Below are positions 1-64,000 of a DNA stretch of 64,000 nt, piece after piece; the first letter of the stretch is position 1, and the number at the start of each line of letters is the position of its first letter. Position numbers and translations under genes: made by a program. The stretch covers positions 6,596,001 through 6,660,000 of the forward strand of contig NZ_CP029193.1 of NCBI RefSeq assembly GCF_008642355.1, written 5' to 3'. The notes beneath the pieces were generated by a model. It did no database searches. It was not told where the DNA came from and worked only from the letters and a program-made list of their open reading frames with translations. Origin of the DNA: Streptomyces venezuelae. GTDB lineage: Bacteria > Actinomycetota > Actinomycetes > Streptomycetales > Streptomycetaceae.

Positions 1-1176
1 GCCCGCGGGCAGCGGTACTTCCGCGGTCACCGCGAAGCCGCCCCCGGCACGGTTGCCGACGTGCAGGGAACCGTCGTGGAGGGCGATGCGTTCCCGCATG
101 CCGAGGAGACCGTATCCACCGCCGGTGCGGGACGTGCCCGGGTCCCCGCCGCCGGCGCCGTCGTCGGCCACCTCGACGGTGACCCGGTCCGGGAGGTAGC
201 CGATCCGCACCGTCGCGCGGGCGGGCCCCGCGTGCTTGCGGGCGTTGGTCAGCGCTTCCTGGACGATGCGGTAGAGGGTGAGGCCGACGGTCATCGGCAG
301 CGGCCGGGCCCGGCCGGTGACGTGCAGCTCGGTCGGCAGACCCGCGGCGACCGAGTCGGCGACGAGCCGCTCGATGTCGTTCACCCCGGGCTGCGGTTCC
401 GACGGCGTCTCCTCCGGCGTCTCGGTGCTGCGCAGGACGCCGAGGAGCTGCCGCATCTCGTGCAGGGCCGTGCGGCCCGACTCCTCCAGGGTCACCAGCG
501 CCTCGCGGGCCGTCTCCGGATCGCGGTCCAAGGTCGACCGCGCCCCGCCGGACATCAGGTACATGGTGGTGATGTGGTGGGCGACGATGTCGTGGAGCTC
601 CCGGGCGATGCGACGCCGCTCCTCCGTCACCGCCCGGTCGGCGAGCAGCTTCCGGTTGATGTCCAGTTGCCGCTTCCACTGCCGCACGGCCAGACCTATG
701 GCGACGAGGAGACAGGGCGTGACCAGTACGTCGGTGACGCCCATCCCCAAAGTGGCCTCGTCGTTGTTCACGTACCGCAGGATCTGCACGGGCGCCGCGG
801 CGACGACGGCGAGCGCCACGGCGCGCCGTTCACTGTACCGGGCCACGGTGTAGAGGGCCACCGACACGGCAGCGCCGTAGCTGTTCGACATGGCCTCGCC
901 CGGGTCCACGACCAGGCCCGTGTTGACGGCCAGCTGCACGGCGAGGACGGCGCCGAGCACGGGCATCGGGTGATGGCGCCGGAAGAGCAGCGGGACCGCG
1001 GCGACGCAGACCAGCAGGACGCCCGGGACGGTGACGCGCGCGCCGGGCCCCTCCTCGCCGGGGGTCAGGTAGGCCAGTACATCGAGCGTCACCGCAAGGA
1101 CGGCGATCACCACGTCGCCCTTGGTCGGCCGCGTGCTCTCCGCGGGCGGTACCGGAGGGAAGAAGTCGCGTCCCAT
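1..1176 (-). CDS. Sensor histidine kinase, HisKA_3 (NarL-family partner), 3' end outside window
   Basis: The gene starts at ATG 1176, preceded by GGAGG at a 6-base spacing, and runs off the left edge after 392 codons. The N-terminal 150 residues hold four to five hydrophobic segments (for example VVIAVLAVTLDVLAYL), so it is a membrane sensor. The phosphoacceptor box reads ELHDIVAHHITTMY with His at about residue 195, typical of HisKA_3 dimerisation domains. The HATPase G-box GGGYGLLGMRERI follows near the visible C-terminus. Kinases of this family phosphorylate a NarL/LuxR-type response regulator, which is probably encoded just outside the window. The divergent MMPL and hydrolase genes are plausible targets, but nothing in the sequence proves this. 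Confidence 0.93.
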   Translation of the reverse strand, partial: MGRDFFPPVPPAESTRPTKGDVVIAVLAVTLDVLAYLTPGEEGPGARVTVPGVLLVCVAAVPLLFRRHHPMPVLGAVLAVQLAVNTGLVVDPGEAMSNSYGAAVSVALYTVARYSERRAVALAVVAAAPVQILRYVNNDEATLGMGVTDVLVTPCLLVAIGLAVRQWKRQLDINRKLLADRAVTEERRRIARELHDIVAHHITTMYLMSGGARSTLDRDPETAREALVTLEESGRTALHEMRQLLGVLRSTETPEETPSEPQPGVNDIERLVADSVAAGLPTELHVTGRARPLPMTVGLTLYRIVQEALTNARKHAGPARATVRIGYLPDRVTVEVADDGAGGGDPGTSRTGGGYGLLGMRERIALHDGSLHVGNRAGGGFAVTAEVPLPAG

Positions 1177-1289
1177 CCGGGCGCCTCCACTTGTGAACTC
1201 GTCGAACCGACCGGTTCGGGCCATCTCTTCTTCGCACCATTACATCCCGGTGCGCCGGACGGTGAATCGCCGCGGGGACGGTTCTCGCG

Positions 1290-1309
1290 CCCAGTACTGG
1301 AGTACTGGG
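1290..1309. promoter_or_regulatory. Inverted repeat in the kinase/MMPL divergent gap
   Basis: CCCAGTACT and AGTACTGGG form a perfect 9-bp inverted repeat around a GG centre. Each half also contains its own AGTACT palindrome. It sits 88 bases before the MMPL start and 114 bases before the kinase start, in the only non-coding gap here. An operator for the neighbouring two-component system is the simplest reading. Confidence 0.45.
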
Positions 1310-1396
1310 TGCGGCGGAACGCCGGACCCGGGTCCCGGGTGCGTCCCCTCCCGGCGGCCGACGTGTTCAAGGGGCCCCGCGTGATGACCTTTTGAC

Positions 1397-3658
1397 ATGA
1401 TCCGCAAGCTGACCTCTTTCTCCACCCGACATCGATGGATGACGGTCGTCCTATGGACCGTTCTCGGGACGGCGCTCACGTTCGTGGGCGGCGCGATGAT
1501 GTACGACGTCACCGACTCCCAGGCGGGCGACTTCCTGCCCAAGAAGTACGACTCGGCCGTGGCGCTGCGCATCGCGGAGGAGGATTTCGGCACCAAGCCC
1601 GACGCCAACGCGCTGACCGTGCTGGTCGCCAGGGACGACGGCGGGAGACTCACCCCCGCCGACCAGCGGCACATCACCGGCACGGCGGCCGACCTGGGCC
1701 GGGAGCGGGTCGTCGGACCGAAGCCCGAGCCGCTGATGAAGGACCACTCGCAGACGCCGCGCGTGTCGCCGGGCGCCGTGGCACCGGACAAGAGTTTCCG
1801 GCTCCTCACGGTGTCGCTCGACGGAAATCCGAACGACCCGGGCCTGCAGAAGGTCTACAAGGAATTCCGCGACCACGCGAAGGGCGCATTCGCCAAGGAG
1901 GACCTGCGCGTCGGATTCACCGGCGGAATCGCCTCGACGGTCGACGACGTGGACGCCGAGGAAACCACCGGGAAAGTCGGCTCGGCCCTGACGATGGGCC
2001 TCATCGTCCTTCTGAACGTGCTGGTGTTCCGCAGCGTGGCGGCCGCGATCGTGCCGCTGATCGCGGTGGCCCTGATCGGCGGTGTCGCCTCGGGAGCCGT
2101 GGTGGGTGCGGCGAAGCTCTTCGGGATCGAACTCGACGCGTCCACGCCCTCACTGATCAGCGTCGTGCTCCTGGGCATCGGCATCGACTACTTCCTCTTC
2201 CTGATGTTCCGGTTCAGGGAACAGCTGCGGAACCGTCCCGACCAGGACGCCCGGGAGGCGGCGGCCGAGACGACCGGGCGGGTGGGCAGCGCGATCACGT
2301 CCGCGGCCCTGACGATCGTGGCGGCCTTCGCGACACTGGGTCTCGCGAGCTTCGGCCAGTTCCGGGTCCTCGGGCCCGCGATCGCCATCTCCGTGCTCGT
2401 GATGCTCCTCGCGAGCCTCACCCTCATGCCCGCCCTCCTCGCCGTGTTCGGACGCGGCATGTTCTGGCCGGCCCGCGCCTGGAAGAAGGAGCACACCGGC
2501 GGGGTCGCCGCCCGCCTCGGCCACGCGGTGAGCAGCCGCCCGCTGCGGTACGCCCTCGCAAGCCTGGTGCTGCTCGGCGCGCTCGGCGCCGGCGCGGTCG
2601 GCATCAAGATGAGCTACGACCAACAGGGAACGCACGAGACGGCCGCCGTGCGGACCGCCGAACAGATCTCCCGCAGCCTCCCCGCCGGAGTCTCCGACCC
2701 GCACAGCGTCTACGTACGGAGCACGGACGGCACCGCGATCAAGGCGAGTGCGCTCGGCGACATGACCCGTTCCCTCGGCAAGGCCGAGGGCGTCGGCGAG
2801 GTCGGCAAGCCGGTCCTGAACAAGGACCGCACGGCCGCGCGGGTCGACCTGTTCCTCAGCGTCAAGTCCGATACGCAGAAGGCCCGCGACCTGGTCTCCG
2901 GACCGGTGCGGGAGACGGCCGCGCGCACGGCACCCGAGGGCACCAAGGCGTACGTCACGGGGACGGCGGCCGTCTTCGCCGACATCGCGACGGCAGTCGA
3001 GAAGGACCTGCGGCTGGTCTTCCCGGTCGCGGCCCTGCTGATCGCCGTCATCCTCTTCCTGTTGCTGCGCTCCCTGCTCGCCCCGGTCGTCCTGATGATC
3101 GCCGTAGGCCTCGGGTTCCTGGCCACGCTCGGCGCCAGCACCCTGCTTTTCCAGCACGGACTCGACCGGCCCGGGGTGTCGTTCACCCTGCCGCTCGTGC
3201 TGTTCCTCTTCGTCGTCGCCCTCGGCACCGACTACAACATCCTGATCACCGACCGGATCAGGGAGGAGATGGAGAAGCCGGTGACGGCCCGGCACGCGGT
3301 CGCGGAGGCGGTGCGGCACACCGCGCCCGCCATCGCCACGGCGGGCGTCGTGCTCGCCGGGTCCTTCGCCAGCCTCGCCGCGAGCCCCGCCACGCAGGAG
3401 ATCGGTTTCGCCACGGGTCTCGGCATCATCCTCTCCTCGCTCGTGCTGTCCCTCGTCCTGGTCCCCGCGCTGGCCGCGGTCCTCGGCCGCGGGCTCTGGT
3501 GGCCCCGCAGGTCCCGCCGGACGCCGCAACATCACGACCACTCCATGAACCACCAGCAGCACTACTCCGCAGACCACCAGCAGCAGTACGCGGCCGCCCC
3601 CGCACACTTCGGCCGGCACGCACAGCACGCACAGCACGAAAAGCAAGGACGCATATGA
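1397..3658 (+). CDS. MMPL family RND-type transporter with histidine-rich C-terminal tail
   Basis: A 753-residue inner membrane transporter of the MmpL/RND superfamily, which uses the proton gradient to export lipids or hydrophobic molecules. It has the usual two-fold repeat: TM1 near residues 14-35, an external domain, a TM bundle from about residue 195, a second external domain from about 400, and a TM bundle from about 540. The proton-relay Asp-Tyr pairs are present as GIDY (Asp264-Tyr265) and GTDY (Asp612-Tyr613). The last 45 residues are unusual, rich in His and Gln (HHDHSMNHQQHY and similar). No Shine-Dalgarno is visible before ATG 1397. The stop overlaps the next start by ATGA, so the two genes are translationally coupled. 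Confidence 0.93.
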   Translation: MIRKLTSFSTRHRWMTVVLWTVLGTALTFVGGAMMYDVTDSQAGDFLPKKYDSAVALRIAEEDFGTKPDANALTVLVARDDGGRLTPADQRHITGTAADLGRERVVGPKPEPLMKDHSQTPRVSPGAVAPDKSFRLLTVSLDGNPNDPGLQKVYKEFRDHAKGAFAKEDLRVGFTGGIASTVDDVDAEETTGKVGSALTMGLIVLLNVLVFRSVAAAIVPLIAVALIGGVASGAVVGAAKLFGIELDASTPSLISVVLLGIGIDYFLFLMFRFREQLRNRPDQDAREAAAETTGRVGSAITSAALTIVAAFATLGLASFGQFRVLGPAIAISVLVMLLASLTLMPALLAVFGRGMFWPARAWKKEHTGGVAARLGHAVSSRPLRYALASLVLLGALGAGAVGIKMSYDQQGTHETAAVRTAEQISRSLPAGVSDPHSVYVRSTDGTAIKASALGDMTRSLGKAEGVGEVGKPVLNKDRTAARVDLFLSVKSDTQKARDLVSGPVRETAARTAPEGTKAYVTGTAAVFADIATAVEKDLRLVFPVAALLIAVILFLLLRSLLAPVVLMIAVGLGFLATLGASTLLFQHGLDRPGVSFTLPLVLFLFVVALGTDYNILITDRIREEMEKPVTARHAVAEAVRHTAPAIATAGVVLAGSFASLAASPATQEIGFATGLGIILSSLVLSLVLVPALAAVLGRGLWWPRRSRRTPQHHDHSMNHQQHYSADHQQQYAAAPAHFGRHAQHAQHEKQGRI

Positions 3659-5253
3659 ACACCGCACCCCGCGCCACCCTGTCCGCCTTCGCCGCCACCC
3701 TCGCCCTCGCCGCCGGAGTGACCGGCTGCGCGACGAGCACGGACGACTCCCCGACCGAGGCGGGGTCACAGGCGAACACGTCGGCCGACAACGCCGCGTA
3801 CACCGCCACCCTGAAAGGACTCGACCGCTACTACCAGCAGCGCCTGGACTGGGGCCCCTGCAAGGACCCCGAGCTGACCAGGACCGGCACGCAGTGCGCG
3901 AAGGTCACCGTCCCGCTCGACTACGCCGCTCCGAAGGGCCCCACCCTCTCCCTCACCGTCTCGCGCATGAAGGCCACCGGCTCCGACCGCGAGCGCCGCG
4001 GCATCATCCAGACCAACCCGGGCGGCCCCGGCGGTCACGGGCTCGGGATGCCCGCGCAGCTGCGGGCCAAGATGACGCCGCGCGTGGCGGCCGCGTACGA
4101 CGTCATCGGGATGGACACCCGGGGACTCGGGGAGAGTTCGCCGCTCGACTGCGGCCTCGACAGCATCTCCTGGTTCCGCGGCGCGGGCTTCGACCGTGCC
4201 TCGTTCGACCGGGTGGCGAAGAAGTCGGCCGACGACGCGCGCAAGTGCAACAAGAAGTACGGTGACCGGCTCGCCCACTACTCCACCCGCAACATCGCCC
4301 GTGACGTGGACGTCATACGCGGCGCGCTCGGCGAGCGCAAGACGTCCTGGTTCGGCCAGTCGTACGGCACCTACCTCGGCGCGGTCTACGCGAACATGTT
4401 CCCCGACAGGGTGGACAGACTCGTCCTGGACAGTGCCATGAACCCCCGCGACTACGGCCTCAAGATGTTCCAGGCCATGGGGCCCGCAAACGAGAAGGCA
4501 CTCGACGACCTGGCGCGCTGGGCCGCGCCGCGCGACGGCGAGTACCACCTCGGGAAGACGCCCGCGGCCGTGCGGGCCACCGTCGAGGGTCTGGTCCGCC
4601 GGGCCGCGCAGCGGCCGATCCAGGTCGGCGGCGACCGGCTCGACCACGAGTCGCTGCCGTTCGTCCTCTACTTCCTCGGTACGGACGACATCGACAACGC
4701 CGAGTACGCGAAGACGGTCCGGCTGCTCCTCGACGCCGCCGCGGGCCGCACCGTCGAGCCGTCGGAGCGTCTGGCGGGGCTCCTCGGCGCCATGTTCCGC
4801 ACGGACGAGACGGGGACGGGCAGGGACTACGCCTCCGCCCTCGCCGTCCTGTGCGCCGACACCACCGCGCCGGGCAACGCCGAGTGGTACCGCAAGGCCA
4901 TCGAGAAGGCCCGGCCGAAGCAGCCGGTGTTCGGGCCGTTCCACAACGCGCCGATGCCCTGCGGCTGGTGGAAGGCGAAGCCGAGCGAGGCGCCCACCAA
5001 GGTCTCCAGTGACCTGCCCGCCCTGCAGATCCAGGCCACGGGGGACACCCGCACCACGTACGAGCAGGGCCTCGGCATGCACAAGGCGATGCGCGGTTCC
5101 AAGCTGGTGACCGTCCCGGTCCGCACCCACGCGGTCTTCGTCGGCTACCCCAACGCCTGCGCAGACAAGGCGGTCAACGACTACCTGCTCACCGGCGAGC
5201 TGCCGTCCGAGGACTACACCTGCCCGCGCGACCAGCAGGCGGACGGCCGCTGA
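3655..5253 (+). CDS. Alpha/beta hydrolase lipoprotein, tripeptidyl aminopeptidase (TAP/SlpD-E) type
   Basis: A 532-residue exported peptidase of the S33 tripeptidyl aminopeptidase group. The N-terminus is a lipoprotein signal with lipobox VTGC near residue 24, so it should be anchored outside the membrane. The triad is visible: Ser236 in GQSYG, Asp464 in ATGDT and His492 in RTHAV. The TAP-like C-terminal domain is present and the length is normal for the family, whose members remove tripeptides from peptide N-termini. The start overlaps the MMPL stop (ATGA), and 1397-5253 forms a two-gene operon, so hydrolase and transporter may act on related cell-surface substrates. Confidence 0.92.
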   Translation: MNTAPRATLSAFAATLALAAGVTGCATSTDDSPTEAGSQANTSADNAAYTATLKGLDRYYQQRLDWGPCKDPELTRTGTQCAKVTVPLDYAAPKGPTLSLTVSRMKATGSDRERRGIIQTNPGGPGGHGLGMPAQLRAKMTPRVAAAYDVIGMDTRGLGESSPLDCGLDSISWFRGAGFDRASFDRVAKKSADDARKCNKKYGDRLAHYSTRNIARDVDVIRGALGERKTSWFGQSYGTYLGAVYANMFPDRVDRLVLDSAMNPRDYGLKMFQAMGPANEKALDDLARWAAPRDGEYHLGKTPAAVRATVEGLVRRAAQRPIQVGGDRLDHESLPFVLYFLGTDDIDNAEYAKTVRLLLDAAAGRTVEPSERLAGLLGAMFRTDETGTGRDYASALAVLCADTTAPGNAEWYRKAIEKARPKQPVFGPFHNAPMPCGWWKAKPSEAPTKVSSDLPALQIQATGDTRTTYEQGLGMHKAMRGSKLVTVPVRTHAVFVGYPNACADKAVNDYLLTGELPSEDYTCPRDQQADGR

Positions 5254-5262
5254 CACAGGCTC

Positions 5263-6324
5263 TCAGACCGCGACCGACTCCTCCATCTCCTCCTCCTGGA
5301 CCTCGGTCTCCCGGGCACCGGCAGCGGCGTCCGGGAGGCCGGGGTTCCGGCGCTCCCACAGGGCCGCGACGCCGACGGCCAGCAGGCCGAGCAGCAGCCA
5401 GGCGGCCAGCGTCCACACGTGCCGACCCAGGCCGTGACCGCCGAAGTACAGGTGGCTGCGGATGCCCTCGACGAAGCCCGCGCCGTTCCAGAACGCGTGC
5501 AGGGAGCCGAAGAAGCCGTTCTGCAGCTCGGGCCTGAAGAGCCCGCCGGACGTCGTGAAGTTGAGCATCACGAAGAGCACCATCATCGCCAGCGTCGTCC
5601 AGCGCTTCAGGAACGTGTGCAGTCCGACGCCGATGAACAGAATGCCCGCCGCGTACAGCCAGGCCATGGCCCACACGCCCCACAGGCCCTGGTGCACCAG
5701 GTGGAAGATCGGGCCCGCGAGCGCCGCGCCGATGAGGCTGACGGCGAAGGAGACCCCCACGACGAGTCCCGCCCTGGCCCGCATCCGCAGGCCCGCGCCC
5801 GCCGCGCCGAGCACGGCGACCGATGCGTACGAGCCGATGCTCACGGCGACGAGCAGGAAGAAGAGGCCCTGGCCCGTGGGGTCGTCCTCGACGGGCGGCG
5901 CCACGTCGGTGACCTTCAGCGGCAGGCCCTGCTTGGCGGCGACCGGGGTGAAGAGCTTCTGGGCCGCCGTGGCGCTCATGTCGGATCCCGCGGTGGCCAC
6001 GATCAGCTCGGGCGACTTCGCGTCGGGGACATAGGCGCCCGCGATGTCGAGGGACTTGAGCGCGTCGACCGCCTGCTCGCGGTCGGCGAGCGTGCGCACG
6101 TCCAGGGCGTCGCCCGCCTTGTCCTTGATGTTCTGCGCGAGGAGCTGGGTCTGCTGGCCCGACCCGACGACGGCGACCGGCATGTCGTTCGGCTCGGGTG
6201 TCACGAACGCACCCATGTACGCCAGGCCCATGCCGAGGCACATCAGCAAGGGTGTGACCAGGTGGAGGAGGACGTGGCGCAGGGCGTCGCGCAGTCGGGG
6301 GGCGGATTCCGCGGTGGCGGACAT
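5263..6324 (-). CDS. ABC-2-like / YhgE-Pip-type integral membrane protein, putative exporter
   Basis: A membrane protein of 353 residues if started at ATG 6324, which has GGAG about 8 bases upstream; an in-frame start at 6354 would add ten residues. One TM segment lies near the N-terminus (about 20-42). An extracytoplasmic region of about 140 residues follows (VAVVGSGQQTQLLAQNI onward), and at least five TM segments fill the C-terminal half. This layout matches YhgE/Pip and DUF3533-like members of the ABC-2 permease fold. It is divergent from a MarR regulator across a 104-bp gap containing palindromes, the usual arrangement for an efflux component under local MarR control. No ATPase gene is adjacent. 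Confidence 0.75.
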   Translation of the reverse strand: MSATAESAPRLRDALRHVLLHLVTPLLMCLGMGLAYMGAFVTPEPNDMPVAVVGSGQQTQLLAQNIKDKAGDALDVRTLADREQAVDALKSLDIAGAYVPDAKSPELIVATAGSDMSATAAQKLFTPVAAKQGLPLKVTDVAPPVEDDPTGQGLFFLLVAVSIGSYASVAVLGAAGAGLRMRARAGLVVGVSFAVSLIGAALAGPIFHLVHQGLWGVWAMAWLYAAGILFIGVGLHTFLKRWTTLAMMVLFVMLNFTTSGGLFRPELQNGFFGSLHAFWNGAGFVEGIRSHLYFGGHGLGRHVWTLAAWLLLGLLAVGVAALWERRNPGLPDAAAGARETEVQEEEMEESVAV

Positions 6325-6365
6325 GGGGGGACTCCGGAGGTTGGTCGGCGGCACAGGCGGCAGGT

Positions 6366-6406
6366 AGTTGGTAAATGCAACTCTTTGCGATGTTGTACTC
6401 TACAAC
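6366..6406. promoter_or_regulatory. Candidate MarR operators in the divergent gap
   Basis: Two inverted repeats lie between the exporter and the marR-type gene: AGTTG-N7-CAACT (6366-6382) and GTTGTA-CTC-TACAAC (6392-6406). The second is a perfect 6-bp inverted repeat with a 3-base centre. Both have the size of sites bound by MarR dimers and would lie over promoters of both genes. Confidence 0.55.
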
Positions 6407-6428
6407 CATTCGTGGAGAGGGAGAAATC

Positions 6429-6884
6429 GTGACCGATCGAGACGGGGACAGGCCCGCAGTCCGGGACGCGTCCATCGAGGTCATCCAGCGGGAGATGACC
6501 GCGTTCGCCCGGCGGGCGCGCGCCACCGCCGCGCGCATGCACCCCGAGCTCTCGCTCGTGTCCTTCACGCTGCTCAGTCACCTCGAGCACCAGGGCGGCT
6601 GCCGCGCCACGGATCTGGCCGCGCACTACACGCTCGACAAGTCGACGATCAGTCGGCAGGTGGGGGCGCTGGAGAAGGCCGGGCTCGTCGAGCGGCGGCC
6701 CGATCCTGCCGACCAGCGGGTGCACGTGCTGCACCTCACCGAGGAGGGCAACGAGGTCCTGGCGCAGGTCGGCGACGCGCGACGGGTCGCCTTCCGGGAG
6801 CGGCTCGCGGGGTGGAGCGGCGCGGATCTGGCCCGGTTCTCCGAATATCTGCTCCGTTACAACGGGGAAGTTTCCGACGACTAG
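6429..6884 (+). CDS. MarR family transcriptional regulator
   Basis: A 151-residue winged-helix regulator. I chose GTG 6429 because AGAGGGAGA precedes it; an upstream in-frame ATG at 6375 would lie inside the operator region. The recognition helix region reads LDKSTISRQVGALEKAGLVERR and is followed by the wing PDPADQRVHVLHLT, the classic MarR signature. MarR proteins usually repress an adjacent exporter or enzyme gene and release on binding a small phenolic or hydrophobic ligand. The divergent exporter at 5263-6324 is the obvious target, and the glycosyltransferase just downstream (6921) may be another. Confidence 0.9.
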   Translation: MTDRDGDRPAVRDASIEVIQREMTAFARRARATAARMHPELSLVSFTLLSHLEHQGGCRATDLAAHYTLDKSTISRQVGALEKAGLVERRPDPADQRVHVLHLTEEGNEVLAQVGDARRVAFRERLAGWSGADLARFSEYLLRYNGEVSDD

Positions 6885-6914
6885 TTGCACGAGACGTATC
6901 GTCTCGTTTAATGT
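6885..6914 (+). promoter_or_regulatory. Leaderless promoter with a palindromic operator in its spacer
   Basis: TTGCAC (6885-6890) and TAATGT (6909-6914) are separated by 18 bases. The spacer is almost entirely the perfect palindrome CGAGACG-TAT-CGTCTCG (6890-6906). The -10 hexamer ends six bases before ATG 6921, so transcription should start at or next to the start codon. The palindrome resembles TetR-family operators. Confidence 0.6.
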
Positions 6915-6920
6915 TCCGGC

Positions 6921-8123
6921 ATGACCTCACCCCGGCCCGCCCACATCGCCATGTTCTCGATCGCCGCCCACGGGCACGTCAACCCGAGCCTCGAAGTGAT
7001 CCGTGAGCTGGTCGCGCGCGGCCACCGCGTCACGTACGCCATTCCGCACGCCTTCGTGGAGAAGGTCGCCGAGACCGGCGCCGAGCCCCGGCCCTACACC
7101 ACGACCCTGCCCTCGGCGGACGCCGACCCGGAGGCGTGGGGCACCGAGCTGATCGACAACATCGAACCGTTCCTCACCGACGCGATCACCGTTCTGCCCG
7201 AACTGGCCCATGCCTACGAAGGCGACGAGCCCGACCTCGTCCTGCACGACATCACGTCCTACCCGGCGCGCGTCCTCGCCCGCCGCTGGGGCGTCCCCGA
7301 GATCTCCCTCTCGCCGAACCTCGTCGCCTGGGAGGGGTACGAGGAGGAAGTCGCCGAGCCGATGTACGCGGAGCTGAAGAAGACCGAGCGCGGCCAGGCG
7401 TACTACGCGCGCTTCCACGCCTGGCTGGCGGAGAACGGCATCACCCAGCACTGCGACCCCTTCGTCGGACGCCCGCCGCGCTCGCTCGTCCTCATCCCGA
7501 AGGCGCTGCAGCCGCACGCCGACCGGGTCGACGAGAGCGTGCACACGTTCGTCGGCGCCTGCCAGGGCGACCGGGCGGCCCAGGGGGAGTGGGAGCGGCC
7601 GGCCGGCGCCGAGAAGGTGCTGCTCGTCTCGCTGGGCTCGGCGTTCACCAAGCAGCCCGCCTTCTACCGCGCGTGCGTCGAGGCCTTCGGCGACCTGCCC
7701 GGCTGGCATGTGGTGCTCCAGGTCGGACGGCACGTCGACCCGGCCGAGCTCGGCGCACTGCCGGGGAACGTGGAGGTGCACCCGTGGGTGCCGCAGCTCG
7801 CGATCCTCAAGCAGGCCGACGCGTTCATCACGCACGCCGGCGCGGGCGGCAGCCAGGAGGGGCTCGCCACCGCGACGCCCATGGTCGCCGTGCCGCAGGC
7901 CGTGGACCAGTTCGGCAACGCCGACATGCTCCAGGCGCTCGGTGTCGCCCGGCACCTGCCGATGGAGGAGGCCACCGCCGCGACGCTGCGTGAGGCCGTC
8001 CTCGCGCTGGCGGGCGACCCGGAGGTGGCCCGCAGGCTCGGGGAGATCCAGCGGGCGATGGCCGCTGAGGGCGGCACGAAGCGGGCGGCAGACCTCATCG
8101 AGGCGGAACTGCGGCCCCGCTGA
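6921..8123 (+). CDS. MGT-type UDP-sugar glycosyltransferase (macrolide glycosyltransferase-like, GT1)
   Basis: A 400-residue GT-B fold enzyme. The N-terminus [19 protein letters not shown] is the acceptor-domain start seen in macrolide-inactivating glucosyltransferases such as Mgt and OleD. The donor-binding motif near residues 290-335 reads [17 protein letters not shown], then [15 protein letters not shown], then [13 protein letters not shown], as in the GT1 sugar-nucleotide signature. It likely transfers glucose from UDP-glucose to a macrolide or similar small molecule in the cytosol, a self-protection or detoxification role. No Shine-Dalgarno precedes the ATG; a promoter lies immediately before it. 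The neighbouring MarR and exporter genes fit a detoxification theme. Confidence 0.93.
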
Positions 8124-8133
8124 GGTGTCGTCG

Positions 8134-8173
8134 GGGGGCGACTGCCTCTTCGGGCAGAGAAGGGGCCGCCCCC
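8134..8173 (+). terminator. Probable terminator after the glycosyltransferase
   Basis: Outer arms GGGGGCG and CGCCCCC (8134-8140, 8167-8173) enclose an inner stem CTGCC/GGCAG with a six-base loop. It begins about 10 bases after the stop codon. No T-run follows, as is usual in this genus. Confidence 0.5.
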
Positions 8174-8200
8174 GGGGCATTCGTAACGCTCCGTGACGCG

Positions 8201-8241
8201 ATTCGGTAACGGAGCGGTCATTCGGTAACGCTCAGGTAACG
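8201..8241. repeat. GGTAACG direct repeats upstream of the phosphatidyltransferase gene
   Basis: ATTCGGTAACG occurs at 8201-8211 and again at 8220-8230, and GGTAACG recurs at 8235-8241. A near copy (TCGTAACG) starts at about 8181, and the reverse complement CGTTACC is at 8287-8293. Repeats of this kind suggest a cooperative DNA-binding regulator. Downstream, TTGTTC (8322-8327) and TAGCGT (8346-8351) with an 18-base spacer form a plausible promoter for the gene at 8391. Confidence 0.45.
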
Positions 8242-8390
8242 CGCCACCATGCTGGAAGGGCCATTGACTCGTCCTGAAAGGTTGACCGTTACCCCCGGCC
8301 AAAGGTTGTACACGTCAGATCTTGTTCCTTTCCCGAACTGCTTTCTAGCGTGGGATGAACTTTCGCCGAACGCCAGGAAGTTGAACCCCC

Positions 8391-9395
8391 ATGCGTCGAG
8401 ACATACCGCCCCTCGCCGAGGTGCGCCGCATCACCGAGAAGAAGCGCGATGCGTGGTGGACCGTGATGCTGGTCGATCCGGTCGCCACGCCGCTCGTGCG
8501 GTTCACCGCGATGCGGACGCGCGTCACGCCCAACCAGATCACCTGGGGGGCGTTCATCCTCGGCCTCGGCTCGGCGGCGTGCTTCGCGTTCGGCGACTGG
8601 AAGTGGCTCGTACTCGGCGCGGTCATCTACCACGTCAGCTTCATCTTCGACTGCATGGACGGCAAGCTCGCCCGGCTCACCGGGCAGGGCTCCGTCTTCG
8701 GCGCCTGGCTGGACTTCGTCTTCGACCGCATCCGCGTGATGGTGTGCGGTGTGGCGCTCATGTGGGGGCAGTACGACCGCACCGGCGACACCTTCTACAT
8801 ATGGCTCGCCCTCGCCGTCGTCGCGCTCGACACCCTGCGCTACATCAACTCGCTGGAGATCTTCAAGATCCGGCACACCATGCGCAAGCAGATCAAGGCG
8901 CGCATGCGGGCCGCGAAGCGCGCGCAGAACGAGGCGGAGCTCGCCTTCATGGAGGACCTGCTGCGGGACAACCCCTCGGCGGACATCGAGCAGGACCTGC
9001 AGCGCGCCGCGGGCGAGGCGGGGGCGGGCTACGTCACGCAGCCCTCGGACGGCACCACCGGCACCGAGACGGACGAGCAGACCGCGCCGAAGCCCAAGGC
9101 CCAGGTGATCGACCTCCATCAGGAGTTCCGGCAGAAGTTCCCCGCGTATCTCCGGGTGCGCTCCTTCCTGCTGCGCCACCGTATTCGCGCGCACCTGGTG
9201 AGCGGAATCGAATTCCAGATGGGCGTCTTCATGATCGGCCCGCTCTTCGACGCGGTGATGCCGGTGACGATCGTCTCCGGGGCGCTCCTTCTGGTCTTCG
9301 AACTCGCCATCATCTACAAGCTGCTCCTCTCGACGCGTGACTTCACGCGGACCATCGACTCCTTCGAGGAGCAGAAAGTCGTCACCGCGGCCTGA
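8391..9395 (+). CDS. CDP-alcohol phosphatidyltransferase family membrane enzyme
   Basis: A 334-residue membrane enzyme that transfers a phosphatidyl or related phospho group from a CDP-linked donor to an alcohol, in phospholipid or polar-lipid synthesis. The family motif DG-x2-AR-x8-G-x3-D-x3-D is present near residues 88-111, starting DGKLARLTGQGSVFG and ending with LDFVFD. These Asp residues bind the metal and the CDP group. TM segments flank the motif, and a pair lies near the C-terminus (about 280-315). Between them is an unusually long, charged and probably cytoplasmic insert (about 165-245). AGGAAG lies 11 bases before the ATG. The alcohol acceptor cannot be told from sequence. Confidence 0.87.
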   Translation: MRRDIPPLAEVRRITEKKRDAWWTVMLVDPVATPLVRFTAMRTRVTPNQITWGAFILGLGSAACFAFGDWKWLVLGAVIYHVSFIFDCMDGKLARLTGQGSVFGAWLDFVFDRIRVMVCGVALMWGQYDRTGDTFYIWLALAVVALDTLRYINSLEIFKIRHTMRKQIKARMRAAKRAQNEAELAFMEDLLRDNPSADIEQDLQRAAGEAGAGYVTQPSDGTTGTETDEQTAPKPKAQVIDLHQEFRQKFPAYLRVRSFLLRHRIRAHLVSGIEFQMGVFMIGPLFDAVMPVTIVSGALLLVFELAIIYKLLLSTRDFTRTIDSFEEQKVVTAA

Positions 9396-9420
9396 GCCGC
9401 ACGCGCGACACCGACACCGA

Positions 9421-9455
9421 CGCCGGGCGGGCTGGGCTCTCCAGCCCGCCCGGCG
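9421..9455. terminator. Strong hairpin terminator
   Basis: Perfect 15-bp arms (9421-9435 and 9441-9455) flank the five-base loop GCTCT, 25 bases after the phosphatidyltransferase stop. Confidence 0.8.
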
Positions 9456-9557
9456 TTGCGCATGGGGCGCAAAGTGCCTTGTGTTACCGCGAGTTGGGGG
9501 CATTGTGGACCGGGATGTCCGTTCCGCCGCTCCAGAGACGGTTTGTTATTACGGAAC

Positions 9558-9570
9558 CTTGTTGAACAAG
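9558..9570. promoter_or_regulatory. Short palindrome upstream of the secreted subtilase
   Basis: CTTGTT-G-AACAAG is a perfect 6-bp inverted repeat around one base. It lies in the 297-bp AT-enriched region between the terminator at 9421-9455 and the peptidase start at 9753. It is a possible operator; nothing else distinctive is visible in that region. Confidence 0.35.
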
Positions 9571-9752
9571 TCACAGCTGTATGAAGGTATTGATCTGCGC
9601 GCGTCAATCGGACAGTGTTTCGTCCCAACACCCGGAGATCTTCCGGGCCGCAAGGGTCGTCGCAACGAACTTGTTGTCACGGCGGCGCCTTGGGCGACAG
9701 CTGAATAAATCCCCCCACATCCCCCCACACAGCACTGAGGAGACCCCTCTTC

Positions 9753-10961
9753 ATGGCAACTCACAAGCGTGCCCGCACGATGAAGCTCTCCGCCGCGATA
9801 GCCACCGCCGCCACCGCGGTCGGTGTCACCGTCTTCGCGACCTCCTTCGCCGGCGCGAGCACCCCCGCCGAGGGCAAGGTGTACGGCCTCGACGCCAAGG
9901 GCGCCGTCGCCGGCAGCTACATCGTGATGCTCGACGAGAAGGCCGACAAAAGCGCCAAGGCCGACCTCGCCGAGGAGTACGGCGGCGAGCTGAAGCGGAA
10001 CTACTCCTCCGCGATCAACGGCTTCTCCGCCAAGGGCCTGACCGAGACCGAGGCCAAGCGTCTCGCCGCCGACCCGACCGTCGGCAAGGTCGTCCAGTCG
10101 AAGAAGTTCACCATCGACGCCACGCAGGACAACCCGCCGTCGTGGGGCCTGGACCGCATCGACCAGGCGGACACCGCCGGGGACAAGAAGTACACCTACC
10201 CCGACGCCGCCGGCGAGGGTGCGACCGCGTACGTCATCGACACCGGCGTCCGCGTCAGCCACAAGGACTTCGGTGGCCGCGCGACCTCCGGCTTCGACGC
10301 CATCGACAACGACGACAACGCCGATGACGGCAATGGCCACGGCACGCACGTCGCGGGCACCATCGCCGGTGACGCGCACGGCGTCGCCAAGAAGGCGAAG
10401 ATCGTCGCCGTCCGCGTCCTGGACGACCAGGGCTCGGGCACGACCGAGCAGGTCGTCGCGGGCATCGACTGGGTCACCAAGAACCACAAGGGCCCCTCGG
10501 TCGCCAACATGAGCCTCGGCGGCGGCGCGGATGAAGCGCTCGACGCGGCCGTCCAGAAGGCGATCGACTCCGGCGTCACCTTCGCGGTGGCCGCGGGCAA
10601 CGAGTCGACCGACGCCTCCCAGGGCTCCCCGTCCCGCGTGAAGGACGCCATCACGGTCGCCTCCTCCACCAAGGACGACGAGCAGTCTGACTTCTCCAAC
10701 TACGGCTCCGTCGTGGACATCTACGCCCCGGGCTCGGACATCACCTCCGCCTGGAACACCGGTGACGACGCCACCAACACGATCTCCGGTACGTCGATGG
10801 CCACCCCGCACGTCGTCGGCGCCGCCGCCGTCTACGTCGCCGCCCACCCGGACGCCAAGCCCGCGGATGTCGCCAAGGCGCTGACCGACGGTGCGACCCC
10901 GGACAAGATCTCCAACCCGAGCGAGGGCACGCCCAACAAGCTCCTGAAGGTCGTCGAGTGA
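9753..10961 (+). CDS. Secreted S8 family serine peptidase (proteinase K-like subtilase)
   Basis: A 402-residue extracellular protease with signal peptide (about residues 1-36), inhibitor I9 propeptide (SYIVMLDEKAD, about 50-122) and catalytic domain. The triad is Asp163 (VIDTG), His196 (GHGTHVAG) and Ser348 (SGTSMATPHV); the oxyanion Asn lies in AAGNES. Sequence features match the proteinase K branch common in Streptomyces, without C-terminal additions. A GAGGAG Shine-Dalgarno lies about ten bases before the ATG. The gene is monocistronic, between two strong hairpins. It should digest external protein during growth on complex substrates. Confidence 0.95.
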   Translation: MATHKRARTMKLSAAIATAATAVGVTVFATSFAGASTPAEGKVYGLDAKGAVAGSYIVMLDEKADKSAKADLAEEYGGELKRNYSSAINGFSAKGLTETEAKRLAADPTVGKVVQSKKFTIDATQDNPPSWGLDRIDQADTAGDKKYTYPDAAGEGATAYVIDTGVRVSHKDFGGRATSGFDAIDNDDNADDGNGHGTHVAGTIAGDAHGVAKKAKIVAVRVLDDQGSGTTEQVVAGIDWVTKNHKGPSVANMSLGGGADEALDAAVQKAIDSGVTFAVAAGNESTDASQGSPSRVKDAITVASSTKDDEQSDFSNYGSVVDIYAPGSDITSAWNTGDDATNTISGTSMATPHVVGAAAVYVAAHPDAKPADVAKALTDGATPDKISNPSEGTPNKLLKVVE

Positions 10962-10981
10962 TCTCGCCGCCCCACTGAGCC

Positions 10982-11020
10982 GCGGCCGTCGTGCCCACCC
11001 CCACGGGGCACGGCGGCCGC
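10982..11020 (+). terminator. Hairpin terminator of the subtilase gene
   Basis: Arms GCGGCCGTCGTGCCC (10982-10996) and GGGCACGGCGGCCGC (11006-11020) pair with a single T-G wobble across a nine-base loop, 20 bases after the stop. Confidence 0.75.
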
Positions 11021-11052
11021 TTCGCCGTGCGCGTCCGGCCTATCGTGTGCGC

Positions 11053-11604
11053 ATGGCGATCAAGACCTACGCGGCGCTGCTGCGCGGCATCAACGTGAGC
11101 GGACACAAGAGGGTGCCGATGGCCGAGCTGCGTACCCTCGTCGAGGGGCTCGGGCACGGCGGCGTACGGACACATCTGCAGAGCGGCAACGCGGTCTTCA
11201 CGGCGGAACGCACCGACGAGGAGACACTGGCCGCGGGCCTGCGCGCCGCGATCGAGGAGCACTTCGGCTTCACCGTCGACGTCCTCGTCCGCGACCACGC
11301 GTACCTGAAGGCGGTGGTGGACGCCTGCCCGTTCCCCGCGGCGGACCTGGAGCCGAAGCAACTGCACGTCACGTACTTCTCCGGACCGGTGGACCCGTCC
11401 CGCTTCTCCTCCGTCGACGAACCGGCGTACCTGCCGGAGGAGTTCAGGCTCGGCGACCGCGTCCTGTACCTGTACGCCCCCGACGGCCTCGGTCGCTCCA
11501 AGCTCGCGGATGTCCTCGCGCGGCCCCGCCTGACCAAGGGCCTCGTCGCCACCTCCCGCAACTGGAACACGGTCACCCGGCTGGAGGAGATGACCCGTGC
11601 CTGA
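11053..11604 (+). CDS. DUF1697 family protein
   Basis: A 183-residue cytosolic protein of the DUF1697 family, recognised by the N-terminal block YAALLRGINVSGHKRVPM, by LQSGNAVF, and by the C-terminal TSRNWNTV motif. The molecular role of the family is not established. ATG 11053 is preferred over GTG 11047: there is no Shine-Dalgarno, and TATCGT (11041-11046) sits exactly six bases before the ATG, so the message is probably leaderless. The end overlaps the next gene by eight bases, so the two are co-transcribed. Confidence 0.82.
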   Translation: MAIKTYAALLRGINVSGHKRVPMAELRTLVEGLGHGGVRTHLQSGNAVFTAERTDEETLAAGLRAAIEEHFGFTVDVLVRDHAYLKAVVDACPFPAADLEPKQLHVTYFSGPVDPSRFSSVDEPAYLPEEFRLGDRVLYLYAPDGLGRSKLADVLARPRLTKGLVATSRNWNTVTRLEEMTRA

Positions 11605-11983
11605 CTCCGTGTCCGACCGCACGCCTGCCGTCGAGGCGGCCATCGAAGCGGAACTGCGCCTCCTGGACCCCGATGTGCGCGTGTCGCCCGAGCTCTTCGG
11701 GGCGCTCCTGCACCCGGAGTTCACCGAGTTCGGTGCCTCGGGCACGCGGTGGGACCGCGCGTCGATCGTGCGGGTCCTCACGGCGTCCGAGGACCCCGGC
11801 GCCGCCCCCGTCACGACCTCCCGCATGCGCGGTGTCCAACTGGCAGACGACCTGGTGCACCTGACCTTCGACACGGACAGCGGCGGCCGCCGCGCCCACC
11901 GCAGTTCCCTGTGGCGCCGCACGGACAGCGGCTGGCAGCTCTGGTTCCACCAGGCCACGCCGTTCAGCGACGCAGCGGAGTGA
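11597..11983 (+). CDS. NTF2-like / DUF4440 family protein
   Basis: A 128-residue protein with the SnoaL/NTF2-like layout: an N-terminal helix (AAIEAELRLL), LLHPEFTEFGASGTRWDR, and a final strand pair SSLWRRTDSGWQLWFHQATPF. Members are small cone-shaped folds that bind diverse ligands or act as minor enzymes; a specific function cannot be assigned. Its GTG start lies inside the end of the DUF1697 gene, giving a two-gene operon. The 3' end overlaps the convergent GNAT gene by 20 bases. Confidence 0.75.
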   Translation: MPDSVSDRTPAVEAAIEAELRLLDPDVRVSPELFGALLHPEFTEFGASGTRWDRASIVRVLTASEDPGAAPVTTSRMRGVQLADDLVHLTFDTDSGGRRAHRSSLWRRTDSGWQLWFHQATPFSDAAE

Positions 11984-12500
11984 CGGGCGGCGCGGGACGG
12001 CGGGAGACGAGGTGCAGGGTGACCCTGCCGTCCCCCTCCGGGATCTCGCGGACCTGTACGTAGCCGAGGCGGGTGAGGACGGAGAGGGAAGAGGCGTTGC
12101 CCGCGTCGACCGTCGCATGGACCTCGGTCAGGCCCAGCGTCTCGTGCCCGTACGAGGTGAGCAGCTCCGCGAGCTCCGTCCCGAGCCCCTGGCCCCAGGC
12201 GTCCCTCGCCAGGCCGTAGACGATCTCGGTGCCGTCGAGCCAGGTCTCCGGGGACGGCTTGACCTCGGCGTGGCCGACGTAACGCCCCTCGTGCCGGACC
12301 GCCCAGACGGGGAAGCGCTCCTCGGCGTAGATGAGCGTGAAGATCCTGCCGAACAGGGCACGGTCCTCCGCCTCGCTCTGCATGCCGTCCCCGAACCAGC
12401 GACCCACGGCCTCGTCCTGGAAGAGCGCGACGAAGTCAGCCTCGTCGGTGGCGACGTAGGGGGAGAGCGAGAGGCGTTCGGAGCGCAGTTCGGGCGTCAT
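11964..12500 (-). CDS. GNAT family N-acetyltransferase (RimJ/RimL-like)
   Basis: A 178-residue acetyltransferase of the Acetyltransf_3 type. The N-terminus TPELRSERLSLSPYVATD resembles RimJ/RimL proteins. The acetyl-CoA loop is in ARDAWGQGLGTELAELL, and NASSLSVLTRLGYVQVRE completes the fold. The start at 12500 is supported by TAGCGT seven bases upstream with no Shine-Dalgarno (leaderless); a further in-frame start at 12536 is unlikely. The substrate is unknown. Confidence 0.85.
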   Translation of the reverse strand: MTPELRSERLSLSPYVATDEADFVALFQDEAVGRWFGDGMQSEAEDRALFGRIFTLIYAEERFPVWAVRHEGRYVGHAEVKPSPETWLDGTEIVYGLARDAWGQGLGTELAELLTSYGHETLGLTEVHATVDAGNASSLSVLTRLGYVQVREIPEGDGRVTLHLVSRRPAPPVTPLRR

Positions 12501-12575
12501 CCGCGTGACGCTAAGTCCCCCGGTGCGACGGGGCAAGCGAATTCGGACCCGGCTCGGCCGGTGACCCGGGCGGCG

Positions 12576-12855
12576 GGTTCAGCTCGCGACGCAGGCGACC
12601 CGGCCCGTGCCCGTGCCTGCGGCGGTCGGGTTCAGCCCGTGCCTGCGGTGGTCTGCTCGGCCTGTTACCCGCGGCGCGCGCCCGTGGCAGACCGGTTCAC
12701 CCCGCGCCTGCGGCGACCCGGCTCCGTCAGCCACCCGCGGGTGCCCGTGGCGGCCCGGTCCACCCCGCGCCCGCGGCGGTCACGCTCCGGCAGCCGCCCG
12801 CGGCGACCGGCTCAGCCGTGCCCGCGGGTGGTCCCGCTCAGCCCGCGACCCGCGG
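12576..12855. repeat. Degenerate GC-rich direct repeats
   Basis: A unit resembling GGTTCAGCCCGTGCCTGCGG recurs with starts near 12576, 12629, 12694, 12757, 12809 and, shortened, 12836. Spacings are therefore about 53, 65, 63, 52 and 27 bases. Between the cores are similar segments with CCCGCGG and GCCCGTGGC. The array fills the gap between the GNAT gene and the 3' end of the next leftward gene. No protein-like frame is apparent. Confidence 0.6.
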
Positions 12856-13695
12856 CAGCCCGATCGGGTTCGGGAACGGCAGGACGTCCGAGTCCAGGAT
12901 GCGGCGGGTTGCCGGGGCCAGGGCGGTGAGGAGGGCGTCCGTCTCGCCGCGGGCCAGGGGGCGGAGCAGGCGGGACGCGAGGCGGTCCGTGTCCTCCTCT
13001 ATCAGCTCCCGCTTCGTCACCCCGTGTTCCGTGACGTGGCCGGACGTGTCGAGCAGCCCCAGGACGCGCATGCGGTCCACGGAGGACGCCCACTCCTCCT
13101 CCGTCCAGCCCCGGTCCTGGCGGATGCCCGCCGGCTCCACGCGGTCCGTCGCCGCCGCGAGGACGAGGCTCTCGCGGGCGTCCAGGCCGTGGTCGGCGAG
13201 GACCGCGACATGTGCGTCGCCACGGAACTCACGTACACATGTCGCCAGTTGCCACAGGCGCTCGACCGGATCCGAGCGGTGCACCAGGTCGCGGTTGGCG
13301 GCGAACAGCGGACGGGCGAGTGACGGCGCGTCCTCCACCATCGCGAGAAGCGGATCATTCACCTTGGCCGCCAACGCCTCGACGTGCGGCACCAGTTGGC
13401 GCAGCGCGCCGGCCGTCAGGCGGGCGCGCTCCTCGATGACCCGGTCCGGCGACGCGTACTCCCACGCCGACGGCAGGGACCGCGCCACCATGTTCGGCGC
13501 GAAGACACCGAGTGCCGCCGTGGCCACCCCCGCCCCGACCCGCCCCATCGGCGCGGTACGCGCCGCGAAGTACCCCATCCAGAAGCCCTTGAGGCCGACG
13601 GCCCTGCCGAGGCCGCGGCAGCGTTCCTCGAAGTAGACCACCGCGTGCAGGGGTTCGGTGCGCAGCCACAGCGTGCGGGATCGGCTCGGGGTCAT
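12838..13695 (-). CDS. SCO6745 family protein (SalK-like helical protein)
   Basis: A 285-residue protein whose N-terminal segments (LHAVVYFEERCRGLGR, GLKGFWMGYFAARTAPMG, VFAPNMVARSLPSAWEYA) match the actinobacterial SCO6745/SalK-like family. These proteins are mostly helical and of unknown function. The C-terminal half contains a helix-turn-helix-like region (VDRMRVLGLLDTSGHVTEHG). There is no Shine-Dalgarno. TAGCTT (13704-13709) lies eight bases before the ATG and includes the stop codon of the upstream chelatase gene, so it may have its own leaderless promoter as well as reading from the sulfur operon. Confidence 0.72.
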   Translation of the reverse strand: MTPSRSRTLWLRTEPLHAVVYFEERCRGLGRAVGLKGFWMGYFAARTAPMGRVGAGVATAALGVFAPNMVARSLPSAWEYASPDRVIEERARLTAGALRQLVPHVEALAAKVNDPLLAMVEDAPSLARPLFAANRDLVHRSDPVERLWQLATCVREFRGDAHVAVLADHGLDARESLVLAAATDRVEPAGIRQDRGWTEEEWASSVDRMRVLGLLDTSGHVTEHGVTKRELIEEDTDRLASRLLRPLARGETDALLTALAPATRRILDSDVLPFPNPIGLPRVAG

Positions 13696-13706
13696 GAACC
13701 CACAAG

Positions 13707-14471
13707 CTAGGCCAGAGCGGGAATCCGCGCCAGGGGAGCAACAGGGCACGTGCCGGGCGCATACGCCTCGTCGTAGCGCCGCACCAGCAGACGCGCCACT
13801 TCCGGAGCGGGACCGAGGACGTCGGCCAGCACGTCGGCTCCGGCGGCGCCCCGCGCGATCCGGTCCGGCAGGAAGCCGGGGGCCAGGACGTAGGGGGCGA
13901 CGGCGACCCGCCGCACCCCGTCCACGTCCCGCAGCGCGCGCACGGCGTCCTCCGTGCGCGGCAGCGAAGCGGAGGCGAACGCAGGCCGCACGGCGCACCA
14001 ACCGGTACGCCGCCACTCCCGCGCGATGTCAGCGATCACTGCGATCGCCTCCGGGTCCGACGACCCCGCCGAGGCCAGCACGACCCCGGTCGAGGACTTG
14101 TCGGCGGGGTCGAGCCCCGCCTCGTACAGGCGCCGCTCCAGCGCGGAGACGAGCAGCGGCGAGGGGCCGAGCACCGCCGCCTGCCGGACGCGCAGCGCGG
14201 CGGGCGCCTCCCGCAGCACCGCGGGGATGTCCGTCTTCGCGTGGAACGCGCGGGTCAGCAGCAGCGGCTGCGCCACGACGTCCCGCACGCCCTCCGCGGC
14301 GAGCCGTTCAAGGACGCCGGAGACGGTCGGGGTGTCGAAGTCGAGGAAGCCTGTCTCCACCCGCAGTCCCGGACGCAGCGACCGCACTCGGCGCACGAGC
14401 GCGCGCACGGTCGAGGCGTGCCGCGGGTCACGGCTGCCGTGGGCGACGACGAGAAGGACGGGACGGTGCAC
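13707..14471 (-). CDS. Sirohydrochlorin chelatase (CbiX/SirB type)
   Basis: A 254-residue chelatase, about twice the size of the small CbiX form, so both half-domains are in one chain. The N-terminal motif LLVVAHGSRDPRHASTV carries the metal-binding His, and the second motif QPLLLTRAFHAKTDIP carries the other conserved His residues. It inserts Fe2+ into sirohydrochlorin to make siroheme, the cofactor of the sulfite reductase encoded at the head of this operon. The start is GTG 14471, with GAGGAG nine bases upstream, lying in the end of the permease gene six bases away. This is therefore a cofactor gene placed in the sulfur operon. Confidence 0.87.
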   Translation of the reverse strand: MHRPVLLVVAHGSRDPRHASTVRALVRRVRSLRPGLRVETGFLDFDTPTVSGVLERLAAEGVRDVVAQPLLLTRAFHAKTDIPAVLREAPAALRVRQAAVLGPSPLLVSALERRLYEAGLDPADKSSTGVVLASAGSSDPEAIAVIADIAREWRRTGWCAVRPAFASASLPRTEDAVRALRDVDGVRRVAVAPYVLAPGFLPDRIARGAAGADVLADVLGPAPEVARLLVRRYDEAYAPGTCPVAPLARIPALA

Positions 14472-14477
14472 GGCGGT

Positions 14478-15389
14478 TCAGCTCCTCGCGAGGAGACCGC
14501 GGCTGCGCAGGACGCGCCGCTCCAGCGGGCTGAAGATCAGCAGGTCGATGGCGATGCCGACGATGAGGATGAGGAAGATGGCGAGGAAGACCATCGACAT
14601 GGAGCTGGCGTTGCGGCCGTTCTCCAGGAGGCTGCCGAGGCCCACGCCGAGGTCGGGCGAGGACGCGATGATCTCCGCGGCCATGAGCGAGCGCCAGGAG
14701 AACGCCCAGCCCTGCTTGAGCCCCGCGAGATAGCCGGGCAACGCCGCGGGGAGCACGATGTGCCAGGTGTGCCGCAGGCCCGTCGCGCCGAGCGTGCGGC
14801 CCGCGCGCAGGAACAGCGGCGGCACCTGGTCGACGCCGGACACCAGACCGTTGGCGATGGACGGGACCGCGCCCAGCAGGATCACCGCGTACATCATCGA
14901 GTTGTCCAGGCCCAGCCAGATCACCGCCGGCGGCACCCACGCCACCGAGGGCAGCGACTGCAGACCGGACAGGATCGGTCCGATCGCCGCCCGCACGAAC
15001 CGCACCCGCGCCACGATCAGACCGAGCGGCGTGCCGATGACCAGGGCGAACAGGAAGCCGAGCAGCCCGCGCGAGACGGACGTCCAGATGTAGTCGAGGA
15101 GGTTGCCCTGCAGCCACGCCTCGTGGACCTCGTCCCACACCGCGGACGGCGGGGGCAGCTTGGAGGGGTCGTCGACGATGTCGAAGGAGACGAGCGCCTG
15201 CCAGACGAGCAGCACCAGCAGCACCGCGGTGACCGGCGGCACCACCTTCTGCACCAGGACCTGGCGCACGGGCGTACGGGTGGGGCCCGCGTGCGACTCC
15301 AGCGCGTCGAGGCCCGCCTCCAGGCCGGCGAGGTCCTGGCTGTCGCCGGACTCCTTGACCGGGCCGGTCGAAGTGTCAGTGCTGGCCAT
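14478..15389 (-). CDS. ABC transporter permease, sulfonate/nitrate/taurine type (SsuC-like)
   Basis: A 303-residue inner membrane permease with six predicted TM segments. The cytoplasmic EAA loop that docks to the ATPase is visible near residues 195-220 (AALPGYLAGLKQGWAFSW). The first 45 residues are a soluble acidic extension. It belongs to the same transporter as the ATPase (start overlaps its end by 14 bases) and the lipoprotein. Inside an assimilatory sulfate operon the likely cargo is an organosulfonate or another oxidised sulfur compound. Confidence 0.9.
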   Translation of the reverse strand: MASTDTSTGPVKESGDSQDLAGLEAGLDALESHAGPTRTPVRQVLVQKVVPPVTAVLLVLLVWQALVSFDIVDDPSKLPPPSAVWDEVHEAWLQGNLLDYIWTSVSRGLLGFLFALVIGTPLGLIVARVRFVRAAIGPILSGLQSLPSVAWVPPAVIWLGLDNSMMYAVILLGAVPSIANGLVSGVDQVPPLFLRAGRTLGATGLRHTWHIVLPAALPGYLAGLKQGWAFSWRSLMAAEIIASSPDLGVGLGSLLENGRNASSMSMVFLAIFLILIVGIAIDLLIFSPLERRVLRSRGLLARS

Positions 15390-16167
15390 GGCGGCGGATC
15401 TCCCCACGCAGTTGTTCGGTGATCTCGACGGACAGTTCCGCCACGGCGGTGTCCTCGATGCGGCGCGGGTGCGGGATGTCGACCCGCCACTCGTGCGCCA
15501 CCCGGCCGGGGCGCGACGAGAGGAGCACGACACGCTGCGCGAGGCGCACGGCCTCGCGCACGTTGTGCGTGACGAAGAGGACGGAGACGTTCGTCTCGCG
15601 CCAGATGCGGGTCAGCTCGTCGTGCAGGACGTCACGGGTGATCGCGTCGAGCGCCGCGAACGGCTCGTCCATCAGCAGGAGCCTGCTGTCCTGGGCGAGC
15701 GCGCGGGCCAGCGCGACCCGCTGGCGCATGCCGCCGGACAGCTCGTGCACCCGCTTGCCGTACGCGCCCTGCAGCCGGACGAGGCCGAGGAGCTCCTCGG
15801 CCTTCGGGCGGCGCTCCGCCTTCGGCACGCCGCGCATCTTCAGGGCGAGTTCGATGTTCTTGCCCGCGGTCAGCCACGGGAACAGCGCGTGCTCCTGGAA
15901 CATCAGGGCGGGGCGGCCGTCCGTCGAGATCGTGCCCGCGGACGGCTCGTCGAGCCCGGCCACCAGGTTGAGCAGCGTCGACTTGCCGCAGCCCGAGGCT
16001 CCCAGGAGGGTGACGAACTCGCCCGGCGCGACATCGAGCGTGATGTCGTCCAGGACCAGCTGGGGTCCGGCGGGGCCGCCGAACGACTTCGAGACGTGCT
16101 CGATCCGTGCGGCGTGCTCGGCCGTGGTGCGGGTGTCCTCCGCGGCCTTGGCGAGGGTCGTGGCCAT
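15376..16167 (-). CDS. ABC transporter ATP-binding protein (SsuB-like)
   Basis: A 263-residue nucleotide-binding subunit with Walker A GASGCGKST, Q-loop MFQEHALFPW, signature LSGGMRQRVALARAL, Walker B LLLMDEPFAALD and switch His in VTHNVREA. All catalytic residues are intact. ATG 16167 is chosen because AGGAGG lies eight bases upstream; the alternative GTG at 16176 would overlap that site. It powers the sulfonate-type importer with the neighbouring permease and lipoprotein. Confidence 0.93.
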   Translation of the reverse strand: MATTLAKAAEDTRTTAEHAARIEHVSKSFGGPAGPQLVLDDITLDVAPGEFVTLLGASGCGKSTLLNLVAGLDEPSAGTISTDGRPALMFQEHALFPWLTAGKNIELALKMRGVPKAERRPKAEELLGLVRLQGAYGKRVHELSGGMRQRVALARALAQDSRLLLMDEPFAALDAITRDVLHDELTRIWRETNVSVLFVTHNVREAVRLAQRVVLLSSRPGRVAHEWRVDIPHPRRIEDTAVAELSVEITEQLRGEIRRHGQH

Positions 16168-16207
16168 GGTCGTCACCTCCTGGGAGCTGGGAACGTCGTC
16201 TGCCGGG

Positions 16208-17311
16208 TTACTTGACGCCGAGACCGGCGTCGACGACCGGGGACTCGCCCTCGGCCTTGAGGACCTTGTTCAGCGGACCGAGGTCGTAGATGCCCTTGAG
16301 GTCGGGCTTCTCCAGGAGACCGGCCTTGACCGCGTGGTCCGCCTCGGCCTCGAGCGTCGCGGCCAGCGGGTCGTTCGTGGTCTGGATCGACTTCCACGCC
16401 GGGTCGAGCACCTCGGCGGGCAGCGGCTTCCCGGCGTCCGCCTTGAGCCGCGCGTTCGCGGCGGCCTTGGCCTTCTCCGGGTTCTCCGCGATCCACGCGT
16501 TGGTCTTCACGGCGCCGCGCAGCACGGCCTCGACGACCTTCGGGTGCTCCTTCAGGAACTCCTGCCGCACGATGATGTTGGTGATCACGAACTTCTTGCC
16601 CGGCCACAGGTCGGCCTCGTCGAGCAGCACCTTGCCGCCCTCGGCGACCAGCTTCGACGCGGTCGGCTCCGGCACCCAAGCCCCGTCCAGGGAACCGGAC
16701 TTGTAGGCGTCGGGGGTGACCTTGTTGTCGCTGCGGATCACCGACACGTCACCCTTGCCGCTCTGCGCGTCGACCTTCCAGCCCCGCTCGGCGATCCAGT
16801 TGAGGAACGCCACGTCCTGGGTGTTGCCGAGCTGCGGCGTCGCGATCTTCTTGCCCTTGACGTCGTCCAGGGACTTGATCTTCTTCGGGTTCACGACGAG
16901 CTTCACGCCGCCGGACGCCGAACCGCCGATGATGCGCAGGTTCTTGCCCTGCGACTTGGTGAATCCGTTGATGGCCGGGGACGGGCCGATCCAGCCGATG
17001 TCGATCGACCCCGCGTTCAGCGCCTCGATCTCCGAGGGGCCCGCGTTGAACTGCGCGTACTTTGCCTCGGTGCCGCCGAGCTCTTTCTGGAACAGGCCTT
17101 CCTGGTTGCCGACCAGGGCGGTGGCGTGGGTGAGGTTCGGGAAGTACCCGATCTTCACGCTGTCCAGGTCTTCGATCTTCTTCGCACCCTCGGCGACCTT
17201 GGACTTGCCGTCCTCGTCGGAGGCCTCGGAGCCGTAACCGCAGGCGCCGAGCGCCAGGGCGAGGAGGGGCAGCGCCGCGAGTGCGGCGAGTCGGGTACGT
17301 GGAGCAGGCAC
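16208..17311 (-). CDS. Sulfonate-type ABC transporter substrate-binding lipoprotein (SsuA-like)
   Basis: A 367-residue binding protein anchored outside the membrane. The signal peptide ends in lipobox LGAC near residue 23. The mature part starts SVKIGYFPNLTHATALVG, and contains FNAGPSEIEALNAGSIDIGWIG and PTASKLVAEGG, typical of the SsuA/TauA/NrtA periplasmic-binding fold. The start is taken as GTG 17311, where the signal peptide begins; coding further upstream is not protein-like. It delivers substrate to the adjacent permease and ATPase. A gap of about 170 bases separates it from the small ORF behind cysN. Confidence 0.9.
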   Translation of the reverse strand: MPAPRTRLAALAALPLLALALGACGYGSEASDEDGKSKVAEGAKKIEDLDSVKIGYFPNLTHATALVGNQEGLFQKELGGTEAKYAQFNAGPSEIEALNAGSIDIGWIGPSPAINGFTKSQGKNLRIIGGSASGGVKLVVNPKKIKSLDDVKGKKIATPQLGNTQDVAFLNWIAERGWKVDAQSGKGDVSVIRSDNKVTPDAYKSGSLDGAWVPEPTASKLVAEGGKVLLDEADLWPGKKFVITNIIVRQEFLKEHPKVVEAVLRGAVKTNAWIAENPEKAKAAANARLKADAGKPLPAEVLDPAWKSIQTTNDPLAATLEAEADHAVKAGLLEKPDLKGIYDLGPLNKVLKAEGESPVVDAGLGVK

Positions 17312-17483
17312 GGGAAGTGGTCCCCTCGTCGGCCCGGCGCACGCCGTCAGGTCGTGGCCGGGAGATCGGCTGGTCTTCGTCTGTGTGGTGGCCGCGCACG
17401 GGGCGCGGGTGCTGCGGGTGCCGCGGATACGGGGAGAACGGGGGCGCACACGTGGTGCGCGCGCCGCGTTCCCGCCGGAGGCC

Positions 17484-17588
17484 TTACTCCGCACATCGCG
17501 CGACCCCGCCCTGTCCGCTGCCGAGGGCGCCGCTGCCGATGCGTCCGCCCTCTTTCGCGAACGTCGCGTATACGTCGACGTAGGTCAT
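17484..17588 (-). CDS. Small ORF (34 codons) immediately after cysN
   Basis: ATG 17588 follows the cysN stop after one base. The reading frame encodes 34 residues, MTYVDVYATFAKEGGRIGSG at the start and CAE at the end, with mostly G or C in third codon positions, as in real genes here. I do not recognise it. Its tight coupling to cysN suggests translation by re-initiation. It could be a short sulfur-metabolism accessory protein or a chance frame. Confidence 0.4.
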   Translation of the reverse strand: MTYVDVYATFAKEGGRIGSGALGSGQGGVARCAE

Positions 17589-17589
17589 G

Positions 17590-18957
17590 TCAGAAGTCCC
17601 AGCCCTCGTCGTCCGCGGCACCGGCCTGCGCCGCCTCGTCGGCGGGTGTGGCGAACGCGTCGCCCGCCATGCCGGCCGCGAGCGTCGTGCCGTCCGACGG
17701 GTCGATCAGCAGGAAGGAGCCGGTGCGGCGCGAGTCCGCGTAGGAGTCGAGGGCGAGCGGCTCGGCGGTGCGGATCCTGACCCGGCCGATGTCGTTGGCG
17801 ACGAGCCGGCCGGGCTCCGGGTGCTGGGAGAGGTCGTCGAGGGTGAGCCGCGACGGGATCTCCTTGACGATGGCCTTGACCGTGCGGGTGGTGTGCTTGA
17901 GCAGCACCCGCTGGCCGACGGAGAGCGCGGTGTCCGCGACGTGGCAGACGGTCGCCTCGACGTCCTGCGTGGTCGCGGGGGCGTCGCCGCTCGGCACGAT
18001 CAGGTCGCCGCGTGAGATGTCGATGTCGTCCTCCAGGAGCAGCGTGACGGACTGCGGCGTCCACGCCACGTCCACCGGCTGCCCCAGCAGGTCGATCCCG
18101 GCGACCTTGGAGGTGCGGCCCGAGGGCAGGACCGTCACGGACTCGCCGACCCGGAAGGCACCGGCCGCGATCTGGCCCGCGTAGCCGCGGTAGTCGGGGT
18201 GCTCGGCGGTCTGCGGACGGATCACGTACTGCACGGGCAGCCGCGCGTGGCAGGTGGCGAGGTCGTGGCTGACCGGCACGGTCTCCAGGTGTTCCAGGAC
18301 GGTGGGGCCGCCGTACCAGTCCATGTTGGAGGACGGCTCCACCACGTTGTCCCCGGCCAGCGCGGAGATCGGGATCGCGGTGATCTCCGGTACGCCGAGT
18401 TCGCCGGCGTACGCGGTGAACTCCTCGGCGATCTTCGCGAAGACGGTCTCGTCGTAGGCGACGAGGTCCATCTTGTTGACGGCGAGGACGACGTGCGGGA
18501 CGCGGAGCAGCGCGGCGACCGCGGCGTGCCTGCGGGTCTGCTCGATGACGCCGTTGCGGGCGTCGACGAGGACGACGGCGAGGTCCGCGGTGGAGGCGCC
18601 GGTGACCATGTTCCGGGTGTACTGCACGTGGCCGGGGGTGTCGGCCAGGATGAACCGGCGCCGGGCCGTGGCGAAGTAGCGGTACGCCACGTCGATGGTG
18701 ATGCCCTGCTCCCGCTCCGCGCGCAGCCCGTCGGTGAGGAGGGCGAGATCGGGGGCGTCGGCGCCACGGCTCGCGGAGACGCGCTCCACGGCCTCCAGCT
18801 GGTCGGTGAGGACCGACTTGGAGTCGTGGAGAAGGCGGCCCACGAGGGTGGACTTGCCGTCGTCGACGGAACCGGCGGTGGCGAACCGCAGCAGGGTGGT
18901 GGCCGACAGCTGCTCGGTGGAGAGCGGCTTGACCGGCTCGGCGGTGCTGTTGCTCAT
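17590..18957 (-). CDS. cysN: Sulfate adenylyltransferase subunit 1 (GTPase)
   Basis: A 455-residue regulatory GTPase of the heterodimeric ATP sulfurylase. It has EF-Tu-like GTPase motifs: G1 AGSVDDGKST (about residues 28-37), G3 ADTPGH and G4 NKMD, followed by two beta-barrel domains. GTP hydrolysis by CysN drives formation of adenosine 5'-phosphosulfate (APS) by CysD. It starts two bases after the cysD stop region in the operon order sulfite reductase, zinc ribbon, cysH, cysC, cysD, cysN. No APS kinase domain is fused to it, consistent with the separate cysC. Confidence 0.96.
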   Translation of the reverse strand: MSNSTAEPVKPLSTEQLSATTLLRFATAGSVDDGKSTLVGRLLHDSKSVLTDQLEAVERVSASRGADAPDLALLTDGLRAEREQGITIDVAYRYFATARRRFILADTPGHVQYTRNMVTGASTADLAVVLVDARNGVIEQTRRHAAVAALLRVPHVVLAVNKMDLVAYDETVFAKIAEEFTAYAGELGVPEITAIPISALAGDNVVEPSSNMDWYGGPTVLEHLETVPVSHDLATCHARLPVQYVIRPQTAEHPDYRGYAGQIAAGAFRVGESVTVLPSGRTSKVAGIDLLGQPVDVAWTPQSVTLLLEDDIDISRGDLIVPSGDAPATTQDVEATVCHVADTALSVGQRVLLKHTTRTVKAIVKEIPSRLTLDDLSQHPEPGRLVANDIGRVRIRTAEPLALDSYADSRRTGSFLLIDPSDGTTLAAGMAGDAFATPADEAAQAGAADDEGWDF

Positions 18958-18959
18958 GG

Positions 18960-19898
18960 TTAGAAGTACCCCTCGCGCTTGCGGTCTTCCATCGCGGCCT
19001 CGGACATCTTGTCGTCGGCGCGGGTCGCGCCGCGCTCGGTGAGCCGGGACGCGGCGATCTCGGTGATGACGGCGTCCAGCGTCGTCGCGTCGGAGTCGAC
19101 GGCGCCGGTGCAGGACATGTCACCGACCGTGCGGTACCGCACCAGCCGCGTCTCGACCGTCTCACCCGCCTTCGGCCCGCCCCACTCACCCGCCGTCAGC
19201 CACATCCCCGCCCGCTCGAACACCTCGCGCTCGTGGGCGAAGTAGATCCCGGGCAGCTCGATGTCCTCGCGGGCGATGTACTGCCACACGTCCAGCTCGG
19301 TCCAGTTGGAGAGAGGGAAGACGCGGACGTGCTCGCCGGGCGCGTGGCGGCCGTTGTAGAGCTGCCACAGTTCGGGGCGCTGGCGGCGCGGGTCCCACTG
19401 CGAGAACTCGTCGCGCAGCGAGAACACCCGCTCCTTCGCCCGCGCCTTCTCCTCGTCCCGGCGCCCGCCGCCGAACACGGCGTCGAACCGCTCGCTCTGG
19501 ATCTTCTCCGTCAGCGGCAGCGTCTGGAGGGGGTTGCGGGTGCCGTCCGGGCGCTCGCGCAGCACTCCGCGGTCGATGTAGTCCTGCACGGAGGCGACAT
19601 GCAGCCGCAGCCCGTGTTCGGCGACGACGCGGTCGCGGTACTCCAGCACCTCGGGGAAGTTGTGTCCCGTGTCGACGTGCAGCAGCGAGAAGGGGATCGC
19701 CGCGGGGGCGAACGCCTTCAGCGCCAGGTGCAGCATCACGATCGAGTCCTTGCCGCCGGAGAACAGGATCACCGGGTTCTCGAACTCACCCGCCACCTCG
19801 CGGAAGATGTGCACCGCCTCCGACTCCAGCGCGTCCAGGTGGCTGAGCGCGTACGGGCTGTCGGTGCCCTCGTCGGTCACTTTCGCGACGGTCGTCAT
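18960..19898 (-). CDS. cysD: Sulfate adenylyltransferase subunit 2
   Basis: A 312-residue catalytic subunit of ATP sulfurylase, which makes APS from sulfate and ATP. The PP-loop SGGKDSIVMLHLALKAF lies near residues 46-62, and the family segments LLHVDTGHNFPEVLEYRDR and RREDIELP-like substrate loops follow. Length is normal. The ATG overlaps the cysC stop by ATGA, and cysN follows two bases after its stop, so it is firmly in the operon. Confidence 0.96.
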   Translation of the reverse strand: MTTVAKVTDEGTDSPYALSHLDALESEAVHIFREVAGEFENPVILFSGGKDSIVMLHLALKAFAPAAIPFSLLHVDTGHNFPEVLEYRDRVVAEHGLRLHVASVQDYIDRGVLRERPDGTRNPLQTLPLTEKIQSERFDAVFGGGRRDEEKARAKERVFSLRDEFSQWDPRRQRPELWQLYNGRHAPGEHVRVFPLSNWTELDVWQYIAREDIELPGIYFAHEREVFERAGMWLTAGEWGGPKAGETVETRLVRYRTVGDMSCTGAVDSDATTLDAVITEIAASRLTERGATRADDKMSEAAMEDRKREGYF

Positions 19899-20431
19899 GC
19901 GAGACCCCTTTCGCTGAGCAGCGCGTGAACCGCCGCCGCTGACTCCTGCACGGTCTGGTCCTGCGACTCGATGCGCAGATCGGGCGACTCCGGCGCCTCG
20001 TAGGGGTCGTCGACCCCGGTGAGCCCGGAGATCTCACCCGCCGCCTGCTTCGCGTACAGGCCCTTCACGTCGCGTACGGAGCAGACCTCGACCGGTGTCG
20101 CGACGTGCACCTCCAGGTACGCGGTGCCCCCGGCCTGGTGGCGCTTGCGCACCGCCTCGCGGCTGTCGGCGAACGGCGCGATCACCGGCACCAGGGCCAG
20201 CACACCGTTGCGCGCGAGGAGTTCGGCGACGAAGCCGATGCGCTGCACGTTGGTGTGCCGGTCCTCGCGGCTGAAGCCGAGGCCCGCCGAGAGGAACTCG
20301 CGGATCTCGTCGCCGTCGAGGACCTCCACGCGGTGTCCCTCCGACCGCAGTAGGCCCGCCAGTTCGTACGCGATGGTGGTCTTGCCGGCGCTGGGCAGGC
20401 CGGTGAGCCAGACGGTGGCTCCGGTCGTCAC
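19895..20431 (-). CDS. cysC: Adenylylsulfate kinase
   Basis: A 178-residue APS kinase with P-loop GLPSAGKTT near residues 11-19 and the DGDEIR motif, phosphorylating APS to PAPS. I prefer GTG 20431, with CGGGAGA six bases upstream and the family's usual length. An alternative ATG 20509 shares bases with the cysH stop (TGATG) and would add a 26-residue Gln/Thr-rich leader with no family counterpart. The same operon encodes an Fe-S type reductase that can use APS directly, so PAPS may serve sulfation or be a parallel route. Confidence 0.92.
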   Translation of the reverse strand: MTTGATVWLTGLPSAGKTTIAYELAGLLRSEGHRVEVLDGDEIREFLSAGLGFSREDRHTNVQRIGFVAELLARNGVLALVPVIAPFADSREAVRKRHQAGGTAYLEVHVATPVEVCSVRDVKGLYAKQAAGEISGLTGVDDPYEAPESPDLRIESQDQTVQESAAAVHALLSERGLA

Positions 20432-20508
20432 GTGGTTCTCCCGGGTCTGTTGCTGCGGGGGCTGCGGCTGTGTCGTCTGTGTCCGCTGCTGCGTCTGCCG
20501 CGCGGCCA

Positions 20509-21222
20509 TCAGTGGATCCCGCACTCGGTCTTGGCGTTGCCGGCCCAGCGGCCTGCGCGCGCGTCCTCGCCCTCCAGGAGGCGGCGGGTGCAGGGGGCGC
20601 AGCCCACCGAGCCGTAGCCGTCCATCAGGAGCGGGTTGGTGAGGACGCCGTGCTCGGTGACGTACGCGTCGACGTCGTCCTGGGTCCAGCGGGCGATCGG
20701 CGAGATCTTGACCTTGCCGCGCTTCTCGTCCCAGCCGACGACCGGGGTGTTCGCGCGGCTCGGCGAGTCGTCGCGGCGCAGCCCGGTGGCCCACGCGGTG
20801 TACCCGGCGAGGCCCTCCTCCAGGGGCTGGACCTTCCGCAGCCTGCAGCACAGGTCGGGGTTGCGGTCGTGGAGCTTCGCGCCGTACACCGCGTCCTGTT
20901 CCGCCACGGACTGGCGGGGCGTCAAGGTGATGACGTTGACGTCCATGACGGCCTCGACGGCGTCACGGGTGCCGATGGTCTCCGGGAAGTGATAGCCGGT
21001 GTCCAGGAACACGACATCGACGCCGGGCCTGGCGCGCGAGGCGAGGTGGGCGACGACCGCGTCCTCCATCGAGGAGGTCACGCAGAAGCGTGCCCCGAAG
21101 GTGTCGGCGGCCCATTGGAGGATCTCCAGGGCTGAGGCGTCCTCCAGGTCGCGCCCGGCCTGCTCGGCGAGTGCCTTCAACTCGTCGTCGGTGCGCGCCT
21201 TCTGGTCCTGAGCGGTCGTCAT
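20509..21222 (-). CDS. cysH: Phosphoadenylyl/adenylyl-sulfate reductase, [4Fe-4S] type
   Basis: A 237-residue reductase that converts activated sulfate to sulfite. The PP-loop-like segment FCVTSSMEDAVVAHLASRA is near the N-terminus. The paired cysteines CC (in DLCCRLRKVQPL) and CAPC, with the C-terminal catalytic ECGIH, mark the iron-sulfur APS reductase branch rather than the cluster-free PAPS enzyme. Thioredoxin would recycle it. ATG 21222 overlaps the stop of the 59-aa zinc-ribbon gene (ATGA). Confidence 0.95.
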   Translation of the reverse strand: MTTAQDQKARTDDELKALAEQAGRDLEDASALEILQWAADTFGARFCVTSSMEDAVVAHLASRARPGVDVVFLDTGYHFPETIGTRDAVEAVMDVNVITLTPRQSVAEQDAVYGAKLHDRNPDLCCRLRKVQPLEEGLAGYTAWATGLRRDDSPSRANTPVVGWDEKRGKVKISPIARWTQDDVDAYVTEHGVLTNPLLMDGYGSVGCAPCTRRLLEGEDARAGRWAGNAKTECGIH

Positions 21223-21398
21223 ATCTGGCTCTCTCCACTGCTGGTGGGCTGAACACCCCGGGCGAGCAGCCCGAGGAACTTCAGCTGAAAGGCCCGGTTG
21301 CAGGCCCCGCATTCCCACGCGCCGTGTCCGGCCTCGTGGGGGCGCAGGTCCTCGTCGGCGCAGTAGGGGCAGTGGAACGGGGCGGCACGCTCGCTCAC
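21219..21398 (-). CDS. 59-aa zinc-ribbon-like protein in the sulfur operon
   Basis: A small protein starting at GTG 21398, which overlaps the sulfite reductase stop (GTGA), and ending in an ATGA overlap with cysH. Two CxxC pairs (CPYC and CGAC, 19 residues apart) should bind zinc or an iron-sulfur centre. The C-terminus FQLKFLGLLARGV is hydrophobic. It has no named function. From memory, a similar small gene sits at the same place in the S. coelicolor operon. Its coupling to both neighbours suggests a stoichiometric role in sulfite or APS reduction, perhaps in metal delivery or electron transfer. Confidence 0.8.
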   Translation of the reverse strand: MSERAAPFHCPYCADEDLRPHEAGHGAWECGACNRAFQLKFLGLLARGVQPTSSGESQI

Positions 21399-23092
21399 TT
21401 GAGGGCCTCCTCGGGTGCGCGGGCGGTCCACGTGGCGAAGCGCTCGCCGTCCTCGCGCTGCTCCTGGAAGCGCTTGAGGACCCGCTCCACGTAGTCGGGG
21501 AGCTCGGTGGCGGTGACCTTCAGTCCGCGGACCTTGCGGCCGAAGCCTGCGTCGAGCCCGAGGGCGCCGCCCAGGTGCACCTGGTAGCCCTCGACCTGGT
21601 TGCCCTGGTCGTCGAGCATGAGCTGGCCCTTGAGGCCGATGTCGGCGACCTGGATGCGGGCGCAGGCGTTGGGGCAGCCGTTGATGTTGATGGTGATCGG
21701 CTCGTCGAACTCCGGGATGCGGCGCTCCAGTTCGTCGATGAGCGAGGCGCCGCGTGCCTTCGTCTCGACGATGGCGAGCTTGCAGAACTCGATGCCGGTG
21801 CAGGCCATGGTGCCGCGCCGGAACGGCGAGGCGTTGACCCGCAGGTCGAGGGCTTCGAGTGCGGAGACGAGCGAGTCGATCTGGTCCTGCTCGACGTCGA
21901 GCACGATCATCTTCTGCTCGGCGGTGGTGCGAAGCCGGCCCGAGCCGTGGGCCTCGGCGACCTCGGCGATCTTCGTGAGGGTGGTGCCGTGGACGCGTCC
22001 GACGCGGGGCGCGAAGCCGACGTAGAAGCGGCCGTCCTTCTGCCGGTGGACGCCGAGGTGGTCGCGCCAGGTGCCCGCGGGCTGCTCGGGGGCGGGCCCG
22101 TCGACCAGCTTCCGCTGGAGGTACTCGTCCTCCAGGACCTGCCGGAACTTCTCCGGGCCCCAGTCGGCGACGAGGAACTTCAGGCGGGCGCGGTTGCGCA
22201 GGCGCCGGTAGCCGTAGTCGCGGAAGATCCCGATGACGCCGCCGAACACGTCCGGAACGTCGTCGAGCGCGACCCAGGTGCCGAGGCGCACGCCGAGCTT
22301 GGGGTTGGTGGAGAGGCCGCCGCCGACCCAGAGGTCGAAGCCGGGGCCGTGTTCGGGGTGGTGCACGCCGACGAAGGCGACGTCGTTGATCTCGTGGGCG
22401 ACGTCGAGCTGCGGCGACCCGGAGATCGCGGTCTTGAACTTGCGGGGCAGGTTCGAGAACTCGGGGTTGCCGATGAAGCGGCGCTGGATCTCGTCGATGG
22501 CGGGGGAGCCGTCGATGATCTCGTTCTCGGCGACACCCGCCACGGGGGAGCCGAGGATGACGCGGGGCGTGTCACCGCACGCCTCGGTGGTCGAGAGGCC
22601 GACGGCTTCGAGGCGGCGCCAGATCTCGGGGACGTCCTCGATGCGGATCCAGTGGTACTGGATGTTCTGGCGGTCGGTGAGGTCGGCGGTGCCGCGCGCG
22701 AACTCCTGGGACACCTCGCCGATCACGCGCAGCTGCTCGGTGGTCAGCCGTCCGCCGTCGACGCGGACGCGGAGCATGAAGTACTCGTCGTCCAGCTCCT
22801 CCGGCGCGAGAACCGCGGTCTTGCCGCCGTCGATCCCGGGCTTGCGCTGGGTGTACAGCCCCCACCAGCGCATACGGCCGCGGAGGTCGTTCGGGTCGAT
22901 GGAGTCGAAACCACGCTTCGAGTAGATCGTCTCAATACGTGTCCGCACATTGAGACCGTCGTCGTCCTTCTTGAACTGCTCGTTCCCGTTGAGCGGCGTG
23001 AAGTGACCGACGGCCCACTGACCCTCGCCGCGGTGACGGCTCACCTTGCGGCGTGGCGTTGCTGGGGCAGGCTTCTCTGGCGTGGCGGCCAT
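21395..23092 (-). CDS. sir: Ferredoxin-dependent assimilatory sulfite reductase (NirA/SirA type)
   Basis: A 565-residue monomeric siroheme enzyme reducing sulfite to sulfide with six electrons from ferredoxin. The duplicated ferredoxin-like and nitrite/sulfite reductase halves are present. The siroheme-[4Fe-4S] cysteines are in CTGIEFC and, about 40 residues later, CPNAC; substrate-side basic residues are in RRGTMAC and similar segments. Sulfite rather than nitrite is indicated by the cysH/cysD/cysN context. AAGGAC lies eight bases before the ATG. It is the first full gene of the operon, behind a leader region of about 260 bases. Confidence 0.93.
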   Translation of the reverse strand: MAATPEKPAPATPRRKVSRHRGEGQWAVGHFTPLNGNEQFKKDDDGLNVRTRIETIYSKRGFDSIDPNDLRGRMRWWGLYTQRKPGIDGGKTAVLAPEELDDEYFMLRVRVDGGRLTTEQLRVIGEVSQEFARGTADLTDRQNIQYHWIRIEDVPEIWRRLEAVGLSTTEACGDTPRVILGSPVAGVAENEIIDGSPAIDEIQRRFIGNPEFSNLPRKFKTAISGSPQLDVAHEINDVAFVGVHHPEHGPGFDLWVGGGLSTNPKLGVRLGTWVALDDVPDVFGGVIGIFRDYGYRRLRNRARLKFLVADWGPEKFRQVLEDEYLQRKLVDGPAPEQPAGTWRDHLGVHRQKDGRFYVGFAPRVGRVHGTTLTKIAEVAEAHGSGRLRTTAEQKMIVLDVEQDQIDSLVSALEALDLRVNASPFRRGTMACTGIEFCKLAIVETKARGASLIDELERRIPEFDEPITININGCPNACARIQVADIGLKGQLMLDDQGNQVEGYQVHLGGALGLDAGFGRKVRGLKVTATELPDYVERVLKRFQEQREDGERFATWTARAPEEALK

Positions 23093-23240
23093 GGCGGTAC
23101 GTCCTTCGGGGCAGCGGGAATGCGTGCTCTGACCTGCGAAATCGGCACGTGACCGCGCACGGTGGACGCATGCGGGGACGTGCGCGCGGCGCTGCGCAGG
23201 GAGGGGGTTCAGGGGAGGGGGAGCGGCTGTGCTGAATCGA

Positions 23241-23324
23241 TCAGCGAGCCGGACACATGGCGCTGGACATGCGGCCGAGGTCGACGTGACGTCGACTCAC
23301 CAAGGCGTTTCCAGTGCGATCCAT
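23241..23324 (-). CDS. Leader peptide gene (27 aa), cysteine-attenuator type
   Basis: A short reading frame from ATG 23324 to TGA encodes a peptide containing LVSRRHVDLGRMSSAMCPAR, with one Cys four codons before the stop. The block RRHVDLGRMSSA is what I remember for actinobacterial putative leader peptides placed before sulfur-assimilation genes. It lies 148 bases upstream of sulfite reductase, 30-odd bases after a good promoter. Ribosome stalling at the Cys codon when cysteinyl-tRNA is scarce would be a natural control. The stretch between it and sir is C-rich (CCCCTCCCC, CCCCCTCCC) and could pair with G-rich ribosome binding sites. Confidence 0.82.
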   Translation of the reverse strand: MDRTGNALVSRRHVDLGRMSSAMCPAR

Positions 23325-23362
23325 GCCGGAAGCGTGTCACGGGACTTTCGACCCAGTCCAGC

Positions 23363-23391
23363 ATTATCCAGAATGCGGACACCCTTGTCCC
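23363..23391 (-). promoter_or_regulatory. Promoter of the sulfur assimilation operon
   Basis: Read on the minus strand, GGGACA (23391-23386) and GATAAT (23368-23363) are separated by 17 bases. Transcription would begin near 23356, about 30 bases before the leader peptide ATG. The -35 lies within the inverted repeat 23378-23411. Confidence 0.55.
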
Positions 23392-23411
23392 GTATCGTGG
23401 ACAAGGGTGTC
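23378..23411. promoter_or_regulatory. 13-bp inverted repeat over the operon promoter, or terminator of the GNAT gene
   Basis: GACACCCTTGTCC (23378-23390) and GGACAAGGGTGTC (23399-23411) are perfect inverted copies around eight bases. It lies 27 bases after the GNAT gene stop, so it may end that transcript. It also overlaps the -35 of the sulfur operon promoter, so it may be an operator. Both roles can hold at once. Confidence 0.6.
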
Positions 23412-23437
23412 GTCGGTCACAGCGGCGCGCGGACGGT

Positions 23438-24025
23438 TCAGTCGCGGTCGGCCCCCGGCCAAGGGCCCGGAGTCGGCACGTCCGCCTCCTCCTCGACCTT
23501 CGTGTCGAAGAGCCGGAATCCGCGCCGCCGGTAGTTGTCCATGGCGTGCTCACCGTCCTTGGAGCACGTGTGCAGCCAGACCCTCTCGGTCGGCGCGAGC
23601 CCGGGCCACCGCTCGGCCAGGTCCCAGGCGCGCGCGACGGCGTACGAGAGGAGGTGCCCGCCGATGCGGCGCCCCCGGAAGGCGGGGATCAGTCCGAAGT
23701 AGACGATCTCCACGACGCCCTCCGCCGCGTCCCCGTTCTCGCCGCGCGCCGCCAGCTCCACGTACCCCGCCGGCGTCCCCTTCTCGTAGGCGACCCACGT
23801 CTCCACACCCGGCCGGTCGAGGAGCTTCTGCCACTCCGCGTACGTGAGGGAGAGCCGGTCGGACCAGCGGATGTCCCCGCCGACGGATGAGTACAGAAAA
23901 CGGCTGAACTCGGGCGAGGGGACCTCGGCGCGCACGATCCGGACGTCCCCGTCGGGCGCGGCGGCCGGGCGCAGGTCGGCCGGAGAGGTCTGTTCGAGGG
24001 ACCAGGTGGTGACAGTGATGCTCAT
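23438..24025 (-). CDS. GNAT family N-acetyltransferase
   Basis: A 195-residue acetyltransferase. Strand-helix motifs AGYVELAARG, VEIVYFGLIPAFRGRRIGGHLL (acetyl-CoA pyrophosphate loop RGRRIG) and AMDNYRRRGFRLFDTK are clear. Substrate unknown. It begins five bases after the stop of the GAF regulator gene, so it is probably co-transcribed with it. The last residues are acidic and proline-rich. Confidence 0.88.
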   Translation of the reverse strand: MSITVTTWSLEQTSPADLRPAAAPDGDVRIVRAEVPSPEFSRFLYSSVGGDIRWSDRLSLTYAEWQKLLDRPGVETWVAYEKGTPAGYVELAARGENGDAAEGVVEIVYFGLIPAFRGRRIGGHLLSYAVARAWDLAERWPGLAPTERVWLHTCSKDGEHAMDNYRRRGFRLFDTKVEEEADVPTPGPWPGADRD

Positions 24026-24030
24026 GGGGC

Positions 24031-25329
24031 TCAGAGAATCATGCGCCGTCGCGCCGCGCGCACCGCGGGCGCCATCGAGTGCGGCAGTAGGTCCGCCGGA
24101 CGCTCGGGCATGATCACGTCGACGTCCACGTCCTCGTGGAAGCGGTAGGGGCGGTGGGCGAGAAGACCGCCCAGATAGCGCCGTACACGGGAGAGCTCCG
24201 CGCGCACCGTCACCGTGCGCGCCGGGTCGCCGAACATGTCCTCGGCGAGCCCCGAAGCGGTGCGTCCCGTGCGGTACGTACAGAGGAGATAGAGGAGCTC
24301 GGCGTGGCGCGGGCTCAGCTCGTGCGTCCAGTCATGGGCGCCGCCGAGCACCGAGAGCGTCCACCGGCGCGGACTGCTCACGTCCAGGACGAGCCGGGTC
24401 GCGGCGACCGGCCGCGGCACGTCACCCGGGTCCTCCGGGCGCAGCAGCCATCCGCCGGGCAGCGGCTCCACCAGGCACGGGCCCAGCGACGGCAGCCAGG
24501 TGCGGCCCGCGCCGAAGGACTTGGGGAGCGTGAGGCGGTCCGCCGGGGGCATGCCCGTCACCGCGGCCGTCCACCCGTGCACGTCGACCGCGAGCGCCCG
24601 CCCGTCGAGCCGCGCGAGGACCGGAGCCGCCACCGCGCGCAGCCGGTCGAGCGCCGTCACATGGCGGTCCCGAAGCCGCGCCTCCCCGAGCTTGGCGACC
24701 GAGTCGACCAGAGCGAGCGTCGCGGGATGGATGGTCCGCAGCGGACCGCTGACGTCGACCACGCCGAGGAGCCTGCCGTCCCGCGGATCGGTCACCGGGG
24801 CGCCCGCGCACGTCCACGAATGGTGGGTCTGCACGAAGTGCTCGGCGGAGAACACCTGCACGGGGCGGCGTACCACCAGTGGCGTCCCTATGCCGTTCGT
24901 GCCCACGACCTCCTCGCTCCAGTCCGCGCCCGGCTCGAACCCGAGCGAGTCCGCCTTGCGCAGCACGGCGGCACTGCCCTCGCGCCACAGCACACGCCCG
25001 TCCGCGTCGCTGACGACCACGATGTGCTGCGCCGCGTCCGCCACGGACACCAGCGCGTCGCGCAGGACGGGCAGGATCTCCCGGAGCGGCGAGGCGCGGC
25101 GGCGCTCCTCCAGCTCCTCCTCGCTCAGCAGCCGCGACCGGACGTCGCGGTCCGGATCGACGCCGCGGAGAATCATCCGCCCCCACGAGTCGCCGATCAC
25201 CGGCCGCGGCAGAACCCTCGGCCGCTCCCCGGACAGCATGGCGTCGCGCACCCCCTTCAAGACGAGCGCGGCGTGCGCGCGGTCCATGGCGGAGAGCCGC
25301 GCGAGGTCGATCGTCGACGGGGCGTTCAT
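24031..25329 (-). CDS. GAF-domain transcriptional regulator (AcoR-like sensor part, no sigma-54 domain)
   Basis: A 432-residue cytosolic protein. Residues about 80-220 form a GAF sensor with the AcoR/FhlA-type signature GADWSEEVVGTNGIGTPLV and HFVQTHHSWTCAGAPVTDP. The central AAA+ sigma-54-activating domain of AcoR is absent, as is usual in actinomycetes. The C-terminal 100 residues (ELSPRHAELLYLLCTYRTGR, TVTVRAELSRVRRYLGGLL) look like a winged-helix DNA-binding region. AAAGGACC precedes ATG 25329. The acyl-CoA dehydrogenase gene immediately upstream may be its target. Confidence 0.82.
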   Translation of the reverse strand: MNAPSTIDLARLSAMDRAHAALVLKGVRDAMLSGERPRVLPRPVIGDSWGRMILRGVDPDRDVRSRLLSEEELEERRRASPLREILPVLRDALVSVADAAQHIVVVSDADGRVLWREGSAAVLRKADSLGFEPGADWSEEVVGTNGIGTPLVVRRPVQVFSAEHFVQTHHSWTCAGAPVTDPRDGRLLGVVDVSGPLRTIHPATLALVDSVAKLGEARLRDRHVTALDRLRAVAAPVLARLDGRALAVDVHGWTAAVTGMPPADRLTLPKSFGAGRTWLPSLGPCLVEPLPGGWLLRPEDPGDVPRPVAATRLVLDVSSPRRWTLSVLGGAHDWTHELSPRHAELLYLLCTYRTGRTASGLAEDMFGDPARTVTVRAELSRVRRYLGGLLAHRPYRFHEDVDVDVIMPERPADLLPHSMAPAVRAARRRMIL

Positions 25330-25524
25330 GACCACGGGGTCCTTTCCGGCCAGACCGGGGGCGTGCGGGAGCGCGTGCGGGCGCCCCTTCATCGTGCCTC
25401 CTGCGGAGGCTTCCCGGGAGCGAGTTGCAACCTCCTGCAACCCTGGCCAAGGGCCGGGCGGGGCCCGAATCTGGACAGCAACACCGCCCGTGCGGTGTGC
25501 ACGCTCCTCAAGGGGCCTGTGTGA

Positions 25525-25560
25525 CGGGGGTGGTGCCGTGTCGGCGCAGCACCACCCCCG
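25525..25560. terminator. Strong hairpin terminator
   Basis: Perfect 12-bp arms CGGGGGTGGTGC (25525-25536) and GCACCACCCCCG (25549-25560) enclose a 12-base loop. A further outer pair CCTGTGT/ACACAGG (25517-25523, 25580-25586) extends the structure. It lies after the acyl-CoA dehydrogenase stop, read leftward. The remaining part of the 259-bp gap upstream of the GAF gene shows nothing else clear. Confidence 0.75.
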
Positions 25561-25588
25561 TGCCGGCCAAGGAATTCCGACACAGGCG

Positions 25589-27223
25589 CTAGACGCCCGG
25601 AGCGGCCCGCTCCACCACCGACGCCAGATCGAGACTGTGCGGCAGCGTGCCGAACGCCGCGCCCCAGTCCCCGCCGAGCCGCGAGGCGCAGAACGCGTCG
25701 GCGACCTCCGGAGGCGCGTACCGCACAAGCAGTGAGCCCTGGAGCACCAGCGCCATCCGCTCCACGAGCCGCCGCCCGCGCCCCTCGATGCCCTCCAGGT
25801 CGGCCAGTTCGGTCAGCAGGTCCTTGATCGCGGCGTCCAGGCGGTGGTCCGCGCCGCGCGCCGTCCCGACCTCCTGGAGGAACGCGTTCAGGGCCCGCGG
25901 CTCCCGCTGCAGCGCCCGCAGCACGTCCAGCGCCTGGACGTTCCCCGACCCCTCCCAGATGGAGTTGAGCGGCGCCTCGCGCAGCAGCCGCGGCATGCCC
26001 GAATCCTCCACGTAACCGTTGCCGCCCAGGCATTCGAGCGCCTCACCCGCCAGTGGAGTGCAGCGCTTGGTCACCCAGTACTTCGCCGCGGGCACCGCGA
26101 GCCGCAGGAACGCCTGCTCCTGCTCGCCCCCGTCGTCGTAGGCCGCGGCCAGCCGCAGCGCCAGCGTCGTGGCGGCCTCCGACTCCAGCGCCAGATCGGC
26201 CAGTACGTTGCGCATGAGCGGCTTGTCGACGAGCCTGCCGCCGAACGCCTCCCGGTACGTGGCGTGGTGCACCGCCTGAGCGACGGCCTGCCGCATCAGC
26301 GCCGCCGACCCGATCACACAGTCCAGTCGGGTCGCCGCCACCATCTCGATGATGGTGCGCACCCCGCGCCCCTCGTCCCCGACCCGCCGCGCCCACGTCC
26401 CGTCGAACTCGACCTCGCTGGACGCGTTGGACCTGTTGCCCAGTTTGTCCTTGAGCCGCTGGATGGCGAAGACGTTCCGCGAGCCGTCCTCAAGGACCCG
26501 CGGCACGAGGAAGCACGTCAGGCCCTGTTCGGCCTGCGCGAGGACCAGGAACCCGTCGGACATGGGCGCGGAGCAGAACCACTTGTGCCCCGTGAGCGCG
26601 TACGTCCCCTCCTCGGCGAGGGCCTGCGCGCGCGTGGTGTTGGCCCGTACGTCGCTGCCGCCCTGCTTCTCCGTCATGCCCATCCCGAAGACGGCGCCCG
26701 CCTTCCGGGACGCCGGGCGCAGCCCCTCGTCGTACACGGTCGAGGTGAGGCGCGGCTCCCACTCGGCGGCGAGCGCCGGGTCGGCGCGGAGCGCGGGCAC
26801 CGCGGCGTGCGTCATCGAGACCGGGCAGCCGTGCCCGCCCTCGACCTGCGTCCACACCAGGAATCCGGCGGCCCGGCGCAGATGCCCGCCGGGCCGCGCC
26901 CAGGCGGCGGTCAGGCCCGCGGAGACCGCCTTGCCGAGCAGCCGGTGCCACGCCGGGTGGAACTCGACCTCGTCGATCCGGTTGCCGTACCGGTCGTGCG
27001 TGTGCAGAACCGGAGGATTCGTGTTCGCCAGATCTCCCCACTTCTGCGCCTGGGCGGATCCCGCGGCCCGGCCGAGCAACGAGAGCTCGTCGCGGGCGGA
27101 ATCGAGGAGCGCCGGATCGAGGTGCCGCTCGACCCCTTCCACGAGGGCCCGGTCGGACGTGAATACGTCATATCCCACCAGGGGCGGAGCCTGGTTGGTC
27201 ACTGTGTGGGTGCTGGCTGCCAT
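25589..27223 (-). CDS. Acyl-CoA dehydrogenase, AidB-like
   Basis: A 544-residue flavoenzyme, longer than ordinary acyl-CoA dehydrogenases and with the AidB-type N-terminal domain (TNQAPPLVGYDVFTSD). Motifs include GMGMTEKQGGSDVRANTT (FAD/substrate signature), GHKWFCSAPMSDGFLVLAQ, RTIIEMVAATRLDCVIGSA and CLGGNGYVEDSGMPRLLREA. AidB proteins bind DNA and FAD and are linked to the alkylation response; others are simple dehydrogenases. TACCGT lies five bases before the ATG and there is no Shine-Dalgarno. It is divergent from the YihY-type gene with only 17 bases between start codons. Confidence 0.9.
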   Translation of the reverse strand: MAASTHTVTNQAPPLVGYDVFTSDRALVEGVERHLDPALLDSARDELSLLGRAAGSAQAQKWGDLANTNPPVLHTHDRYGNRIDEVEFHPAWHRLLGKAVSAGLTAAWARPGGHLRRAAGFLVWTQVEGGHGCPVSMTHAAVPALRADPALAAEWEPRLTSTVYDEGLRPASRKAGAVFGMGMTEKQGGSDVRANTTRAQALAEEGTYALTGHKWFCSAPMSDGFLVLAQAEQGLTCFLVPRVLEDGSRNVFAIQRLKDKLGNRSNASSEVEFDGTWARRVGDEGRGVRTIIEMVAATRLDCVIGSAALMRQAVAQAVHHATYREAFGGRLVDKPLMRNVLADLALESEAATTLALRLAAAYDDGGEQEQAFLRLAVPAAKYWVTKRCTPLAGEALECLGGNGYVEDSGMPRLLREAPLNSIWEGSGNVQALDVLRALQREPRALNAFLQEVGTARGADHRLDAAIKDLLTELADLEGIEGRGRRLVERMALVLQGSLLVRYAPPEVADAFCASRLGGDWGAAFGTLPHSLDLASVVERAAPGV

Positions 27224-27240
27224 GCCGCTACGGTAAGGAG
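27224..27240. promoter_or_regulatory. 17-bp divergent gap with overlapping -10 elements
   Basis: The gap contains CTACGGTAAGGAG. Rightward, TACGGT (27229-27234) lies six bases before GTG 27241. Leftward, its complement TACCGT lies five bases before ATG 27223. The same six base pairs could serve as -10 for two leaderless messages. -35 elements would fall inside the opposite coding sequences and are weak. Confidence 0.45.
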
Positions 27241-28419
27241 GTGCACCAGGCAAAAGAAACACCCGGGCGGCCGTCGGGCCGCTGGAACCGGGCCCGCGCT
27301 CTCTACCGGAACGTCTCCATGCGCAGGACCGCCTGGCTGCTGCTCAAGGACACCGTCAACTCGTGCATCGAGTACCGCATCCTGGGGCTCGCGGCCGAGG
27401 CGGCCTTCTTCACGCTGCTCTCCGTCCCGCCGCTGCTGCTGAGCCTCATCGGCCTGCTCGCGTACGTCGACCGGTGGACGGGCGCGGACACCATCGCCAG
27501 CGTGCAGAACAACATCCTGGAGGCGTCCCGCACGGTCCTCTCCGACCGGGGCGTCCACCAGATCGCGGAACCGATACTGGACGACGTGATGCGGGTCAGC
27601 CGGCCCGACGTCATCTCCATCGGCTTCCTGTTCGCCCTGTGGTCCGGCTCGCGCGCCGTGAACGTCTTCATCGACACCATCACCGTGATGTACGGCCTCG
27701 ACGGCGTCCGCGGCATCGTCAAGACCCGGATCCTCGCCTTCGGCCTGTTCATCGTGGCGCTGCTCATCGGGTCGGTGGCGCTGCCGCTGATGGTGGCGGG
27801 CCCGGACGCGGTGGTGAACCTGTTGCCGGGCTCGACGACGGTCGTCCAGATCTTGTACTGGCCGGTCGTCGTCATCCTCTCCGTCGTCTTCCTCACGACG
27901 CTGTATCACGTGTCAGTGCCGGTGCGTTCGCCGTGGGTGGAGGACATGCCGGGCGCGCTGATCGCCCTCGCCATGTGGGTGCTCGGCAGCTTCCTGCTCC
28001 GCATCTACCTCACCAGCACGGTGGAGGGCCCCACCATCTACGGCTCGCTCGCGGCGCCCGTCGCCGTGCTGCTGTGGATCGGCGTCTCCGCGTTCGCGGT
28101 CCTGGTCGGCGCCGCGGTCAACGCGGCCATCGACCGGGTCTGGCCGTCCGTCGCCACGGCCGCGGCGCGCGCCGCGAACGACCGCATAAGGGAGGCGCAG
28201 GCCGCGGAGGTGGTGGCCCGCGCGGCCGCGGCGCGGGAGGCGATGGCGGACCTCGACGACCCCGACGACCCCGAGATGCCGTCCGAGTTCCCCGAGCGCT
28301 GGTCGCGGTTCCTGCCGCCGGACGACGTGTCGTCGCGGCTGCGGACGCCGGCGAAACAGCCGAAGCACGCGAAGCGGAACGGGACGGGTCCCGGGGACAA
28401 CGGCCCCTCCGGCGATTGA
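27241..28419 (+). CDS. YihY/BrkB family integral membrane protein
   Basis: A 392-residue inner membrane protein with the YihY/virulence factor BrkB profile: LAAEAAFFTLLSVPPLLLSLIG for TM1, LFALWSGSRAVNVFIDTI, LPLMVAGPDAVVNLLPG and VLGSFLLRIYLTSTVEGPTIYGSLAAP. Six TM segments are expected. The family's role is unsettled. The cytoplasmic C-terminus (about 290-392) is charged and disordered-looking, and its last codons come from an intergenic repeat. GTG 27241 directly abuts GGAG, too close for a Shine-Dalgarno, so the message may be leaderless. Confidence 0.88.
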   Translation: MHQAKETPGRPSGRWNRARALYRNVSMRRTAWLLLKDTVNSCIEYRILGLAAEAAFFTLLSVPPLLLSLIGLLAYVDRWTGADTIASVQNNILEASRTVLSDRGVHQIAEPILDDVMRVSRPDVISIGFLFALWSGSRAVNVFIDTITVMYGLDGVRGIVKTRILAFGLFIVALLIGSVALPLMVAGPDAVVNLLPGSTTVVQILYWPVVVILSVVFLTTLYHVSVPVRSPWVEDMPGALIALAMWVLGSFLLRIYLTSTVEGPTIYGSLAAPVAVLLWIGVSAFAVLVGAAVNAAIDRVWPSVATAAARAANDRIREAQAAEVVARAAAAREAMADLDDPDDPEMPSEFPERWSRFLPPDDVSSRLRTPAKQPKHAKRNGTGPGDNGPSGD

Positions 28420-28447
28420 GGAGCGGGGCCCGGGGCAGCGCCCCGGG
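28402..28447. repeat. Streptomyces-type intergenic repeat with hairpin, running over a gene end
   Basis: The block from GGCCCCTCCGGCGATTGAGG through a perfect hairpin CCCGGGGC-AGC-GCCCCGGG (28429-28447) resembles a widespread Streptomyces intergenic repeat with core CCGGCGATTGAGGA. It supplies the last codons and TGA of the YihY-type gene. The hairpin probably acts as terminator. Confidence 0.6.
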
Positions 28448-28471
28448 ACTCCCGCCCCGGAGGGCGTGAGG

Positions 28472-29350
28472 TCAGCACTTCCAGGTGCCGGCCGCCGCCT
28501 GCTCCCCGGCGAAGTCGGCGAAATCCCTCGGGTCGCGGCCCAGCACCTCCCGCACCCCGTCGGAGCACCTCGCGTTGCGGCCGTCGAGGTTCGTCTCGAA
28601 CAGCTCGATCAGGAACTCCACCTCCTCGGCGGGCACCCCGAACCCGGCGAGCGCCGCGCCGTACTCGCGGGCGGAGACCGGCACGTACGTCATCTCGCGC
28701 CCCGCCGCCGCCGCGACCTCCGCCACCGCCTGCCGGAACGAAAGCAGCCGGGGACCCGTGAGGTCGAGGGTGCGGCCCGTGAACCGGTCGCCGCCGGTCA
28801 GCGCGGCCACGACCACGTCACCGATGTCGCGGGCGTCGATGAACGGTTCGAGCACCTCACCTGCGGGGAACACCAGCTCCCCGCCCCGCATCGCGTCGAG
28901 GAGCGGCCCCTCACTGAGGTTCTGCGCGAACCAACTGGCCCGTACGACGGTCCACTCGGCCCCCGAGTCCCGTACCGCCCGCTCGGTCGCGTGCGCCTGG
29001 TCCTCGCCCCGCGCCGACAGCAGCGTCAGCCGCCGTACGCCCGCCGCCACCGCCTCGCGGGCGAACGCGCCGACCGTCCCGGCCGCGCCGGGCGCGCCCA
29101 CGTCCGGCAGGTACGCGAGGTGCGCGGCGTCCGCGCCCCGCAGGGCGCCCGCCCACGTCGACGGGTCCGTCCAGTCGAACCGCACGGTGCCGCTCCGCGA
29201 GGCGGCCCGCACGGTGAGCCCGGCCGCCTCGGCGGACTCCACGACCCGGCGCCCCACGCGCCCGGTGGCCCCGGTGACCAGCACGGTCATGCCCGTGTCC
29301 GTCGTCCTCGTCGTGTGCTCTGCGGTCGTGTTCTCAGTGTTCGTCGTCAT
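28472..29350 (-). CDS. NmrA-type NAD(P)-binding oxidoreductase / SDR-like
   Basis: A 292-residue atypical short-chain dehydrogenase-like protein. After a Thr-rich N-terminus of about 20 residues the Rossmann motif VTGATGRVGRRVVE appears. Further family landmarks are LLSARGEDQ, VRASWFAQNLSEG and FIDARDIGDVVVAAL. The catalytic YxxxK pair is not obvious, as in NmrA-like and quinone oxidoreductase relatives that act as redox sensors or simple reductases. It is divergent from an AraC regulator across 96 bases, so that regulator is a likely controller. Confidence 0.85.
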   Translation of the reverse strand: MTTNTENTTAEHTTRTTDTGMTVLVTGATGRVGRRVVESAEAAGLTVRAASRSGTVRFDWTDPSTWAGALRGADAAHLAYLPDVGAPGAAGTVGAFAREAVAAGVRRLTLLSARGEDQAHATERAVRDSGAEWTVVRASWFAQNLSEGPLLDAMRGGELVFPAGEVLEPFIDARDIGDVVVAALTGGDRFTGRTLDLTGPRLLSFRQAVAEVAAAAGREMTYVPVSAREYGAALAGFGVPAEEVEFLIELFETNLDGRNARCSDGVREVLGRDPRDFADFAGEQAAAGTWKC

Positions 29351-29446
29351 GGCCCTCAGTCAACTGCCGGGCCCGCCGGGGAACCATCGCCGAGGAGCTC
29401 ACGGCCATACGCGTACGTCCACGCGTCCGCCCTCTACGCTTCCGGC

Positions 29447-30388
29447 ATGGACGTACTCGCCGGACTGCTCGAAGGGCCGCGCGCCCGAGGCGCCTTCATG
29501 ATGCGCGCGCTCTTCGACCCGCCGTGGTCCGTCCGCATCGCGGACGAGGCGCCGCTGTCCGTCATGGTCATGGTGCGCGGCGACGCGTGGATCACCCCGG
29601 CGGACGGCTCGCCCGCGCAGCGCATCCGCCCCGGTGCCCTCGCGATCGCCCGCGGCCCCGACCACTACACGTGCGCCGGGGAACCCGACACCGCACCCTT
29701 CGCCGAGATCCAACCGGGACAGCGCTGCGCACCCCTCGACGGCGCCCCCGTGGCCCGGTACCGCGACCTCGGCCCGCGCGCCTGGGGCGAGCGGCGCGAC
29801 GCCTCCGTGGAGATGCTGATCGGCACGTACCAGATGCGGGGCGAGATCACCGGCCGGCTCCTCGACGCGCTGCCGCCGCTGCTCGTCCTGCCCGGCGAGG
29901 TGTGGCAGTGTCCGCTGACCCCGGTCGTCGCCGACGAGATCGGCAAGGACGAGCCGGGCCAGGCCGTCGTCCTGGACCGGCTCCTCGACCTGCTCCTGAT
30001 CGCCGCTCTGCGCGCCTGGTTCTCCCGTCCGGAGGCGGCGGCGCCGGCCTGGTACCGGGCGATGGGTGACCCGGTCGTCGGCAGCGCCCTGCGCCTGCTC
30101 CAGGACGACCCGGCCCACCCCTGGACGATCGCGGCCCTCGCACAGAAGACGGGCGTCTCACGGGCCGCGCTGGCCCGACGCTTCGCGGAGCTCGTGGGGG
30201 AGCCCCCGATGACGTACCTGACGAACTGGCGCCTCGCGCTCGCCGCGGACCTGCTGCGCGACACCGACCTGACGATCGGCTCGATAGCCCGCCGCATCGG
30301 TTACGGCAGCGCGTTCGCCCTGTCCGGGGCGTTCAAGCGGGTGTACGGGGTGAGTCCGCAGGAGCACCGGGTCGGTGCCGCCGCGTAA
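29447..30388 (+). CDS. AraC family regulator with N-terminal cupin domain
   Basis: A 313-residue regulator. The first 190 residues are an AraC-type cupin ligand domain ([28 protein letters not shown]). The C-terminal double helix-turn-helix includes [21 protein letters not shown] and [22 protein letters not shown], both HTH units complete. TACGCT (29435-29440) lies exactly six bases before ATG 29447 and no Shine-Dalgarno is present, so the message is probably leaderless. It is divergent from the NmrA-type gene. Confidence 0.9.
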
Positions 30389-30398
30389 TCTCGGACAC

Positions 30399-31529
30399 GT
30401 GGCCACGAAACGCGTCGAACCCCGCGACTACCGGGAGCGGCCGTCCCGGCTGACCGGCGCGGTCGTCTGGACCCGTGTGGCCACGGGCGCCCCCGGCGAC
30501 ACCCGGCCCGTGCTGCCCGACGGCTGCATGGACCTGCTGTGGACCGAGGGCCAGCTGTTCGTCGCGGGGCCGGACACCCGCGCGTACGTCCCGCAGGACA
30601 TGGAACCCGGCACGCGGTTCGTCGGCATTCGGTTCCGTCCCGGCACCGCGCCCGCCTTCCTCGGCGTACCCGCCCACGAACTGCGCGACCGGCGGGCCGA
30701 GTTGGCGGATCTGTGGAGCGCCGCCGAGGCGCGTCGGCTGACGGAGCGGGTGGACGACGCCGACGATCCGATGGCCGTCCTGGAGGCCGTCGCCGCGGAG
30801 CGCGTCGCCCGCGCCGAGCCGCCCGACCCGCTGCTCGCCCACGTCGTCGCCTCCCTGGACGCGGGCCACTCGGTGACGCGCACCGCGGCGGACGCGGGCA
30901 TCAACGCCCGTCGGCTGCACCGCCGTTCGCTGCACGCCTTCGGCTACGGGCCCAAGACGCTGGCCCGGGTGCTTCGCCTGCAGCGGGCGCTCGCGCTGGC
31001 CCGCGACGGCATGTCGTTCGCGGACACGGCGGCCGTCGCGGGCTTCGCCGACCAGGCGCATCTGGCCCGCGACGTGCGGGAGTTGACGGGGGTGTCGCTG
31101 AGCGCCCTACTCGGCGGCGGAACCCAGCGGCGCGAACAGGTCGACGCCGTTGCCGTCCGGATCGAGCACGACGGCGTACCGCTGACCCCAGGGCGCGTCG
31201 AACGGCTTGAGTTCGCTCGCGTACCCGGCGCCCGTGACGTCCCCGTACACCGCGTCGACACCGGCCGGCGTCCCGCAGTGGAAGGCGAGCCCGATCCGGC
31301 CCGCGCCCGCGGGCGGCTGCCAGTCCCGGTGGAACGACCGCACGGTCGCCTCCGTGTCGAAGGCGATCCGCAGCCCGCCAGGAAGGGCCGCCTCCACGTG
31401 CGGCAGGCTCTCGGCGCCCTCGGGGAACTCCAGGCCGAGACGGCGGTAGAACGCGAGCGACGCGGCCAGGTCGGAGACGACGAGGCCGATCAGGTCGAAA
31501 CGGGGCGTGGGGGACTTCGTAGTGGCTGA
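30399..31529 (+). CDS. AraC family regulator (DUF6597-type) with abnormal C-terminal extension
   Basis: Residues 1-240 form a normal regulator: an N-terminal domain with [22 protein letters not shown], then AraC HTH units ([40 protein letters not shown]). Relatives usually end soon after this. Here the frame stays open for about 135 more residues, Arg-rich and low in complexity, which are the antisense of the convergent VOC gene. The true protein may have lost its stop by mutation or frameshift. GTG 30399 follows TAATCT by seven bases with no Shine-Dalgarno (leaderless); that hexamer includes the stop of the previous gene. Confidence 0.75.
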
Positions 31530-31547
31530 CTTCGGTGTGCTGTCCAT
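31107..31547 (-). CDS. VOC family protein (glyoxalase/bleomycin resistance fold)
   Basis: A 146-residue protein with paired beta-alpha-beta-beta-beta modules: [25 protein letters not shown] and [22 protein letters not shown]. The fold is used by glyoxalases, dioxygenases and antibiotic-binding proteins; the substrate is unknown. TACGCT lies exactly six bases before ATG 31547 with no Shine-Dalgarno (leaderless). The gene is overlapped on the other strand by the open C-terminal extension of the AraC regulator; composition and family match make the VOC frame the real one. Confidence 0.9.
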
Positions 31548-31757
31548 GCCCGCAGCGTAGGCAGGGGGCCGCTCACCGGTCTTGAAGGAAACGGACACGG
31601 TGCCCGCACCGCTGAGCCGCGCGGGTGGTGGTCTACGGCACTCTGCCGACGGACGTCTACCCTCCGCTCCGGCTCGACCAGGGAGAACGCGAACAGGTGG
31701 CCGACGAGCCGCCGTCGTGACTGTCACCGGCCCCGATTCCCCGCTACGTTGGAGGAC

Positions 31758-32168
31758 ATGGACTATCCCGGTGACAACCGGCTCGCGGCGGCTGTCGTGG
31801 TGTTCCGCCGTCGTGTGCTGCTCGTGCGACGCAGCGAGACCGAGCGGTTCCTGCCCGGCGTGTGGGGCGTCCCGTGCGGGAAGCTGGAGCCCGGCGAGAG
31901 TCCGCGGGACGGCGTCCTGAGAGAGCTCAAGGAGGAGACGGGACTGCTCGGCCGGGTCCTCCGCAAGGTCGGCGAGTCCTCCTTCGTCAGTACGTACCGC
32001 GGGCACGAGGTCAAGAACTGGCAGGACAACTTCCTCGTACGGCCCCTCACCTTCGACGTGACCCTGCCCCTGCCCGACCAGGACCACCGCTGGCTCGCCC
32101 CCGCCGACCTCGGCACCGTCCGGATCGACGACTACAACCGGGAGATCGTCCGCCAGGCCTTCGGCTGA
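31758..32168 (+). CDS. NUDIX hydrolase
   Basis: A 136-residue hydrolase of nucleoside diphosphates linked to another moiety. The Nudix box is complete: GKLEPGESPRDGVLRELKEETGLL (G-x5-E-x7-REL-x-EE-x-G-L) near residues 40-63. ATG 31758 is chosen; TACGTT lies seven bases upstream and GGAGG is only two bases away, too close to act as a Shine-Dalgarno, so a leaderless start is likely. The 210-bp gap to the divergent VOC gene shows no other element. Confidence 0.9.
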   Translation: MDYPGDNRLAAAVVVFRRRVLLVRRSETERFLPGVWGVPCGKLEPGESPRDGVLRELKEETGLLGRVLRKVGESSFVSTYRGHEVKNWQDNFLVRPLTFDVTLPLPDQDHRWLAPADLGTVRIDDYNREIVRQAFG

Positions 32169-32178
32169 GCCGCCCCGG

Positions 32179-32958
32179 TCAGGTCGTCGGGTCCTCCGCG
32201 AGCAGGTCGGCCAGCGCCGACAACTCCGCCAGGTAGTCGTTCACCTCGAGTGGCTTCTTCGCCACCGCACGCCCGGCCGTGTCGTCGGCCACGGGTACGG
32301 CCGTCGCCGGCACCGCTCCCGTCCCCGCTCCCGCGAACACGTCCGTGTACCGCCGCCGCCCCGACCCCGTCTCCAGGAACAGCGTGACCGTCGGCCCCGC
32401 GGAGTCGCACCACGCGCGGTGCAGCACATGCGGCGGCAGCGCGTAACCGCTCCCCGCCGTGTACCGGGCGCTCTGCACGAGCCGCAGCCGCGCGCCGCCC
32501 GCGGGCTCCAGGAGCCAGTCGCCCTCCTCACCCGTCAAGGACTCCCGGTACCAGGCCGCGGCGACGCCCTGCCCGGCGCAGGGGGCCGCGCGCTCGTACA
32601 GCTCCATGCCCAGCGCGCCCCGCACCACGTACGAGGCGAGCGGCGAGCGGTGGTTGTGGATGTCCTCGCGGGTGCCGCGGCCCGGATGCCACACGTGCGC
32701 GCGCAGCATGTGCCGCGGTCCGCCGTCGATGAGGAGCAGCTTGTCGAAGCCGAGAACGTGACGGTACGACAGGAGCGCGCATCCCGAGGGGTCGCCCGCG
32801 CCGGCCGCCAGTTCACGGACCAGCGGCAACAGTCGTTCAGTGGAGCCCAGTTCGGCGACGGCGGAGCGAGCCTCCCGCACCAGCTCGTCGTCCCCCTCCG
32901 GCCCGTCCAGCGACTCCTCCAGCAGCTTCGTGGCGTCCTGGACGTGCCGACCACCCAA
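32179..32958 (-). CDS. Cupin-like protein of unknown function
   Basis: A 259-residue cytosolic protein, start TTG 32958 supported by GGGGGAG seven bases upstream. Residues about 85-200 look like a cupin barrel: MLRAHVWHPGRGTREDIHNH (metal-type histidines), then SYVVRGALGMELYE, and late ALPPHVLHRAW. The order of His residues recalls cysteine dioxygenase-like cupins, but the match is too weak to name a reaction. The N-terminus is helical. It lies 42 bases downstream of the broken toroid gene on the same strand and may be co-transcribed. Confidence 0.72.
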   Translation of the reverse strand: MGGRHVQDATKLLEESLDGPEGDDELVREARSAVAELGSTERLLPLVRELAAGAGDPSGCALLSYRHVLGFDKLLLIDGGPRHMLRAHVWHPGRGTREDIHNHRSPLASYVVRGALGMELYERAAPCAGQGVAAAWYRESLTGEEGDWLLEPAGGARLRLVQSARYTAGSGYALPPHVLHRAWCDSAGPTVTLFLETGSGRRRYTDVFAGAGTGAVPATAVPVADDTAGRAVAKKPLEVNDYLAELSALADLLAEDPTT

Positions 32959-33000
32959 CGCACTCTCCCCCTCGTCGCACTCTCCCCGCGTCCGCGCGCC

Positions 33001-34420
33001 TCAGCCACCCGGCTGATACATCCATACGGCATGTGCCCGCAGCACCGAAAGGCCTTGGTAGGTCATCCACAGCGGGTAGGCGAGATCGGCCCCGTCCCAC
33101 GTCCAGATCCCGTTGTCCTGCTGCCGCCACACGCACGCCGCCGCCCCCGCGAGCATCTCCTGCCGGACCGCTTCCGTGCCCTCGTCGACGGCGACCGCGT
33201 GCGCGCCCGGCGTGAGCAGTGCCCGCATCACCCAGGCCGCCGAGAAGTGCCGCACGGCGAGCACCTCGGAGCGCGACGCGTCGTCGGGGTGCGGCCGGCG
33301 CACCGTCTCGTGCCCGCTCTCCAGGTCGTCGCAGCCGTCGTGCGCGGCGCCGGGGCAGGAGAGCAGCCAGCGGATGCCCTCCTCGCGCGTGGCGCGGGCG
33401 TTCGTGTCCTCGCCGAGCACCCGGGCCGCCCGGTCGAGCGCGACGACGGCCTGCGCCGTGTGCACGGCCGACGGCGCCACCGTCCTGCCGCGCGGCGGGG
33501 TGAGCCGGGAACCCCAGCAGCGCCGGTGGTCGCGCGCCGGATCGGTCACGGCCCCGTCGACGAGCGCGTCCCGCAGGACCGGCAGGGCGGGCGAGCCCGG
33601 TGCCGCGCGCAGCAGCCCGCGCAGCACCGTCGTCACGACGTGGGTCAACTCCGCCCCCGCGGGTTCGAGTTCGCGGGTGAAGCGCTCCGTGCAGTGTTCC
33701 GCCTCCGCGGCGAGAAGCCGGCCGTCCGCGCCCGCCCGCGCCAGCGCGCCGAGCACCAGCGCCGTCACCTCGGGCCGCCCCACCGCGCCCTGTGACCGCG
33801 CCGACCAGCCGCCCTCGGGCAACCGCAGCCGCCACAGCGTCTCCACGAGGTCGGAGGCGCGCAACCGCCCGTCGGGCACTCCGAGTTCGAGGACGATGTG
33901 CAGTCCGTACGCGGTGCCGGTCGCCGTCGGCCGTACCGGCTCCGGCTGTTCGTCGAGCGCGTGCGACCAGCCCGTGAGGCGGCCGACCAGCGGATCGTCG
34001 AAGACCGTGAGACGGTCGACGAGCGTGGCGTACGTGGCGGCGGAGAGCCCCGGCAGCGGCCCGGAAGCCCCTGGTTCGACCGGGCCACCGGACGCCGTTC
34101 CGGGCCGCGGGCACCCCGTCCAGGGGGTCGGCGGCCCCGTCGTCCGCCGACCCCCTGGCGCGCAGCAGCGCCGCGGCGAGCCACGCGGAGATCCCCGTCC
34201 CGAGGCCGCTGACCACGGCGAGCGAGTAGCGGGCCGTGTCCCCGAACAGCGCGTCGGGGAGCAGCCCCACCAGGGCCTGGAACACCGCGTAGCCCACGGC
34301 GAGGGGCCCGAATCTGCTCAGCCACGTCACGACCCGCCCCGACGGCGGGTCGGAGGGCGGCTCCGGTGGCACGGGGTGCCCGGCGGGGTCTGTGCTTGTG
34401 CGCATGCGTGCTGTAGGCAT
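33001..34420 (-). pseudogene. Membrane-anchored alpha/alpha-toroid protein, split by a frameshift
   Basis: From ATG 34420 (GGTGGAG just upstream) one frame encodes an N-terminal region with two TM segments (LAVGYAVFQALVGLLP, GLGTGISAWLAAALLRA). Near 34080-34130 that frame turns into Arg-rich nonsense. A different frame becomes protein-like from about 34080 (LSAATYATLVDRLTVFDDPL) and runs to TGA 33001. It contains QW-like toroid repeats (GGWSARSQGAVGRPEVTALV, NGIWTWDGADLAYPLWMTY) as in prenyltransferase/squalene-cyclase folds. No start codon opens the second frame before GTG 33879, well inside the homologous-looking part. One extra base (or two missing) near the G/C-runs at 34123-34127 or 34151-34155 explains this. 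Confidence 0.65.
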
Positions 34421-34469
34421 GAACTCCACCTACCCATATGACATGTGAGAGCGAAAGGGAGTGGGCACC

Positions 34470-35282
34470 GTGCCCGGTTCGGAACCGACCGCGGACCTCA
34501 CGGGGTGGAACGCGTCCCCCTTCACGGGAGCCGGTCTCACCCATGATGTCCATGAGAAAGGGACAGGCCCCGGCGTCGTCCTGGTTCCCGAGATCCCGGG
34601 CGTGCACCCCGGAGTCCTGGGCCTGGGCGAGCACCTGGTGAAGCAGGGCTTCACCGTCGCGATCCCGTCCCCCTTCGGCGAGCCGGGCCGCCCGGTCTCC
34701 GTACCGTATGCCCTGGGCGTCTTCGGCCGCGTCTGCGTCGCCTCAGAGTTCCGCGCCTTCGCCACCAACGCCCGGCGCCCCTTCGCCGACCACCTCCGCG
34801 CCCTCGCCCGTGATTTGGCGTCCCGCACACCGGGCCCGGGGGTCGGCGTCATCGGCATGTGCTTCACCGGCGGCTTCGCGCTCGCCGCCGCCACGGACCC
34901 GGCCGTCCTCGCGCCCGTGCTCAGCCAGCCTTCGCTGCCGCTGCCGGTGAGCGCCGCGCGCCGGGTCGACCCCGGTCTGTCCCGCGCCGAGTTCGACACC
35001 GTCGTCGCCCGCACCAGGAACGAGGGGCTGTGTGCGCTCGGGCTGCGGTTCAGCGAGGACAAGCTGGTCCCGCGCGACCGCTTCGCCACGCTGCGCCGCC
35101 ATTTCGGCGACGCGTTCGAGGTCATCGAACTCGACTCGTCGCCGGGCAACGGGACCGGGTTCGCGAAGTCGGCGCACTCCGTCCTCACGGAGGAGGTGCG
35201 CGAGGTGCCGGGGCACCCCGCGCACGCGGCACGCGAACGGGTCGTCGCGTTCCTGCGGGAACGGCTGACCCCCACGGCCTAG
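34470..35282 (+). CDS. Dienelactone hydrolase family protein
   Basis: A 270-residue alpha/beta hydrolase. The nucleophile elbow is GMCFTGGFA, so the nucleophile is Cys, as in true dienelactone hydrolases, with VLVPEIPGVHPG as oxyanion region near residues 35-46. Start GTG 34470 is nine bases after AAAGGGAG; GTG 34461 abuts that site and is less likely. The enzyme would open lactone rings of ring-cleavage products in the cytosol, but no aromatic pathway genes are nearby. It is divergent from the toroid gene. Confidence 0.87.
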   Translation: MPGSEPTADLTGWNASPFTGAGLTHDVHEKGTGPGVVLVPEIPGVHPGVLGLGEHLVKQGFTVAIPSPFGEPGRPVSVPYALGVFGRVCVASEFRAFATNARRPFADHLRALARDLASRTPGPGVGVIGMCFTGGFALAAATDPAVLAPVLSQPSLPLPVSAARRVDPGLSRAEFDTVVARTRNEGLCALGLRFSEDKLVPRDRFATLRRHFGDAFEVIELDSSPGNGTGFAKSAHSVLTEEVREVPGHPAHAARERVVAFLRERLTPTA

Positions 35283-35302
35283 AGGGCGGAGGCGCGTCTC
35301 CC

Positions 35303-39231
<3,929 letters not shown>

Positions 39232-39232
39232 C

Positions 39233-40528
39233 TCAGGACAGCTCCGGCGTCCCGCAGCCGTGGGCGTGCGCCGAGCGTCGCGCGAACTCCTTCAACGCCG
39301 CGTGCTCGTGGGCGAGGTCGGCCGCCGACGGTTTTGTGCGGTGTCTGTCGTACGTGCCCGACCTGTCCTCACGCCACGCCCCCTCGTCCCGGACCGTGAA
39401 CAGGGCGGGACCGCTGCCGTCCCGGCAGACCGCGCTCGCCCAGCGGCCGCCGCCCGCGAGGCGTCCGGCCGGGGCGTCGGCGGGGCCCGGCTCCTCGGTG
39501 TACTCGCCGTGACGGCGCTCGTGGTCGAGGCGTTCGGAGACCGCGTACGGGCCGTAGAACGCGGTGAGGTGGTAGCGGGGCGTCTCGTCCGACGGGGCCG
39601 GACCCGGGAGTTCGGGGCGCCCGCCCGCCACGACGCACACCTCGACGGGGCTCTCGCCGCTCGCGCTCTCCCAGGCCCGGGAGACGCGTCCGCCGCGGCC
39701 GGGGACGCCCTCGCACGTCCCGGACGCGTCGGCGAGCGGCACGCTCTCGTCGGCGTTCACCGGGAGCGCCACCGTGCGGAGCGGCTTGCCCGGCGCGGCG
39801 TCGCAGCCCCATTTCCCGGACGCCTTGACGGCCGTTCCCGTGGCGATCCGCGCGAAGGCGGCACGGCGGCGCGGATCGTCCAGCGTGATGTCCTCGTCCT
39901 TCGCGTCGACGGTGACGAGAAGGCCGCCGCGGTCACGCGCACAGTCCAGGAGTGTCACGACGGTGGCGCCGCTGCCCACGGACGGGTCCGTGTCGGTGGC
40001 CGATTCGCCGGTCGTGAACAGGCCCCGCCAGCCGCCGCCCAGCCCGACGGGCGGAAGCTCGGCCGCGGGGCGCGGGTAAAGCGGGTTCGTGCCGCGCCCA
40101 CGTACCGACGCGCGGTCCACCGCGAAGTCGCCCCCGCGCCGCTGCGGCACGCTCTGCACGGTCACCTGCACCTCGGCCTCGTTCGTGCCGCCGCCCGCCA
40201 CGGGCACGCCGTCGCCGGTGACGGAGCAGGTGACCGTGCGGCCCTCGTCCCCGGCGCGGTCCGACCCCTCCTCGTCCTCGGACAGCAGGACGTCCACCCG
40301 GCCGGGCCCCTTCTCGAACGGCCCGTCGCCGAGCACGTCCCGCATCTCGCGCGAGGGCAGCACGCCGTCGCACGCCTCGTCGAGCACCCGCTGTGCCATG
40401 CGGTGCTCGCGCGGGCCGCCCCACCAGTAGAAGCCGCCCGCCAGCAGGGCCAGGGCGACGAGCGCCCCGCAGGACGACAGGACGGCGCGTCCCGTCCTCG
40501 TCCGCCAGGTCAGTCGCGCCCGCGCCAC
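39233..40528 (-). CDS. Membrane-anchored extracytoplasmic protein of unknown function (pair member B)
   Basis: A 431-residue protein with one N-terminal TM anchor (AVLSSCGALVALALLAGGFYWW, about 15-36) and a long exported part. I do not recognise the family. It is organised like its upstream neighbour 40510-41778: an early Cys-containing segment (DEACDGVLPSREM), two repeated beta-rich halves with LLDCARDRGGLLVTVDA and KWGCDAAPG, and a His-rich end. The two genes overlap by 19 bases and are probably ancient duplicates. GTG 40528 is preceded by GGCGGA. Confidence 0.78.
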   Translation of the reverse strand: MARARLTWRTRTGRAVLSSCGALVALALLAGGFYWWGGPREHRMAQRVLDEACDGVLPSREMRDVLGDGPFEKGPGRVDVLLSEDEEGSDRAGDEGRTVTCSVTGDGVPVAGGGTNEAEVQVTVQSVPQRRGGDFAVDRASVRGRGTNPLYPRPAAELPPVGLGGGWRGLFTTGESATDTDPSVGSGATVVTLLDCARDRGGLLVTVDAKDEDITLDDPRRRAAFARIATGTAVKASGKWGCDAAPGKPLRTVALPVNADESVPLADASGTCEGVPGRGGRVSRAWESASGESPVEVCVVAGGRPELPGPAPSDETPRYHLTAFYGPYAVSERLDHERRHGEYTEEPGPADAPAGRLAGGGRWASAVCRDGSGPALFTVRDEGAWREDRSGTYDRHRTKPSAADLAHEHAALKEFARRSAHAHGCGTPELS

Positions 40529-41778
40529 TCCGCCACCTCTCCCACGATCTCCGTCCCGCGGCAGTGCGAACGCTTCGGCCAGCCGTCGGGCGCCGACAGG
40601 TAGCGGTCCAGGACCGTGCGCGCGTGCCGCGAGAGGCGCCGCCGGTCCTTCGGTCCGAGGACGGTCTCGCCGTCCGCCGGGCCGCGGTCGAAGTCGAAGG
40701 CCGGGGTCACCCACACACGGTGGTACGTCGGTCCCGCCACGCACTCGGACCGGGCCCACAGGGCGAGTTGCGGGTCGTCATCCGACTGCTGGACGGCGAG
40801 GGACTTGTCGTGCCCGGACGGGGCCTTCGGGTCGGGCACCAGGGCCTTGTCGGCGTACTCCTCGTACGCGCCGGCCGCGAGCACGCCCGACCAGCTCTGC
40901 GCGCCCGCCGCCCGGACCGTGAGGTGGCCGGGGGAGCCCGCCGTGTCGTCCCACTGCCCGCCGCACGTGCCGGTCCGACGGTTGTACGTCGTGTCGTTGC
41001 CGTCGAAGCTCCACTTGCCGGGAGTCGACCCGAGCCCCTCGGGGGAGAGCCAGGCGCAGAGCGCGGGCGTCTTCGCCGGGGCGGCACCGGGCTCGGTCCG
41101 CAGCGGCTCGCTCCCACAACCCTGCTTCCGCGCGACCCAGTTGGTGACCTTTGCGGCCGTACGGGCGACGGCGAGCCGCTCCGCTCCCGGGACGCCGTAC
41201 ACGTCCGCCCCGTCCGCGGCGGACGGCAGGTCCACCGACACGAGGAGGTCCCGCGCCGTGCGGCCCCGCCCGTGCAGGCCCTTCGGGCAGTCGACGAGCA
41301 GGGACGCGGTCGCCACCGGGCCACCGCCGCTCGGCCGGTCCGCCGTGCCCACGCTGCCCGTGGCGGACGGCGGAAGCGGCAGCCCGAAGTCGCCCGTCAC
41401 GGAACCGGGAGACGTGCGCTCGGGAACCGCCTCGGCCCGCACCCGCGCCCGTACACCCGCCGTCGTGCCACCGTCACCGTCGCCCCAGGCCAGCGTGCAG
41501 TCGAGCAGCGCGCGGCTCTCCTCCCCCGGCCGCAACAGAGTCCCGTACTCGTCGAGTGCGCCCCGCGCGTCGTCCGGCGCGGAGGCGTACATCTCCTCGC
41601 GGAGCAGCCCCGCACAGCCGCGCGTCACCAGCTCGCGGTTGGCGTCGAGCCGCTCCTCGCGCTCCTCGGCCCGCGCCACGGCGAACCAGGTCACGGACGA
41701 CGCGGCCAGTACGGCGACCGCCACAGCGGCCACCGGCCAGGTGCGCCGTCGCGTGCGCGGCGCGCCCTTCTCAGGCAT
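40510..41778 (-). CDS. Membrane-anchored extracytoplasmic protein of unknown function (pair member A)
   Basis: A 422-residue protein with basic N-terminus, one TM anchor (WPVAAVAVAVLAASSVTWFAVA, about 14-35) and an exported domain. Segments TRGCAGLLREEMY, LLVDCPKGLHGRGRTARDLLVSVDL, and ARKQGCGSEPLRTEPG parallel those of the downstream gene product, so the pair shares ancestry. Cysteines are paired and probably form disulfides outside the cell. GGGGAG lies before the ATG. Function unknown; similar tandem pairs with serine/threonine kinase or type VII-linked genes would be informative. Confidence 0.78.
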   Translation of the reverse strand: MPEKGAPRTRRRTWPVAAVAVAVLAASSVTWFAVARAEEREERLDANRELVTRGCAGLLREEMYASAPDDARGALDEYGTLLRPGEESRALLDCTLAWGDGDGGTTAGVRARVRAEAVPERTSPGSVTGDFGLPLPPSATGSVGTADRPSGGGPVATASLLVDCPKGLHGRGRTARDLLVSVDLPSAADGADVYGVPGAERLAVARTAAKVTNWVARKQGCGSEPLRTEPGAAPAKTPALCAWLSPEGLGSTPGKWSFDGNDTTYNRRTGTCGGQWDDTAGSPGHLTVRAAGAQSWSGVLAAGAYEEYADKALVPDPKAPSGHDKSLAVQQSDDDPQLALWARSECVAGPTYHRVWVTPAFDFDRGPADGETVLGPKDRRRLSRHARTVLDRYLSAPDGWPKRSHCRGTEIVGEVAEWRGRD

Positions 41779-42000
41779 GGCGCTCCCCTTCCCCCGTACA
41801 CGCCCGGCACCATGATCGAAAGGGACGCTATCAACCGGCCGGGACGCGCCGGGGGCGGGGACCCTTGTCGCCGGTCGGGCCGTCTGCTTGACTCCGCACG
41901 CCCCCGAATGCTCCCCGTACGCACCCCTCGCGTACATCCGGAACACGCCCCGACGCCCCGCACTCCCGGAACGCCCCGCACGTCACCGTTGGAGGCCGCC

Positions 42001-44607
42001 ATGGAGATCAGCCGCAGACGCCTGTTGTCCGCCATGTCCGCCATGTCCGTCGCATCTGCCACGTCCGCGACGTCCGTCCTGTCGGCCGCCGGCCTGATGG
42101 CGGTGGTCCCCGCGGGCCCGGCGTCCGCCGTCGCGGGCGCGGAGGGCCGGGCCCGGCTCGTCGCCAACACCGTCGCCGTCTTCGCCGGCACCGCCGAGTC
42201 GAACGCGCGCCCGGAGACCGCCGCGAAGCTCGCCGCCATGGAGAGGACCGCGCGGGCCAACCTGAAGGCGATGGACGACGCGCGGGAGGGGGAGCTCTTC
42301 GCCGGTCTGGTGCTCGGCACCGACGAGGCCAACCTCAACACCGCCTACCGCAGGCTGTACGAGATCGCCCTCGCCACCCGCGCCCCCGGCCTCCCCGCCG
42401 ACCTGTACGGCAGCACGACCGTGCAACGGCGGGCGCTCGACGGTCTCGCCTGGCTGCACGAGCGCCACTACGGCGACCAGTCGAAGGGCTATTACGGCAA
42501 TTGGTTCCACTGGGAGATCGGCATCTCCCAGCACATCAGCAAGACCCTGGTCCTGCTCGCCGACGCCGTCTCCGCCCACCGCCCCGCCCTGCTCCCCACC
42601 TATGTCGCCTCCATGGACGCCTATCTGCGCAACGGCACCGACGGCGACGTGGACCTCGACTCGCGCTTCCACACCGGCGCCAACCTCGCCGACATCACCA
42701 CCAACCGGATCCTCCAGGGCGCCCTCCTGGGCGAGCCGGGCGAGGCGCGGATCCGCAAGGCCCTCACCGACCAGCTGACGGTCTTCGCCACCATCGATCC
42801 GTACCGCCTCGAACACGGGGTCACGGACGGGCATTACGCGGACGGCTCCTTCATCCAGCACTCGTCCGTCGCGTACACCGGCTCGTACGGAAAGGGCCTG
42901 CTCACCCGCGTCGTGCAGACGCTCAAGATCCTCGACGGCACCGGCTTCGCACACGGCGAGGAACTCGTGCCGACCGTGTACGGCTGGGTGCGGAACGGGT
43001 TCGCCCCGCTGATATTCGAGGGCTGGATGATGGAGATCGTCAAGGGCCGCGCCGTGTCGCGCCCCGACTCCGGGTACACGGACGTCGCGACGGTCGTCGA
43101 GGCGGTCGTCGACCTCTCCTCGCTCGCTTCCGGGCCCACGGCCACCGCCCTGAAGAGCTACGTCAAACACGTCAGGACCGCCTCACGCGCGCCCCTCGAC
43201 CCGGCCCGCTTCGTGTCGCCGGTCAGCGTCGTGCGGTACGCCGACATCCTCGACGACACCGCCGTACCGCCCGCCGACCTCAACCCCGCCGCGCGGAGCG
43301 TCGCCTTCAACGCCATGGACAGGACGGTGCACCGGCGGCCGGGATACGCCTTCGCGCTCGCGCGGAGCTCGGACCGCGTCAGCAAGTACGAGTACATGAA
43401 CGGCGAGAACCTCATGCCGTGGTTCCAGGGCGACGGCGCGTACTACCTGTACCTGTCGGGGCAGGACCAGAGCCGGGCGTACGGGGTCGACCACTACACG
43501 ACGGTCTCGCCGTACGGTCTCGCGGGAGTCACCGCTCCAGTCGAACAGCGCCGCACGGTCCCGGAGTTGTACGGAAAGCCGTACTACGACAACCCCGGAC
43601 ACCCCCTCGGCTTCACCCCGTCGTCCGAGTCGCAGAACAAGTACGTCTACTTCCCGCGCGGCACCAACCGGTTCTCCGGCGGCGCCGTCCTGGGGGCGTA
43701 CGGCGCGGCGGGAATGGTGCAGTCGAGCGACGTGGCGTACCGCGACCGGGCACTGCTGCCCGACGACTTCGTCGTGCACCGGGCGGCGACGGCGACCAAG
43801 TCGTGGTTCCTGTTCGACGACGAGATCGTGGTGCTCGCCGCCGACGTGGGAGACGCTGCGGGCCGCGCCGTCACCACGACCGTCGACGCCCGCACCGCCG
43901 CCCCCGACGACCGGATCTCCCTCACCGGCGCGCTGCGCGACGGCCGCCCCTGGACCGGCCCCGGCACCGCCGACCTGCACTGGCTGCGCTACGCCAACAC
44001 CACGGAGGGCACCGCCGTCGGATACGTCTTCCTCGACACACCGAAGGTGCGGGTCACCCTCGACGAGGTCACCCGCAGCCGCCGCGTCGTCCGCACCGCC
44101 AACCCCGATGCCCCGGTGACCCGTTCGGTCCTCGGTGTCACCGTCGACGGGACGGCGGGCGCCCGGCCCGCACGCCTCGCCTACGCACTGGTGCCGAACG
44201 CCGGCGAGGCCGGGCTGCGCGCCCACCGCCATGGGCCGCTCAAGGTCCTCGCCAACTCCCGTCGCCTGCAGGCCGTCACGCACACAGGGCTCGGCCTGAC
44301 GGCGGCCAACGCGTTCACGGGGGGGCGCCACGAGGCCGGTGGGCTCCGGGTGCACGGCCCCGCCTCGGTCCTCGTCCAGCGCGGAGGCCACCGCGGCGGC
44401 ACTGTCCACGGCGGCACCGTCCGTGTCGCGGTGTCCGACCCGACGATGGACCGGGACACCGTGACGGTCCTGCTCCGCGGCCGCTCCCTGCGCGGGAGCG
44501 CCGGGGACCCGCAGGTCCGGGTGGACCGGGTCCCCGGCGGCACCCGCATCGAGGTGGACACGCACCACGCGTACGGAAGGAGCTTCACGGTCACGCTGAC
44601 CGAGTGA
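42001..44607 (+). CDS. Secreted polysaccharide lyase family 8 (hyaluronate/chondroitin/xanthan lyase)
   Basis: An 868-residue exported lyase. The N-terminus SRRRLLSAM is a twin-arginine signal, with a long hydrophobic stretch and cleavage near PASA (about residue 44). The alpha/alpha-toroid catalytic domain contains NWFHWEIGISQHIS, DGSFIQHSSVAYTGSYGKG (catalytic His and Tyr) and YEYMNGENLMPWFQGDGAYY, followed by beta-sandwich domains. It cleaves uronic acid-containing polysaccharides by beta-elimination; hyaluronate or xanthan cannot be distinguished here. GGAGG lies seven bases before the ATG. The 222-bp upstream gap shows no obvious operator. Confidence 0.93.
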   Translation: MEISRRRLLSAMSAMSVASATSATSVLSAAGLMAVVPAGPASAVAGAEGRARLVANTVAVFAGTAESNARPETAAKLAAMERTARANLKAMDDAREGELFAGLVLGTDEANLNTAYRRLYEIALATRAPGLPADLYGSTTVQRRALDGLAWLHERHYGDQSKGYYGNWFHWEIGISQHISKTLVLLADAVSAHRPALLPTYVASMDAYLRNGTDGDVDLDSRFHTGANLADITTNRILQGALLGEPGEARIRKALTDQLTVFATIDPYRLEHGVTDGHYADGSFIQHSSVAYTGSYGKGLLTRVVQTLKILDGTGFAHGEELVPTVYGWVRNGFAPLIFEGWMMEIVKGRAVSRPDSGYTDVATVVEAVVDLSSLASGPTATALKSYVKHVRTASRAPLDPARFVSPVSVVRYADILDDTAVPPADLNPAARSVAFNAMDRTVHRRPGYAFALARSSDRVSKYEYMNGENLMPWFQGDGAYYLYLSGQDQSRAYGVDHYTTVSPYGLAGVTAPVEQRRTVPELYGKPYYDNPGHPLGFTPSSESQNKYVYFPRGTNRFSGGAVLGAYGAAGMVQSSDVAYRDRALLPDDFVVHRAATATKSWFLFDDEIVVLAADVGDAAGRAVTTTVDARTAAPDDRISLTGALRDGRPWTGPGTADLHWLRYANTTEGTAVGYVFLDTPKVRVTLDEVTRSRRVVRTANPDAPVTRSVLGVTVDGTAGARPARLAYALVPNAGEAGLRAHRHGPLKVLANSRRLQAVTHTGLGLTAANAFTGGRHEAGGLRVHGPASVLVQRGGHRGGTVHGGTVRVAVSDPTMDRDTVTVLLRGRSLRGSAGDPQVRVDRVPGGTRIEVDTHHAYGRSFTVTLTE

Positions 44608-44640
44608 ACCCGCCGCCCTACGCGCATACCTGAATGTCCG

Positions 44641-44844
44641 TCACCCTTCCTCCACGCTGATGGCCTGCACCGGACACGCCCGTGCGGCCTCCCGCACCAA
44701 CGGATCACCGCCGCCGTCCTGACGGCCGGGCAGCACCTCGCTGAGGCCGTCGTCGTCCTGGGTGAAGACGCCCGGCGCGGTGAGCGCGCACATGCCGGCG
44801 CCCACGCACCTGTCCTTCTCGACATGAATCACCATGTGCTCCAC
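44641..44844 (-). CDS. [3Fe-4S] ferredoxin partner of the P450
   Basis: A 67-residue ferredoxin with the three-Cys pattern CVGAGMC and ARACPVQAI, the type that serves Streptomyces cytochromes P450. GTG 44844 has GGAGG seven bases upstream; ATG 44835 is a weaker option. It starts 17 bases after the P450 stop and must be co-transcribed. It carries electrons from a ferredoxin reductase encoded elsewhere to the P450. Confidence 0.92.
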   Translation of the reverse strand: MEHMVIHVEKDRCVGAGMCALTAPGVFTQDDDGLSEVLPGRQDGGGDPLVREAARACPVQAISVEEG

Positions 44845-44861
44845 GCGGGTTCCTCCGCCCC

Positions 44862-46079
44862 TCACCAGGTGACGGGGAGTTCGAGCATCCCCTGGATCGT
44901 GTCGCCCGGCTTGAACGGGATGTCCTGCGGGGGCGCCGCGAGCCGCAGCCCCGGCAGGCGCTCGAAGAGGGTGCCGAGGGCGATCTCCAGCTCGGCGCGG
45001 GCGAGGTTCTGCCCCAGACACTGGTGGATGCCGAAGCCGAAGGCCAGGTGGTGCCGGTCCGGGCGGTGCCAGTCCAGGCCTTCGGGGCTGTCGAAGACCG
45101 TGTCGTCACGGTTGATGAGGGACGTGGCGAAGACGACGCCGTCGTCCACGCGGATGGTGCCCGCCGGGGTCTCGATCTCCTCCTTCGCCACCCGCAGCAG
45201 CCCGTCCGCGATGGACAGGAAGCGCAGCAGCTCCTCGACGGCGCCCGGCAGCAGCGGCGGATCGGCACGCAGGCCCGCCCGCAGTTCGGCCAGCCGGTCG
45301 GGGTGCTGGAGCAGCGTGAACGTGCCGAGCGAGATCATGTTCGCGGTCGTCTCGTGCCCGGCGATCAGCAGGATGGTGGCGAGCCGGACGAGCTCCTCCG
45401 GGTCCACCGCTCCGGACGCGAGCTGCTCGGTGATCAGCTCGTCGAGCAGCCCCTCACCGGGTTCCGCGCGCTTCTTGTCGATCAACTCGTAGAAATAGGC
45501 GTCCATCGCGTCCCGTGCCGCCTGGGTGTCCTCGGCGGTGGGGCCGCGCAGCAGCCGCCTCGACTGCTCCTCGAAGAATTCGTGGTCGCCGTAGGGCACC
45601 CCCAGCAGGGTGCAGATCACCATCGAGGGGACGGGCAGCGCGAAGGCGCTCACCAGCTCGGCGGGCGGCCCCTGTTCGGCCATCGCGTCCAGGAGCAGGT
45701 CGACCGTCGCCTGGATCTGCGGGCGCAGCGCCGCGATGCGCTTGACGGAGAAGCTGGGGATCAGCATGCGGCGCTGTACGTTGTGCTCCGGGTCGTCGAC
45801 GCCGAGCAGGGCGATGCGGCGGTCACGGAGGCGGGCGAACCGTTCGGTCGGAGCGGGGAAGGCCTCGTTCTCGCGGTCGGCGGAGAGGCGTGGGTCGATG
45901 AGCAGCTCACGCGCCGCCGCCCGCCCGGTGACCAGCCACACGGAACGGCCGTCGAACAGCCTGACGCGGGAGAAGGGGAAGTCTTCGCGCAGCGGTTCGT
46001 ACGCGGTGGGCGGGTGGTACGGGCACGTGCGGTCCTGGGGGAAGGCGATGGGTTTGGTGGGCTTCGTTGTCTCCGTCAT
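44862..46079 (-). CDS. Cytochrome P450 (CYP105-like)
   Basis: A 405-residue monooxygenase. The heme-ligand motif FGFGIHQCLGQNLARAE has Cys354; the I-helix oxygen motif is AGHETTANM near residue 245; the ExxR pair is in EELLRF. Features and the adjacent ferredoxin recall CYP105 enzymes, which hydroxylate varied xenobiotics and natural products. AGGT lies before ATG 46079. With no biosynthetic cluster around it, a broad oxidative role is likely. Confidence 0.93.
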   Translation of the reverse strand: MTETTKPTKPIAFPQDRTCPYHPPTAYEPLREDFPFSRVRLFDGRSVWLVTGRAAARELLIDPRLSADRENEAFPAPTERFARLRDRRIALLGVDDPEHNVQRRMLIPSFSVKRIAALRPQIQATVDLLLDAMAEQGPPAELVSAFALPVPSMVICTLLGVPYGDHEFFEEQSRRLLRGPTAEDTQAARDAMDAYFYELIDKKRAEPGEGLLDELITEQLASGAVDPEELVRLATILLIAGHETTANMISLGTFTLLQHPDRLAELRAGLRADPPLLPGAVEELLRFLSIADGLLRVAKEEIETPAGTIRVDDGVVFATSLINRDDTVFDSPEGLDWHRPDRHHLAFGFGIHQCLGQNLARAELEIALGTLFERLPGLRLAAPPQDIPFKPGDTIQGMLELPVTW

Positions 46080-46421
46080 GGAAGTACCTCGCAAGCGCAG
46101 TTCGTCCCTGATCCACTCCCCATTGGATGGCTGAGGCAACTAATTCGTCCACGACAAGACCGGCCAGATCGCCGGGCGTCTGGAGTTGTCCGGAACCACA
46201 CCCTCCGCTCAACCTGCCTGCGTCCACCGGCCGGTGACGGCGCCGGGACAGCTGCGCGACGGCTGCGGGGTGCTCGGCGCCTGTCCACGAGGCCGCCCCA
46301 CGAGGGCCGGGGCAGCCCTCACGGGCGCCGTGACTGCCTGCTGAAGGGCACGTTCCGGCCGAGTACGCGTACCGCCGTGCGAAGATCCGGATCGACCGCG
46401 CGGCCACTGTGGAGGACGAGG
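46080..46421. other. Divergent gap between P450 and GNAT genes
   Basis: This 342-bp gap contains promoters for both genes. The only unusual item is a leftward frame around 46080-46190 that reads GDLAGLVVDELVASAIQWG, which looks like the N-box of an RsbW-type ATPase, possibly a remnant. No hairpin or long repeat is evident. Confidence 0.35.
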
Positions 46422-46976
46422 ATGTTCGCGATACCCCTGGGAGACGGAGCGGAACTGTGCCCGCTGGAACCGTGGCAGGCCGAGGAGTTCCTCGCCCACA
46501 TGGACCGCGGCCGCGACTACATCGGACGCTACGTCGGACTCCCCGACATCACCGCCGACCTGGACTCCGCACGCGCCTGGCTCCAGCGCTACGCCGACAA
46601 GACGGCCGCCGACACCGGCCGCGTCCACGGCATCCGGCTCGAAGGACGCCTCGTCGGCGGCGTCCTGCTCCGCGCGTTCGACGCGGCGTCGGGCACGTGC
46701 GAGGCGGGCTGCTGGCTGGAACCGGACGCGGCGGGGCGCGGACTGGTCACGCGTGCGGTACGTGTCGTCATCGACTGGGCGATCGAGGCGCGCGGCATGC
46801 ACCGCGTGGAGTGGCGGGTGGCCCCCGAGAACACCCCGAGCATCAACGTCGCCAAGCGCCTCGGCATGACCCGCGAGGGCTGCCTGCGCGAGGACGACCC
46901 CTACCGGGGGGTGCGGCAGGACACGGAGATCTGGTCGGTGCCGGCACGGGAGTGGCGTGCGGGGGGCAGGGCGTGA
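46422..46976 (+). CDS. GNAT family N-acetyltransferase (RimJ/RimL type)
   Basis: A 184-residue acetyltransferase of the ribosomal-protein-serine acetyltransferase class. The N-terminal ELCPLEPWQAEEFLAHMDRG, the acetyl-CoA loop CWLEPDAAGRGLVTRAVRVV, and ENTPSINVAKRLGMTREGCL with HRVEWRV are typical of RimL/YdaF-like proteins. GGAGG lies eight bases before ATG 46422. It precedes a methyltransferase gene by six bases and is probably co-transcribed with it. Confidence 0.9.
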   Translation: MFAIPLGDGAELCPLEPWQAEEFLAHMDRGRDYIGRYVGLPDITADLDSARAWLQRYADKTAADTGRVHGIRLEGRLVGGVLLRAFDAASGTCEAGCWLEPDAAGRGLVTRAVRVVIDWAIEARGMHRVEWRVAPENTPSINVAKRLGMTREGCLREDDPYRGVRQDTEIWSVPAREWRAGGRA

Positions 46977-46982
46977 GACGGG

Positions 46983-47789
46983 GTGTGTGAGGTGGAGGAA
47001 GCGCGTGCGGGGCGCGGGGCGGAAGGAGCGCGTGCGGGGCAGACGCGCCCGCCCGCCCCCGGGACGGGCACGGTCGATGCGGAGTACGCGCATCCGCGCC
47101 TCGCCGCCCTCTACGACGTGTTCGACCCCGACCGTTCCGACCTCGACGCGTACGTCGCCATGGCGGAGATGTCCGGCGCGCGTCGGGTCCTCGACGTCGG
47201 CTGCGGCACCGGTGTCCTCGCGCTGAAGCTCGCCGCGCGTGGCATCGACGTCGTGGGCGTCGACCCGGCCGCCGCGTCACTGGACGTCGCCCGTGCCAAG
47301 CCCGGTGCCGAACGCGTGCGCTGGATCCACGGCGACGCCTCGTCGCTCCCGCCGCTGCGGGTCGACCTGGTCACCATGACGGCGAACGTCGCCCAGCAGA
47401 TCACCGATCCGGAAGCGTGGCGGCAGACCCTGCGGGCGGCACGCGAAGCGCTGCGCCCGGGTGGCCGCCTGGTCTTCGAGACGAGGGTCCCGGCCCGGCG
47501 CGCCTGGGAGACGTGGAACCGGGAGGCCTCGTACCGCGTGACCCGGATTCCGGGCGTCGGGGCGATCGAGAGCTGGGTCGAGGTGCCCGCGGTGGACGGG
47601 CCGCTGGTGTCGTACCGCTGGACCTACGTCTTCGAGGCGGACGGACAGGTGCTGACGTCGGACTCGACGCTGCGCTTCCGCGAGCGGGAGGAGGTGGAGA
47701 CGGAACTGACGGCCCAGGGGTTCGTGGTGGACGAGATCCGTGACGCCCCGGACCGGCCGGGGCGGGAGTACGTGTTCGTGGCGCGGTAA
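46983..47789 (+). CDS. Class I SAM-dependent methyltransferase
   Basis: A methyltransferase of up to 268 residues. Motif I RRVLDVGCGTGVLALKLAARG is near residues 67-87, followed by VVGVDPAAASLDVARAK, WIHGDASSLPP and ALRPGGRLVFETRV. The first 30 residues are low-complexity Gly/Arg/Ala, so the true start is uncertain; GTG 46983 and GTG 46992 are both possible. A small-molecule substrate is likely. It follows a GNAT gene and converges with the operon ending at 47798. Confidence 0.87.
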   Translation: MCEVEEARAGRGAEGARAGQTRPPAPGTGTVDAEYAHPRLAALYDVFDPDRSDLDAYVAMAEMSGARRVLDVGCGTGVLALKLAARGIDVVGVDPAAASLDVARAKPGAERVRWIHGDASSLPPLRVDLVTMTANVAQQITDPEAWRQTLRAAREALRPGGRLVFETRVPARRAWETWNREASYRVTRIPGVGAIESWVEVPAVDGPLVSYRWTYVFEADGQVLTSDSTLRFREREEVETELTAQGFVVDEIRDAPDRPGREYVFVAR

Positions 47790-47797
47790 CCGGGAGA

Positions 47798-48337
47798 TCA
47801 GGAGCGGCCCATGTCCGCGTAGAGCGCTATCTGGATCCCCAGCCCGACGACAGCGGCGCTCTCGGCGAGGGAGACGGTGACCAGCGGCCACGTGAGATGG
47901 CCGTGGATCCAGAAGACGGTCAGGGCGGCCGCGGGATTGACGCAGAAGGCCAGCAGGTCCACGGCGAGCTGCAGTCTCTTGCGGGAGCCGCGCCGCCGGT
48001 CCCCGCGGTGGGCCGCCTCCCACCCGAAGACGCCGTCGCCCACCACGGCGGAGAGGGCGGGCGTCAGCTCGGTACGGATGTACTGGCCGATGGCGGAGAT
48101 CTTCTCGTCGTTCACCAGGTAGGTCCAGCCCAGGAGGACGGAGAGGGGCGGCAGGAGCAGCAGCAGCGCCGTGCGACTGGTGGACGGGATCGTCGCGGCG
48201 ATCACGGCGGCGGTGGCGGCCAGCATGGCGTAGATGAGGTTGTCCCTGAGGGTGATCCGGCTCTTCTGCTCTGCCTTCAGCTGCTCGTACTCCACGAGGA
48301 GCACGCGCCCCGGCGTCACCTCCTCCGGTTCCGTCAT
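47798..48337 (-). CDS. Four-TM membrane protein of the nucleosidase operon
   Basis: A 179-residue protein with a short cytoplasmic N-terminus (VEYEQLKAEQKSRITLRDNL) and four predicted TM helices (about 33-50, 54-75, 122-142, 148-170). Between helices two and three is a basic loop (RGDRRRGSRKRLQ). I do not recognise a named family; the shape resembles small membrane partners seen in bacterial conflict systems. ATG 48337 overlaps the nucleosidase stop (ATGA), so it is the last gene of the three-gene operon 50836-47798. Confidence 0.82.
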   Translation of the reverse strand: MTEPEEVTPGRVLLVEYEQLKAEQKSRITLRDNLIYAMLAATAAVIAATIPSTSRTALLLLLPPLSVLLGWTYLVNDEKISAIGQYIRTELTPALSAVVGDGVFGWEAAHRGDRRRGSRKRLQLAVDLLAFCVNPAAALTVFWIHGHLTWPLVTVSLAESAAVVGLGIQIALYADMGRS

Positions 48338-49242
48338 CCCGCGAGGTGGGGGAGGAGAGAGCTGAACACGAACGCCGCGTTCCTGGCGGCGAGCTCGTGG
48401 TGGCCGTCGTTCTTGTCCGCGTCCGCCGCGTCGGAGATCCCGCGGACGACGAGCCACGCGTGTGCGGCGTCGGTCCCGCCGAGGGACGCGTGCACGGCCG
48501 TCGCGAGGCCCGCGCCCTCCGTCTCCACGGCGAGGATCTTCTCGTTGTACTCGCGAAGGTAGTGGCGCTCATCGGCCCGTACGTCCGCGAGGACGGCCTC
48601 ACCCGACCCGATCGGGCCGCGCAGCGCACGGTGGCCGGGGGAGTGGGGCAGCGGCCAGGGCTCACCGTGTGCCGTGAAGAAGCCGTTGACGGCGTGCTGG
48701 ACGCCCGCCGTCACCGCGTGGGCCCGGCCCCGGCGCAGCACGCCGTCCGGAGTCACCTTGCGCGGCTCGTAGTGGATCACCTCCTGCGCGACGACGACAT
48801 CGCCCAGGAGCGCGTCAGGGTGGATGGAGCCGGCGATGCCCACGAGGACGACCAGGCGTGGGGCGTACTCCCTGCGCAGCTCCTCGACCGTGCCGCCGGC
48901 GGAGTGCTGGCCCGGTAGCAGGGACTGGGTGACGACCAGGCGCACCGTCCGCCCCGAGTGCTCGCGGGTGAACTCGTGGAAGACGGCGCCCTGCCGGGTG
49001 CGGGCCTCGGCGTGCGAGCCCCACTTCGAGAGTTCGTCGAGGACGGCGCGGGTCTCCACACTGAGCACGGTGACGACGCCCGCGTCCCATGCCGGTGCGG
49101 CCCGCGCGGGATCCTGCGGGGCGGCGGGCCCGGCCACCGGAGCGACACCGTGCTGCGTCACGCTCGTGCCCGTGCCCATGGCGACGGCGCCGCTGATGGT
49201 GACGTTCCCGCTGCCGCTGTTCTCGATCCCGTAATTGCTCAT
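48334..49242 (-). CDS. PNP/UDP-type nucleosidase with N-terminal amyloid-like signalling motif
   Basis: A 302-residue protein. Residues about 58-302 form a nucleoside phosphorylase/nucleosidase fold: VLVGIAGSIHPDALLGDVVV, the purine/ribose site EKILAVETEGAGLATAV and the catalytic Asp in VVRGISDAADADKND. Enzymes of this type cleave N-glycosidic bonds of nucleosides, nucleotides or NAD-like molecules. The first 30 residues are separate and Gly/Asn-rich: NYGIENSGSGNV then AMGTGTSVT. The end of the upstream membrane protein carries nearly the same motif. ATG 49242 is preferred to TTG 49248. The ATGA overlap couples it to the four-TM gene. Confidence 0.87.
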   Translation of the reverse strand: MSNYGIENSGSGNVTISGAVAMGTGTSVTQHGVAPVAGPAAPQDPARAAPAWDAGVVTVLSVETRAVLDELSKWGSHAEARTRQGAVFHEFTREHSGRTVRLVVTQSLLPGQHSAGGTVEELRREYAPRLVVLVGIAGSIHPDALLGDVVVAQEVIHYEPRKVTPDGVLRRGRAHAVTAGVQHAVNGFFTAHGEPWPLPHSPGHRALRGPIGSGEAVLADVRADERHYLREYNEKILAVETEGAGLATAVHASLGGTDAAHAWLVVRGISDAADADKNDGHHELAARNAAFVFSSLLPHLAG

Positions 49243-49285
49243 GCTCAACCGGTCCCGCTCGTGTGCATGACGAATCCCCCCGGGG

Positions 49286-50836
49286 TCACTTGGATACGCT
49301 CGTGTTCACGCCCATCGCCGTGTCCCCCAACTCCACGTTGCCGGAACCCGTGTTGATGACCCCGTTGTTGAGGATGGCGGTGGCCCGTTGCAGGAACTCC
49401 GTGGTGTCGACGCCGTGTTCCCTCAAGAACTCCCCGACCGTGGCGAGCAGTCGGCGTTCGATGACCTTGGAATGCTTGGCGACGTCGAAGGTCTGGAAGT
49501 AGCTCTCGTCGGCTTCGATGGAGGCCAGTTCCCGTGCGCTGAGCTCGGCGCCGATGTTGTTGCCGCGCTTGAGGCTCGCCGCCGTCGCGTCGGGTGCCGC
49601 GCCCAGTGAGCCGAGGAGGAGCGACGCGGCGCCCAGCAGCCGTACCGGGGCGAGGGAGACCACGGGCAGGTTCCGGAGGCCGGTGAAGGCGGCCCGGACC
49701 ACCGCCATGCGCCCCGTCCTGCCGACGACGTCGATCGCGTGGTACTCCAGCCGTGTCGGCGCGAGCCCGCAGGTGGTGAACTCGATGTAGAGGGTGCGCC
49801 CTTGCAGTGACACATGGACGAAGATCGTCGTCACCAGGTCGCCGCCCCACGACTCCACCCGGCAGGTCAGGTAGTGGCGGGCGGTCTCGGTCGGACTGTC
49901 GAGCATGCGTCGCACCATGTCGGAGTTCGGGGTGTCCGTGAGCTCACGCGCGTAGCCCATCGCGTAACGGCCCTCCACGAAAAGGGAGTCGGTCACCATG
50001 AGCCCCGGCAGCCTCGTCTCGGGGTCGTCCTCCGTGCCCAACGCGGTGATGGCCCGCCGCAGTTCCTCCACGAGGTCCCAGGTGGGGAACGGCTTCTTCG
50101 TGAACTCCACGTCCTTCTCGCCGCCGATCCCCTTGGTCTCGACGAGACGCTGGGCGAAGGACCAGGTACCCAGGCGCCGACCGCTGCCGATGAACGGCAC
50201 CTCCGCGGTGTAGACCACCATCGGATGCCGCTGCTGGCCGTCGATGACGGAGAGCCGCCGGTTCATCCGCAGCGGCCGCTCCGCCTCCAGCCCCGCTCGC
50301 AGCCCGTTCAGTGCGAGCTGGCGCAGCACCGACACCGTCGCGAGCACGAGACAGAGGACCAGGATGATCACGGCGGCCACGGTGAAACCCCGGGGCCCGT
50401 CGGTCGCGACCACGATGGCGACGGCCACGACCGTGGCCAGCGCCGCGGCGACGAGCCCTCTCGCGTGGGCCCTGGGCGGTCCGTCACCGGTGCGGCCGGA
50501 GGAGCGCGCGGCGAACGAGACGAGGAGCGTGAGGTCGACGAGCACCGCCGTGGCGAGGAACGCGGCGGCGGGCCGGGCGGCGTAGGCCACACCGAGGACC
50601 GCGACGATCAGGGCGTTCGCCGCTGTCGCGAGCCACCAGGCGCGCCAGGCGTGCGCGAGGACGGGCACCAGGTCGTAGCCGTAGGAGGGCGCGACGCGGC
50701 GTTTCCGTGCGTTGTAGACCTGCTGGATGACGGCGGTGCGGTACTCGGCGTCCAGGTACACGCCCGCGCACATGCGTCGCGTGGCGGCCCGGTCCTGCTG
50801 ACCCGACGCCCCCACGGGCGTCTCGGGCATGGCCAT
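49286..50836 (-). CDS. Membrane protein with C-terminal amyloid-like signalling motif, candidate sensor
   Basis: A 516-residue protein, family not recognised. The N-terminus (CAGVYLDAEYRTAVIQQVYN) is soluble, followed by four TM helices at about 66-88, 92-112, 125-145 and 148-172. A large cytoplasmic or extracytoplasmic region then follows, with one more hydrophobic segment (about 410-430, VRLLGAASLLLGSLGAA). The last 28 residues, GVINTGSGNVELGDTAMGVN and TSVS, match the N-terminus of the next protein in the operon. GGGGGAC precedes ATG 50836. It is the first gene, 43 bases from the nucleosidase start. A receptor or adaptor that templates the nucleosidase is the suggested role. Confidence 0.83.
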   Translation of the reverse strand: MAMPETPVGASGQQDRAATRRMCAGVYLDAEYRTAVIQQVYNARKRRVAPSYGYDLVPVLAHAWRAWWLATAANALIVAVLGVAYAARPAAAFLATAVLVDLTLLVSFAARSSGRTGDGPPRAHARGLVAAALATVVAVAIVVATDGPRGFTVAAVIILVLCLVLATVSVLRQLALNGLRAGLEAERPLRMNRRLSVIDGQQRHPMVVYTAEVPFIGSGRRLGTWSFAQRLVETKGIGGEKDVEFTKKPFPTWDLVEELRRAITALGTEDDPETRLPGLMVTDSLFVEGRYAMGYARELTDTPNSDMVRRMLDSPTETARHYLTCRVESWGGDLVTTIFVHVSLQGRTLYIEFTTCGLAPTRLEYHAIDVVGRTGRMAVVRAAFTGLRNLPVVSLAPVRLLGAASLLLGSLGAAPDATAASLKRGNNIGAELSARELASIEADESYFQTFDVAKHSKVIERRLLATVGEFLREHGVDTTEFLQRATAILNNGVINTGSGNVELGDTAMGVNTSVSK

Positions 50837-51210
50837 CTGTCCCCCATATCGCCCCCGCTGACCCCCTGTCCGGGAACGTGGCAGGGAGCGTAGCGGCAGC
50901 GTTTTCGCGGCGACAGCTCATTGCCGGACGAAGGGGCGCAGCACGCGGAGCCTCCCGTTTCCGGTGTCCGGCCTGTCCGGTGCGCCGGGTGGTGCGGCCG
51001 GGTCCGGCCGGGGCTGAGGTGTTCCGGTTCCGTACGGCGGGGCGGGTCCGCGTGCACGGGGATCTTGGCTCGAACGTGAAGAAATAAATCGGTGGTGGCT
51101 CGGCCGGGCGTGTGGATAGGGTTCGGGTGTTCCCAGGCGGTCGTTCGGGCGTCGGGTTCGGTGGAGCAGGATCAGTGGCGAGCAGGACCAGAATCTGGAG
51201 GTGTCGACCG
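50837..51210. other. Divergent gap between the signalling operon and the rsgA leader ORF
   Basis: This 374-bp gap holds promoters in both directions. A local AT-rich patch (AAGAAATAAATC, about 51078-51090) and TAGGGT (51117-51122) are candidates for the rightward promoter. No hairpin or repeat is clear. A 69-codon rightward frame at 50878-51087 is Arg-rich and unconvincing. Confidence 0.4.
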
Positions 51211-51282
51211 ATGGCTGTCGTTGCGATGGGCGCTGCCCGCATCCGGAAGTTCATCAAGTCCACCTCCGTGGCCACCGGCTGA
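51211..51282 (+). CDS. Small ORF (23 aa) upstream of rsgA
   Basis: ATG 51211 has an excellent Shine-Dalgarno (GGAGGTG, about seven bases upstream). The peptide starts MAVVAMGAARIRKFIKSTS and ends VATG: a hydrophobic start followed by a cationic stretch. The stop lies 72 bases before the rsgA start and is in the same frame. I do not recognise it. It may be a leader peptide controlling rsgA or an independent small protein; the ribosome binding site is better than that of most genes in this window. Confidence 0.6.
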   Translation: MAVVAMGAARIRKFIKSTSVATG

Positions 51283-51354
51283 TCCGACCTCCTCCTTCCG
51301 CGCCGCGCCGACAGCGTGCGCGGGTGCCGGGGCCACCCCTGTGAAGGGTTCCCC

Positions 51355-52473
51355 TTGTCTTTCTCCTCTGTTTCACCGTTCTCCTCGGCTGCCGCCTCGC
51401 ATCCCCTCGCCCCGTACGGCTGGGACGCCGACTGGGAAGCCGAGTTCGCGCCCTACGCGGCGCAAGGTCTCGTGCCGGGGCGCGTCGCCCGGGTGGACCG
51501 CGGGCAGTGCGACGTCATCACCGCCGACGGCACCGTGCGCGCCGACACCGAGTTCGTCACCCCGCGCGACCCGCTGAAGGTCGTGTGCACCGGCGACTGG
51601 GTCGCCGTGGACGCGGACGGCGCCGACCCCAGGTACGTACAGACGTACCTGCCGCGGCGGACCTCCTTCGTGCGCTCCACCTCCTCCAAGCGGTCCGAGG
51701 GGCAGATCCTCGCGGCCAACGTCGACCATTCGATCATCGCCGTGTCGCTCGCCGCGGAGCTCGACCTCGCGCGCATCGAACGGTTCCTCGCCCTCGGCTG
51801 GGAGTCCGGCGGGCAGCCGGTCGTCGTCCTCACCAAGGCCGACCTCGTGCCGGACGCCGCGACGCTCGGCCACCTCGTCGAGGACGTGGAGACCGCCGCG
51901 CCCGGCGTGCAGGTGCTGCCCGTCAGCGCCACGTCCGGGGACGGCGTCGACGTCCTCGCCGCGGTCGTCGCCGGCGGTACGTCGGTGCTGCTCGGGCAGT
52001 CCGGCGCCGGCAAGTCGACGCTCGCCAACGCACTCGCCGGGGCCGACGTCATGGAGGTCCAGGCCATCCGCGACGTCGACGGCAAGGGCAGGCACACGAC
52101 GACCACCCGCAACCTCATCCCCCTCCCCGGGGGCGGGGTTCTCATCGATACGCCCGGACTGCGCGGAGTGGGCCTGTGGGACGCCGAGAGCGGCGTCGGG
52201 CAGGTGTTCTCCGAGATCGAGGAGCTGGCGGCGCGGTGCCGGTTCCACGACTGCGCCCACGGGGCGGAGCCGGGGTGTGCCGTGCTCGAAGCGGTCGAGT
52301 CCGGCGTCCTTTCCGAACGCCGCCTCGACAGCTACCGCAAGCTGATCCGCGAGAACCAGCGCATCGTCGCCAAGACGGACGTGCGGGCCCGCGCGGAGAT
52401 GCGGAGGCAGTGGCGGTTGCGGGGGGCGGAGGGGCGCGCGGCGCTCGACATCAAGCGGGGGCGCCTGCGCTGA
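51355..52473 (+). CDS. rsgA: Ribosome small subunit-dependent GTPase A
   Basis: A 372-residue circularly permuted GTPase that assists late 30S subunit maturation. The N-terminal OB fold is followed by the permuted motifs in order: G4 VVVLTKADL, G1 GQSGAGKSTL, G3 IDTPGLRG, and then the zinc knuckle CRFHDCAH...C. Start TTG 51355 is chosen because AAGGG lies six bases upstream and the protein then begins at the usual place before LAPYGWDADWEAEFAPY. A 23-codon ORF precedes it. GTP hydrolysis would be stimulated by the 30S subunit. Confidence 0.93.
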   Translation: MSFSSVSPFSSAAASHPLAPYGWDADWEAEFAPYAAQGLVPGRVARVDRGQCDVITADGTVRADTEFVTPRDPLKVVCTGDWVAVDADGADPRYVQTYLPRRTSFVRSTSSKRSEGQILAANVDHSIIAVSLAAELDLARIERFLALGWESGGQPVVVLTKADLVPDAATLGHLVEDVETAAPGVQVLPVSATSGDGVDVLAAVVAGGTSVLLGQSGAGKSTLANALAGADVMEVQAIRDVDGKGRHTTTTRNLIPLPGGGVLIDTPGLRGVGLWDAESGVGQVFSEIEELAARCRFHDCAHGAEPGCAVLEAVESGVLSERRLDSYRKLIRENQRIVAKTDVRARAEMRRQWRLRGAEGRAALDIKRGRLR

Positions 52474-52516
52474 GAGGGGTCTGCGCTGAGCGGGGGCGCC
52501 TGCGCTGTGCTCGGGC

Positions 52517-52551
52517 GGTGGGGGGGGGTGGTGGGGGCGGGGGTGGTGGGG
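52517..52551 (+). repeat. G-tract run, G-quadruplex candidate
   Basis: Runs of three or more G (nine, five, five and four in sequence) separated by TGGT, C and TGGT occur just after rsgA. Four G-tracts with short loops fit an intramolecular quadruplex on the plus strand and in the rsgA transcript end. Confidence 0.45.
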
Positions 52552-52571
52552 CGCTGCGGTCCGTTGTGGCT

Positions 52572-52593
52572 GGGCGCGCAGTTCCCCGCGCCC
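52572..52593. terminator. Hairpin within a common Streptomyces intergenic repeat
   Basis: GGGCGCG-CAGTTCCC-CGCGCCC forms a 7-bp stem. The surrounding GTTGTGGCTGGGCGCGCAGT resembles a repeat I remember as frequent after Streptomyces genes. It lies about 100 bases after the rsgA stop and likely ends that transcript. Confidence 0.6.
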
Positions 52594-52690
52594 CTGCCCC
52601 CCCCGGGGCCCGGACATGGGGGTGAAGCCGCGCATCTTCATGTCCGAATCCCGCCAGCCGTCGCTCTCCCCTCCACCCCACAATGGAGGC

Positions 52691-54097
52691 GTGATCGATG
52701 AAGAGACCAGGTACGAAGCCGTGCGCAGCCGGGACGCCCGGTTCGACGGGGCGTTCTTCTTCGCTGTTCGGACCACCGGGATCTACTGCCGTCCCAGCTG
52801 CCCCGCCGTCACCCCGAAGCGTCAGAACGTCCGCTTCTACACCACCGCTGCCGCCGCCCAGACCTCCGGTTTCCGTGCCTGTCGGCGGTGCAGGCCGGAC
52901 GCCGTCCCCGGGTCCGCCGACTGGAACGTGCGCGCCGACGTCGTAGGACGCGCCATGCGCATGATCGGGGACGGTGTCGTCGACCGTGAGGGCGTACCGG
53001 GGCTCGCCGTGCGGCTGGGGTACAGCGCCCGGCAGGTGCAGCGTCAGCTCACCGCCGAGCTGGGCGCGGGCCCCGTCGCCCTCGCGCGAGCGCAACGCGC
53101 GCACACCGCCCGCGTACTGCTGCAGACCACGGACCTGCCCGTCACCGAGATCGCCTTCGCCGCCGGGTTCGCCAGCGTGCGGCAGTTCAACGACACGATC
53201 AGGACGGTGTACGCGCTGACGCCCACCGCCCTGCGCGCCGCCGCGCCCCGCCGCGGTGCCGCCCGCGCCACCCCCGCCGCCGGCATCCCGCTCCGCCTCG
53301 CCCACCGCGGCCCGTACCGTGCCGACGCCGTCTTCGACCTGCTCGCCGCGGAGGCCGTCACCGGCATCGAGGAAGTCACCGGCGAACGGGGCGCCCGCAC
53401 CTACCGGCGTACGCTCCGGCTGCCGGTCGGCACCGGCATCGTCGCCGTCGAGGAGACACACCACGACGCGACGACCGGCACCGGCGCCGGGTCGTCCGGT
53501 GAGGCCCTGCACCGGGGCGGCTGGCTCGACGCCCGGCTGCACCTCACCGACCTGCGCGACCTCACCACGGCCGTGCAGCGCCTGCGCCGCCTGTTCGACC
53601 TGGACGCCGACCCGTACGCCGTGGACGAGCGGCTCGGCGCCGACCCCCGGCTCGCACCGCTCGTCGCCGCCAGACCCGGGCTGCGGTCGCCGGGCACCGC
53701 CGACCCCGACGAGTTCGCGGTGCGTGCGCTGGTGGGGAGGGAGGGTGCGGGGCGTCTCGTACGGGAGTACGGCACCGTGCTCGACGCCGCGTGCGGCGGG
53801 CTCACCCACACGTTTCCCGCCCCGGCGGCTCTCGCCGCCGTGCCGGGTACGGTCGGCGCGCTGGCCGGGGCGCTCGCCGACGGCTCCCTGCGCCTGGACG
53901 CGGGCGCGGACCGCGACGACGCGGAGGCCGCGCTGCGGGCCCTGGGGGTCGACGCGCGGACGGCCGCGGTCATCCGGATGCGGGCACTCGGCGACCCGGA
54001 CGTGGCTCTGCCCGGCGGCCCGGAGCGGGCTCTCGACGCGTGGCGCCCGTGGCGGTCCTACGCGCTGCGTCACCTCGCCCTGGGCGGCGGCGCATAA
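52691..54097 (+). CDS. Ada metal-binding/AraC HTH regulator fused to AlkA-like glycosylase domain
   Basis: A 468-residue adaptive response protein. Residues about 5-75 are the Ada zinc domain, with the methyl-acceptor Cys in YCRPSCPAVTPKRQNVRF and the second pair in CRRC. Residues 85-180 are an AraC HTH (VTEIAFAAGFASVRQFNDTI). The rest resembles AlkA (N-terminal domain plus HhH-GPD glycosylase, ending WRPWRSYALRHL). The HhH hairpin and catalytic Asp region look degraded: LGVDARTAAVIR replaces the usual PGIGPWTA, and LPGGPERALDAW is short. GTG 52691 is preceded by CACAAT at six bases; GGAGG is too close to serve as a Shine-Dalgarno. Confidence 0.87.
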   Translation: MIDEETRYEAVRSRDARFDGAFFFAVRTTGIYCRPSCPAVTPKRQNVRFYTTAAAAQTSGFRACRRCRPDAVPGSADWNVRADVVGRAMRMIGDGVVDREGVPGLAVRLGYSARQVQRQLTAELGAGPVALARAQRAHTARVLLQTTDLPVTEIAFAAGFASVRQFNDTIRTVYALTPTALRAAAPRRGAARATPAAGIPLRLAHRGPYRADAVFDLLAAEAVTGIEEVTGERGARTYRRTLRLPVGTGIVAVEETHHDATTGTGAGSSGEALHRGGWLDARLHLTDLRDLTTAVQRLRRLFDLDADPYAVDERLGADPRLAPLVAARPGLRSPGTADPDEFAVRALVGREGAGRLVREYGTVLDAACGGLTHTFPAPAALAAVPGTVGALAGALADGSLRLDAGADRDDAEAALRALGVDARTAAVIRMRALGDPDVALPGGPERALDAWRPWRSYALRHLALGGGA

Positions 54098-54171
54098 GAG
54101 GCCCTCTCATCCGGAGGAGGGAGACTGCGGCAACCACTCACCCGACGACCCGCCCCGAGGAGTTGCCGCCC

Positions 54172-54462
54172 ATGTTCCACCGGACCACCAGGCGCGTCCC
54201 ACGCGTCCCACGCGTCCCACGCGTCCGGCTCGTCCGGCGGGCCGTCATCGCCGCCGGCGCCGCAGCCGTACTGGCCGGCACGACCGGAGCCGCCTTCCCC
54301 GCCCAGGGCCCCGAGCACCACCAGCCGTCCGCCGCCGTGCTCCAGAAAGCCCCCGCCCCGCACGCCCCCGAAGGCGACACGCACAAACTCATCCGCGATC
54401 AGATCGACATCGACCTGGACGAAAGCGACCGCCACCACCCTCACGGCCATCGCCCCCGCTGA
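54172..54462 (+). CDS. Small secreted or exported His-rich protein
   Basis: A 96-residue protein of unknown function. The N-terminus is very basic, with VPR repeats (a 9-bp DNA unit repeated at about 54196-54226), followed by a signal-like segment (AVIAAGAAAVLAGTTGAAF). The mature part is about 45 residues and ends in RHHPHGHRPR, a possible metal-binding tail. GAGGAG precedes the ATG at ten bases. It converges with the DUF456 gene, with four bases between stop codons. Confidence 0.65.
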   Translation: MFHRTTRRVPRVPRVPRVRLVRRAVIAAGAAAVLAGTTGAAFPAQGPEHHQPSAAVLQKAPAPHAPEGDTHKLIRDQIDIDLDESDRHHPHGHRPR

Positions 54463-54466
54463 GCGG

Positions 54467-54949
54467 TCACCCCCAGATCAGCACCCCCAACCACGCCCCC
54501 ACAATCAGCAGGCAGGCGAACAGTTCCGTCAGGACGCTGCTTCCGCCCCTGCGCATGGCCGTGCGGGTCGCCGTCAGGGCCTCGCCATGGCCGCCCAGAC
54601 GCAGGCGTTCGCCGGCGTAGATTCCGGCGATGAAGCCCGGGAGCGCGCCGATCACCGGCAGGACGCAGAAGCCGAGCAGCGCGCCCGCTCCGGCGAAGAC
54701 CGCCATGCGGCGCGTCGCGCCGCTCTCGCGCAGGCGGCGCGGCGGCAGCTGCCAGCGGACGGCCTGCGCCGCGAGGAGGACGAGCGTCGCGCCGACGAGG
54801 ACGCCCCAGGCGAGGCCGTTCGGGTCCTGCAGCGTCCACCAGAGGACGGCGGCCCACACCAGCCACGCCCCCGGCACGCCGGGCACCAAGACTCCGCACA
54901 GGCCGAGCAACATGACCACGCCGACCAGCAGGAGTTCCCACGCTCCCAT
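54467..54949 (-). CDS. DUF456 family membrane protein
   Basis: A 160-residue integral membrane protein with four to five TM helices. Family marks are LCGVLVPGVPGAWLVWAAVL (Gly/Pro-rich first hairpin) and LPVIGALPGFIAGIYAGERL. DUF456 proteins lack a known function. Start ATG 54949 has GGGAGC-type purines upstream, and a 17-bp triplicated repeat lies just before it. Confidence 0.85.
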   Translation of the reverse strand: MGAWELLLVGVVMLLGLCGVLVPGVPGAWLVWAAVLWWTLQDPNGLAWGVLVGATLVLLAAQAVRWQLPPRRLRESGATRRMAVFAGAGALLGFCVLPVIGALPGFIAGIYAGERLRLGGHGEALTATRTAMRRGGSSVLTELFACLLIVGAWLGVLIWG

Positions 54950-54963
54950 CTGCCCAGAGTGCC

Positions 54964-55014
54964 GCAGGTCCGGTGGAACCGCAGGTCCGGTGGAACCGCA
55001 GGTCCGGTGGAACC
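54964..55014. repeat. Three perfect tandem copies of a 17-bp unit
   Basis: GCAGGTCCGGTGGAACC is repeated without change at 54964-54980, 54981-54997 and 54998-55014, filling most of the 75-bp gap between the regulator stop and the DUF456 start. Each unit contains GGTCCGGTGGAACC, a partial palindrome. Copy number may vary between strains. Confidence 0.85.
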
Positions 55015-55024
55015 GGGGGGCACG

Positions 55025-56059
55025 TCAGGCCTGGTGCGAGGTCCTCCGCCCCGGCGGGCGGCCCGCGGGCTGCGGTCGACGTGCCACCCAGTCCCGTTCG
55101 TACGCGTGCCAGCCCAGCTGCAACCGCGTGGTCACCCCCGTCAGCTCCATCAGCCGTTTCACCCGGCGCTGCACCGTCCGCAGACCCAGGTCCAGCTGTT
55201 TCGCGACGCTCGCGTCCGTCAGACCGGCGAGCAGCAGGGACAGGATCTCCAGGTCCGTGCCGTCCGGGCCCTCCGGCGCGTCCTCGGTCAGGGCGCCGCC
55301 GCTCTCGCCGATGCGCAGCGGCAACGCCTCCCGCCACACCGCCTCGAAGAGGCCCGACAGCGACTCCAGCAGGCCGCTGGCGTGCACCACGAGCGCCGCG
55401 GGCTCCGCCGTGCGGGAGGTCAGCGGCACCATCGCGAGGGTGCCGTCGGCGATCACGAGTTTCGTGGGGACGCGGTCCACCACCCGTACCTGTTCGTCGC
55501 GGCCGATCGCGGCCGAGAGTTCCGTGAGGCCCGTCGGCAGGTCGAGGACCGCGCGCTCGACCACGACGCGGTAGCGCACACCGCGGCCCGCCGCCTGCTC
55601 CTCGGCACTGTTCTCCGTGCCGGTGATGGCGACGGGGCTGCCGGTGACCAGGGCGCACACCTCGTCACTCGCCCCCAGCTGGAGCTGGAGGAACCGCTGG
55701 GTGACCGCGGCCGCGCCGGTCACCACCTCGACCAGGTCGTGGACGGTCGGCTCGGTGGCCTGCGCGCGGTACTCCTCCGCGAGGAGCGTCGCCGCCAGCT
55801 CCGCCTTCTCCAGTTCGTGCCGCTGCTGGGCGAGGAGCGCGCCGAGCGCCACACCCGGCGGCGCCGCCACCCAACGGCCCGCCCTGCCCGACGCCTGCGC
55901 GGCGAGCCCGTGCCGCTCCAGGCGGCGCAGCGTCCGCTCGGTCTCCGGCTCGCCGAGAGTGAGCCTGCGCGCGAGATCCGCGACGTCGGCGGCGCCCACC
56001 GACACCAGCGCCCGGTACGCCGACTCGTGTGTCTCGTCCAGACCTATCGCAGCCAGCAT
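55025..56059 (-). CDS. TrmB/LuxR-type two-HTH regulator
   Basis: A 344-residue regulator with a TrmB-like winged helix at residues about 5-65 (ETHESAYRALVSVGAADVAD), a central 180-residue domain, and a LuxR-type HTH at about 275-325 (LAGLTDASVAKQLDLGLRTVQRRV). This architecture is frequent in Streptomyces next to secreted subtilases. It is divergent from the 1257-aa peptidase gene across 221 bases that contain a 9-bp inverted repeat, a likely binding site for it. Confidence 0.88.
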   Translation of the reverse strand: MLAAIGLDETHESAYRALVSVGAADVADLARRLTLGEPETERTLRRLERHGLAAQASGRAGRWVAAPPGVALGALLAQQRHELEKAELAATLLAEEYRAQATEPTVHDLVEVVTGAAAVTQRFLQLQLGASDEVCALVTGSPVAITGTENSAEEQAAGRGVRYRVVVERAVLDLPTGLTELSAAIGRDEQVRVVDRVPTKLVIADGTLAMVPLTSRTAEPAALVVHASGLLESLSGLFEAVWREALPLRIGESGGALTEDAPEGPDGTDLEILSLLLAGLTDASVAKQLDLGLRTVQRRVKRLMELTGVTTRLQLGWHAYERDWVARRPQPAGRPPGRRTSHQA

Positions 56060-56096
56060 GCGGCGACCGTCCCTCCCCAGTGCTCCGTCCCGGCGG

Positions 56097-56122
56097 CGCC
56101 GTGGCGGGAAACAGCCACGGCG
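56097..56122. promoter_or_regulatory. Inverted repeat between regulator and large subtilase genes
   Basis: CGCCGTGGC (56097-56105) and GCCACGGCG (56114-56122) are perfect inverted copies with an 8-base spacer. It is the only clear palindrome in the divergent gap and is a candidate operator for the TrmB/LuxR-type protein. Confidence 0.5.
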
Positions 56123-56280
56123 TAAACCCGCCCGAGGACATCATCCCCGCACCGCCCGTCCCGATGACAAGGTGACGCCACCGCAGCACAAGGCGTGGCC
56201 ATGTTCGCGGCCTTCGGGCCGCCGTGGCCGTGGTCCTGCCTGCCCGCCCGCCTGCATGCCCACCAACCCTGGGGAGAGCG

Positions 56281-59200
56281 ATGCGCCCGATATCGCGTAC
56301 GGCCTTGGGGGCGGCGTCCGCCGTCGCCCTCGCCGTCACCGCGGCCGTCCCGTCCGTGGCCGAGCCACGCGCGGACACGGCGGACACGAGGCCACTGGTG
56401 GGCAGCGCCCCCCAGCGCGACGGCGGCTCCGTCGTCACCCTCGTCACCGGCGACCGCGTCCTGGTCAGGACCGACGGCAAGAACGGGGCGGGAGCCTCCG
56501 CACTGCCCGCCGAGGACGGCACGACACCGCTGGTCCAGACCCGGCAGTCCGGCAAGGACCTGTACGTCTATCCCGAAGGCGCCGTCCACGCCATCGCCGA
56601 GGGCCTCGTCGACGAGGAGCTCTTCAACGTCACCGGGCTCGTCCGGCAGGGCTACGACGACGCGCACTCCCAAAAGCTGCCGCTCATCGCCGTGTACGAC
56701 AAGTCCGTCGACGTCGCCCGCGCGGTGCCCGCCACCCCGCGCGGCGCCGAGCGCGGCCCCGTCCTCGAACCCGTCGACGGCGTCGCCCTGAAGGCCGACA
56801 AAAAGAAGGCCGCCGACTTCTGGGCGGAGATCACCAACACCCGCTCCCGTGCCGCGGGCGACCTGAAGAAGCTCTGGCTCGACGCCAAGGTCGAGGCCAC
56901 CCTCGAACGCTCCACCAAGCAGGTGCACGCCCCCGAGGCCTGGGCCGCCGGATACGACGGCAAGGGCACCAAGGTCGCCGTCCTCGACACCGGCGCCGAC
57001 GCCCGCCACCCCGACCTCGCGGGCCGCATCGGCGCGACGAAGAACTTCACCGGCTCCCCGGACGACGAGGACCGGCAGGGCCACGGCACCCACACCACGT
57101 CCACCGTCGGCGGCTCCGGCGCGGCGAGCGGCGGCAGGAAGAAAGGCGTCGCGCCCGGCGCCACGCTGCTGCACGGCAAGGTCCTCGACGACAGCGGGTC
57201 CGGCGCCACGTCCTGGATCATCGAGGGCATGCAGTGGGCCGTCGACCAGAAGGCCGACGTCGTCTCGATGAGTCTCGGCAACCCGGCGCGGACCGACTGC
57301 ACCGACCCGATGTCCACGGCGACCGAGGAGCTCGCGCGGTCCGCGAAGGACACCCTCTTCGTCGTCGCCGCCGGCAACACAGGACCCTCCCTCGACTCCG
57401 TGTCCTCGCCCGGCTGCGCACCCGGCGTCCTGACCGTCGGCGCCGTCGACCGCGACGACACCACCGCCTCCTTCTCCAGCCGCGGCCCGGCGTACGGCTC
57501 ACACACCCTCAAGCCGGAGATCGCCGCGCCCGGTGTCGGCATCTCCGCCGCGGCCGCGGACGGCAGGGGCGTGCACGCGTACCGGTCCATGAGCGGTACG
57601 TCGATGGCGACCCCGCACGTCGCGGGCGCCGCCGCCCTGGTCAAGCAGCGCCACCCCGACTGGAGCGCCGCGCGGATCAAGGCGGCCCTCGTGTCGTCCG
57701 CCGACAGCCGCGTGCCCGGCGACGCGCGCGAGACCGGCGGCGGGCGCCTCGACGCCAAGGCCGCCGTCGGCCAGAAGGTGCTCGGTTCGCCGGCCGTGCA
57801 GGGCGGTGGCTTCGGCTGGCCGCAGGACTCCTCCGACCGCACCACCGTCGACGTGCCCTACACCAACACCACGGATAGGAAAGTGGAGTTGAGGCTGTCG
57901 GTGGACCGTGTCACCGGCAACGACGGCTCCTCCGTCCGCTCCGGTGTGGCGCGGCTCGGCAAGCGCGCCGTGACCGTCCCGGCCGGTGCCACCGTGCGGG
58001 TACCGCTGAAGATCAACCCTGACGCGGAGCTCAAGCGCGCCCAGTACGGCGACGTCACGGGACGCGTCCTCGCCACGGCCGACGGCGGCACCCGCGTCTC
58101 CACGCCCTTCTCCCTCTACGTCCAGCCGGAGACCGTCAGCCTCCGCGTGAAACTGATCGACCGCCATGGCGAGCCTGCTGACGGCGCGTCATCCGTCGAC
58201 CTCATCGGCACCGACACCGCCACCGGCGAGCGGCGCTTCAACGAGGGCGCGAACGACCAGACATACCAAGTCCGGCCCGGCTCCTACTTCCTGACCGGGT
58301 TCATCGACACGCGGGACGCCGAGGGCGGCAACCAGAAGCTCACGGACTCCCTCACCCATATCGCCCGCCCGCAGGTCGAGGTGAAGAAGGACACCACGAT
58401 CACGCTCGACGCCCGCGAGGCGCACCGCCTCACCGTCAGGACGGACAGGGCGTCCGAAGTGCGCGGCGCCACCCTCGCGTTCGCCCGCACCTGGGGCAAG
58501 GACAACTGGCTGCACGCGGGCACGGCCGCGGGACCGCGCACCGTCCGCTCCTACTACCAGTCCGTGGAGGGCAAACCGGCCGACGGCACTTTCGAGTCCG
58601 GCAGCTACTGGCGTGCTGCGGCACCCCAGATCTCCGGACTCGCAGTCATGGACGGCGAGAAGCCGGGCAAGGAGCTGCACCCCCTGACCGCGTCCCTCGG
58701 CTCCGCCAACCTCGACGGCACGGGGAAGGCCGCCGTCGTCGACGCGCGGTCCGGCACCGCGCAGGAGCTCCAGGCCGCGGGCGTCAAGGGCAGGATCGCG
58801 CTGGTCGAGGCACCCGACAGCGGCGACGTGGCGGCCGTGGCCGCCGAGGCGAAAAAGGCCGGCGCGGTCGCCGTCCTCGCCCACCGCGCGGCACCCGGCC
58901 GCTGGTATCCGTCCGCCGGATTCACCGGCTCCCCGCTGCCGGTCCTCGGCATCGAACCGGACGAGGCGGCGTACGTGCAGTCCCGACTGGCTTCAGGCAC
59001 CGTCGAGTTGAAGTGGAAGGCCACGGCGAACAGCCCCTACGTCTACAACCTCGCGTTCCCCGAGACCGGTCAGATCCGCGACGACCGCGCCTACCGCGTG
59101 CGGGACAAGGACCTCGCCGCGAATCAGGCGACGTACCGGGCCATGGGCCAGGCCACGGACTACGTGGACCTGCCCTCGGCGGTCCGCCCCACCGGCCTGG

Positions 59201-60054
59201 AGATCTACTTCGGCAACCTCGCGTCCGTTCCCGCGCCCGGCAAGCGCACCGAGTACTACTCGGCGGGCACGACCGGCTGGGGCCACCAGGTGTCCAGCAG
59301 CTTCCCGTACGGCGAGTTCATGATCGACCCGGTGCGTACGTACGAGAAGGGCGAGCGCCGCGAGGAGACCTGGTACGACGGGGTCCTCACGCCCGGCGCG
59401 CCCCGCGACGCCGCGGGCGGGCCCGCGCTCGCCGGTGAGCGGCAGGGGAACCTGATCGGGGTGGCCCCGGGCTTCTGGGCCGATGCCGAACACGGCGGGA
59501 TCCAGGGCAGCTTCGGTGACATCGGGTCGGTGCGGCTGGAGCGGGACGGGGAGGTCGTGGGGGAGTCCGGCTGGCCGTACGGGGTGTTCGACGTCCCGGC
59601 GGAGGACGCCGCGTACGAACTGACCCTCTCCACGATGAAGCTCGGCTCACGCGTGTGGCACCGGTCCACGTCGACGGAGACGACGTGGTCGTTCCGCTCC
59701 CGTCTCGACGAGAGCGCGGCCTCCCAGGGCATCCCGATGCTCTTCCCTCGGTATGGCCTCCCCGAGGACGGGCTCAAAACTCTCCCCGCGAAGGACGGAC
59801 AGCGGATTGAACTCGGCGTGACGGGGCACGCGGGTTACGAGCCCGGCGCGCTCACCGACGCGCAGCTGTCGTACTCGTACGACGAGGGCCGGACGTGGAC
59901 GGCGGCGAAGACCGCGGAACACGACGGTAAGTGGAGCGCGACCGTGAACCACGCGGGCGCCTCCGGCAAGCCGGTCCGGCTCAAAACCCGACTGACGGAC
60001 GCCCACGGCAACTCCGTCACACAGACCGTGGCTCGCGCCTACGACGTGCGCTAG
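56281..60054 (+). CDS. Large secreted S8 family serine peptidase
   Basis: A 1257-residue extracellular subtilase. Signal peptide about residues 1-28, propeptide to about 200, then the catalytic domain with Asp236 (VLDTGADARHPDL), His268 (GHGTHTTST) and Ser441 (SGTSMATPHVAG). Beyond it are beta-sandwich domains, a PA-like insert (GRIALVEAPDSGDVAAVAAE, about 835) and C-terminal Ig-like repeats ending SVTQTVARAYDVR. Such enzymes digest protein outside the cell or process surface proteins. GGGGAG lies four bases before the ATG. A divergent regulator gene and an intergenic palindrome suggest local control. Confidence 0.95.
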   Translation: MRPISRTALGAASAVALAVTAAVPSVAEPRADTADTRPLVGSAPQRDGGSVVTLVTGDRVLVRTDGKNGAGASALPAEDGTTPLVQTRQSGKDLYVYPEGAVHAIAEGLVDEELFNVTGLVRQGYDDAHSQKLPLIAVYDKSVDVARAVPATPRGAERGPVLEPVDGVALKADKKKAADFWAEITNTRSRAAGDLKKLWLDAKVEATLERSTKQVHAPEAWAAGYDGKGTKVAVLDTGADARHPDLAGRIGATKNFTGSPDDEDRQGHGTHTTSTVGGSGAASGGRKKGVAPGATLLHGKVLDDSGSGATSWIIEGMQWAVDQKADVVSMSLGNPARTDCTDPMSTATEELARSAKDTLFVVAAGNTGPSLDSVSSPGCAPGVLTVGAVDRDDTTASFSSRGPAYGSHTLKPEIAAPGVGISAAAADGRGVHAYRSMSGTSMATPHVAGAAALVKQRHPDWSAARIKAALVSSADSRVPGDARETGGGRLDAKAAVGQKVLGSPAVQGGGFGWPQDSSDRTTVDVPYTNTTDRKVELRLSVDRVTGNDGSSVRSGVARLGKRAVTVPAGATVRVPLKINPDAELKRAQYGDVTGRVLATADGGTRVSTPFSLYVQPETVSLRVKLIDRHGEPADGASSVDLIGTDTATGERRFNEGANDQTYQVRPGSYFLTGFIDTRDAEGGNQKLTDSLTHIARPQVEVKKDTTITLDAREAHRLTVRTDRASEVRGATLAFARTWGKDNWLHAGTAAGPRTVRSYYQSVEGKPADGTFESGSYWRAAAPQISGLAVMDGEKPGKELHPLTASLGSANLDGTGKAAVVDARSGTAQELQAAGVKGRIALVEAPDSGDVAAVAAEAKKAGAVAVLAHRAAPGRWYPSAGFTGSPLPVLGIEPDEAAYVQSRLASGTVELKWKATANSPYVYNLAFPETGQIRDDRAYRVRDKDLAANQATYRAMGQATDYVDLPSAVRPTGLEIYFGNLASVPAPGKRTEYYSAGTTGWGHQVSSSFPYGEFMIDPVRTYEKGERREETWYDGVLTPGAPRDAAGGPALAGERQGNLIGVAPGFWADAEHGGIQGSFGDIGSVRLERDGEVVGESGWPYGVFDVPAEDAAYELTLSTMKLGSRVWHRSTSTETTWSFRSRLDESAASQGIPMLFPRYGLPEDGLKTLPAKDGQRIELGVTGHAGYEPGALTDAQLSYSYDEGRTWTAAKTAEHDGKWSATVNHAGASGKPVRLKTRLTDAHGNSVTQTVARAYDVR

Positions 60055-60065
60055 TCACACCGGTC

Positions 60066-60107
60066 CCGCCGGGCGGTCCTCCTGTGGGGGGTGGGCCCGC
60101 CCGGCGG
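60066..60107 (+). terminator. Hairpin terminator of the large subtilase
   Basis: Perfect 11-bp arms CCGCCGGGCGG (60066-60076) and CCGCCCGGCGG (60097-60107) flank a 20-base loop, 12 bases after the stop. Confidence 0.7.
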
Positions 60108-60184
60108 TCCCTGTCGTCGCCGAGATGGCCGGAATTTCCGGATGCACCGTTTTCGTACGGCCGTCGCGGTGGAAAATTAGGGGC

Positions 60185-61957
60185 ATGAGCCAGCAGGGGG
60201 ACAGGCCCAGCGGTCGCGACGACGACTGGTGGGGACAGCTGTACGACGACGCCGCGCCGGACACGGGCCCGTCTCCGGCACCGGACACCGTGGACGACAG
60301 GTTCGCCTCGGCCTCGAACGCACTCCAGGCCCCCTTCCCGACGCAGCGCCCGCCCACGGACCCCGCCGACGCCGACGACCCCCCACTCCGGCCACCCGCC
60401 CCGGGCAGCGACGACGCACCGCCCGACAGGGCCACCAGGCCGGTCCCTCCCGCCCCCGCCCCCGGCCCTCGCGGCGGCAACGCGCCAATCGCCATGCCGG
60501 GGCCGGCCCACCCCTCGCCCGAGCGGCCGGTGCCTTCGGGCCCAGCTGCCTCGCTGCGCCCGCGCGGCGACGAGGCACCGCCCGACGCGGCCGGTCAGCC
60601 CGAGCCTGCCGGGCCCTCCGCCGCCCCCGGCCCCGGTGGGGGCGACGCCTCGGGCGGCGCGGCGGATTCGTCGCACGAACCGTTCGCCGCCCGCCCCCCG
60701 GCCGGTCGGCCGGAACCCGCCGCGCCTCCTGCCCCCGAAGACCCCGCCGCGCCCCGCGCCCCGCGCACCCCGCCCGCCTTCACCGCCCCGCCGCCATGGG
60801 CGCCGCCCACCGCGCCCGCCGGACCGTCGACGTTCCCGGCCGGCGAGCGCGGCGCGGCGGGCGGGTACTCCGTGGCGTCCACGGAAGAGCCTCGCGCCGG
60901 TGCGCCCGCTTCACGTCCGCCCGACGCCCGGGGCACGTCCGCCGCCCACGGCGCGTCTCCGCGACCGGCCGACGACGGGGTCCTCTACGTAGGGGACGGG
61001 CCGCCCACCTACGAAGCCGAGCCCAGTGCCCTGCCCGCCGCTGATCCCGATGACCTCGGGGACCTCGTCGCCGACACCGTGTTGGACGGGGCGCGGTACG
61101 GGGCCAGTACGCTGCGGGCCGCCTCCGTGCGCGGGGACTCCGCCCGGTACCGGGGCGAGCCGCGCCGTGACGCGCTGCTCACCGCCCGTTTCGGGAGCGG
61201 GGAGGACGCCCTCGTGCTCGTCGCCACGGCCACCGGCGCCCGAGCCACCCCCGGCGCACACCGCGCCGCCGCCGAGGCGTGCGACTGGATCGGGCGGGCC
61301 GTCGGGCGCAGTCACGCGCGGCTCGCCGAGGACATCAGGGCCGCCCGGCGCGGCGACCTGAAGGCGGGGCTGCACCGCCTCACGGACCGCAGCCTCGGCA
61401 AGCTCCGCGCGCACGCCGCGGACCTCGGCCTGGAGCCGGACGAGTACGCCGCGTCCCTGCGGTGTCTGCTGCTGCCCGCCGACCCCCGGTGCCGTACGCG
61501 CGTCTTCTTCGGCGTCGGCGCGGGCGGCCTCTTCCGGCTGCGCGACGGCGCGTGGCAGGACATCGAGCCGAGGGTCGCGGACGCCACCGGCGAAGCCGTC
61601 GTCGGGTTCGGATCGCCGCCCCCGCCCCCGCCCTCGCCGGACACGGCGCAGGAGGGTGATCGGCTCACCATGGCTCTCGGGATCACCACGCCCCCGAGCC
61701 CGTACGAACCCGCCCCCGAGCCGCCCCGCGACCCCTTCCGTTTCCGCGCCTCCATCGCCCGCCCGGGTGACACGCTCGTCCTGTGCAGCGAAGGCCTCGC
61801 CGAGCCGCTGCGCGGCGAGCCCGAACTCGCCGAACACCTCATCCGCAGATGGGAGAAGGGCGGCCCGCCGGGGCTCACTGCGTTCCTGGCCGACATCCAG
61901 GTCAGGGTCAAGGGGTACGCCGACGACCGGACGGCCGCCGCGGTCTGGGAGGCATGA
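60185..61957 (+). CDS. Proline-rich protein with C-terminal PP2C-like domain
   Basis: A 590-residue protein. The first 280 residues are Pro/Ala/Gly-rich and disordered. The rest is PP2C phosphatase-like: ALVLVATATGARATPGAHRA, RVFFGVGAGGLFRLRDGAWQ, DTLVLCSEGLAEPL and the end YADDRTAAAVWEA. In active PP2C enzymes the third of these reads SDGL; here it is SEGL, and the usual first DG-x-G metal site is not evident, so activity is doubtful. AAAATT lies six bases before ATG 60185 with TTTTCG 17 bases further up; no Shine-Dalgarno at proper distance. It may act in a serine/threonine phosphorylation pathway. Confidence 0.8.
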   Translation: MSQQGDRPSGRDDDWWGQLYDDAAPDTGPSPAPDTVDDRFASASNALQAPFPTQRPPTDPADADDPPLRPPAPGSDDAPPDRATRPVPPAPAPGPRGGNAPIAMPGPAHPSPERPVPSGPAASLRPRGDEAPPDAAGQPEPAGPSAAPGPGGGDASGGAADSSHEPFAARPPAGRPEPAAPPAPEDPAAPRAPRTPPAFTAPPPWAPPTAPAGPSTFPAGERGAAGGYSVASTEEPRAGAPASRPPDARGTSAAHGASPRPADDGVLYVGDGPPTYEAEPSALPAADPDDLGDLVADTVLDGARYGASTLRAASVRGDSARYRGEPRRDALLTARFGSGEDALVLVATATGARATPGAHRAAAEACDWIGRAVGRSHARLAEDIRAARRGDLKAGLHRLTDRSLGKLRAHAADLGLEPDEYAASLRCLLLPADPRCRTRVFFGVGAGGLFRLRDGAWQDIEPRVADATGEAVVGFGSPPPPPPSPDTAQEGDRLTMALGITTPPSPYEPAPEPPRDPFRFRASIARPGDTLVLCSEGLAEPLRGEPELAEHLIRRWEKGGPPGLTAFLADIQVRVKGYADDRTAAAVWEA

Positions 61958-61975
61958 CCGCCGCACCTGTGAATT

Positions 61976-62059
61976 CATGGACCAGAGGCGCCCAGAAGTT
62001 CCGGCTTCGTACGAGTAAGTCCTGGTCCATGGGTCACAAGGGGTGAATCACGGTTCACC
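61976..62059. promoter_or_regulatory. Two inverted repeats upstream of the pyruvate oxidase gene
   Basis: CATGGACCAG (61976-61985) and CTGGTCCATG (62022-62031) are perfect inverted copies 36 bases apart, suited to looping or a leader hairpin. GGTGAA-TCACGG-TTCACC (62042-62059) is a second, compact inverted repeat 22 bases before the start codon. Confidence 0.5.
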
Positions 62060-62081
62060 AGCGTCGGAAGGTGCGTACAGC

Positions 62082-63824
62082 ATGGCCAAGCAGAACGTCG
62101 CCGAGCAGTTCGTCGACATCCTCGTCCGCGCGGGCGTCAAGCGCCTGTACGGAGTCGTCGGCGACAGTCTCAATCCGATCGTGGACGCCATCCGACGCAC
62201 CAAGGACATCGACTGGGTCCAGGTGCGGCACGAGGAGACCGCCGCCTTCGCGGCCGGCGCCGAGGCCCAGATCACCGGGAACCTCGCCGCCTGCGCGGGC
62301 TCCTGCGGACCCGGCAACCTCCACCTGATCAACGGCCTGTACGACGCGCACCGCTCCATGGCCCCCGTCCTCGCGCTCGCCGCGCAGATCCCGTCGAGCG
62401 AGATCGGGCTCGGGTACTTCCAGGAGACCCATCCGGACCAGCTGTTCCGCGAATGCAGTCACTACAGCGAGCTGATCTCGACGCCGAAGCAGATGCCGCG
62501 GCTGCTGCAGACCGCCATCCAGAACGCCGTCGGGCAGAGCGGGGTGAGTGTGGTGTCCCTGCCCGGGGACATCGCGGGCGAGCCCGCGCCGGAGCAGGCC
62601 GCCGAGACCGCGCTGGTGACGTCCCGGCCCACCGTGCGGCCCGGCGACGCGGAGATCGAGCGGCTCGCCGCGATGATCGACGAGGCGGACAAGGTCACCC
62701 TGTTCTGCGGCAGCGGCACGGCCGGCGCGCACGCCGAGGTGATGGAGTTCGCCGAGAAGGTGAAGTCCCCGGTGGGCCACGCGCTGCGCGGCAAGGAATG
62801 GATCCAGTACGACAACCCGTACGACGTGGGCATGAGCGGCCTGCTGGGCTACGGCGCCGCCTATGAAGCCACCCATGAATGCGACCTGTTGATCCTGCTC
62901 GGGACCGACTTCCCGTACAACGCCTTCCTGCCGGACGATGTCAAGATCGTCCAGGTCGATGTCCGCCCCGAGCGCCTCGGCCGCCGCTCGAAGCTGGACC
63001 TCGCCGTCTGGGGCGACGTGCGCGAGACGCTGCGCTGTCTGACCCCGCGCGTCTCGCCGAAGTCGAACCGCAAGTTCCTCGACAAGATGCTCAAGAAGCA
63101 CGCCGACGCGTTGGAAGGCGTCGTGAAGGCCTACACGCGCAAGGTCGAGAAGCACGTCCCGATCCACCCCGAGTACGTCGCCTCGGTCCTCGACGACCTC
63201 GCCGCCGACGACGCGGTGTTCACCGTCGACACCGGCATGTGCAACGTGTGGGCGGCCCGCTACCTCACCCCGAACGGCAAGCGCCGGATCATCGGCTCCT
63301 TCAGCCACGGCTCGATGGCGAACGCGCTGCCGCAGGCGATCGGCGCCCAGTTCGTCGACCGGAAGCGGCAGGTCGTCTCCATGTCGGGCGACGGCGGTTT
63401 CTCCATGCTCATGGGTGACTTCCTCACCCTCGTCCAGCACGACCTGCCCGTGAAGGTCGTGCTGTTCAACAACTCCTCACTCGGCATGGTGGAGCTGGAG
63501 ATGCTGGTCGCCGGGCTCCCCAACTACGGCACGGCGAACCACAACCCGGACTTCGCCGCCGTCGCCCGCGCCGCGGGTGCCTACGGCGTGCGGGTGGAGA
63601 AGCCCAAGCAGCTCGCCGGTGCCCTCAAGGACGCCTTCGCGCACAAGGGCCCCGCCCTCGTCGACATCGTGACCGACCCGAACGCGCTCTCCATCCCGCC
63701 CAAGATCAGCTCGGACATGGTGACGGGCTTCGCCCTCTCCGCCAGCAAGATCGTCCTGGACGGCGGGGTGGGCCGGATGCTGCAGATGGCCCGCTCCAAC
63801 CTGCGGAACGTGCCGAGGCCGTGA
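62082..63824 (+). CDS. poxB: Pyruvate oxidase/dehydrogenase (thiamine-diphosphate enzyme)
   Basis: A 580-residue ThDP enzyme in three domains. Glu of the Pyr domain is in VQVRHEETAAFAAGAEAQ; the central FAD-type domain follows; the ThDP/Mg2+ site is GDGGFSMLMGDF then NNSSLGM near residues 445-480. The family converts pyruvate to acetate and CO2 with FAD and quinone, though acetolactate-type relatives look similar; PoxB is favoured by YFQETHPDQLFRECSHYSEL and overall length. GAAGG lies about 12 bases before the ATG. Two palindromes upstream hint at regulation, perhaps by growth phase. Confidence 0.87.
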   Translation: MAKQNVAEQFVDILVRAGVKRLYGVVGDSLNPIVDAIRRTKDIDWVQVRHEETAAFAAGAEAQITGNLAACAGSCGPGNLHLINGLYDAHRSMAPVLALAAQIPSSEIGLGYFQETHPDQLFRECSHYSELISTPKQMPRLLQTAIQNAVGQSGVSVVSLPGDIAGEPAPEQAAETALVTSRPTVRPGDAEIERLAAMIDEADKVTLFCGSGTAGAHAEVMEFAEKVKSPVGHALRGKEWIQYDNPYDVGMSGLLGYGAAYEATHECDLLILLGTDFPYNAFLPDDVKIVQVDVRPERLGRRSKLDLAVWGDVRETLRCLTPRVSPKSNRKFLDKMLKKHADALEGVVKAYTRKVEKHVPIHPEYVASVLDDLAADDAVFTVDTGMCNVWAARYLTPNGKRRIIGSFSHGSMANALPQAIGAQFVDRKRQVVSMSGDGGFSMLMGDFLTLVQHDLPVKVVLFNNSSLGMVELEMLVAGLPNYGTANHNPDFAAVARAAGAYGVRVEKPKQLAGALKDAFAHKGPALVDIVTDPNALSIPPKISSDMVTGFALSASKIVLDGGVGRMLQMARSNLRNVPRP

Positions 63825-63866
63825 GGACCTGCTCGTGAATCCCCGGGCCCCGGCACGCCCGCCGCC

Positions 63867-64000
63867 TCAGGCCGGCCGCAGCCGCAGCGTGACGATCTGG
63901 AACGGCCGCAGCGCGAGCGCGAGGCCCGCCTCGCCCGTCCCCGCCTCGTGCAGCGGCCGTTCCAGCAGGTCCGTCACCTCGGCCCGCGCGACGGGGAAGG
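63867..64000 (-). CDS. C-terminal end of a probable GH38 alpha-mannosidase
   Basis: Only the last 43 codons are in the window, ending at TGA 63867-63869. The terminal block LALRPFQIVTLRLRPA matches the end of actinobacterial family 38 alpha-mannosidases (RPFEIVTLRL). It converges with the pyruvate oxidase gene. The assignment rests on this short segment. Confidence 0.7.
   Translation of the reverse strand, partial: FPVARAEVTDLLERPLHEAGTGEAGLALALRPFQIVTLRLRPA

What the first reader, a model, noticed from the sequence alone, without database searches (positions are those of the whole stretch)
49155..50836. Candidate amyloid-signalling pair: matched motif on a membrane protein C-terminus and a nucleosidase N-terminus
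The last residues of the 516-aa membrane protein (GVINTGSGNV then AMGVNTSVS) and the first of the 302-aa nucleosidase (GIENSGSGNV then AMGTGTSVT) align almost gap-free. Both copies lie outside the folded domains, at ends facing each other in the operon. Known bacterial amyloid signalling sequences (BASS) in Actinobacteria and Cyanobacteria link receptors to effectors, including PNP_UDP enzymes, by exactly this arrangement. The inference is a system in which the membrane protein senses stress or phage and templates the nucleosidase into an active assembly that depletes a nucleotide or NAD pool. The receptor here is not an NLR, which would be a new type of partner.
Basis: partly seen in the sequence, partly recalled or inferred. 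Interest (0 to 1): 0.88.

Follow-up and report, generated by a model that had tools for sequence, protein, structure and literature searches.

The report
Membrane protein–enzyme pair sharing terminal tags
In a Streptomyces-type genome a membrane protein and the enzyme encoded next to it carry the same short, possibly self-assembling tag on facing ends; relatives of the membrane protein are coupled in the same way to other suspected cell-defence proteins, which points to a little-explored bacterial signalling scheme.

Summary
The 516-aa membrane protein (C-terminus) and the 302-aa PNP_UDP nucleosidase (N-terminus) share a Gly-rich motif of about 25 residues (z 9.8). Of 58 related loci, 53 keep a nucleosidase downstream; the other 5 have a different partner with a similar N-terminal motif. 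The adjacent match reaches z>=5 in 54 of 58 loci, control starts in 1 of 58. The two copies co-vary: partial Mantel r 0.42 with domain divergence controlled; within-genus swaps 0 of 10000. Paralogous membrane proteins pair by similar motifs with Cap12-type TIR proteins, a Death-like-domain adaptor or small helical proteins. So the membrane protein looks like a constant hub, the partners like exchangeable effectors. No NLR domain was detected. An amyloid state is untested, membership in BASS1-10 could not be tested, and nothing here shows phage defence. Verdict: real; a new, NLR-free variant of homotypic-motif signalling; mechanism inferred.

The parts
49286..50836 (-). 516-aa membrane protein (hub/receptor candidate), stop codon included
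   Evidence: 138 homologues among the candidates scored; AF2 model pLDDT 87.6, pTM 0.86
50291..50671 (-). four predicted membrane helices, short outer loops (residues about 56-182)
   Evidence: helices H54-85, H87-110, H120-143, H145-180 in the 514-aa model, hydropathy
49406..50263 (-). conserved cytosolic alpha/beta domain (residues about 192-477); only weak START/PR-10-like fold matches
49289..49369 (-). C-terminal motif NNGVINTGSGNVELGDTAMGVNTSVSK
   Evidence: z 9.8 against the partner; in 514-aa numbering G490 in 65 of 65, G495 and G507 in 62 of 65, G497 in 59 of the 63 with a residue there
48334..49242 (-). 302-aa PNP_UDP_1 nucleosidase (effector candidate)
   Evidence: PF01048 E 2.7e-16; best PDB profile match MTA/SAH nucleosidase 4wkb E 1.1e-21
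49153..49236 (-). N-terminal motif NYGIENSGSGNVTISGAVAMGTGTSVTQ
   Evidence: G5 in 38 of 38, G10 in 36 of 37, G23 in 36 of 38 rows with a residue there (A3, 39 rows)
48340..49095 (-). nucleosidase domain with E63, E242, D271 (aligned with MTAN E12, E174, D197 of E. coli numbering)
   Evidence: invariant in 39 aligned homologues, aligned to 4wkb; MTAN roles and numbering recalled
47798..48337 (-). 179-aa third gene with four hydrophobic segments, ATGA overlap with the nucleosidase
   Evidence: homologues beside the L031 and L032 pairs and, elsewhere, near other PNP genes

Best explanation
A membrane-anchored, NLR-free signalling pair. The membrane protein is the constant hub: four membrane helices and a cytosolic alpha/beta domain hold a flexible C-terminal tag. 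A change at the membrane, or a ligand of the cytosolic domain, exposes and clusters the tags, which assemble into a beta-rich, probably amyloid-like, seed. The matching N-terminal tag of the nucleosidase is recruited into the seed, bringing the enzymes together and switching on cleavage of a purine nucleoside or nucleotide, so that growth stops or the cell dies. Shown: the motif pair, its conservation, its co-variation, catalytic residues in place, exchange of the partner for other protein types in related loci. Inferred: that the motif self-assembles, the direction of signalling, the trigger, the substrate and the outcome.
For: Adjacent motif match at z>=5 in 54 of 58 related loci (control 1 of 58) and 17 of 20 paralog stretches (control 1 of 20). 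In 55 operons with a nucleosidase the mean cognate score is 71.2 against 40.2 for swapped partners, 0 of 10000 permutations; partial Mantel r 0.42 with both domain distances controlled, 0 of 2000. Within-genus swaps (38 operons in 7 groups of 3 or more): 74.1 against 58.4, 0 of 10000. Unusual motifs change on both sides together, e.g. L032, L045, L046, L052. Partner exchange with the hub kept: Cap12-type TIR in L078, L105, L107 (E 2.2e-25, 1.1e-27, 1.6e-25); motif plus Death-like domain bDLD3 in L033 (E 3.4e-12), with a GT4-conflict/bDLD3 gene 0.6 kb on; PNP plus bDLD3 in L063. PNP and TIR domains are reported as (d)ATP- and NAD-depleting defence effectors (PMC10952713 passages). Catalytic residues invariant in 39 rows. 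The window-type nucleosidase is patchy: 3 of 294 Streptomycetaceae genomes at E<=1e-25, 8 candidates scored per genome.
Against: No test of self-assembly was possible. Only 26 of 55 cognate partners rank first (34 in the top 3), and the window's own pair ranks 2. Between close relatives (domain distance under 0.3) cognates beat swapped partners in only 64% of 66 ordered comparisons. Pair specificity is weak in Nonomuraea (56.5 against 52.1) and Actinomadura (55.6 against 50.9). Identical residues share codons more often than codon usage predicts (490 against 406 of 816), so copying between the two DNA segments probably contributes in some operons (not in the window: 7 of 14 against 7.3). The permutation tests do not fully remove shared ancestry. 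No sizeable outside domain is predicted that could sense a ligand. The genes around the operon do not look like a defence island (reading, not tested). Motif-bearing DUF5955 proteins have 154 hits, most of those named being from Streptomyces, which makes a defence role doubtful for that partner type.
Confidence: 0.5

Rival explanations
1. The motifs are a specific docking pair: the two tags form a finite beta-arch or beta-solenoid complex that tethers the enzyme to the membrane protein, with no templating or amyloid.
For: Co-variation and partner specificity fit any specific contact; AF2 puts two short strands in the homologous motif of a DUF5955 partner (E27-32, E35-40, low confidence).
Against: Matching is by similarity of the two copies (the same sequence on both sides), as expected for co-assembly of like with like; a docking pair would more naturally be complementary than alike (inference).
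Confidence: 0.25
2. Roles are reversed: the nucleosidase (or TIR) senses or makes a nucleotide signal and the membrane protein is the effector that damages the membrane.
For: In published Bell-NLR pairs the membrane-targeting protein carries the C-terminal motif, as here (PMC7889193 passage). PNPase or TIR domains in some conflict systems come with a 2TM SLATT gene predicted to be a nucleotide-responsive pore (PMC7159879 passage). The third gene of the operon is another membrane protein found near PNP genes (8 of 29 other loci).
Against: The hub is constant while partners vary among catalytic domains used as effectors, a Death-like adaptor and helical proteins; the hub has a large conserved cytosolic domain.
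Confidence: 0.15
3. An ordinary membrane-tethered nucleoside-salvage or developmental enzyme complex with no conflict or cell-death role.
For: MTA/SAH nucleosidases are housekeeping enzymes (recalled) and are the closest solved relatives; motif-bearing DUF5955 partner-type proteins are widespread in Streptomyces.
Against: NCBIfam MTAN equivalog cut-offs not reached (55.2 against 169 bits); patchy occurrence, 3 of 294; exchange with TIR and Death-like parts.
Confidence: 0.08
4. Artefact: Gly/Ser-rich low-complexity ends, or a recent tandem duplication of DNA, look alike without function.
For: Codon-level excess in some operons, e.g. L071 22 of 24 against 12.9 expected.
Against: Control starts match in 1 of 58 and 1 of 20; in the window codon identity is at expectation (7 of 14 against 7.3); kept in many actinobacterial genera.
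Confidence: 0.02

Closest known systems
NLR-associated bacterial amyloid signalling (BASS1-10, Bell/NLR gene pairs)
   Same: Same short motif on the ends of two proteins from adjacent genes; multicellular Actinobacteria; motif on the C-terminus of the membrane-type protein and on the N-terminus of its partner. BASS motifs are also reported, less often, on TIR or CHAT proteins (PMC7889193 passage).
   Different: No NLR domain detected and no recognised Bell domain; the N-terminal motif is on an enzyme. Identity with a BASS family could not be tested (profiles not held).
Fungal PUASM/NLR-PNP_UDP pairs (PMC9815663)
   Same: Gly-rich motif couples a PNP_UDP enzyme to the product of a neighbouring gene.
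   Different: Fungal, NLR partner, motif C-terminal on the enzyme with pattern FxGxGxQxxGxGxF; ours is N-terminal and has no central Gln.
EAD / bacterial Death-like-domain conflict systems (PMC8195603, PMC7159879)
   Same: A coupling module present once on the core protein and once on the effector; PNPase, TIR and GT4 effectors. L033 and L063 combine our motif with bDLD3.
   Different: The coupling module here is a short flexible motif, not a globular domain, and the core is a membrane protein.
PNP (Cap17) defence nucleosidases of CBASS, Detocs and others (PMC10952713 table)
   Same: PF01048 enzyme; PADLOC PN-superfamily effector match E 2.7e-20.
   Different: No SLOG domain found; no CBASS or Detocs partner gene recognised beside it; substrate unknown.
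RHIM / fungal PP / BASS3 motifs
   Same: Short, Asn/Gly-rich; core I-N-T-G-S-G-N-V loosely recalls the RHIM core (resemblance recalled).
   Different: No Pfam RHIM match listed at E<=1, a weak test for so short a motif; core Gln absent.

Membership tests
BASS (Bell/NLR) amyloid signalosome | same motif on termini of two proteins of adjacent genes | tested here: met
   z 9.8 in the window; z>=5 in 54 of 58 related loci, control 1 of 58
BASS (Bell/NLR) amyloid signalosome | one partner is an NLR (NB-ARC/NACHT) | tested here: not met
   no such domain at E<=1 in Pfam for either protein
BASS (Bell/NLR) amyloid signalosome | other partner has a Bell domain (small helical bundle with a TM helix) | tested here: inconclusive
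   AF2 shows 4 membrane helices plus a large alpha/beta domain; no Bell profile was held
BASS (Bell/NLR) amyloid signalosome | motif matches a BASS1-10 profile | not testable with these tools
   Dyrka 2020 not held; supplementary look-ups capped at 0
BASS (Bell/NLR) amyloid signalosome | motif forms amyloid / prion | not testable with these tools
   needs ThT, seeding or Podospora assay
PNP_UDP phosphorylase superfamily | PF01048 above curated cut-off | tested here: met
   60.2 bits against 25.1
MTA/SAH nucleosidase (MTAN) | catalytic Glu, Glu, Asp in place | tested here: met
   E63, E242, D271 invariant in 39 rows, aligned to 4wkb; residue roles recalled
MTA/SAH nucleosidase (MTAN) | NCBIfam equivalog cut-off | tested here: not met
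   55.2 against 169 and 30 against 73.8 bits
Cap17-type ATP nucleosidase effector | PN-superfamily effector profile | tested here: inconclusive
   PADLOC PDLC00759 E 2.7e-20, two stretches, the best on residues 213-295 only
Cap17-type ATP nucleosidase effector | PNP-associating SLOG domain | tested here: not met
   no SLOG match in Pfam at E<=1
Cap17-type ATP nucleosidase effector | cleaves ATP/dATP | not testable with these tools
   enzyme assay needed
RHIM | RHIM core motif | tested here: inconclusive
   no RHIM family listed for either window protein at E<=1; HMMER filters can lose so short a motif

The most novel reading that the evidence does not exclude
A large superfamily of NLR-free membrane hubs in Actinobacteria uses diversifying, like-with-like terminal motifs as a general plug for exchangeable partners: nucleosidases, Cap12-type TIR proteins, small helical proteins and, in Asanoa, a motif/Death-domain adaptor that may lead on to a GT4-conflict glycosyltransferase. 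Cognate motifs stay matched while operons diverge, so parallel pathways could be insulated; copying of DNA between the two motif segments may help to keep them matched.
Probability: 0.55. Interest if true: 0.85.

Novelty: new variant of a known kind. Interest (0 to 1): 0.74.

Why it matters
In the passages I read, amyloid-type immune signalling in bacteria is described around NLRs. A membrane hub with no detected NLR domain but the same like-with-like motif logic would widen the set of receptors and give a simple search rule for new effectors: look for the gene whose N-terminus repeats the hub's C-terminus. Hub relatives at E<=1e-3 occur in 244 of 297 Streptomycetaceae genomes; among them the motif pairing itself was checked in 20 stretches that I chose (17 at z>=5). 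The series of matched pairs would allow measuring how assembly specificity evolves.

Tried and rejected
Looked for published BASS-type NLR pairs as a yardstick with PF00931 in 21 genomes: of the 30 loci returned, 19 gave a candidate frame by my P-loop filter; most looked to my eye like SARP/AfsR-type regulators, and no neighbour matched by motif (best z 4.4, over 8 residues). No BASS reference was obtained; it served as a loose negative control only.

SLATT as identity of the third gene: no Pfam family above cut-off, not established. A pore-forming hub was considered and kept as a rival.

Literature searches that did not list this system. Dyrka et al. 2020 is not held, so it cannot be excluded that it or its supplement contains members. 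Papers: passages only of PMC12261475, PMC7889193, PMC8086366, PMC9815663, PMC8195603, PMC7159879, PMC10907252 (a reference-list entry), PMC12881547, PMC10952713; for the rest search listings only.

Rows dropped and choices made: the protein searches scored only the 7998 and 7993 candidates that share most words. The genome scan used two conserved hub peptides from the window-type subfamily, so 53 of 58 overstates how common nucleosidase partners are in the whole family. statistics use the 55 operons with a nucleosidase (53 of 58 loci, L018, window); for L039, L042 and L063 the N-terminal cut was reset by hand. In one search I assigned genera from record titles and split the Streptomyces operons into two groups. 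In one search (26 operons of differing partner class: cognate 70.1, swapped 32.9, rank 1 in 16) the partner start had been chosen for its match to the cognate hub, so that figure is biased towards cognates and I do not rest on it. A2 uses 65 of the 120 listed hub homologues, A3 39 of 90 nucleosidase hits, A4 46 of 120 listed. The 20 paralog stretches were picked by me for diversity. For L098 chose a wrong frame (z 1.5) where one search had found the adjacent partner at z 8.0; the count 17 of 20 leaves it as a miss, with L092 (3.0) and L096 (4.2). The DUF5955 search query was off by one codon at the start and short by one residue at the end; neighbours of its 154 hits were not checked. The own genome's second weak hub match was not examined.

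Full report
What is there. On the minus strand lie three closely spaced genes: a 516-aa membrane protein (50836..49286), 43 bp on a 302-aa PNP_UDP nucleosidase (49242..48334), and, overlapping its stop as ATGA, a 179-aa protein with four hydrophobic segments (48337..47798).

The enzyme. Pfam finds PF01048 only (E 2.7e-16). The family profile matches solved MTA/SAH nucleosidases best (4wkb, E 1.1e-21), aligned over profile positions 50-301, so the motif lies before the fold. Residues E63, E242 and D271, which align with the MTAN catalytic residues (roles recalled), are invariant in 39 homologues. It is below the NCBIfam MTAN equivalog cut-offs and matches a PADLOC PN-superfamily effector profile (E 2.7e-20).

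The membrane protein. No Pfam family at E<=1 and no NCBIfam or PADLOC family at E<=0.1. AF2 gives a confident model (pLDDT 87.6, pTM 0.86): an N-terminal helical part, four membrane helices with very short outer loops, a cytosolic alpha/beta domain, and a C-terminus from residue 492 on at pLDDT below 50, so the motif is a flexible tail (which side is cytosolic is inferred). Fold matches are weak.

Conservation of the pair. 138 hub homologues (120 listed) and 90 nucleosidase hits were found among the candidates scored. I made 18 pairs by equal contig length; in 17 both ends carry the motif; the exception is P0133, a 240-aa prediction that begins inside the enzyme domain. A scan of the GTDB genome collection with a hub alignment gave 58 loci from many actinobacterial genera. 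A nucleosidase lies downstream on the same strand, ending 0.5-1.8 kb beyond the hub, in 53 of 58. The remaining five (L033, L078, L082, L084, L088) have another protein there whose N-terminus resembles the hub's C-terminus (scores 83, 81, 46, 86, 48).

Adjacency test. For every locus I scored the hub C-terminus against all starts within -60 to +700 bp downstream and against an equal number of starts elsewhere or on the other strand, keeping the best of each. z>=5: 54 of 58 adjacent against 1 of 58 control; for 20 paralog stretches 17 of 20 against 1 of 20.

Co-variation. In 55 nucleosidase operons cognate motifs score 71.2 against 40.2 for swapped partners (0 of 10000 permutations). Motif distances on the two sides correlate (r 0.78), and still do with hub-domain and enzyme-domain distances removed (partial r 0.42, 0 of 2000). 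Cognates rank first in 26 of 55 and in the top three in 34 of 55 (window: second); between close relatives (domain distance under 0.3) the advantage is small (64% of 66 comparisons). Swapping only within genera (38 operons, 7 groups): 74.1 against 58.4, 0 of 10000; strong in Nocardiopsis (96.1/53.9), Paractinoplanes (75.8/31.9) and Phytohabitans (89.3/59.5), weak in Nonomuraea (56.5/52.1) and Actinomadura (55.6/50.9); one operon per group: rank 1 in 15 of 23.

A complication. Identical residues use the same codon in 490 of 816 cases, 406 expected, with strong excess in some operons (L071: 22 of 24, expected 12.9); in the window there is none (7 of 14, expected 7.3). Copying between the two short DNA segments therefore seems to happen in some lineages and would itself keep the pair matched.

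Exchange of partners. Hub relatives pair with Cap12/Pycsar-type TIR proteins in L078, L105 and L107, with a PNP fused to Death-like domain bDLD3 in L063, and with a motif-bDLD3 adaptor in L033; 0.6 kb beyond that adaptor lies a GT4-conflict-bDLD3 gene on the same strand, with a frame on the other strand between them, so one transcript is not assured. The other partners looked at are small helical proteins; of 9 scanned, one matches DUF5955 above cut-off (L099) and four below it (L088, L097, L098, L104). The DUF5955 partner is predicted as a four-helix bundle with a low-confidence N-terminal motif. Because the hub stays while proteins used as effectors elsewhere come and go, the hub is more likely the upstream part; this is inference.

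Distribution. Hub relatives at E<=1e-3, many of them distant, occur in 244 of 297 Streptomycetaceae genomes; the window-type nucleosidase at E<=1e-25 in 3 of 294, with 8 candidates scored per genome. A stricter hub search over 396 genomes of the phylum, scoring only 3 candidates per genome, matched 10, two of them outside the window's class.

Third gene. Homologues at E<=1e-3 in 28 of 150 Streptomycetaceae genomes; beside the pair in L031 and L032; and in 8 of 29 other loci (L110-L138) a different PNP gene lies in the short flanks, on either strand. Its link may be to nucleosidases rather than to the hub; role unknown.

Compared with what is known. The logic (same short motif on facing ends of neighbouring gene products) is that of Bell/NLR BASS pairs and of fungal NLR/effector pairs (passages of PMC7889193, PMC8086366, PMC9815663). 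No NLR domain was found here, so I do not file it as a BASS signalosome; whether the motif belongs to a BASS family is untested. It also mirrors the use of Death-like domains as couplers in bacterial conflict systems (PMC8195603 passages), and two loci combine both devices.

Verdict. A real, conserved, co-varying motif pair and a member of a wide hub-and-partner scheme. That it works by amyloid-type assembly and that it serves defence are likely enough to test but not shown.

Noticed in passing
L033:6058-10264: Asanoa iriomotensis: hub, then a 131-aa protein joining the motif to Death-like domain bDLD3, then, 0.6 kb on, a GT4-conflict glycosyltransferase ending in bDLD3: a possible three-step chain.
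   Followed up: partly
L063:7558-8901: Paractinoplanes durhamensis: the partner joins motif, PNP_UDP enzyme and bDLD3 in one protein.
   Followed up: partly
L078, L105, L107: Hub relatives paired by similar motifs with Cap12/Pycsar-type TIR proteins.
   Followed up: partly
L071, L069, L066, L042, L034, L032: The two motif-coding segments share codons beyond expectation, suggesting copying between them.
   Followed up: partly
L117:2010-2912, L118:2050-3003: Other PNP enzymes near third-gene homologues end in repeat-like tails such as GEGAVFEGPVTGKRLGG (L118), perhaps further signalling motifs.
   Followed up: no
window 47798-48337: Third-gene family of membrane proteins recurs near PNP genes without the hub in the flanks held (8 of 29 loci).
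   Followed up: partly
L099, P0211-P0330: DUF5955 proteins, common in Streptomyces, carry a motif of this kind at the N-terminus (A4): a possible function for an unnamed family.
   Followed up: partly
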